A DNA stretch of 28,102 nt, from the IMG/VR virus record IMGVR_UViG_3300046507_000205, positions 1 to 28,102 of that record. The stretch is one strand, 5' to 3'. The stretch is from a virus. The notes under the pieces are model-generated. The model saw nothing but the letters and a program-made list of their open reading frames with translations, had not been told where the DNA came from and did no database searches. This document shows positions 1-28,102 of the stretch, piece by piece. Every line of letters starts with the position of its first letter. Position 1 is the first letter of the stretch. Both the position numbers and the translations under genes were made by a program.

Positions 1-119
1 AACAGGGCATCATTTCCAGATACCGCCATTTCAGGAGTGACGACATGCGGCAGAAAAAGAAAGAAACCACCGTCAGAAGAGTGTTTGCGCCCAAGGGGCG
101 CGCACCGCCGAGAAGAAGA

Positions 120-150
120 GGCCGCCATTTGGGCGGCCTTTCCTTTTTTA
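120..150 (+). terminator. Intrinsic terminator, rightward
   Basis: A perfect 7-bp stem GGCCGCC/GGCGGCC (120-126 and 132-138) with a 5-base loop is followed by a T-rich run at 139-149. It would end rightward transcription entering from the left edge, where one frame closes with TGA at 38-40. The T run is only on the + side, so it is not obviously bidirectional. Confidence 0.75.
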
Positions 151-214
151 TAGAAGCACCGTTTTTAGGAGGGGAAATTGAGAAACCAGATCCGCAACAA
201 GAAGACATAAAAAT

Positions 215-247
215 AGCGCCGCTGGCTTATGCCTGCAGGCGCTTTTT
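215..247 (+). terminator. Second terminator-like hairpin
   Basis: Stem AGCGCC/GGCGCT (215-220 and 238-243) encloses an inner GGC-TTAT-GCC hairpin (224-226, 231-233) and is followed by TTTTT. An A-rich stretch precedes it (209-213), so it could also act on leftward transcripts. It backs up the terminator at 120-150. Confidence 0.5.
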
Positions 248-413
248 CTGCGTTCCATTCCTCTCCGGCTGACCCTAAGGCCGGCACCACCCGCTTAGCA
301 GCCGGAGGAAATGGTTCCTACTCTCTCGGGGGAGGAGACTTGGCTGACACCACGCCGCACCCCGGATTTCGATATCGCCACCACAGCGACGTGGAGTGGT
401 TACCACCCATTCC
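248..413. other. Left-edge gap without a convincing gene
   Basis: Between the second hairpin and the end of the repressor gene no reading frame has both a good ribosome site and protein-like composition. A 36-codon leftward frame (148-258) with GGAGAGGA just before its ATG would encode a basic N-terminus and a hydrophobic stretch. It overlaps both hairpins, so I do not call it a gene. On the + strand GGAGGA lies only two bases before an ATG at 311, in a frame that runs antisense to the repressor. Confidence 0.4.
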
Positions 414-426
414 ACAAATTTGTCAA
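414..426 (-). promoter_or_regulatory. TTGACAAATTTGT element, copy 1 (leftward)
   Basis: Read on the minus strand this is TTGACAAATTTGT. The TGA stop codon of the repressor gene (423-425) lies inside the element. It contains a perfect consensus -35 (TTGACA) pointing left, out of the repressor gene towards the window edge. I see no good -10 at 17 bases, so whether it is a promoter, an operator, or both is open. Confidence 0.6.
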
Positions 427-1046
427 GCACTATTTGCCACCCGCTCGGAGAGGATTATGCTATGCACTGCCGCGACGTCCCTCACCACCAGCGAGCCGGC
501 GGCATGCCGATGGAGGGTGGCAGTCTTTCCGCTAATCTCCACAAGCTGGCCGATCCATGCCGAGCCGCCCTTAGCATGCACCAACACTTCCATGCCAGGC
601 TTCGGCCATACCGCAGGATCGAGCCATGCGCGCGTTCCGACGGGCAGGGCAGGCTCCATGACCTTCGTATCGATATCTATCCAGTATCGGCCTTCCGGGA
701 TGCGCTTGCGGCCCTGGTTGAACGCCTCAAAGGCGTACTTGCCGTCCTTCCTATCCGTGACGCGTCCGTAGGTCTTGGCCGTATTGAAAATACCGGACTT
801 CGGCACCGGCGAGGCGGTTGCACCGTTGCGCGCCTCAAGCACAAGCTCTTCCACCGACTCGCGATCGATACCGAGGAAGGTCGCAAGGGAAGCGTACATA
901 TCGGGACGCGGCACGCCGCCGTTCTTCCACCTGTTGTAGGTCTGCTGAAGCCATCCGTGGCGCTCCGCAACCTCGCGATCACTGGCGCCGCCTTGGGCTT
1001 CCAGTATTTTTTGCGCCAATTTTGATCTTTTGGATGGCCTGAACAT
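423..1046 (-). CDS. Phage repressor, HTH plus degenerate S24/LexA-like domain
   Basis: A 207-residue leftward protein, read as the lysogeny (CI-type) repressor. Residues about 11-45 form a helix-turn-helix (ASDREVAERHGW...YNRWKNG). Residues about 118-200 follow the S24 pattern (YWIDIDTKVMEP..., then GMEVLVHAKGG). The start at 1046 was chosen over the longer frame to 1145 because AAGGTG precedes it at good spacing and the extra residues are not protein-like. The serine expected before MEP is Val129, and the lysine expected in the following strand appears to be Gly166, so the self-cleavage dyad seems missing. The gene diverges from the HTH gene at 1157, and a TTGACAAATTTGT element lies upstream of it. 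This is the best candidate to bind the six-copy element, but that is inference. Confidence 0.85.
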   Translation of the reverse strand: MFRPSKRSKLAQKILEAQGGASDREVAERHGWLQQTYNRWKNGGVPRPDMYASLATFLGIDRESVEELVLEARNGATASPVPKSGIFNTAKTYGRVTDRKDGKYAFEAFNQGRKRIPEGRYWIDIDTKVMEPALPVGTRAWLDPAVWPKPGMEVLVHAKGGSAWIGQLVEISGKTATLHRHAAGSLVVRDVAAVHSIILSERVANSA

Positions 1047-1058
1047 CTTATCACCTTG

Positions 1059-1087
1059 ATGGGTGCGATTGTTTACATTACACCCAT
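1059..1087. promoter_or_regulatory. Inverted repeat in the immunity intergenic region
   Basis: A perfect 7-bp inverted repeat ATGGGTG/CACCCAT (1059-1065 and 1081-1087) with a 15-base spacer that contains GTTTACA. It sits 13 bp upstream of the repressor start and 70 bp before the divergent gene. This is a typical place for an operator controlling one or both divergent promoters. GTTTAC also occurs next to two other TTGACAAATTTGT copies (11921, 17248 on the minus strand). Confidence 0.5.
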
Positions 1088-1096
1088 CTACTAGCA

Positions 1097-1109
1097 ACAA
1101 ATTTGTCAA
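1097..1109 (-). promoter_or_regulatory. TTGACAAATTTGT element, copy 2 (repressor promoter)
   Basis: The minus strand reads TTGACAAATTTGT, 51 bp upstream of the repressor start and pointing at it. Within it, TTGTTG followed after 17 bases by TGTAAA is a possible promoter for the repressor. A copy here would let the repressor control its own synthesis, and possibly the divergent gene at 1157. Confidence 0.6.
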
Positions 1110-1156
1110 AGCGTCAACCAACGTTTCGGCAAGTGCTACCACCACAGAGGAGACCT

Positions 1157-1480
1157 ATGGAAAAGATTGAGCAGATGCGCTCGATGAGAGCGCAGGGATA
1201 TTCCCTGAGAAAAATCGCCGACATTCTCGGCGTCAGCCACCAGAAAGTATTTTTCGACCTTGGCGGCCAGCGCACCTCGCGCATCCATTCGCCGGCAAAC
1301 GACAACAAGATCGTGAAGATGATGCCGCACAATGGCGGCTGCTCCACGGTCAGCGGCGAGATGCCCGTATCGCTGCGCCGCATTCCCACATTGGATGCTG
1401 CGGAAGTCGAGCCCTCCGACCGCGAGCTCATCTTGGCTGGCATTGATGCTATCGTCGCACCTGCGCAGGTGGCGGCATGA
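1157..1480 (+). CDS. Cro-like or accessory HTH regulator
   Basis: A 107-residue protein and the first rightward gene after the immunity region. Residues about 8-36 (MRAQGYSLRKIADILGVSHQ) form a clear helix-turn-helix of the resolvase/Hin-like shape. The remainder looks low-complexity and carries the peptide PANDN near residues 46-50. The ATG at 1157 follows GAGGAGA and an ACCACCAC leader. Position and direction (divergent from the repressor, head of the early operon) suggest a Cro or antirepressor role, but no family-level match is recognised. It overlaps the next gene by ATGA. Confidence 0.7.
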   Translation: MEKIEQMRSMRAQGYSLRKIADILGVSHQKVFFDLGGQRTSRIHSPANDNKIVKMMPHNGGCSTVSGEMPVSLRRIPTLDAAEVEPSDRELILAGIDAIVAPAQVAA

Positions 1481-1788
1481 GCGCGATCGATGAAGGCCAT
1501 TGCCATTGCGTCCACTTTGATGAGGGCGATTGGGTAGAGTCTCGCCTCAATCCCAATGTATTCGGCATTGTCGTCGGCGAGTCCGAATTCGGTCGCTACT
1601 ACCATGTCCAGATTGCCAGCAGCATGGAGATCCGTGTCTATCACGGCGTGACGTTGCGGCACATGGATGTGCAGCAAGATGAGCCGCCAACGGCCAAGAA
1701 GGCGCCGGTCGTCGAGGACGACAACGTCATCGACTTCACCAAGGAGCGCAAGCTCCGCAAAACCACCACCACGAGAGGAGCAGCGTAA
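1477..1788 (+). CDS. Hypothetical early protein
   Basis: A 103-residue acidic protein. Residues about 10-65 look like a small beta-rich domain (GDWVESRLNPNVFGIVVGES...YYHVQI), similar in texture to the KVGDRVR modules of the next gene, where a short barrel is also likely. The C-terminal third is charged and probably disordered (DNVIDFTKERKLRK). It is linked to the preceding gene by ATGA and to the next by TAATG, so all three are co-translated. I do not recognise a family. Confidence 0.65.
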   Translation: MSAIDEGHCHCVHFDEGDWVESRLNPNVFGIVVGESEFGRYYHVQIASSMEIRVYHGVTLRHMDVQQDEPPTAKKAPVVEDDNVIDFTKERKLRKTTTTRGAA

Positions 1789-2981
1789 TGGGAAAGTTTA
1801 AGGTTGGGGATCGTGTGCGATTCGTCGAGGACTACGCATCTGCAAAGAAGGGCGACGAAGGAATCATTGAGGGCTTTTGGGATGACGACGGTGTCGACGT
1901 TATGTCGGGCGGCAGAAGTTACGGCTGCCTTGATAGGCGCGTAGAGCTCGTCGAGCAGCCATGGCAGCCGAAGGTCGGCGACAGGGTGCGCTACAGCGGT
2001 AAGAGCACGATCTACAGAGACGCCGAGTTGATTGGTTTGGAGGGCGTTGTGACGCACGTCGGCACAGAATTTGCGACCGTGAAGTGGGACGAGGATGTTG
2101 TCAAAGGCATCCGCACCAGCGGCGACAAGTACATCACCAACATCGAGCCGATCCCAACCCTCACCATCGAATCCGGCAAGTTCTACAAGACGCGCGACGG
2201 CCGCAAGGTCGGGCCGATGGTTGCGTTTAGCGGCGGCAGGGGTCTTGCCGCAAGCAGCAAGGGGCAGAGAGCTGCATTCACCGCTCCGGATATGGAGGCA
2301 GACCATACGGGTGGCTCGTACACAGCAGATGGCGTTTGGCTCACGTCAGATGGCAACCACAGGCACGACATCATCGCCGAGTGGATCGACGAGCCTGCCG
2401 TGGCAGGCAACGACAACGGCCCGTTTGCATCGCTGATCGGCAAGACGGTGACGGTTCAACTCGCCAAGCCAAAGTTCAAGGTCGGTGATCGTGTGCGATG
2501 CGTAGTTGCCGACGACTGCAGTTTCCTGACGTTCGGCCGAGAATACATCGTCAACTCATTCGATGGCGACTACGTCAACGCTTACTGGGATAACGGCAAG
2601 ACTGGCGGCATGGATAAATCCCGCTTCGTTCTCGTCACCACCATCCAACCCACCGCCATCGTCGCCCTGATCGAAGACGGTCAGCCGAAGCCGGCCAGCC
2701 GGCCTTACGTCCACGCCAGCGAAGCATCCGCCCGCGAGGAGGCCGACCGCCTCGCTTCCGTCCACAAAGGCCAGCAGTTCGGCGTCTACGTCCTGACGAC
2801 CACCAGCCAGGAAGCTGCGCCGACATACAAGCACGAATGGCAGCGGCTCGCCGCCAAGGGCGAGAAGATCAATGCGATCAAGGAACTGCGCGGCATCACT
2901 GGCCTCGGCCTGAAATCCACGAAGGACGCAGTAGAGCACTGGCTCGCGAACGACGAGCCGCGCTCGCGCATCGCCGCCTAA
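1788..2981 (+). CDS. KVGDRVR-repeat protein with L7/L12-like C-terminus
   Basis: A 397-residue multi-domain protein. The heptad KVGDRVR occurs three times (residues 5-11, 62-68, 231-237), each at the start of a module that looks like an SH3/KOW-type small barrel. Residues 359-385 (EKINAIKELRGITGLGLKST...) resemble the C-terminal domain of ribosomal protein bL12, whose hallmark is a KIxxIKxVRxxTGLGLKEAK-type helix pair. A GNDN peptide lies at 207-210 between modules. In bL12 this domain recruits translation factors, but stand-alone copies of the fold exist in phage proteins, so a ribosome role is only a possibility. It starts by TAATG overlap with the previous gene. Its function is unknown. 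Confidence 0.75.
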   Translation: MGKFKVGDRVRFVEDYASAKKGDEGIIEGFWDDDGVDVMSGGRSYGCLDRRVELVEQPWQPKVGDRVRYSGKSTIYRDAELIGLEGVVTHVGTEFATVKWDEDVVKGIRTSGDKYITNIEPIPTLTIESGKFYKTRDGRKVGPMVAFSGGRGLAASSKGQRAAFTAPDMEADHTGGSYTADGVWLTSDGNHRHDIIAEWIDEPAVAGNDNGPFASLIGKTVTVQLAKPKFKVGDRVRCVVADDCSFLTFGREYIVNSFDGDYVNAYWDNGKTGGMDKSRFVLVTTIQPTAIVALIEDGQPKPASRPYVHASEASAREEADRLASVHKGQQFGVYVLTTTSQEAAPTYKHEWQRLAAKGEKINAIKELRGITGLGLKSTKDAVEHWLANDEPRSRIAA

Positions 2982-3008
2982 GCCGACACCACCAGCCACC
3001 ACAGTAAT

Positions 3009-3033
3009 GCCGTGCGGCGACCAACCGCACGGC
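3009..3033 (+). promoter_or_regulatory. Leader hairpin H1
   Basis: A perfect 9-bp stem GCCGTGCGG/CCGCACGGC with the 7-base loop CGACCAA lies just before the ribosome site GAGAGGAGA of the next gene. A second hairpin of the same size and loop type occurs at 6674-6698 with a compensating base-pair change. There is no T run, so it is not a terminator. It is probably an RNA element affecting translation or stability of the downstream message. Confidence 0.6.
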
Positions 3034-3048
3034 TGAGAGGAGACTATT

Positions 3049-3192
3049 GTGAGAAAAACGATCCACCTTGCTTGCGTCGTCGCAGCACTCGCCGTCGCTA
3101 TGTACTGCACATTCACCGGCAACGATGCTGCTGCATCAACGCTCGTGGGCCTCGCCGTGCTTTCGAAGCTCTACGCATCGGAGGCAGCATGA
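3049..3192 (+). CDS. Small predicted membrane/exported protein
   Basis: A 47-residue protein starting at GTG, with GAGAGGAGA seven bases before it. The N-terminus MRKTIHLACVVAALAVAMY is a basic start followed by a hydrophobic helix, so it is either a signal peptide or a membrane anchor. A second apolar stretch follows (STLVGLAVLSKLY). Its end overlaps the next gene by ATGA, which supports it being real although it is very short. No family is recognised. Confidence 0.6.
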   Translation: MRKTIHLACVVAALAVAMYCTFTGNDAAASTLVGLAVLSKLYASEAA

Positions 3193-3536
3193 CCAACGTT
3201 ATGCCACCACTCACCGGCACGCCGCTCGACTACGCGCCCATTGACGCGCCTGCGGACGGCCACGTGCCTGAGCACGACATCGACCGTAACGGCCACAAGC
3301 GCGGCTCAGCCAAGTACCGACCCTGGAATGATCCAGACCACTTCTTTTCGTTTCGCGCCCCGATCATTAGGCGCGCTCTCATTGCCGCTGCAGCTTTCGG
3401 CGGTGCGGTTGCCGCCCTTCTGTTCTTTCCTGTCGCCACCCTCGCGATCGTCGCAATGGTCGGGGCGGTGCGCTGCGGAGACTGGGCGGCAAGTCGCCTC
3501 AACGCCTACGAGGACAGCAATGACCAAAAATCCTGA
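3189..3536 (+). CDS. Predicted inner-membrane protein
   Basis: A 115-residue protein. The first half is soluble and histidine/proline-rich, and the second half has one long or two short membrane segments (ALIAAAAFGGAVAALLFFPVATLAIVAMVGAV). It starts inside an ATGA overlap with the previous tiny gene and its end overlaps the next tiny membrane gene by 17 bases, so the three form one translational unit. In a longer upstream frame the added residues are not protein-like. Function is unknown; membrane cassettes in early phage operons sometimes serve superinfection exclusion, but nothing here proves that. Confidence 0.65.
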   Translation: MTNVMPPLTGTPLDYAPIDAPADGHVPEHDIDRNGHKRGSAKYRPWNDPDHFFSFRAPIIRRALIAAAAFGGAVAALLFFPVATLAIVAMVGAVRCGDWAASRLNAYEDSNDQKS

Positions 3537-3624
3537 CGCGGCAGGCATGTGGCCGCCCAATCCGTTCAGCTGGTGGCCGGTCATTCTGGCCGTCCTCTTC
3601 ATCATCGCAGTTTGCTATCTCTAG
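3520..3624 (+). CDS. Tiny single-span membrane protein
   Basis: A 34-residue protein, MTKNPDAAGMWPPNPFSWWP followed by a classic membrane helix (VILAVLFIIAVCYL). It begins 17 bases inside the previous gene in another frame and ends just before the strong AGGAGGTG site of the ATPase gene. The aromatic belt before the helix is typical of a real membrane peptide. No family is recognised. Confidence 0.55.
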   Translation: MTKNPDAAGMWPPNPFSWWPVILAVLFIIAVCYL

Positions 3625-3633
3625 GAGGTGTGA

Positions 3634-4425
3634 ATGGCAATTTCCCTTGGTAGTTTGAGGAGTACGACGCGGCTGACACCGCCAATCGTGCTCATCTATG
3701 GTGTCGATGGCGTCGGCAAGTCATCGCTCGCGGCGGAGTTTCCGGATGCGATCTACATCAGCACGGCCGGCGAACGCCCGCCGAGCGATATCGAGCTCGC
3801 CACGCCGGGCGATGTCGAAACATACGAAGACCTGAAGAATATCGTTGGCGACCTTCTCAGCGAAGAGCACGAATTCAAGACGGTAATCTTCGATAGCCTT
3901 GATGGCCTCGAGCCAATCATCAACGCCGAGACCTGCGCCCGCATCGGTGCGGATTCAATCGGCAGCAATGACAAGGGATCGCCGGCCGCGTTCGGCCAGG
4001 GCGATGTTCAGGGGGACGTCGAATGGGGCGAGTTCATGGATGCTTGCGCCCAACTGACGGAGCGCGGCATCGCGGTTGTTCTGCTTGCGCATCCCGAAAT
4101 CAAGCGCTTCGACAGCCCGATTACCGATCCGTACGATCGCTACCAGGTCAAGCTCCGCAAGCGGGCGGCCGCTCTGGTGCGCGAGCGATCCGACATCGTC
4201 GCATTCCTCAACTATCGCGTCAGCCTCAAGACGAAGGAGGTTGGAATCAAAAAGGAAGTCACCCACGCCGAGGGCGGCAAGGAGCGCCAGATCCACCTAA
4301 CCGAAGGTCCGGGCTTCGTCGCCAAGAACAGATACTCGATGCCCGACGCCATCACCTACCGCAAAGGCAAGGGATACGAAGAGCTTGCGAAGTTTTTCCC
4401 TGCGCCAGTCGGAATTGCGGCCTGA
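3634..4425 (+). CDS. Sak4-like AAA/RecA-fold ATPase
   Basis: A 263-residue phage nucleotide-binding protein of the Sak4-like RecA-fold group (AAA_24). Walker A is GVDGVGKS (residues 23-30) and Walker B is TVIFDSLD (83-90). A further strand (AVVLLAHPEIK) and a basic C-terminal half follow the family order. Sak4-type ATPases support phage single-strand annealing/recombination together with an ssDNA-binding partner. Here the DUF669 ssDNA-binding gene lies 180 bp downstream and an exonuclease-like gene at 8008, which fits a recombination module. Start: ATG with AGGAGGTG nine bases before. Length is normal for the family. Confidence 0.85.
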   Translation: MAISLGSLRSTTRLTPPIVLIYGVDGVGKSSLAAEFPDAIYISTAGERPPSDIELATPGDVETYEDLKNIVGDLLSEEHEFKTVIFDSLDGLEPIINAETCARIGADSIGSNDKGSPAAFGQGDVQGDVEWGEFMDACAQLTERGIAVVLLAHPEIKRFDSPITDPYDRYQVKLRKRAAALVRERSDIVAFLNYRVSLKTKEVGIKKEVTHAEGGKERQIHLTEGPGFVAKNRYSMPDAITYRKGKGYEELAKFFPAPVGIAA

Positions 4426-4574
4426 TGTTTCATAGCGAAGCTTGGTTTGCTTGGTTCCCAGTTCGAGCACGTACTCGTGGCGGCATCATGAGGTGGGTAT
4501 GGCTCACCAACGTCTGGCGCGACCAGACCACGACGCAATACGGTAGCGGCCCGTACCGCTATTATCTTCTCTAA
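4425..4574 (+). CDS. Small WFAW/WVWL-type phage protein
   Basis: A 49-residue protein that starts by TGATG overlap with the ATPase stop. The pattern WFAWFPVRAR...GGIMRWVWLTNVWR resembles a very common small phage protein type with a WFAW.PV....WVWL core, recalled from many phage genomes. Its function is unknown. The tight coupling suggests expression with the recombination genes. Confidence 0.6.
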   Translation: MFHSEAWFAWFPVRARTRGGIMRWVWLTNVWRDQTTTQYGSGPYRYYLL

Positions 4575-4605
4575 CCACCACCAACCACCACAAAGGAGAC
4601 TATGA

Positions 4606-5205
4606 ATGGCCGGACTTGGCAAAAGATTTGATGCGACTGAACACGACACCACGCAGCGCGAATATGCCGGCGAACTGCCGAACGGCATCTTTCGCTTGGA
4701 GGTCGAAGCCTCCGAAGTGAAGGCGACGAGCAAGGGCACCGGCACGTATCTCGCTACGACAGTGAGCGTCATCGAGCCGGAGGAGTTCAAGGGTCGCAAG
4801 ATCTTCAACAACAACTACAATCTCGAAAACGACAACCCGAAGGCCCAGGAGATCGGCCAGAAGCAGTTCGCCAGCCTTTGCCGTGCTATCGGCATCCAGT
4901 CGGTCGAGGACAGCGAAGAGCTCCACTTTCATGCCTTCGTCGCCAAGGTGGGCCGCGGCAAGCCGTCGGTGGGCGCTGACGGCAAGTCCTACCCAGGGCG
5001 CGCCGAGATCAAGAGATATTATTTTCCGGATGAGGAAATTCCGGAAATCGGTATCGACGCGATCCAGCCGGCCGATGAGGCGCCTGCGGCCGCTAATGAC
5101 AACAAGCCCGCGACTCCCGCCAACGATAATCGCCAGCCTGCCGGTCGTCCGGCTCCGGCGGCTGCGGCTGCAGGTGGTGCTCGCCGTCCGTGGGGTTCAA
5201 AATAA
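4606..5205 (+). CDS. DUF669 family ssDNA-binding protein
   Basis: A 199-residue protein of the DUF669 family, phage proteins that bind single-stranded DNA and accompany Sak4-like ATPases. The conserved N-terminal pattern is present: a short lead, LPNGIFRLEVEASEVKATSKGTG near 24-46, then the GRKIFNNNYNLEN stretch near 63-75 and a KQFASLCRAIG helix near 86-96. Residues 160-199 are a proline/alanine-rich tail with two ANDN peptides (163-166, 172-175) and a basic end (RRPWGSK) rather than an acidic SSB tip. An ACCACC-rich leader and AAAGGAGA precede the ATG. It is probably the ssDNA-coating partner of the ATPase at 3634. Confidence 0.85.
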   Translation: MAGLGKRFDATEHDTTQREYAGELPNGIFRLEVEASEVKATSKGTGTYLATTVSVIEPEEFKGRKIFNNNYNLENDNPKAQEIGQKQFASLCRAIGIQSVEDSEELHFHAFVAKVGRGKPSVGADGKSYPGRAEIKRYYFPDEEIPEIGIDAIQPADEAPAAANDNKPATPANDNRQPAGRPAPAAAAAGGARRPWGSK

Positions 5206-5219
5206 CCGTACTATGTAGC

Positions 5220-5287
5220 GGAAGCTAACCACCATTATGCTTCCGATTGCCGCGCCAATATGTTGTTCGTCAGCAAGTTGGCGCGGC
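5220..5287 (+). other. Two successive hairpins before the lipoprotein gene
   Basis: GGAAGC/GCTTCC (5220-5225 and 5239-5244) is followed by a perfect 10-bp stem GCCGCGCCAA/TTGGCGCGGC (5249-5258 and 5278-5287) with a 19-base loop. Neither ends in a T run. They may insulate the downstream gene, protect the 3' end of the upstream message, or act as a leader structure. Confidence 0.5.
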
Positions 5288-5316
5288 CCGCCACACCACA
5301 ACAAGAGGAGATTTTC

Positions 5317-5721
5317 ATGAAGCGCATTCTTATTGCCGCCGCACTCGCCGCAACTGCGGCTCTCACGGGCTGTACAGACGCTGACGTCGCGTCCGCAAAC
5401 CTGTCAAAGGCTGCGGACAACTTCGAAGTCAGCCGCCGCGTCGTTTTTTATAACGGCATCACCGGCGGCTACATGCTCTCTATCGAGGGACTTTGCTCGC
5501 TCGGCAACAACGACAAGGCCCGCGAAGTCACCATCACCTGCAAGACCGGCCCGAAGAGCTACAAGAAACACTTCCTCGGCTTGTCCGACAACGTGACGTA
5601 TTTCGTCGAGCAGTTAGAGCCGCAAACCGTCAGCGCCTATCACTATCGCGTCGTTTTCAAGCCGCAGGCGATCATTCCGGACGTCGACTTCCGCGGCGAC
5701 GCTCAGGAACTGGTGAACTAG
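5317..5721 (+). CDS. Phage beta-sandwich lipoprotein
   Basis: A 134-residue protein with a lipoprotein signal: basic start MKRI, a hydrophobic stretch, then the lipobox LTGC with Cys19 as the lipidated residue. The mature part (DADVASANLSKAADNFEVSRRVVFYNGITG...LGLSDNVTYFVEQLEP...YHYRVVFKPQ) closely resembles proteins annotated in coliphages and others as beta-sandwich lipoprotein. It would be anchored at the cell envelope, and an exclusion or envelope-modifying role is plausible but unproven. The ATG at 5317 (after AAGAGGAGA) was chosen over an upstream start because it begins the signal peptide. Confidence 0.8.
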   Translation: MKRILIAAALAATAALTGCTDADVASANLSKAADNFEVSRRVVFYNGITGGYMLSIEGLCSLGNNDKAREVTITCKTGPKSYKKHFLGLSDNVTYFVEQLEPQTVSAYHYRVVFKPQAIIPDVDFRGDAQELVN

Positions 5722-5730
5722 GAGACCGCT

Positions 5731-6270
5731 ATGACAGATTTCATACCATTTCCGAAAATCCCGCGCCTCAAGCGCGGCTGCGTCATTACCGAAAAGATCG
5801 ACGGCACCAACGCCCAGATCGTTATCGGCGAAGATGGATCGATCCGCGCCGGTTCGCGCAACCGCTGGATCACGCCGCAGGACGACAACTACGGCTTCGC
5901 CGGTTGGGTTGAGCGCAACAAGGGAGAGCTTCTGCTGCTCGGTCCTGGCCAGCACTTCGGAGAGTGGTGGGGCAATGGCATTCAGCGCAACTACGGCCTG
6001 AAGGAAAAAAAATTCTCGCTCTTCAATTCGGGTCGTTGGAGCACTGGCCGCCCCGAGTGTTGTGACGTCGTGCCTGTTCTTTATGCCGGCGAGTTCAATT
6101 CCGATACCGTTGACACCGTTCTCGCCGAGCTCATCGAAACCGGTTCGATCGCAGCGCCGGGTTTCATGAAGCCGGAAGGCATCATCGTTTTCATGACCGC
6201 ATCAAGCCATCTCTACAAGGTGCTCGCTGAGAATGACGACAAGCCTAAGGGCTTGGCGGAGGCTGCGTAG
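5731..6270 (+). CDS. RNA ligase family protein (nucleotidyltransferase)
   Basis: A 179-residue ATP-dependent ligase-type nucleotidyltransferase, closest to the Rnl2-like RNA ligase family. Motif I is EKIDGTN (residues 21-27) with Lys22 as the predicted AMP-accepting residue. FGEWWG (76-81) fits motif III, EGIIVF (149-154) motif IV, and the YK at 162-163 motif V. It has only the catalytic domain with no extra C-terminal domain. Such phage enzymes can repair tRNA cut by host defences, and this is the most likely benefit, but the substrate cannot be read from sequence. It lies nine bases after the lipoprotein gene and directly abuts the next gene. Confidence 0.8.
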   Translation: MTDFIPFPKIPRLKRGCVITEKIDGTNAQIVIGEDGSIRAGSRNRWITPQDDNYGFAGWVERNKGELLLLGPGQHFGEWWGNGIQRNYGLKEKKFSLFNSGRWSTGRPECCDVVPVLYAGEFNSDTVDTVLAELIETGSIAAPGFMKPEGIIVFMTASSHLYKVLAENDDKPKGLAEAA

Positions 6271-6663
6271 ATGGGCGACAAAAACTTCAAATGGTATGTA
6301 GCCGACAGTATCGATGCTGAACTGTTTCACAGTCAGCACGACACCCGTGAAGAAGCGCTTGCGGAGGGTCGCGGCATCTTTGGCGATTATCCATTTGTTC
6401 TGATCGAGGCTGACAAGGCTGTCGTGAAGCCTGTCATCAACACCGACTGGCTCACCGAAACGCTGCTTGAGCAGTTGGAAGAAAACAATCCGGAATGCTG
6501 GAGCGAAGACGGGGCTGATGGCGCATGGCAGGATATCCCCGCACTTGAGCGGCTGCTTGAAGAAGCCGTTGCTAAATGGCTGACCGATCATCCACCGCGT
6601 ACTTTCTGTGTCGACGATTTCCGCACCACGGAATTCCTCAACGGCGCCGGCAACGTCATCTAA
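6271..6663 (+). CDS. Hypothetical acidic protein
   Basis: A 130-residue acidic protein whose ATG follows the RNA ligase stop without a gap, so it is co-translated. Visible features are an aromatic N-terminus (FKWYVADSIDAELF), a tryptophan-rich middle (CWSEDGADGAWQDIP) and an amphipathic helix (LERLLEEAVAKWLTDHP). No domain is recognised. Its place between an RNA ligase and the clamp gene gives no firm functional clue. Confidence 0.65.
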   Translation: MGDKNFKWYVADSIDAELFHSQHDTREEALAEGRGIFGDYPFVLIEADKAVVKPVINTDWLTETLLEQLEENNPECWSEDGADGAWQDIPALERLLEEAVAKWLTDHPPRTFCVDDFRTTEFLNGAGNVI

Positions 6664-6673
6664 CCACCATCCA

Positions 6674-6698
6674 GCCGCGCGGCAAGCAACCGTGCGGC
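6674..6698 (+). promoter_or_regulatory. Leader hairpin H2 (partner of H1)
   Basis: Stem GCCGCGCGG/CCGTGCGGC with the 7-base loop CAAGCAA, in the leader of the clamp gene. Compared with H1 at 3009-3033 the T-A pair at stem position 5 has become C-G, and position 6 is a G-T wobble. The same stem length and a CRASCAA loop are kept, so pairing is preserved while sequence differs. Confidence 0.6.
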
Positions 6699-6724
6699 AC
6701 CACACCACTAGAGGAGAGACCACC

Positions 6725-7783
6725 ATGAGACTCACCATCTCAAAGAGCGACCTAAGCCGCGTCCTGACCAATGTCGGACGCGTCGTCGAAAGCCGAAACG
6801 TCATACCGATCCTCGGCAATGTAAAGCTGTCGGCTGACGCTGGGCACCTAACAGTCACAGGCACAGATCTTGATATCATTGCAACAGACCGCGCGGTTGC
6901 CGACGTCACCCAACCCGGCACCGTCTGCGTCGATGCGAAGCTGCTGGCAGATATTGCCAAGAAGGCGGGCGGCGACATCTCCATCAGCCTGGACGCTGAT
7001 CGCCTCGTCGTAAAATCAGGCCGCAGCGTGTTTAAGCTGGCGACGCTCGATGCGAAGGATTTCCCGAGTTTCGGCGATGAAGCATATGCGGCTTCATTCG
7101 ACGTTGACCTCGCCGCCCTGTTTGCGCCGGTAGCATTCGCGATCGGCAACGATGCCAACCGACCATTCCTTCATGGCGTGTTCTTCCACGTCCTGGATGG
7201 CGAGGCGGTAGCGGTAGCCACCAATGGTCACCGCCTGGCACGTCACAAAGGCGCGGAGCTTCCCGAGTTCGAAGGCGTGATTGTGCCGCAGAAGACGGTC
7301 GGCATGTTGCCCAAGGGAACAGCCAGCGTGTCGGTCAGCGGAAACCTGATCCGCATCGTTTCCGGCGACTTCTCGCTTACCAGCAAGCTGATTGATGGCA
7401 TTTTCCCAGACTATCGGCGCGTCATACCGACCGAGAACGATCTCGTTGCAAGCGCCGAGAAGGATGATCTTCTGAAGGCGTCCGATCGTGTTGCAACGGT
7501 CAGCAGCGAGCGCGGCAACGCCGTCAAGCTGTCCATCGCGCCTGGCGCCATTGCGCTCACCGTCCAGTCGGTCGAACGCGGCGAGGCGGCCGACGAAGTG
7601 CAGGCGGAATACAGCGGCAAGCCTGTCGATATCGGCTTCAACTCGATCTACTTCCGCGATGCGCTGCAAGTCTTCCCTTCAGGTCTCGTCAATCTGGCGC
7701 TGCGTGACGCCGGCTCGCCCGCGCTCATCACCTCGCCGATCTACCCGGCGCTCGATGTCACACTCATGCCGATGAGGGTTTAG
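6725..7783 (+). CDS. dnaN: DNA polymerase III beta subunit-like sliding clamp
   Basis: A 352-residue homologue of the bacterial beta sliding clamp, slightly shorter than the usual 365-375. The three-domain clamp pattern is visible. The N-terminus MRLTISKSDLSRVLTNVGRVVESRNVIPILGNV is the classic clamp opening, the second domain contains GVFFHVLDGEAVAVATNGHRLA, and the third ends in LMPMRV like host clamps. It would ring DNA and tether the polymerase; since no polymerase gene lies here, it may recruit the host replicase or repair enzymes. The ATG at 6725 (after AGAGGAGAGACC) was chosen over the upstream frame start, which has no clamp residues. It heads its unit with an ACCAC leader and hairpin H2. 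Confidence 0.9.
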   Translation: MRLTISKSDLSRVLTNVGRVVESRNVIPILGNVKLSADAGHLTVTGTDLDIIATDRAVADVTQPGTVCVDAKLLADIAKKAGGDISISLDADRLVVKSGRSVFKLATLDAKDFPSFGDEAYAASFDVDLAALFAPVAFAIGNDANRPFLHGVFFHVLDGEAVAVATNGHRLARHKGAELPEFEGVIVPQKTVGMLPKGTASVSVSGNLIRIVSGDFSLTSKLIDGIFPDYRRVIPTENDLVASAEKDDLLKASDRVATVSSERGNAVKLSIAPGAIALTVQSVERGEAADEVQAEYSGKPVDIGFNSIYFRDALQVFPSGLVNLALRDAGSPALITSPIYPALDVTLMPMRV

Positions 7784-7786
7784 AAG

Positions 7787-8008
7787 ATGGATGACGAAAC
7801 AAAGAAGCTGATACTGGAAGCCATTGCTGCGCTCAATGCCGGTGACACCGAAGCGGCGTTGCTCGTTCTTGAGCGGACGGTATATCCGAAATACGAATCT
7901 GTCGAACATGCCACCGGCGCTTATGCGATGTTCAAAGGCGATGGTCCGAAAGACCACGTTCATGACCATTTCGCGAAGGCACTCGGCTACCAAATCGCGG
8001 CCGCCTAA
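7787..8008 (+). CDS. Hypothetical small helical protein
   Basis: A 73-residue protein beginning three bases after the clamp stop and ending in a TAATG overlap with the nuclease gene, so it lies inside a tight operon. The N-terminal half is helical (KKLILEAIAALNAGDTEAALLVLERTV), resembling a TPR-like helix pair. The C-terminal half is histidine-rich (KDHVHDHFAKALGY). I do not recognise a family. Confidence 0.6.
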   Translation: MDDETKKLILEAIAALNAGDTEAALLVLERTVYPKYESVEHATGAYAMFKGDGPKDHVHDHFAKALGYQIAAA

Positions 8009-8949
8009 TGGCACCGCTACCCCGCCCAACCCCCAGCACTCTTCGCGCCATTCACTCCGCCTTAGAGGAAGGACACGACGACTGGGAATCGGTCGGCGTG
8101 CCTGCCGGCGATGTCGGCGTGGAGTGCGATAGGGCGATCTGGCTTTCCTTCCGGCGCGCGTCTGCGCCGGAGGAGATCACATGGCAAAAGCGCAGAATCT
8201 TCGAACGAGGAAACATCGAAGAAGAACGGCTACTCGATCTCCTGCGCATGGTCGGCGTGACCGTCTGGGGCGAACAGGATCGCGTTCGCGCCGTCGGCGG
8301 GCATCTGCGCGGGAAAATCGATGGACGCGCTCTGGGGCTGCTTGAGGCACCGAAGACGGAACATATCGTCGAGTGCAAGTCCGCAAAGCATGAGGTGTTT
8401 CGCAAGGTAGCGAAGGATGGCGTTCGGAAGGGAAAGCCTGAGCACTACGCCACGTTCCAATTCTATATGTACGGCCTCGGGATTGATCGTGTCGTCTACA
8501 TGATGACCAACAAGAACGACGAGGACGTGCACCTCGAGCGCGTCCACTACGATGCTGACTTTGCTATTCGGGCCGTTGCGCGCATCGAGCGCATCATCAA
8601 CATGCCTGAACCTCCGACGCGGCTTTGCAGCAAGCGAGACGACTTCCGGGGCATGTTCTGCCGGCAGGCCGAAGTTTGCTGGGGCGAGGTGAGGGCGCGC
8701 GTGCATTGCCGCACTTGCCTTCACTCGACTCCGCTGATGGATGGCAATGCTGGGTGGGATTGCTCACGTTGGTCGAAGCCGCTTTCGCTTGATGAGCAGG
8801 CCGCAGGATGCCCAGCCCATCTCTATCTGCCGTCGCTGATGGTCGGGTGGGAGCAAGTGGATTGCGACGAGGAGGCGGAAACCATCACTTATCGGTCACC
8901 GTCTGGTGACATCTACGTCGACGGCGCAAGCCAGGAGGAGGCAGCATGA
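8008..8949 (+). CDS. PD-(D/E)XK nuclease with cysteine cluster (RecB/Cas4-like)
   Basis: A 313-residue nuclease-like protein. The active-site pattern is GHLRGKIDG with Asp105, then IVECKSAK with Glu122 and Lys124, followed by Gln151 and Tyr155 (the QxxxY element of RecB-type nucleases). Cys40 before the core and Cys207, 218, 224, 234, 237, 252 and 268 after it recall the iron-sulphur cluster of Cas4/AddB-type nucleases, though exact ligands cannot be assigned. It probably acts as a 5'-3' exonuclease feeding the annealing proteins encoded at 3634 and 4606. It starts by TAATG overlap and ends by ATGA overlap with the sigma-like gene. Confidence 0.75.
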   Translation: MAPLPRPTPSTLRAIHSALEEGHDDWESVGVPAGDVGVECDRAIWLSFRRASAPEEITWQKRRIFERGNIEEERLLDLLRMVGVTVWGEQDRVRAVGGHLRGKIDGRALGLLEAPKTEHIVECKSAKHEVFRKVAKDGVRKGKPEHYATFQFYMYGLGIDRVVYMMTNKNDEDVHLERVHYDADFAIRAVARIERIINMPEPPTRLCSKRDDFRGMFCRQAEVCWGEVRARVHCRTCLHSTPLMDGNAGWDCSRWSKPLSLDEQAAGCPAHLYLPSLMVGWEQVDCDEEAETITYRSPSGDIYVDGASQEEAA

Positions 8950-9437
8950 CCACCGCGCCAGCCAGACCCGCCGGCTTCGACGCAGCCCTCGCGGCTTACC
9001 TGCCGCAACTCAAGCGGAAAGCCAGATACATGGCCGGCGCACGCCATGAAGACCTTCTGCAGGACACGCTCGTCATGATGCTAGGCCTGGCCGACAAGTG
9101 CCGCGTCGAGACTTTCCGCACATGGGCGCAGTTCATGCTCAGACGGGCGGCCGGCGATCATAAGCGAGCCATGCGGGCAGAGAAGCGCACCGGACATGCG
9201 GTCGATCTAAAGGCGGCTTACCACGTCGGCACGGCACCCAATCAGGAATTCGCAACCGACCTTGCCATCGTCACCGACGCGCTGGCCGGCATAAAGAACG
9301 GCGACATCGTGCTGCGCCGGGCCGACGACGAACTGTTGCGCGAGATCGGCGAAGAGCGTGGCGTCAGCCGCGAGGCAGTTCGCCAGTTGGAAGAGAAAGC
9401 ACGAGCTAGGCTCAAGGATTTTTTGAAGGAGGGATGA
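8946..9437 (+). CDS. Sigma-70-like protein 1
   Basis: A 163-residue protein with the two-part layout of small sigma factors. Residues about 21-75 resemble region 2 (LKRKARYMAGARHEDLLQDTLVMM, with a Trp-rich end). Residues about 121-160 resemble region 4, with the HTH LLREIGEERGVSREAVRQLEEKA. It could direct RNA polymerase to phage promoters or act as a sigma-like DNA-binding protein. It lies in ATGA overlap with the nuclease gene and is followed at once by a second, divergent paralogue. Region 2 is short, so full sigma activity is uncertain. Confidence 0.7.
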   Translation: MTTAPARPAGFDAALAAYLPQLKRKARYMAGARHEDLLQDTLVMMLGLADKCRVETFRTWAQFMLRRAAGDHKRAMRAEKRTGHAVDLKAAYHVGTAPNQEFATDLAIVTDALAGIKNGDIVLRRADDELLREIGEERGVSREAVRQLEEKARARLKDFLKEG

Positions 9438-9955
9438 TGACCAATCAATATACCGCAGTGAATGACAACCCCGATGGTCGCCCGGCGGCCTTCGACAAGC
9501 GGCTGATGGAATATGTGCCGGGATTGACCGTTCTGGCGCGCAAGCTGACACGGTCGCCAGCTGAGCGCGAAGACCTCGTCACCGACACCATAATTTATTG
9601 CCTGGCGCACTGGACCACCTACCGCGAGGACGGCGGATTCTGGAACTGGCTCTATTGGTCGATGCGTGGCGTTCTTAGCTCCAGACGCGATGCGGCCAAT
9701 CGCTGCTTGCGGATTGTCGATGACGCTGACGGCAAGTTGCTGGCCGGCCGTCATGTTGATGCGACGCAAATAACGCATATCGAGCTCGTGCAGACGCTTG
9801 AGACGATGAACACACGCGCCGGCAACATCGTGATCCGTCGGGCCATGGGTGACACCCTGAATGAGATTGGCTCCGATCTTGGCATCAGGGGCGAGCGCGT
9901 TCGCCAGATCGAAGCCAATGAACTGAACCGGCTGCAGACGGCGAGGGCGGCTTGA
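9437..9955 (+). CDS. Sigma-70-like protein 2
   Basis: A 172-residue protein of the same layout as its upstream neighbour but only distantly similar. Region-2-like residues run from about 28 to 82 (GLTVLARKLTRSPAEREDLVTDTIIYCL...WNWLYWSMRGVL). Region-4-like residues run from 128 to 168, with the HTH TLNEIGSDLGIRGERVRQIEANEL. The N-terminus carries VNDN at 8-11. The ATG at 9437 gives better spacing to GAAGGAGGG than the ATG at 9434. The two genes look like an old duplication, and one could be an antagonist or specialised partner of the other. Confidence 0.7.
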   Translation: MTNQYTAVNDNPDGRPAAFDKRLMEYVPGLTVLARKLTRSPAEREDLVTDTIIYCLAHWTTYREDGGFWNWLYWSMRGVLSSRRDAANRCLRIVDDADGKLLAGRHVDATQITHIELVQTLETMNTRAGNIVIRRAMGDTLNEIGSDLGIRGERVRQIEANELNRLQTARAA

Positions 9956-10161
9956 TGATGGTGAAAATCGATGGCCGCGCCTTCATCGTCACTTTCGCGG
10001 ATAACGGCGAACCAATGTCTATCAAAGAGCGCAAACTGTGGATGCCGGGAACCTATATGGAGCGATTCATAAATTCCCCATACTGGCACCACTCTCATAA
10101 GGTTGGCGGCGCATCATCTATGCCAGCGCGTATTCTGGCGGCGGCACGGGGTGCATCATAA
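9955..10161 (+). CDS. Hypothetical small protein
   Basis: A 68-residue basic protein with start ATG at 9955, in TGATG overlap with the sigma-like gene; a further in-frame ATG follows. A beta-rich start (MVKIDGRAFIVTFADNGEPMSI) is followed by an aromatic basic part (YMERFINSPYWHHSHK). It ends in a TAATG overlap with the helicase gene, so it belongs to the same operon. No family is recognised. Confidence 0.6.
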   Translation: MMVKIDGRAFIVTFADNGEPMSIKERKLWMPGTYMERFINSPYWHHSHKVGGASSMPARILAAARGAS

Positions 10162-11903
10162 TGCCCTTTGATCCGAGATATTATCAATATGAGGCCGTCG
10201 ACTCCATATTTGATTACTGGCGCGATGAGCCTGGCCACCCACTCGTGGAGATGGCGGGTGGCTCCGGCAAGAGCGGAACCATGTCGATGCTTATCCAGCG
10301 CTTGCTGGATGGATGGCCAGACATGCGCATCATGTCCTGCGTCCATGTCGAGGAGCTCGTTGAGGGAAACTTCAAGGAGTTCATTGGCATGAATCCGTTC
10401 GCGCCGGCAGGAATCTATGCGGCAAGCCTTGGACGGCGCGACCGTAATGCGCAAGTCATCTTTGCCCAGCTTCAGACGGTATGGGATAAGGCGCTCGAAA
10501 TCGGCCACGTCGACGTGCTGCTGATCGATGAAGTTCATCTTGTGCCGAACGATGGCAACACCATGTATCGCAAGTTGATTTCAGCGCTTCTGTTGATCAA
10601 TCCAGATATGAAAATCGTAGGTTTCTCGGCCACTCTGTACCGCCTAGACTTCGGTCGATTGGACGAGGGCGAGGATCGCCTCTTTGATAAAACCGTCTAC
10701 TCTTATGATCTGGCAAAGGGGATTGAAGACGGCTATCTGACGCGCCTCACGAGCAAGCCGTGTGAATTCAAATATGACATGAAGGGCGTTCGCCGCCTTG
10801 GCGGTGACTTCAAGAAGTCGGATCTCGCCAAGGCCACCGATAAGGAAGAGCTCACCCGCGCCGCAGTGGCGGAAATCATGGCCACGGCGGAGGCCGAAAA
10901 TCGCACCACGGCAATCATATTTTGCAACGGCATAGATCACGCAACCCACGTCCGCGATGAAATCAGGCTGTACGGCCGATCTTGCGAAGTACTGAGTGGG
11001 AACACTCCAAAGGGTGAGCGTCGGCGCATCATCGAAGACCTGAAGAGCGGCAGGCTTTGGGGATGCACGAACGACAATGTCCTTTCAACGGGAACGAACA
11101 TTCCTCGCGTTGACCTGGTTGTCGATATGGCGCCTACCGAATCCACAAATCGCTATGTGCAGCGTGCAGTTCGTGGCACTCGAGTTGTCTGGCCGTCTGG
11201 ATTCGATCCGGAAAAGTCAGATGCCGAGGGGAGAAAGGCAGCTATCGCGGCAGGACCAAAGCCAAACTGCCGATATATGAATCTAGCAGGAAACATCGAG
11301 AGGCACGGCCCTGTCGATTGCGTGACACCGAAGAAGCCAGGCAAAGGAACCGGCGAGGCACCTATCAAGCTGTGCATGCAGTGTGAGGAGATCTGCGCGG
11401 CTGGTGCGCGCGTCTGCCCCAACTGTGGCGCCGAGTTCATTTTTGAAGAGAAGGTGAAGTTTACGGCGAAACCGACCGACGTGGCGATCCTTGCCACGGT
11501 GGCAGAACCGGAGTCGCGCACGGTTTCCAGCCGTACATTTCGTTTCCACGAAGGGAAAGGTGACAAGCCGCCATCGGTAAAGGTTAGCTATATGGTGGGC
11601 CTGACATCAATGAACGAATGGCTGTGCCCGCAGCACACCGGATTTGCGAAATCGAAGGCCGATAGGTATTGGCTCGCGCACCTGGGGTTGCGGCCCTTTC
11701 CAAAGACTGTCCTGGAGTGGTTGGAACGCCAAGGCGAGCTCGCCGAGACGGTAGAGATTATGGTCAAGCCGAGAGATAAGTATTGGGATGTTGTTTCGCA
11801 TGTTGTCGGCCCACGTGCCGCCAACGACAACCAGCCGGCACCGGCGAACGACAATCGTGGCTATGCGCAGGACTGGGAAATGGACGACGAAGTGCCGTTC
11901 TGA
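10161..11903 (+). CDS. SF2 DEAD/H helicase with zinc ribbon and SSB-like tail
   Basis: A 580-residue superfamily 2 helicase. Motif I is GGSGKS (33-38), motif II DEVH (123-126), motif III SAT (156-158) and motif VI QRAVRGTR (334-341). In motif VI the usual Gly before Arg is Val. A four-cysteine ribbon, CMQC...CPNC (405, 408, 419, 422), follows the motor domains. The tail carries two ANDN peptides and ends in EMDDEVPF (573-580), very like the acidic tip of bacterial SSB (DDDIPF). That tip in SSB recruits repair and replication proteins, so this helicase may imitate it. It ends just before TTGACAAATTTGT copy 3. Confidence 0.85.
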   Translation: MPFDPRYYQYEAVDSIFDYWRDEPGHPLVEMAGGSGKSGTMSMLIQRLLDGWPDMRIMSCVHVEELVEGNFKEFIGMNPFAPAGIYAASLGRRDRNAQVIFAQLQTVWDKALEIGHVDVLLIDEVHLVPNDGNTMYRKLISALLLINPDMKIVGFSATLYRLDFGRLDEGEDRLFDKTVYSYDLAKGIEDGYLTRLTSKPCEFKYDMKGVRRLGGDFKKSDLAKATDKEELTRAAVAEIMATAEAENRTTAIIFCNGIDHATHVRDEIRLYGRSCEVLSGNTPKGERRRIIEDLKSGRLWGCTNDNVLSTGTNIPRVDLVVDMAPTESTNRYVQRAVRGTRVVWPSGFDPEKSDAEGRKAAIAAGPKPNCRYMNLAGNIERHGPVDCVTPKKPGKGTGEAPIKLCMQCEEICAAGARVCPNCGAEFIFEEKVKFTAKPTDVAILATVAEPESRTVSSRTFRFHEGKGDKPPSVKVSYMVGLTSMNEWLCPQHTGFAKSKADRYWLAHLGLRPFPKTVLEWLERQGELAETVEIMVKPRDKYWDVVSHVVGPRAANDNQPAPANDNRGYAQDWEMDDEVPF

Positions 11904-11905
11904 TG

Positions 11906-11918
11906 TTGACAAATTTGT
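11906..11918 (+). promoter_or_regulatory. TTGACAAATTTGT element, copy 3
   Basis: An exact copy begins three bases after the helicase stop and points at the gene starting at 11968. GTTTACA follows immediately at 11921-11927. TTGTAT (11915-11920) followed after 17 bases by GATACC is one possible core promoter, but the -10 is weak. An ACCACCAC leader and GAGGAGA follow. Confidence 0.65.
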
Positions 11919-11967
11919 ATGTTTACACGAACGTGACGATACCGCACCACCACTAGAGGAGATGATC

Positions 11968-12351
11968 ATGGGATACAGCGACCGCTGCAATATGAATGTG
12001 CTTGTCGGCAAAACTCTGACTGAGGTCAGGATGGTTGACAGCGATGAAATCTATTTCACCACGTCCGATGGAGATACATACAAGATGTATCATTCACAGG
12101 ACTGTTGTGAATCCGTTGGCATTGAAGATATCGAGGGCGATCTTCAATCGCTTGTTGGCAATCCTCTTCTCGTTGCGGAAGAGGTGGACAACTACGACGC
12201 GCCGCCGCATGGCAGTGACGCCGAATACGGCACCTACACATGGACGTTCTACAAGTTCGCTACGATCAAGGGGTACGTCGATATCCGCTGGTACGGTTCG
12301 TCTAACGGCTACTACTCGGAAAGCGTTGATTTCGAGAAGGTATCCGCATGA
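11968..12351 (+). CDS. DUF7448-like phage protein
   Basis: A 127-residue protein. The pattern GKTLTEVRMVDSDEIYF, YKMYHSQDCCESVGIEDIEG, then YTWTFYKFATIKGYVDIRWYGSSNGYYSE matches my recollection of DUF7448, a common small protein of tailed phages with unknown function. It heads a transcription unit under element copy 3. The start at 11968 follows AGAGGAGATGATC; the longer upstream frame adds residues that are only read-through of the helicase end. Confidence 0.75.
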   Translation: MGYSDRCNMNVLVGKTLTEVRMVDSDEIYFTTSDGDTYKMYHSQDCCESVGIEDIEGDLQSLVGNPLLVAEEVDNYDAPPHGSDAEYGTYTWTFYKFATIKGYVDIRWYGSSNGYYSESVDFEKVSA

Positions 12352-12728
12352 CCGACCTCATCTCCGTAACCGTCAACGACGGCAAATACACCATCCAGCA
12401 GGTCGAACCAGGAAAGTTGGAGGCGCTTCGCTACGGCGAGGAGTGGCCGGCATTCCGCGACAGCAGTCCTGACAATCTGCACATTGCGCTGGCCTATGAG
12501 ATTGCGGCCTTGCGCACACAGATTCGCTACTGGAAGCGCGGCACAGACCTTATCAACGAATGCCTCAAGACGGCTGCGCGTGCAGACCATGGCGATGCAC
12601 CGTTTCCGCTCGACCACGCTGAAGCGAAGTTCTGGCACAACGCCCAGATGGAAGCATACCGACACGCTCTGGAAATGATGGGCCTTCCGCAAGACTTCGG
12701 ACCCGTTGAGAAGGAGGCCAGAGCATGA
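12348..12728 (+). CDS. Hypothetical phage protein
   Basis: A 126-residue protein joined by ATGA overlap to both neighbours. A short beta start (ISVTVNDGKYTIQQVE) is followed by a predicted helical body with many aromatic and charged residues (NLHIALAYEIAALRTQIRYWKRGTD, then AKFWHNAQMEAYRHALEMM). No catalytic motif is visible. The context is phage early accessory genes. Confidence 0.65.
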   Translation: MTDLISVTVNDGKYTIQQVEPGKLEALRYGEEWPAFRDSSPDNLHIALAYEIAALRTQIRYWKRGTDLINECLKTAARADHGDAPFPLDHAEAKFWHNAQMEAYRHALEMMGLPQDFGPVEKEARA

Positions 12729-13450
12729 CCTTCAACCCCACAGCAATCGCCGGCCTCGGGCACAATCAGCCCGCTCCAACGCCATTCGACGCCATCAAGC
12801 AGGAAATCGAAGACCTGTTCGATGAGGCCAAACATTGGGCTGACGGCGAGCCGATCACGTCGCCCGAAATGCATGACGCCATCGAGAAGCTGCGCGACAG
12901 CATCCACGAAGCCGGCAAGCGCGCCGATGCGTTGCGCGTCGAGGAAAAGAAACCGCTCGACGATAAGATCAAGGACATCCAGGACGCCTATAATCCCCTG
13001 ATCCAGCCCAAGCGCGGCAAGGTAGATCTCGCCAAGTCGACGCTCGACACGTTGCTGACGCCATGGCGCACCAAGGTTGCGCAGGAAAAGGCCGCCGAAG
13101 CCGCCAGGGTGGCGAAGGCTGCCGAGGACGCTAGGCTGGCCGCTCAGGAGGCAATTCGCGCGTCCAGCGGCAACCTTGCGGCGCGGGAAGAGGCTGAACA
13201 AGCACTGGCCGAAGCCAAGGCCTTGGAGAAGACCGCCAAGCGGTGGGATAAGGCAGCGACGACAGGCACGGGGCTTCGCACCGTCTGGGACGTGACGCTC
13301 GTCGACGAGGAGGCGGCCATGGACTGGCTGTGGGCGCGCGCGAAGACAGAGGTGCTGGCTGTGGCGCAGAAGAACGCAGAAGAAGCTGTTAGGGGCGGCG
13401 TGCGGAGCGTGCCGGGGTTCAAGGTCGAAGAGCGGAAGGTGGCTGCGTGA
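12725..13450 (+). CDS. Coiled-coil early phage protein
   Basis: A 241-residue protein dominated by charged, alanine-rich helices (residues about 25-180), very likely a long coiled coil. It has a conserved-looking C-terminus (LRTVWDVTLVDEEAAMDW...GVRSVPGFKVEER). The layout is seen in phage proteins encoded near recombination genes, but I cannot assign a named family. It starts in ATGA overlap and its stop overlaps the methyltransferase start by TGATG. Confidence 0.65.
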   Translation: MTFNPTAIAGLGHNQPAPTPFDAIKQEIEDLFDEAKHWADGEPITSPEMHDAIEKLRDSIHEAGKRADALRVEEKKPLDDKIKDIQDAYNPLIQPKRGKVDLAKSTLDTLLTPWRTKVAQEKAAEAARVAKAAEDARLAAQEAIRASSGNLAAREEAEQALAEAKALEKTAKRWDKAATTGTGLRTVWDVTLVDEEAAMDWLWARAKTEVLAVAQKNAEEAVRGGVRSVPGFKVEERKVAA

Positions 13451-14232
13451 TGGCTAACACTGCATGGAGAAATGAAAAGCGCCGTCTGAGGGAAGAGGAG
13501 CGCGAGGCCGAAGAGTTGTCAGCCGCTAATGAGCGTGCCGACAGGTGGAATAATCTCTGGAATGTGCCCGAACGCGCACGCGACGCCTACATCGTCCACG
13601 ATGGCAGCGACGAGGTGCTGGCGGCGTTTCCTGATGCGCCGGGGCAGATGGCTAAGGCTGCGGAAGGTGACGAGCGGCGCAAAGACCAGAACGTCTATGG
13701 CGCGATGACGCGCGGCAGCAATGGTGCGGAGCCTCGCATCGAGATCGACAAGTCCGCCGCCCGCTTCTTCTACTGCGCCAAGGCCAGCCGTGCTGACCGG
13801 GATGCTGGGTTGGCGCACATGGAGAGAGTCGCCCCTATGCACGGCAAGGGCAATAAGGAAGGAGGTCTCAGCATCAGCAACAGTAAGCTGCCCCGCGCCA
13901 ACACCCACCCCACCGTCAAGCCCACCACCCTGATGCAATGGCTGTGCCGCCTCATCACGCCGCCCGGCGGCGTCATCCTTGATCCGTTTATGGGCTCCGG
14001 CAGCACCGGCAAGGCAGCCGTGCTAGAGGGATTCCAGTTCATCGGCTGCGAGCGCGAAGACGAATACATGCCTATTGCCACGGCGCGCATTGCGTGGGCA
14101 ATAGGTGCGTCATCAACAAACACACCTGACCGCGACCACGTTGCCGCGCCAGCGCAACCCGTCGCCCCCGCCAACGACAACTCACCGGTCGGTGACCTCT
14201 TTGCCGCCCCCGCGCAAGCAGGTGCAGCATGA
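13450..14232 (+). CDS. Half-length DNA methyltransferase (N6-adenine/N4-cytosine type)
   Basis: A 260-residue protein whose C-terminal half is a clear AdoMet-dependent DNA methyltransferase end: HPTVKP (153-158), then motif I DPFMGSGSTG (178-187) and IGCEREDEY. The middle also follows the phage family (DGSDEVLAAFPDAPGQ, NVYGAMTRG, FFYCAKASRADR). The catalytic DPPY/SPPY motif that should precede this in such enzymes is absent, and the N-terminus is a short charged coil (residues 1-45). The preceding gene does not supply the missing half. It may be inactive, work with a partner, or be a remnant. The tail has PANDN. The start at 13450 gives a TGATG overlap. Confidence 0.75.
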   Translation: MANTAWRNEKRRLREEEREAEELSAANERADRWNNLWNVPERARDAYIVHDGSDEVLAAFPDAPGQMAKAAEGDERRKDQNVYGAMTRGSNGAEPRIEIDKSAARFFYCAKASRADRDAGLAHMERVAPMHGKGNKEGGLSISNSKLPRANTHPTVKPTTLMQWLCRLITPPGGVILDPFMGSGSTGKAAVLEGFQFIGCEREDEYMPIATARIAWAIGASSTNTPDRDHVAAPAQPVAPANDNSPVGDLFAAPAQAGAA

Positions 14233-14558
14233 GCGACATTTTTGGAAGCCGCCTATACCGCACGCCGTATCTCGTCATCCCGCGCCTTGCACTCGAGGCT
14301 ATGCCGACAGAATGGCAGGAGCGTTTCGAACAACTACTGCAAGAAGCTGATGACGCCGGCATCAAGACGCCAGCCTATCTGGTGTTCCGCGATCTGTCCG
14401 ACGGCACCCCTGACGGCATTAAAGGATGCAAGCAGGTCAACCGAGGCCAATGGCAAAACGAGCCATTCTACCGACTGACTGGCGGTTGGCATCCAGATCC
14501 ATGGGCCAACTACCGGCACGGCGATGCCATGGCGCTTTCAGCCGAGGAGGCAGCATGA
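14229..14558 (+). CDS. Hypothetical phage protein
   Basis: A 109-residue protein between two ATGA overlaps. Notable segments are ALEAMPTEWQERFEQLLQEADD (helix), TPAYLVFRDLSDGTPDG and WHPDPWANYRHGDAM. It resembles small proteins next to methyltransferase genes in rhizobial phages by recollection, but no function is known. Confidence 0.65.
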   Translation: MSDIFGSRLYRTPYLVIPRLALEAMPTEWQERFEQLLQEADDAGIKTPAYLVFRDLSDGTPDGIKGCKQVNRGQWQNEPFYRLTGGWHPDPWANYRHGDAMALSAEEAA

Positions 14559-14932
14559 CGCGCCTACCAACAGGAAAGCCCATCATCCCATTCACCCCAA
14601 CGGTCGACCCTGCCGGCGACCCAACCACGTGCTTCTGCTGCGGCATGCGGGCCGTGGCACTTGGCATCAACCACCAGAAGGGCGATCCGCAATATCTGTG
14701 CAGGAGGTGCGTCGTGGCGATCGACGACTACAAGAAAATCCGGGCTTTGGATCAATACGAGCTCGCCGCCCTGGATGGCGGTGTCGATGCGGTCGGCGAG
14801 TGGATTGCTGAGCGCGGTATCGGCACTCATCTGGAGGATTATGACGAGCTCGACCAGAGGATGTTGGTGAAGGCCGCATGGGAGGGGTGCGCGCGGCGGT
14901 TGCGGGAAGTTTTGAAGGAGGCACCGTTTTGA
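14555..14932 (+). CDS. Zinc-finger-like hypothetical protein
   Basis: A 125-residue protein with CFCC near residues 27-30 and CRRC near 49-52, a likely zinc-binding pair. A helical C-terminus follows (ELAALDGGVDAVGEWIAERG, then VKAAWEGCARRLREVL). It starts in ATGA overlap and its stop overlaps the TTG start of the cytosine methyltransferase, suggesting coupled synthesis. Possibly a DNA- or protein-binding accessory factor. The family is not recognised with certainty. Confidence 0.65.
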   Translation: MTRLPTGKPIIPFTPTVDPAGDPTTCFCCGMRAVALGINHQKGDPQYLCRRCVVAIDDYKKIRALDQYELAALDGGVDAVGEWIAERGIGTHLEDYDELDQRMLVKAAWEGCARRLREVLKEAPF

Positions 14933-16782
14933 AACACGCTAACGACAACCACACCGGCCTACGCTTTCTCAGTGTGTGCTCGGGCATAGAAGCCGCCTCC
15001 GTAGCGTGGCATACACTCGGCTGGCAGGCCGTAGCATATTCGGAGATCGAGAAGTTTCCGTCTGCTATCCTGGCTCATCACTATCCGGACGTGCCGAACC
15101 TCGGCGACTTCACCAAGATCGATGTCACCACCTTGGGACGTGTGGACATTCTGGCTGGCGGCACGCCCTGCCAGGCATTCAGCGTGGCTGGCCTGCGCCA
15201 ATCACTTGCCGACGCGCGCGGCAACCTGTCACTCGAATTCGTGAGGCTTGCGCATGAGCTTTCAGCTAACAATGGACTTCGGAATGCCGTCTGGGAAAAC
15301 GTCGTCGGCGTTCTCTCAACAAAAGACAACGCCTTCGGCTGCTTCCTCGGTGGACTTGTGGGCGCGGATGATGCCGTCGTTCCAAGCGAAAGGCCAGCTG
15401 ACGGAAAGTCCAGAAAGCATTGGAAGTGGCGTAAGGGTGGACGATACCCCGTACTTGACGACGACGGAGAGGAGACCGGAGAATACTCTATCCGAGAACC
15501 GTGGCACGCCCTCTCCTGGCCTAGTGCAGGTATGGTCTCTGGACCAAAAGGACGTGCCGCGTGGCGTGTCCTCGATGCTCAATACTTCGGAGTGGCCCAA
15601 CGACGCCGTCGTGTCATCGTTGTCGCAGATTTTGGAAACGGGGCCGATCCCGCAGCGGTTCTTTTTGAGCCCGAAGGCGTGTTCCGGCATTCTCCGCCGA
15701 GCCGAGAAACGGGGAAAGACGTTGCCCCCACAATTAGCGCACGCACTAAAGGCGGCGGCGGACTCGGAACCGATTTCGACCTAGATGGCGGGTTGCTCCA
15801 TGTGCCTGAAATAGCGCGTTGCGTCGCAACGCGCGAGGGATCTTCGCAGGACTACGAGACAACGACGATGGTGGCTGTTGAGGTTGCTCCAACTATGCGT
15901 GCGGGTGGCAATAAAACTGGCGGCGATCGACCATATGGCACCGATGTGGACACATGCGACAGTTTGGCTGTTGTTCACTCCATTCAGGCTGGCGCGCTGC
16001 GCACCAATCCGGACAGTGGGCCTGATGGCGTGGGTGTGCAGGAAGGCATCGCGTATACGCTCGAGGCGCGTTCGGAAGTGCAGGCAATTTGCATCACCGG
16101 CGAAATTTCGCATGCCTTAACGGCGGAAGGCCACGACGCCAGTGAGGACGGATCGGGGCGCCGCGCCCCGATCGTCTGCGTTCATGCCGATGCTATCGGT
16201 AGATCCGGTGACGCTGCCACACCATCTTTGGATGCCGCTGGTGTGTCTCGCATTCGGGATCCGGGCATGGGGGTTATCGATGACGGAACATCATACAACT
16301 TGATGGCCAATGGGCAACCGCATGCTGTCGCTATTCCGTTCGACACTACGCAGATCACAAGCCCGCTCAACAGAAGCTCACCGAAGGATGGCGATCCGTG
16401 CCATCCGCTTTCTGCGGGCGCACATCCACCTGCTGTAGCCTTCCAAACTAGCCAGTCAGGAGTCCGTGTCGGGGAGGTCCACGCGACACTCGACAGCAAC
16501 AACGGTTCTCGTCGCCACAACGGCGCCGTAGTTGGCTCCGCAGTCCGCCGCCTAACGCCAATGGAATGCGAGCGCCTGCAGGGCTTCCCTGATGGCTACA
16601 CCGACATCCCATGGCGCGGCAAACCAACAAGCCCTGACGGCCCACGCTACAAGGCACTCGGCAACAGCTGGGCCGTGCCGAAGTTCGCATGGCTCGGCAA
16701 GCGCATAGCGGTGCTTATGCCAAAACAAAAACCCGCCGCTGCCAATGACAACGACGGGATGCGTAATGAAAAGGTTGCTTAA
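14929..16782 (+). CDS. C5-cytosine DNA methyltransferase with expanded target region
   Basis: A 617-residue enzyme that methylates cytosine at carbon 5. Motif I is FLSVCSGIEA (13-22), the catalytic Pro-Cys is at 80-81 in GTPCQAFS, ENV is at 123-125 and QRRRR at 224-228. The C-terminal motifs are RRLTPMECERLQGFPDGYT and RYKALGNSWAVP. Between about 235 and 545 lies an unusually long target-recognition region. It is made of degenerate repeats of the form APT-(I/M/L)-xAxxxGG...VV (APTISARTKGG, APTMRAGGN, AYTLEAR, HALTAEGH, ATLDSNNG). A TTG start is chosen, with GGAGG at good spacing; ANDN peptides occur at both ends. It probably protects phage DNA from host restriction. Confidence 0.88.
   Translation: MKHANDNHTGLRFLSVCSGIEAASVAWHTLGWQAVAYSEIEKFPSAILAHHYPDVPNLGDFTKIDVTTLGRVDILAGGTPCQAFSVAGLRQSLADARGNLSLEFVRLAHELSANNGLRNAVWENVVGVLSTKDNAFGCFLGGLVGADDAVVPSERPADGKSRKHWKWRKGGRYPVLDDDGEETGEYSIREPWHALSWPSAGMVSGPKGRAAWRVLDAQYFGVAQRRRRVIVVADFGNGADPAAVLFEPEGVFRHSPPSRETGKDVAPTISARTKGGGGLGTDFDLDGGLLHVPEIARCVATREGSSQDYETTTMVAVEVAPTMRAGGNKTGGDRPYGTDVDTCDSLAVVHSIQAGALRTNPDSGPDGVGVQEGIAYTLEARSEVQAICITGEISHALTAEGHDASEDGSGRRAPIVCVHADAIGRSGDAATPSLDAAGVSRIRDPGMGVIDDGTSYNLMANGQPHAVAIPFDTTQITSPLNRSSPKDGDPCHPLSAGAHPPAVAFQTSQSGVRVGEVHATLDSNNGSRRHNGAVVGSAVRRLTPMECERLQGFPDGYTDIPWRGKPTSPDGPRYKALGNSWAVPKFAWLGKRIAVLMPKQKPAAANDNDGMRNEKVA
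16151..16173. repeat. Perfect 10-bp inverted repeat inside the methyltransferase gene
   Basis: GATCGGGGCG and CGCCCCGATC are separated by CCG. It is coding sequence within the repeat region of the methyltransferase. A stem this strong in the message may slow ribosomes or be incidental to GC-rich codons. Confidence 0.45.
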
Positions 16783-16785
16783 AAC

Positions 16786-16983
16786 TCAGCCGAACGTGGC
16801 CAAATACTGCCGCCACACCTCGCGGCCTTCTTCCGTGACGTTGCCCATGAGCACAGCCGCTTCAGCCATTCTTCTGCGGGAAGCTTTGGATTTTGTCTCG
16901 CGCTCCATGGTTTCGATGATTGCTTCGACCTGCGCGGCATTCATCGGGATTCTGGCGCGCGCTTCTTCGTGGGTGCGCTCCAT
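16786..16983 (-). CDS. Hypothetical helical protein, second gene of a leftward pair
   Basis: A 65-residue, strongly charged, helical protein (NAAQVEAIIETMERETKSKASRRRMAEAAVL). The start at 16983 is chosen because it lies one base after the stop of the upstream leftward gene; the longer frame to 17181 is antisense-like sequence. It ends three bases from the convergent methyltransferase stop, with no terminator between them. No family is recognised. Confidence 0.6.
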   Translation of the reverse strand: MERTHEEARARIPMNAAQVEAIIETMERETKSKASRRRMAEAAVLMGNVTEEGREVWRQYLATFG

Positions 16984-16984
16984 G

Positions 16985-17209
16985 TCAGAGCTCCACCACT
17001 TCGACAGAGGACACGACATGACCGAGGCCGGTCGGGTCGGGCTTGCCGATCGCTGCCCTAGCTCTGGCGAGGTATGCATCACGCGATGCCGTATCCTTGG
17101 CATAATAATTAAACGGCTCGCGCACGTTATCCAAAAAGGTGATGCGAACATGCAAACCGTTCGCCGCTCTACGGGCGGCATTGGCGGCGAGAAAAGCTTC
17201 GATGTCCAT
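16985..17209 (-). CDS. Hypothetical protein, first gene of a leftward pair
   Basis: A 74-residue protein (MDIEAFLAANAARRAANGLHV...DNVREPFNYYAKDTASRDAYLARARAAIG) with an AGGAGA site and a CACCAACACCAC leader on the minus strand. It has its own promoter at 17238-17266. Together with the following 65-residue gene it is the only leftward unit besides the repressor, so it may be expressed in lysogeny or be a moron-type insertion. Its function is unknown. Confidence 0.65.
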   Translation of the reverse strand: MDIEAFLAANAARRAANGLHVRITFLDNVREPFNYYAKDTASRDAYLARARAAIGKPDPTGLGHVVSSVEVVEL

Positions 17210-17237
17210 GTCAGTCTCCTGTGGTGTTGGTGATCAT

Positions 17238-17266
17238 GTTTTACCCCGTAAACATCGACGTGTCAA
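17238..17266 (-). promoter_or_regulatory. Sigma-70-type promoter of the leftward gene pair
   Basis: On the minus strand TTGACA (17266-17261) and TAAAAC (17243-17238) are separated by exactly 17 bases. This is the clearest consensus promoter in the window. It would start transcription near 17231, just before the leader of the gene at 17209. Confidence 0.7.
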
Positions 17267-17269
17267 TCT

Positions 17270-17282
17270 ACAAATTTGTCAA
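17270..17282 (-). promoter_or_regulatory. TTGACAAATTTGT element, copy 4
   Basis: The minus strand reads TTGACAAATTTGT and lies three bases upstream of the -35 box of the leftward promoter. It is 16 bases before the HNH gene on the other strand. Here the real -35 is separate, which argues that this copy is an operator or upstream element rather than the -35 itself. Confidence 0.65.
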
Positions 17283-17298
17283 GAAATGAGGAGGCGTC

Positions 17299-17880
17299 AT
17301 GCAGCCGCTTGAACTAGCCAAAACGAGGAAGCGTGAGCGGATACCGCAAGGTGTCCGCTTTGACGTGTTTCGACGCGACAATTTTACCTGTATCTATTGT
17401 GGTCGCGGCTCGCCAGATGTGACGCTTCATTGCGACCACAAGCTGGCGCATTCGAAAGGCGGCAGCGATGACAAGGAAAACCTCGTTACGGCATGCGAGG
17501 ATTGCAATTTCGGAAAGGGGGCGAAAAGCGTGAGCAAGCCAGCGATTGCGCGATCGAGAGGCACTAATGACAGCGGCCTGGTCGGACTGTTCGGCCACAC
17601 GAGGAATGATGATGGATCGATCAATTGGCAATTCGAGATCATTGGAAAGATCAATGATGACACTTACACCATTCAGCTTTTTTCTTGGCTAGATGGTGGC
17701 CGAACGGACGTAAAGATGCTGTCCGTAGCTAATCTGATGGATTGCTCATTATACGCCACAAGGGAGGATTGGATCTGGGCTTGGGCAAAGGAAAGTGCGC
17801 GAGAGGATGGTCGTGACCTCAAATGGGCTGAAGGTACATTTTATTTAGCGACAGGTCGCCGATACGGAGAGGCAGCATGA
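17299..17880 (+). CDS. HNH endonuclease
   Basis: A 193-residue protein with an HNH nuclease core. CIYC (31-34) and CEDC (66-69) bind a structural zinc, CDHKLAHSKGG contains the catalytic Asp46-His47, and Asn61 lies in DDKENLV. Residues 85-193 form an extra domain with several tryptophans (WQFEIIGKINDDTYTIQLFSWLDGG). It could be a free-standing homing-type nuclease or serve in recombination. GAGGAGG precedes the ATG. Its end overlaps the primase start by ATGA, so it travels with the replication gene. Confidence 0.85.
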   Translation: MQPLELAKTRKRERIPQGVRFDVFRRDNFTCIYCGRGSPDVTLHCDHKLAHSKGGSDDKENLVTACEDCNFGKGAKSVSKPAIARSRGTNDSGLVGLFGHTRNDDGSINWQFEIIGKINDDTYTIQLFSWLDGGRTDVKMLSVANLMDCSLYATREDWIWAWAKESAREDGRDLKWAEGTFYLATGRRYGEAA

Positions 17881-20225
17881 CCAAATCCCCCAAAGACCTA
17901 GCGCTTTCATACATCGCGCACGGCGTTCCGGTATTCCCCTGCAGGGCGGCCGACGAGCACACTGACACCTTCGATCAGGATACCGGTGAGGAAATCGTGC
18001 TGAAGGCAAAGACGCCTTTGGTGTCGAATGGCTTCAAGGGCGCATCGAAAAACGTGCGGGTTACCGGCGTGCTATGGGACCGCAACCCAACGGCCATGGT
18101 CGGCATTCCAACCGGCGAGCAGTTGGGCGCGTGGGTGCTAGATGTTGATGTCCACAAGGATGAAAATGGAAACGTTATCAATGGCTACGAAACGCTTGCT
18201 GCACTAGAAGAGAAGCATGGCGCGTTGCCGCCAACCGCGACCGCAAGAACGGCAGGCGGCGGAGAGCATCGGTACTTCAAGCATGTTCCCGGCGTGCGCA
18301 ACCGCGGCAAGCTCGGGCTCGGACTCGATATCCGCGGCAGCGGCGGATACGTCATTGCACCTGGTAGCGTCACGGCCGAAGGAAAGGAATACCTATGGCT
18401 TGATTATGATGGCGATGGCATTCCACCGCTGGCAGATGCTCCGGAGTGGCTGCTGGATCTCGTGCTGCCGCCACCGGTGGCGCGTTCCGATTCCAACTAC
18501 CAGTATACGGCAGGCAGCAACGATGCTTACGTCGAGCGAGCCATCCAGCTCGAGCTAGAGGAAACGGCGTCAGTACCAATGGGTGGCGGGCGCAATATCC
18601 GCCTCAACCAGGCGTCGTTCTCGCTAGGCACATTTGTGGGTGCCGGCGCGTTGTTGGAATCCGAGGCCCGCGCGATTTTGCAAGACGTGGCTCGCGGGTG
18701 GGGCAGAGACTGGGTGCAATGCTGCAAGACGATCGAGAATGGGCTTAAGGCCGGCATCATGAGCCCGAGGGAAATTCCGGAACCTTCTGTATTTGAGCAG
18801 ACGGCCACGGTGGACCACTCCAGGATGGTCGCGAAGGCAGCAGAAAAGCGCGCAGCCAAAGAGGCTGCCGTGCAGCCAGATGAAGTGCAGCCAGCGGAAG
18901 AGCCGTCCGCAGAGGCCACCACCGACGAAGAAGACCTGCCGGAATACAAACTGGAAGCGGTAGCAGACCTAGAAAGCCTGACTTATCCAGGCGGGCTCGT
19001 CGAGGATCTGATCGACTGGATTGTATCAAGCGCCGAGCAGCCGTCACGCGCACTTGCCATGGCGGCCGTCTTGCCGCTGGTGTCAGCGCTCTGCGGCCCG
19101 CGGTACTCTACCGGCTCTAGGGACACCCGACCGAACATATACACTGTGGCGTTAGCCGAGTCTGGTTTCGGCAAGGAGCACGCAAGAAGCCAGATAAAGC
19201 GGCTGCTGATGTCGGATCAAGGCGTGTTCGCCAACTTCAGCGGGCCGGCTCGTATCATGTCTGCCTCAGCACTGCGCGAGGTGCTTGAGGCCAACCAGTC
19301 AGTTAATTGCCAGATAGACGAGTTCGGCGGCTTTGTGAGGGATATCACCGACCGCAAGGCCGGAAGCCACCAGCGGGCAATCTCGACCGATTTGCGCGAC
19401 TACTATTCAGCATCGTCAACGTTCTTCGAAGGGGCGGCATATCGAGGCAGTCCGCCAAAGCGGATATACAACCCGAACCTCTGCATCCACGGCACGTCGA
19501 CGCCCGAGCAGTTCTGGACTGCCCTATCGTCTGCGAGCGCAGAAGACGGCTTGCTGCCTCGCCTTATCCTCTTCCACATAACCGGCAAGAAACCGCCCAC
19601 AGTCGTGCCGCAGCGCGATGTGCGCTTCGTGCCGCATACATTGCTCATGCGCATGTCTGACGTCGCGGGCATCGATGTGGCAAAGCAGAGAGGCAACCTG
19701 CATGGTGTGTTGCCAAAGGCGTCTAGCGAGGTGAAGCCGACGGTCGTGCCGTGGACTGAAGATGCGCTTGGCATTCTTCGCTCGGTCAAGGAGACGATCG
19801 ACGCGAAAGAAACTGCGGTCGCGGCAGAGTCGCAACCGTTCGTCCGGCGCATCATAGAGAACGCCATCAAACTGGCGATCATAGTGGCCGTAGGCACGGA
19901 TCCGCGACAGCCTGTGATAACCGAGGCCATATTCGAGTGGGCGGCCGCTGTGGCGTGGACTTGCGCCGCTGCAATGCTGGCAGAGGTGGGTGAGCGCCTG
20001 GCCGACAACCAGCGTGAGGCGAACTACAAGAAGATCGCAGCCCTAATCCGCAAAGCCGGCGGTAAGGGCATCACCGAGGGCAAGATTGCCGATCGATGCA
20101 AGGCCATCGACGGCTGGCAGCGAGACGAGATTTTGAAGGATCTGCAGAAGACTGGGCAGGTCGAAATCGCGGCGAATGACAACAAGACAGGGCGTCCGTC
20201 GAGGCGCCTGATATGGGTGGCTTAA
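17877..20225 (+). CDS. Bifunctional primase-polymerase fused to DUF3987 helicase-like domain
   Basis: A 782-residue replication protein. The N-terminal Prim-Pol domain (about 1-200) shows LDVDVH with Asp89/Asp91, then GGGEHRYF with His131, and GLDIRGSGGYVIAPGS. These are the catalytic pattern of archaeo-eukaryotic-type primases in mobile elements. A charged linker (about 320-360) leads to a DUF3987 P-loop domain with SGFGKEH (429-435; Lys433 followed by Glu instead of Ser/Thr) and Walker B QIDEFG (479-484). It would prime and unwind DNA at the phage origin. The C-terminus has AANDN. The candidate origin begins immediately after the stop codon, typical for an initiator-origin pair. Confidence 0.85.
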   Translation: MTKSPKDLALSYIAHGVPVFPCRAADEHTDTFDQDTGEEIVLKAKTPLVSNGFKGASKNVRVTGVLWDRNPTAMVGIPTGEQLGAWVLDVDVHKDENGNVINGYETLAALEEKHGALPPTATARTAGGGEHRYFKHVPGVRNRGKLGLGLDIRGSGGYVIAPGSVTAEGKEYLWLDYDGDGIPPLADAPEWLLDLVLPPPVARSDSNYQYTAGSNDAYVERAIQLELEETASVPMGGGRNIRLNQASFSLGTFVGAGALLESEARAILQDVARGWGRDWVQCCKTIENGLKAGIMSPREIPEPSVFEQTATVDHSRMVAKAAEKRAAKEAAVQPDEVQPAEEPSAEATTDEEDLPEYKLEAVADLESLTYPGGLVEDLIDWIVSSAEQPSRALAMAAVLPLVSALCGPRYSTGSRDTRPNIYTVALAESGFGKEHARSQIKRLLMSDQGVFANFSGPARIMSASALREVLEANQSVNCQIDEFGGFVRDITDRKAGSHQRAISTDLRDYYSASSTFFEGAAYRGSPPKRIYNPNLCIHGTSTPEQFWTALSSASAEDGLLPRLILFHITGKKPPTVVPQRDVRFVPHTLLMRMSDVAGIDVAKQRGNLHGVLPKASSEVKPTVVPWTEDALGILRSVKETIDAKETAVAAESQPFVRRIIENAIKLAIIVAVGTDPRQPVITEAIFEWAAAVAWTCAAAMLAEVGERLADNQREANYKKIAALIRKAGGKGITEGKIADRCKAIDGWQRDEILKDLQKTGQVEIAANDNKTGRPSRRLIWVA

Positions 20226-20440
20226 CGTCCATCCACGCTTGAGTTTCGTCCATGGATGAAACTCCAACCCAATAGTTTCGTCCGGGATGAAACTCACCAC
20301 GTCGCGGACGAAACTAATTCCAAAAAGCGTAATGAAATCAAATGTATAATATACCTATATATAGTTTCATCATTTATCTTTATCGTTATATAAGTGTTCT
20401 ATTTTCTCTCTTTTTCTTCATTTGTATAGAATAGAGGGGG
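20226..20440. other. Candidate replication origin: iteron-like repeats plus AT-rich block
   Basis: Six half-sites of AGTTTCRTCC occur in 131 bases: 20241-20251, 20254-20264 (reverse), 20274-20283, 20285-20295 (reverse), 20306-20315 (reverse) and 20363-20371 (partial). The first four form two hairpin-like inverted pairs separated by one or two bases, each with one G-T wobble. From about 20314 to 20434 G+C falls to roughly a quarter by my count, with ATATA and TTATATAA tracts. Repeats beside an AT-rich unwinding block, directly after a primase/helicase gene, are the classic layout of an origin. A regulatory region with a promoter is the alternative. Confidence 0.6.
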
Positions 20441-20506
20441 AGAAAGGACAAAAGCCTTACCAGCCACCCGATCACCAGTTCACCAACCACCACACAGGAG
20501 ACGATA

Positions 20507-20995
20507 ATGCCAGCAAAACGCACCACCCAAACAACCCGCATGAACGGCCAGCGCGTGCGCATCGTAACCACCGTCACAGCAGCTGGAACGAGCGTCAAGG
20601 TCACCGAGGCAGAACCGAAGGAATGGGAACTGCAGGCTGCCCAGATTCGCGCTCTGCGCTCCATGCCTGAGTACGGCAAGCAGTTCCTGCTGGCAGGCGA
20701 CCAGAATTCAGCAAAGCGCGGGCCGCGCGCCCAGATGGAGGCGATCGCTGCGGGTATGACGCCAGGCGAGGCCGATGTTCGAATCTACCTCGATGGCGGT
20801 CGGCTGCGCATGATTGAGAACAAGGTTGGCCGCGGACGCCTGTCACCTGCCCAGGTCGAGCGTCACGCTGCATTGGCTCGCTTGGGGTTCACTGTCGAGG
20901 TCTTGCGCGCTGTGACGACAGAAGACGCGGCGCGACAGGCTGTTGCTCTGGTGCGCGGGTGGCTTGAGGAAGAAAAAGCAAAAAAAGTTGCATAA
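20507..20995 (+). CDS. VRR-NUC family nuclease
   Basis: A 162-residue protein whose C-terminal half is a VRR-NUC (virus-type replication-repair nuclease) domain. It shows GEADVRIYL with Asp90, MIENKVGRGRLSPAQ with Glu104, Lys106 and Gln116, then GFTVEVLRA. Such enzymes cleave branched or flap DNA, for example during recombination. The N-terminal 50 residues are basic. It starts after an ACCAACCACCACACAGGAGA leader at the end of the origin region. Its TAA stop is the first three bases of a TAACGC palindrome. Confidence 0.85.
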   Translation: MPAKRTTQTTRMNGQRVRIVTTVTAAGTSVKVTEAEPKEWELQAAQIRALRSMPEYGKQFLLAGDQNSAKRGPRAQMEAIAAGMTPGEADVRIYLDGGRLRMIENKVGRGRLSPAQVERHAALARLGFTVEVLRAVTTEDAARQAVALVRGWLEEEKAKKVA

Positions 20996-21025
20996 CGCTA
21001 TTGCGCTACTAACGCATATGCGCTA
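20993..21025. promoter_or_regulatory. Tandem TAACGC-N4-GCGCTA palindromes
   Basis: TAACGC-TATT-GCGCTA (20993-21008) and TAACGC-ATAT-GCGCTA (21010-21025) are spaced exactly 17 bases apart. A third site with a perfect arm, TAACGC-TTTT-GCGTTA, lies at 21621-21636 after the XRE gene. They look like operators for a dimeric HTH protein, and the nearest candidate is the XRE protein encoded between them. Confidence 0.6.
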
Positions 21026-21071
21026 TAACAAAATCACCGCAGCAGAGAATACCACCACCGAGGAGACTGAC

Positions 21072-21257
21072 ATGACCAAGATTGATTACATCACTTACGG
21101 ATACAACGTTCTGAAGGTTACCGTTCAGCCGGCAATGGTTTCAGACCGCCAGGTTCGCGTTATAGAGATGAAGCGCCCGCGTGGCCGCAAGACAGTAATT
21201 GCCGTCATCCAAGAAACAATGGATGGAGCATACTGCAGCCATTCGGTGCTCGCATGA
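21072..21257 (+). CDS. Hypothetical small protein
   Basis: A 61-residue basic protein (MTKIDYITYGYNVLKVTVQP...MKRPRGRKTVIAVIQETMDG), preceded by ACCACCACCGAGGAGA, and ending in an ATGA overlap with the next gene. The longer upstream frame begins inside the nuclease gene and is not supported. The basic middle (KRPRGRK) hints at nucleic acid contact. Its family is unknown. Confidence 0.6.
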   Translation: MTKIDYITYGYNVLKVTVQPAMVSDRQVRVIEMKRPRGRKTVIAVIQETMDGAYCSHSVLA

Positions 21258-21415
21258 GCGCCGAATTGGAGATGAACGGACGCACATATAGAGTTGTTGA
21301 GCTCGCCGATCGATGGGCCAAATCTCAATTCGAATATTTCCACGAGGATCGCAACGAGTGGCGAAAAGTACGTAACTGGAACACCAGAGAGCGGCTGTTC
21401 AATTTTTTTCAATAA
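21254..21415 (+). CDS. Hypothetical small protein
   Basis: A 53-residue protein in ATGA overlap with the preceding gene. The sequence is rich in aromatic and charged residues (YRVVELADRWAKSQFEYFHEDRNEWRKVRNW), resembling a compact beta-alpha fold. It lies ten bases before the XRE gene, so the three small genes form one unit. No family is recognised. Confidence 0.55.
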   Translation: MSAELEMNGRTYRVVELADRWAKSQFEYFHEDRNEWRKVRNWNTRERLFNFFQ

Positions 21416-21425
21416 AGGTCTACGA

Positions 21426-21623
21426 ATGACCAACGAAGAATTCCGCAACATCCGCGAGCGGCTCGGCTTCACGCAGGCCGAGCTTGCCGCATTTTTGGAT
21501 TACAGTTCGCCGATGCGGATTTCTGAGTTCGAGCGCAAAACAAACCCGCGCCCTGTGCCGCGTCTTCTGGCCTTGGTAATGCAGGCTCTTGATAGCGGAT
21601 GGAGACCTCCAGAAAATAAATAA
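21426..21623 (+). CDS. Small XRE-family HTH regulator
   Basis: A 65-residue protein that is essentially one helix-turn-helix domain: EFRNIRERLGFTQAELAAFLDYSSPMRISEFERKT, the standard XRE/Cro pattern, then a helix and a short tail. It is a candidate Cro or secondary regulator. TAACGC palindromes lie upstream (20993-21025) and directly at its stop codon (21621), which suggests self-regulation. The true start is 21426 with AAAGG before it; the longer upstream frame has no support. Confidence 0.75.
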   Translation: MTNEEFRNIRERLGFTQAELAAFLDYSSPMRISEFERKTNPRPVPRLLALVMQALDSGWRPPENK

Positions 21624-21637
21624 CGCTTTTGCGTTAT
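21620..21637. promoter_or_regulatory. Perfect palindrome ATAACGC-TTTT-GCGTTAT
   Basis: Seven-base perfect arms around TTTT, sharing the TAA stop of the XRE gene and lying seven bases upstream of TTGACAAATTTGT copy 5. It has no T run after it, so operator use is more likely than termination. A protein bound here would sit beside the promoter of the secreted-peptide gene. Confidence 0.6.
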
Positions 21638-21643
21638 AGCTGC

Positions 21644-21673
21644 TTGACAAATTTGTAAAACGAGCGTAGAACA
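21644..21673 (+). promoter_or_regulatory. TTGACAAATTTGT element, copy 5, with likely -10
   Basis: TTGACA (21644-21649) is followed after 17 bases by TAGAAC, an acceptable -10, so here the element itself can act as a -35. It would drive the secreted-peptide gene at 21724. Confidence 0.65.
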
Positions 21674-21723
21674 ATACGTATTACCAACGCCGCATAGCGG
21701 CCCACCACGAAGAGGAGACAATC

Positions 21724-21960
21724 ATGAAATCCCTTGTCATCGCATCCATCGCTATCGCCATTCTCGCCACCCCGCTTGCCGCCAACGCTCAAGTCGTCGT
21801 CAGCAAAGATTGCCGCCTGTCGCGCTTCATCGAAGCCTATGCATGGCAGGCAGTCGACGACGCCGAGCGCAATCGTGTATCGCAGGATCTGGTAAACGGC
21901 CTGCGCGCATATCTGCGCACCGTGCAGGGTCAGACCAAGAAGGTTTGCACGTCCGCTTGA
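21724..21960 (+). CDS. Small secreted protein
   Basis: A 78-residue protein with a strong Sec signal peptide (MKSLVIASIAIAILATPLAANA) and a predicted cut after Ala22 (motif ANA). The mature 56 residues have two cysteines (Cys30 and Cys75) that could form a disulphide in the periplasm, and a helical centre (SRFIEAYAWQAVDDAERNRV). A single-gene unit with its own element copy 5 and leader, ending inside element copy 6. It may be an envelope-acting or lysogenic-conversion factor, but this is only context. Confidence 0.7.
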   Translation: MKSLVIASIAIAILATPLAANAQVVVSKDCRLSRFIEAYAWQAVDDAERNRVSQDLVNGLRAYLRTVQGQTKKVCTSA

Positions 21961-21969
21961 CAAATTTGT
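21957..21969 (+). promoter_or_regulatory. TTGACAAATTTGT element, copy 6
   Basis: The stop codon TGA of the secreted-peptide gene lies inside TTGACA, as with copy 1. A TATATA at 21989-21994 has TTGTGA exactly 17 bases upstream (21966-21971), so the palindromic part of the element would overlap that -35. It drives the gene at 22027. Confidence 0.65.
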
Positions 21970-22026
21970 GAATTACCGCCGTTAGCCCTATATATCTCGT
22001 ACCACCACATTTTTGGAGACGATGGC

Positions 22027-23007
22027 ATGGCACGGCATGGATCACTGGCGGAGCAGTTAGATGCGATTCGCTCCTACGTATCGGCGAAGGACCATGAGCC
22101 TGCGCCTATCCAGACAAACTGGACAGTTGTCGCCGCGAATGACAACGATCCGGAAGAAGTATCTGACTTGAAGCATGACAGGAAGCGACTTGTGACTCCG
22201 TCCGTGTCGGAGATCATGAAGAACGTCAGAGATGGCGACATAGAGCGCAGCGAGGCGACGACGGAATTTGCCACGTATGACGGTGTCGAGCATGAGAAGC
22301 ACATCGTCGATGGCCCAATCATCAGAATCGGTCGCCTTCGCTTCAGTGACGGCACGCAGACCGAGAAGGCATTCCGCTTCACGATAGACGGCAAGCTTGA
22401 AGAATACGCGGCCAGAATGCCAGCAGGCGCCATGCTTCGCTGCCGTGATAAAGTCGATGTAGCGCTTGGTGGCGAAGAGAACCCGCAAGAGGTTACCGAT
22501 AGCAACGAATACTTCAGCACTATGCTGAAAACCAGAAAGCCGCGATACATCACGGGCAAGCGCCACAAAGGCGAGCGCATCAAGATCACCCATGACGAGG
22601 CAAAGGCGGATCTGGCCAAGGCATACGCCAACACCGACATGAGCAAGGTGACATTCACCAAGTATCCAGACGGCCTGCCTTGTGGCGCAAAGAAGGTCGC
22701 CGACAGTTTCCTGGGTATGCAGAAGACGACTTGCGCAGGTGGCGGTTCAGTCATGTGGCAGGACATCGTCAGCCAGCGCGAAGAGCGTCAGGAATGGCTG
22801 GATGCGGTAAGCAAGATGGCTGATGAACATTTCAAGATTCTGACGCTTGCAGTTAAGGCCAGCAGCTTAAAGCAGATCGGCGAAGCACGCGGCTTTAAAG
22901 GGCAGTATGCCATCGAAGCCGGCAAGCGCCTGCTTGTCGCCGCCAATGATAATCTGGCAGATGCACTTTATTTGGCGAAGACCGCAAATTCTTCGATTGA
23001 TATCTGA
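22027..23007 (+). CDS. Unknown 326-residue phage protein with possible C-terminal HTH
   Basis: A soluble protein with an N-terminal helix (SLAEQLDAIRSYV), ANDN at 37-40, a central beta-rich part (PIIRIGRLRFSDGTQTEKAFRF), and a C-terminal segment (LAVKASSLKQIGEARGFKGQYAIEAGKRLLVAAND) shaped like a helix-turn-helix. It has its own promoter/element and stands alone just before the late genes, so a late-gene activator or terminase-site factor is an attractive guess. I recognise no family and the guess rests on position only. The start at 22027 is used because the ATG six bases earlier opens a short frame. Confidence 0.7.
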   Translation: MARHGSLAEQLDAIRSYVSAKDHEPAPIQTNWTVVAANDNDPEEVSDLKHDRKRLVTPSVSEIMKNVRDGDIERSEATTEFATYDGVEHEKHIVDGPIIRIGRLRFSDGTQTEKAFRFTIDGKLEEYAARMPAGAMLRCRDKVDVALGGEENPQEVTDSNEYFSTMLKTRKPRYITGKRHKGERIKITHDEAKADLAKAYANTDMSKVTFTKYPDGLPCGAKKVADSFLGMQKTTCAGGGSVMWQDIVSQREERQEWLDAVSKMADEHFKILTLAVKASSLKQIGEARGFKGQYAIEAGKRLLVAANDNLADALYLAKTANSSIDI

Positions 23008-23628
23008 CTTTTCACGATCTCGGAGAGAGTAGAGCGAGGGGATGGCGCAACGTAGTTGCGACGTCCCAAATCGTTCCGTGCGCTATGCGACGGACCCATC
23101 GCCATGCTGCACTATGTTGCAGCCGCTGAGCTTTGGGTAACTATTGGTGTGTTGTGGCTGTAGCGCGAATTGCTGCCAATTGGCGATATGCCCACGCCAA
23201 CCTTATGAGCAAGGCAGGAAATTGTAACTCCTGTAGGCGATGTCAGGTCCGCCGGACTAGCTTCACTTGCTTAACTTTATGAGCATCCTAGTCCTCTGTG
23301 GTTGTTGTTGCACCGGGTTTCGTACCGTGGCCACTACGATCATATGCCTAACATCCTGAATTAACAGGAGGGCGCTGCGGACGCGCAGTAGCTGGATGCA
23401 ACTATCTGCGACGCCACAACGTGGCGGTCGTCGGGGATGGAACAACAACGGCAGCATTAACGCCCCACGTGATGCTCGTTGCCATCCCCATCTATTGCCT
23501 GCCATGACGCGCCGCGTTGCGGACCTTGGCGGCATACATCTCCTGGCGCTTCTCCTCCTCGGCGACAGGCGATCCCTGCGGCTGCTCCCCTACGGGTCGA
23601 GCGGCCGCTTTCGGTTTCATGGTGGTAG
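23008..23628. other. About 620 bases without a convincing gene
   Basis: No frame of protein-like composition with a ribosome site spans this stretch. It contains a structured element at 23039-23067 (outer GGGATG/CGTCCC, inner CGCAAC/GTTGCG, loop GTA). A second stem, TCCGT/ACGGA, follows. A 13-base repeat AACYTTATGAGCA occurs at 23199 and 23273, and AGCAAG/CTTGCT (around 23208-23271) encloses smaller stems. It could hold a non-coding RNA, a decayed gene or a packaging-related site. No tRNA signature was found. Confidence 0.5.
23492..23620 (-). CDS. Doubtful small leftward ORF
   Basis: A 42-residue frame (MKPKAAARPVGEQPQGSPVA followed by EEEKRQEMYAAKVRNAARHG) of charged, helix-like composition, which is more protein-like than its surroundings. 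It lacks a visible ribosome site and lies only eight bases from the divergent HNH start. It may be a real short gene or chance. Confidence 0.25.
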   Translation of the reverse strand: MKPKAAARPVGEQPQGSPVAEEEKRQEMYAAKVRNAARHGRQ

Positions 23629-23934
23629 ATGGCTAGGCCTGACGGCAGATCAGAAGAAGCTACGCTCTACCGCCGCCTCTATCGCACAGCCAGATGGCAG
23701 CGTACCAGGCTGTACCAACTAGCCCTTCACCCACTGTGCCAATGGTGCATGGAGCAGGACATAGTCACTGAAGCTACAGAGGTGCATCACGATGGTGCAC
23801 ACAGAGGCGACCTTGATCTGTTCTACAACGGACCATTCGTTTCGACATGCAAGCCATGTCATGCCTCGAGAGGCCAGCTTGAGGACAATGGCAAGACGGT
23901 AGTTCGATATGGTGCCGATGGATGGCCGACGTGA
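23629..23934 (+). CDS. Terminase-associated HNH endonuclease
   Basis: A 101-residue HNH nuclease. CQWC (37-40) and CKPC (74-77) frame the core, His53-His54 follow a short strand (ATEVHHD), and DLFYNGPFVSTCKPCH completes it. Small HNH proteins encoded just before terminase genes are common in HK97-type and other tailed phages, where they assist terminase in DNA packaging. The ribosome site is weak (GGTGG). The C-terminus carries a basic-polar tail (GKTVVRYGADGWPT). It is about 300 bases upstream of the small terminase gene. Confidence 0.85.
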   Translation: MARPDGRSEEATLYRRLYRTARWQRTRLYQLALHPLCQWCMEQDIVTEATEVHHDGAHRGDLDLFYNGPFVSTCKPCHASRGQLEDNGKTVVRYGADGWPT

Positions 23935-23936
23935 CG

Positions 23937-24001
23937 CAGACCGAGGAGGTCTGATGGGAGTCGATACCGACACGAAAGAAAGTTGCGTGAAACAGCAATA
24001 A
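23937..24001 (+). other. Hairpin with embedded ribosome site and 15-codon ORF
   Basis: CAGACC/GGTCTG (23937-23942 and 23948-23953) has GAGGA as its loop, so a strong GAGGAGG ribosome site lies inside the hairpin. An ATG follows directly at 23954 and opens a 15-codon frame ending at TAA 23999-24001. It looks like a leader-peptide or a vestigial start downstream of the HNH gene. Confidence 0.4.
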
Positions 24002-24064
24002 TCATGCGTGAAACATCAATTTAATGCAGCATTGCATCGATGCGACGATGAAAGCCCATCGAGA

Positions 24065-24110
24065 CGCAATATTATTGCGTTTAAATGCACTTTAACGCAA
24101 TAATATTGCG
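24065..24110. promoter_or_regulatory. Twin CGCAATA palindromes with CtrA-type box
   Basis: Two 15-base palindromes, CGCAATA-T-TATTGCG (24065-24079) and CGCAATA-A-TATTGCG (24096-24110), are arranged so that 17-base arms (24065-24081 and 24094-24110) are exact inverted copies. Between them TTAA-N7-TTAAC (24081-24096) matches the alphaproteobacterial CtrA motif. Two partial copies, TGCGTGAAACA(G/T)CAAT, precede them (around 23984 and 24005). It may be a late-promoter operator or a packaging/origin site. Confidence 0.6.
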
Positions 24111-24122
24111 CAAACATGTCAA

Positions 24123-24142
24123 ATGTGACAAATATGTCACAT
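24123..24142. promoter_or_regulatory. Perfect inverted repeat ATGTGACA-AATA-TGTCACAT
   Basis: Eight-base arms with a four-base spacer, 99 bp upstream of the small terminase start. It shares TGACAAAT with the TTGACAAATTTGT family but has a different centre, so it may be bound by another protein. No T run follows. Confidence 0.6.
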
Positions 24143-24240
24143 GGGAGGGGGTACTCCAAAGTTATGGAAGCCTCGGACCGGGGACCGGCGTGGGTCATTC
24201 GCGCACATTTTTCCAATTCAAAAGATGAGGGTAACTGACC

Positions 24241-24621
24241 ATGGCAAGGCCGAGGACGCCAAAGGCAAAGGCCGCGGTGACCGGGCAAGCTGCGGTTCGC
24301 CGTAAGAAATTCGAGGAGCGCATCGAGCCTACCGTCACCGACGATCTCGGTGAGCCGCCGGCATGGATGCCAGAAAATCAACAGAAGGCCTGGCGCGTTA
24401 TAGCTGCGGAAATTCCGTGGCTCAATGCATCGCATCGCGCGCTGGTCGAGATCGCAAGTTATGTGCGCGGAAGGCTTATGGCCGGCGAAGACGTCGGCGT
24501 GCAGGCTCTGAATCTGCTGAGGCAGTGCCTCGGCCAGATGGGCGCAACACCCGCGGACGCATCGAAGGCGGGAGCTAAGCCAGGTGGCGAAGAAGAAGAC
24601 CCGGCCGACAAGTATTTCTGA
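24241..24621 (+). CDS. terS: Terminase small subunit (P27-like)
   Basis: A 126-residue protein at the head of the packaging genes. The basic N-terminus (MARPRTPKAKAAVTGQAAVR), the PPAWMPENQQKAWRVIAAEIPWLNASHRALVEIASY core and the acidic DPADKYF ending follow the P27/HK97-type small terminase pattern. It recognises the packaging site and loads the large subunit. GAGGGTAA precedes the ATG. Its last 38 bases overlap the large subunit gene in another frame. The palindrome-rich gap upstream is the obvious place for its DNA site. Confidence 0.75.
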   Translation: MARPRTPKAKAAVTGQAAVRRKKFEERIEPTVTDDLGEPPAWMPENQQKAWRVIAAEIPWLNASHRALVEIASYVRGRLMAGEDVGVQALNLLRQCLGQMGATPADASKAGAKPGGEEEDPADKYF

Positions 24622-26485
24622 TCCGACGACTGAATATGCACGCGGCGTCGTGTCTGGCGAGATTGTTGCCGGGCCGCACGTTCGCAACGCTTGCAGCCGT
24701 CATCTTGACGATCTGATCGCGGGGCCGAAGCGCGGCCTGATCTGGGATCCGGCTGGCGCCGCACGCTTTATCGGCTACTGCCGTGACGTGCTCCGCCTAA
24801 ACGGCGGTCAGTTCGAAGGAAAGCCATTCATCCTCCAGCCAAGCCAGGCGTTTATCGCCGGATCGCTGTTTGGCTGGAAGCGCACCAACGAGAATGGCAA
24901 GGTTGTCCGCCGGTTTCGGCGAGCCTACATCGAGCAGGCCAAAGGGCAGGGTAAATCTCCATTCGCTGGCGCGGTAGGCCTATACTGCATGACCGCCGAT
25001 GGCGAGGCTGCTGCCGAGATTTACGCGGCAGGCAAGGATAAGGCGCAGGCTTTCGTTCTGTTTCGCGACTCGGTCGCGATGTATGAGCAGTCACCGAAGC
25101 TCAAGCGGGAACTGACACCATCGGGTGGCAATCCGGTATGGAACTTAGCGCACATCAAGTCGCGCTCTTTCTTCCGCCCGATCTCGCGTGAGCAGGCGCA
25201 CAGCGGCCCTCGTCCTTACGTCGCACTCTGCGACGAGATCCACGAACACCCGAACGGCCACACGCTTGAGATGCTCGAGCGCGGCTTCAAGTTCCGCGAC
25301 CAGCCGTTGCTGTTGATGATTACGAACTCCGGTTCGGATCGCAACTCGGTTTGCTGGGCGGAGCATCAGTGGGCCGTGAAGGTTGCGGCCGGCACCGAGA
25401 CGCCTGATGAGGATTTCACTTACGTCGGCGAGGTGTTCGGCACCAGCGACGAGTGCTTTTCCTATGTCTGCGCGCTAGACAAAGACGATGATCCATTCAC
25501 GGATCCGTCATGCTGGGTGAAGGCAAATCCGCTTCTCGGCGTCACGCTGAAATACGAATACATCGAGGGCGTCGTGGCGCAGGCGAGGGACATCCCTTCG
25601 AAGCGCAACAACATTCTCCGTCTGCATTTCTGTGTCTGGACCGAATCCGACACGGCATGGATACCGCGGCCGATCCTGGAAAAGGTGATGGTCGATTTCG
25701 ATCCGTACATCGAGCATGCCGGCAAGCAGATTACCGCGGCCGGCCTCGATTTGTCCGGATCGAAGGATTTGACCGCTGCTGCTTTCGTCATTGAGACAGG
25801 CACAAAGCGCGTCACCAAAGCCGATGGCAGTGAAGCTGACCTTCCGACATTCGACTTGTGGATCGAGGCATTTACACCGCGCGACACAATGGACGAACGA
25901 TCGAAGGTCGACCACGTGCCTTACCGCCTATGGTTTGACCAGGGCTATATCAATGCCCCGGAGGGCGCACGTGTACGATATGATCATGTTGCTGCTCTAT
26001 TCGCTCGTCTCAACACCGAGCATGGCATTGGTGTTCTGGCCTTCGACCGTTATGCGTTTGATAAGTTCGAAACTGAGCTCGATGAGTACGGCGTTGACGT
26101 CAAGACGGTAGCGCACCCGCAGGGCGGCAAGAAGCGCGCAAAACCAGACGACGATAAGGTTGAGGCAGCAAAGGCTGCTGGCCTTGAACCGCCCCTCGGG
26201 CTGTGGATGCCTGGCAGCGTTGCTGCGCTCGAGGAGCTTATCCTTGAGGAGCGCATCAGGTTGCGTCGCTCGCCGGTCCTGCTCGGAGCCCTGATGGGCG
26301 TGGCGATCGAAACTGACCCTCTCATGGGCAATCAGTGGTTCTCTAAGAAGAAATCCACGGTGCGCATCGACCCTGCTGTTGCTGCTGCAATGGCGGTTGG
26401 CGCTGCGGTGGATGGTGCGCCAGAGCCGGTCGATAGGTCGAGCCCCTGGGATAACCCGGAATTTTCACTCAATAAGGCGGCATAA
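24584..26485 (+). CDS. terL: Terminase large subunit (HK97/Terminase_1 type)
   Basis: A 633-residue packaging motor. The ATPase domain has AKGQGKS (119-125) and Walker B YVALCDE with Asp217-Glu218. The nuclease domain begins with AAGLDLSGSKD (Asp389) and continues with FDRYAFDKFE and METDPLMGNQW-like segments (VAIETDPLMGNQW). The start is GTG at 24584, inside the small-subunit gene, with GGGAG before it. Length is slightly above the usual 550-600. It cuts concatemers and pumps DNA into proheads. It ends in a TAATG overlap with the portal gene. Confidence 0.92.
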   Translation: MAKKKTRPTSISDPTTEYARGVVSGEIVAGPHVRNACSRHLDDLIAGPKRGLIWDPAGAARFIGYCRDVLRLNGGQFEGKPFILQPSQAFIAGSLFGWKRTNENGKVVRRFRRAYIEQAKGQGKSPFAGAVGLYCMTADGEAAAEIYAAGKDKAQAFVLFRDSVAMYEQSPKLKRELTPSGGNPVWNLAHIKSRSFFRPISREQAHSGPRPYVALCDEIHEHPNGHTLEMLERGFKFRDQPLLLMITNSGSDRNSVCWAEHQWAVKVAAGTETPDEDFTYVGEVFGTSDECFSYVCALDKDDDPFTDPSCWVKANPLLGVTLKYEYIEGVVAQARDIPSKRNNILRLHFCVWTESDTAWIPRPILEKVMVDFDPYIEHAGKQITAAGLDLSGSKDLTAAAFVIETGTKRVTKADGSEADLPTFDLWIEAFTPRDTMDERSKVDHVPYRLWFDQGYINAPEGARVRYDHVAALFARLNTEHGIGVLAFDRYAFDKFETELDEYGVDVKTVAHPQGGKKRAKPDDDKVEAAKAAGLEPPLGLWMPGSVAALEELILEERIRLRRSPVLLGALMGVAIETDPLMGNQWFSKKKSTVRIDPAVAAAMAVGAAVDGAPEPVDRSSPWDNPEFSLNKAA

Positions 26486-27774
26486 TGGCTTTAAAAGACT
26501 GGTTTAGCCGCCGAAACGCGGAAGAAGCGCCGGAAACGCGCGCAACAATCGAAAATCCCACGGTGCCGGTTAGTTCTGATAACTTTCTGGCATTCTTTGG
26601 CATCAATTCTGCCAATCTGCCAGCCGTTAGTATCGATAGCGCACTAACGGTGCCATCTGTGTGGGCCGCTGTGGCGTTTCTATCCCGAACGTTGGCGGCG
26701 CTGCCGCTACATGCTTACCGAGACACCAAGGATGGGCCGAAGGCGCTCACCGGCAGGTTGCAGGCCATCGTGCACGATGCACCAAACCCAGAGCAGGGTT
26801 CGTTCAAATTCCGACAGTGGTTTTGGCAACAGGTTTTTACCGGCGGCCGCGGCCTGGCGTGGATTGAGCGCACACCGCAGGGTGTTGATTCTATATGGCC
26901 GATGGATCCAACCAAGACGACCATTCAAAGGCGTGGCGGTAGGGTAATTTACCAGTTTGGCGATGCGGCGCATCCTGTCAAGGAGTACCCAGCTGAGGAC
27001 GTCATCGACGTTCCATTCATGCTTTGGCATGACGGATTGAGGCACTACGGCCCTATCACCATGGGCTCCAAGGCAATTCAACTTGCCTTGGCCATGAACG
27101 ACTACGGCTCGAATTTCTTTGCAGGTGGTGGTGTCCCGCCGCTCGCGCTGAAAGGCCCTTTGCCTGCCAGCGGGGATGCGCTCAAGCGCGCCCAGGCAGA
27201 CATCAAGCGCGCTGTAGACGCAGCCAAGGGTGCCGGGGAATCGGTATTCCCCATTCCGCCCGGCTACGATCTAACGGCAGTCGGCCTTGATCCAGCCAAA
27301 GGGCAGATGATCGAGGCGCGGCGCTTTCAGGTCGAAGAGATCGCCCGCATTTATCAATTGCCGAAGGTGTTCTTGCAAGACCTTATCGGCGCCACATTCA
27401 GCAACACAGAGCAGCAAAACCTGATGCTGGTGCAGCATCTTGTTGGCCAGTGGGCTGAGGCATTTGAGGACGAATTGAACCTCAAATTGTTTGGTCGCAA
27501 CGGTGGCGGTGGCAAGTACATCGAACACAACCTCGATGGCATCCTGCGTGGCGACTTCCTTACGCGAATGAACGGCCTCGGTCAGGCAGTCCAGAACGGC
27601 TTGCTTACGCCTAACGAGGGCCGCGCGCTGGACAACCGTCCAGCCATGGAGAACGGCGACAAGCTCTATATTCAGGGCGCCACAGTGCCGCTTGGAAGCA
27701 ATGTGGTCAAGCCGGGTGCTCAGCCGCCAGCCAACGACAACAACAATCAGAATGACGGGGCTAGCGCCGCATGA
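26485..27774 (+). CDS. Portal protein (HK97 family)
   Basis: A 429-residue portal of the HK97 family: ALTVPSVWAAVAFLSRTLAALPLHAYR near residues 52-80, a middle with DVPFMLWHDGLRHYGPITMGSKAI, and EEIARIYQLPKVFLQDLIGATFSNTEQQNLMLVQHL near 285-320. It forms the dodecameric ring at the capsid vertex through which DNA enters. It starts by TAATG overlap with the terminase and ends by ATGA overlap with the protease. The tail is Asn-rich with PANDN. Confidence 0.92.
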   Translation: MALKDWFSRRNAEEAPETRATIENPTVPVSSDNFLAFFGINSANLPAVSIDSALTVPSVWAAVAFLSRTLAALPLHAYRDTKDGPKALTGRLQAIVHDAPNPEQGSFKFRQWFWQQVFTGGRGLAWIERTPQGVDSIWPMDPTKTTIQRRGGRVIYQFGDAAHPVKEYPAEDVIDVPFMLWHDGLRHYGPITMGSKAIQLALAMNDYGSNFFAGGGVPPLALKGPLPASGDALKRAQADIKRAVDAAKGAGESVFPIPPGYDLTAVGLDPAKGQMIEARRFQVEEIARIYQLPKVFLQDLIGATFSNTEQQNLMLVQHLVGQWAEAFEDELNLKLFGRNGGGGKYIEHNLDGILRGDFLTRMNGLGQAVQNGLLTPNEGRALDNRPAMENGDKLYIQGATVPLGSNVVKPGAQPPANDNNNQNDGASAA

Positions 27775-28102
27775 CGACCAATATTGAAAAGCGCAGTTAT
27801 GTCGGCGCGGTCGAGCACAGGGCTGACGACGGCAAGCGCACGCTCATCGGTTACGCCGCCAAGTTCGAGCGGCTGGCTATGATCGGGAGCTACTTCCAGG
27901 AGAAGATTGCTCCTGGCGCTTTCTCGGCGGCGATCGGTGGCGACATTCGGGCGTTGGTCGACCACGACGCTGGCCGAGTTATCGGGCGCACGAAGAGTGG
28001 CACGCTCCGGCTGTCAGAAGATGGCACCGGCTTGCGCGTCGAGATCGACGTTCCCGATACTACCGACGGCAACGATTTGTGGGTGCTTGTCGAGCGTGGC
28101 GA
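27771..28102 (+). CDS. Prohead protease (HK97 family), cut by the window end
   Basis: The first 110 residues are present. The pattern GYAAKFERLAMIGSYFQEKIAPGAFSAAI, then ALVDHDAGRVIGRTKSGTLRLSEDGTGL is typical of HK97-type capsid maturation proteases; His65 in VDHD is the predicted catalytic histidine, and the serine should lie beyond the window. It trims scaffold and capsid protein during head assembly. The major capsid gene is expected next. Confidence 0.88.
   Translation, partial: MTTNIEKRSYVGAVEHRADDGKRTLIGYAAKFERLAMIGSYFQEKIAPGAFSAAIGGDIRALVDHDAGRVIGRTKSGTLRLSEDGTGLRVEIDVPDTTDGNDLWVLVERG

Follow-up and report, generated by a model that had tools for sequence, protein, structure and literature searches.

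In lambdoid phages, the initiator O is paired with the iterons of its origin in a type-specific manner, and the iterons adjoin an AT-rich stretch; P4 has a second repeat site, crr. The P4 alpha protein primes, unwinds and reads short origin repeats via a C-terminal winged helix, all in one polypeptide, and its primase is of the bacterial (TOPRIM) type (PMC4234260). In pRN1, which relies on the Prim-Pol replicase ORF904, the element essential to the origin is located no more than 166 bp past the replicase gene, and the same work proposed stem-loops, not repeats, for related Prim-Pol replicases (PMC4234260). In the PLE satellites of Vibrio cholerae, the RepA domain and the origin were swapped together, and their cognate specificity was tested (PMC8263062). 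For DUF3987 primases, Kazlauskas and colleagues predicted in 2018 that the winged helix reads the origin, with DUF3987 being the helicase (PMC5862659). No description of the origin used by phages with Prim-Pol/DUF3987 replicases appears to exist in the literature searched, and the literature examined on 16-3-like and phiLM21 phages held nothing on origins.

The window analysed here comprises a complete IMG/VR record (28,102 bases), itself a fragment of the genome of a soil-bacterium phage. Its replicase gene, the proposed initiator (17877-20225, plus strand), encodes a Prim-Pol domain (residues 9-191), a DUF3987 ATPase and a C-terminal winged helix; the product matches Pfam families PF09250 (E 1e-32) and PF13148 (E 1e-10), and corresponds to the PHROG 3022 DNA primase across nearly its whole length. 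The winged helix, the proposed reader of the repeats, is encoded at 19977-20222 (plus strand; residues 701-782). The AlphaFold model of this domain (pLDDT 84) has three helices and a two-stranded wing, and its best structural matches in the PDB are winged-helix proteins (PadR, ROK and RPA32 domains), with high Z values that are usual for any winged helix and give the fold, not the family; in the full-length model, the helicase part is of low confidence. The P4 origin-binding domain was absent among the matches listed, by sequence and by fold, which excludes nothing, and in a search for the winged helix beyond replicases every examined match lay within a replicase, including the distant L136 and L137. 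The DUF3987 P-loop (19161-19178, residues 429-434) reads SGFGK[E/D], as opposed to the Walker A GK[S/T], and its acidic residue is kept in 19 of 19 aligned relatives and in the distant L136 (GSGKE). The replication block also contains, further upstream, a gene (6725-7783, plus strand) for a complete beta sliding clamp with all three DNA_pol3_beta domains.

Behind the replicase gene, exact AGTTTCRTCC half-sites lie at 20242 (+), 20254 (-), 20274 (+), 20285 (-) and 20306 (-). The original prediction counted six such half-sites; five are exact, and the sixth, AGTTTCATCA at 20363-20372 (+), carries one mismatch and lies within the AT-rich block. The two inverted pairs it described, with two-base and one-base centres, are indeed present as AGTTTCGTCC AT GGATGAAACT (20242-20263) and AGTTTCGTCC G GGATGAAACT (20274-20294), and the TCCATGGA centre of the first is kept in nearly all relatives. 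The single half-site AGTTTCGTCC at 20306-20315 (-) occupies the same position in relatives, as does a degenerate seventh, GGACAAAAGC (GCTTTTGTCC on the minus strand), at 20446-20455 (-), the equivalent of which often matches the local allele. Because this seventh half-site is conserved, the unit spans about 20226-20456, slightly beyond the end first given. With at most one mismatch allowed, AGTTTCRTCC has 8 matches in the 28 kb against 2.85 expected, a number reached by none of 100 shuffles, and six of the eight fall inside 131 bp.

The proposed unwinding element, predicted as some 120 bases at about one-quarter G+C, corresponds to 20316-20435, where the GC content is 22.5% compared with 58% for the record, and it carries the conserved AATGAAATCAA (20331-20341) and TATATATA (20356-20363). 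Of all 100-bp stretches in the 28-kb record, the least stable begins at 20335, by a wide margin (-1.06 versus -1.27 kcal/mol per step for the next-weakest stretch in the window), and over about 10 kb in relatives the weakest 100 bp fall in the region at 20 of 20 loci tested. The cumulative GC skew across the window takes no turn at 20226-20456, a point against an origin there. The predicted layout of repeats and an easily melted block behind an initiator-type gene was confirmed, and the region has what is looked for in an iteron-type origin, namely short repeats clustered beyond chance, an adjoining AT-rich unwinding element, and a nearby initiator gene with a DNA-binding domain, here the predicted winged helix.

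We consider it probable, at roughly 0.84, that 20226-20456 is a replication origin of the iteron type, recognised by the winged helix of the replicase itself. The C-terminal winged helix would recognise the AGTTTCRTCC half-sites, and several bound copies of the replicase would bring the DUF3987 ATPase onto the AT-rich block, which would melt; the Prim-Pol domain would then lay the first primers, and replication would start at this site. Such an arrangement would resemble that of P4 in having a C-terminal winged-helix reader of origin repeats on a priming and unwinding protein, but the primase here is an archaeo-eukaryotic Prim-Pol (PF09250) and not TOPRIM, the ATPase is DUF3987, and there is one repeat region, with no crr-like second one in this record or in longer relatives. 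Lambdoid O/ori shares with the region the type-specific pairing of initiator and iterons and the neighbouring AT-rich stretch; in lambda, however, the O gene itself contains the origin and a host helicase is recruited, whereas here primase, ATPase and proposed reader are combined in a single protein. As with PLE RepA/ori, only cognate pairs would be expected to work, but the RepA_N domain is N-terminal and belongs to another initiator family, and cospecificity was tested there by experiment and here only by sequence.

The pRN1 replicase is likewise a Prim-Pol protein with a C-terminal winged helix and an origin directly behind its gene, but it has an SF3 helicase, whereas the ATPase part here matches DUF3987, and its origin has a stem-loop and no iterons, as opposed to half-site repeats and an AT-rich block. 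A structural origin of the pRN1 type, at which a large DNA stem-loop matters and the half-site sequence does not, would be in line with pRN1, which requires a stem-loop of this kind downstream of a comparable replicase gene (PMC4234260), and with the folding of the window's region, which as single-stranded DNA folds better than its shuffles (z -4.1). We regard it as very unlikely, as the alignment of 21 relatives supports only five consensus pairs and no conserved stem-loop of about 100 nt, the arms of the pairs often mismatch (ATTCTGTCC versus AATTTAATCC in L006; A-C in L016 and L018), and several half-sites are without a partner. A conserved RNA or DNA structure was likewise rejected: the window folds well on its own, but the alignment gives no support. 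An Rfam search of the window returned no match. The system falls outside both the P4 and the pRN1 groups, from which it differs in primase, in helicase class, in having a single site and in lacking a conserved large stem-loop.

Relatives found in protein searches are 63-79% identical to the window over the whole replicase. The region is present in 26 of the 26 relatives with downstream DNA, 24 of them recognised by profile (with identical host-genome copies counted once) and two by inspection, and in each it lies downstream of the Prim-Pol/DUF3987 replicase gene, with varying arm sequences; L033 is outside this comparison, since its sequence stops at the replicase gene. L034 has its own version with CTTTCGTGT sites, identified by inspection, and L017 (record G019) has another, with AGTTTATCA-like sites about 430 bp past the replicase gene. 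The near-universal order is inverted half-sites with the TCCATGGA centre, a single half-site, AATGAAATCAA, and TATATATA with a half-site, followed by an AT-rich stretch, a TATA-like stretch and the last half-site. Repeat conservation in relatives had been set beforehand as a test that could refute the original prediction, and the layout proved to be kept throughout, with the arms varying together with the winged helix. In L011, L021 and L032, the region is found about 570-1150 bp past the replicase gene, still upstream of the VRR-NUC-like gene. Other genes sit in between in L032 (6329-7478) and L021 (6305-7050), so that replicase and repeats need not touch.

The region is single-copy in phage records, the few weak matches on the opposite strand being its own palindromes, and a search of two host genomes larger than 6 Mb found the palindrome pattern a single time in each. 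A profile match in L050 was spurious. An exact scan for TTTCRTCCNNGGAYGAAA in 2.9 million viral contigs yielded 25 stretches, nine of which carry the profiled region, all nine beside a Prim-Pol/DUF3987 replicase; the remaining 16 are lone palindromes, and repeats away from the replicase, as might occur in satellites sharing the origin, were found in none of the 25. Two contigs from the same sample, 3300011763_000015 (L033) and 3300011763_000014 (L111), respectively stop at the replicase stop codon and start within the repeats, as though the assembly broke at the repeat region.

Half-site arms are alike within one phage and different between phages, as would be expected if a fast-changing protein reads them. 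The arm AGTTTCGTCC is shared by the window, L003, L010, L021 and L022; ACTTTCGTCC is found in L009, L013 and L016, CCTTTCGTCC in L015 and L026, AATTATCC in L004, L014, L031 and L032, AATTCTGTCC in the L006 group, and GAATTTGTCC in L020. We compared distances between half-site sets with distances between parts of the replicase in 19 phages, which are not independent of one another, so that the Mantel test used corrects only partly. The repeats follow the C-terminal ~80 residues of the replicase (r=0.59, p=0.0002), and residues 721-780 even more closely (r=0.73); the partial correlation with the winged helix, given residues 1-700, is 0.62. No significant correlation was seen in these phages with Prim-Pol (r=0.10), the helicase part at residues 361-560 (r=-0.02), residues 561-700 (r=0.14) or the VRR-NUC-like neighbour (r=-0.07). 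No such tracking of the repeats is seen at synonymous sites of the winged-helix codons (r=0.14, p=0.08), and the correlation of winged-helix amino acids with the repeats, corrected for these sites, is 0.66; plain linkage therefore does not explain the co-variation, and as its sole cause is weakened by the right-hand neighbour as well. Part of the AT-rich side, at alignment columns 142-204, likewise tracks the repeats (r=0.69); change therefore affects the region as one unit, which leaves room for some linkage.

Judged from their sequences, natural recombinants are cases in which winged helix and repeats changed together. Most of residues 1-704 of L004 are 80-96% like the window or L022, while over the final 78 residues its similarity is 86% to L014 and 65% to the window; the repeats it carries are those of L014. 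L021 and L011 agree at 89% of residues 1-700 and differ in both winged helix and repeats: the winged helix of L021 is nearest to that of L022 and its repeats to those of L003, and L011 is of another type. L031 and L032 have a backbone related to that of L021 and L011, with AATTATCC arms. In L021, L011 and L032, the repeats are distant from the gene, yet they still follow the winged helix. These co-variation data fit the winged-helix/origin prediction made for DUF3987 primases (PMC5862659). With the layout conserved and the arms tracking the winged helix, the replication-origin reading is strongly supported by computational evidence.

The main rival is an operator/promoter region, at which a regulator, either the replicase or a phage repressor, would control the VRR-NUC-like and later genes while replication starts elsewhere. 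In every relative of the replicase family that was examined, the region directly precedes the VRR-NUC-like gene, and a conserved TATA-like stretch, TGTATAGAATAGAGGGGG at 20418-20437 (+), a candidate -10 region for the promoter of the next gene, keeps its spacing to the last half-site. In several relatives, a terminator-like hairpin lies between the replicase gene and the region, so a separate promoter is probably required for the next gene. On the other hand, each phage has just one such region, an unusual situation for a repressor, the identity of the repeats follows the winged helix of the replicase and not the neighbour, an easily melted block of 120 bp exceeds the needs of a promoter, and a sigma-70 scan of the region finds nothing convincing. 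As a replacement for the origin, such a region seems improbable to us; it may, however, hold in addition, as a promoter for the next gene sharing 20226-20456 would be compatible with an origin.

The gene on the other side of the origin slot (20507-20995, plus strand; PHROG 824) encodes a VRR-NUC-like nuclease, with a weak match to Pfam VRR_NUC and an 80% identical homologue in RHph_X2_25 annotated as VRR-NUC. In rhizobial phages, the PHROG 824 gene follows replicases of several quite different types and keeps a constant position next to the repeats. The short inverted repeats adjoin this nuclease gene and lie about 4 kb from the terminase gene, so a role in packaging, recombination or some other process was also weighed; with no link to the terminase, and with repeats that follow the winged helix of the replicase and not the nuclease, we see hardly any chance of it. 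The VRR-NUC-like proteins of 16-3, RHph_X2_25 and L056 are 77-87% identical to that of the window, although the repeats of these phages bear no resemblance to the window's.

In more distant rhizobial phages, with distant Prim-Pol or DUF3987 replicases, unrelated repeat arrays occupy the slot between replicase and VRR-NUC-like gene; one of the surveys behind this covers the plus-strand loci L056, L064, L070, L075, L081 and L083 and the oriented loci L035-L046. Phage 16-3 has 12-13 copies of GCGTGACA, 12 of them in the gap, and RHph_X2_25 has 14 copies in the gap; other arrays consist of CGATAGGA (L070 and L208), CTTCCACC (L083), CCGGACA (L056), TAATTCCA (L039) and TTGCAA-type repeats (L040, L043 and L046). 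A scan starting from the VRR-NUC-like protein gave 80 loci, 27 of them with a replicase gene within 600 bp, and in 18 of these 27 an 8-mer occurs at least four times in the gap (at most 600 bp). No repeats were found behind the replicase in the tested gap of the gammaproteobacterial phages H40/1, C7 and BUCT805, or in that of NV1.1.1, which counts against the origin reading.

Within the 16-3-like branch, ten loci with FQRA at the replicase C-terminus (L148, L152, L154, L155, L161, L177, L189, L190, L196 and L220; two have the same tail) contain CGGGACA 11-18 times. On the FNRA side (phages 16-3 and RHph_X2_25; loci L151 and L142), GCGTGACA is present in 13-14 copies, and L154 and L155 combine a 16-3-like tail with FQRA and CGGGACA. 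The single Q/N difference may set CGGGACAA versus GCGTGACA in this branch; since the FNRA side has two phages, we treat this as a lead and not as a result.

More broadly, we tentatively propose, at somewhat less than even odds, that the replicase-VRR-NUC slot of rhizobial temperate phages is a general specificity cassette, in which reader and repeats would be exchanged or re-evolved together, with at least ten origin types (AGTTTCRTCC, AATTATCC, AATTCTGTCC, TTTCGTGT, GCGTGACA, CGGGACAA, CGATAGGA and others). If so, such diversity would persist because an origin must not be common to phages within one cell or, alternatively, for escape from elements that attack origins. The natural swaps single out the reader and its target, and provide ready-made pairs for binding and swap tests, including those of the Sinorhizobium meliloti laboratory phage 16-3. 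If the origin reading is true, origin types would be readable from sequence, the compatibility of co-resident prophages would become predictable, and the replicase and repeat parts could serve as a basis for small rhizobial replicons.
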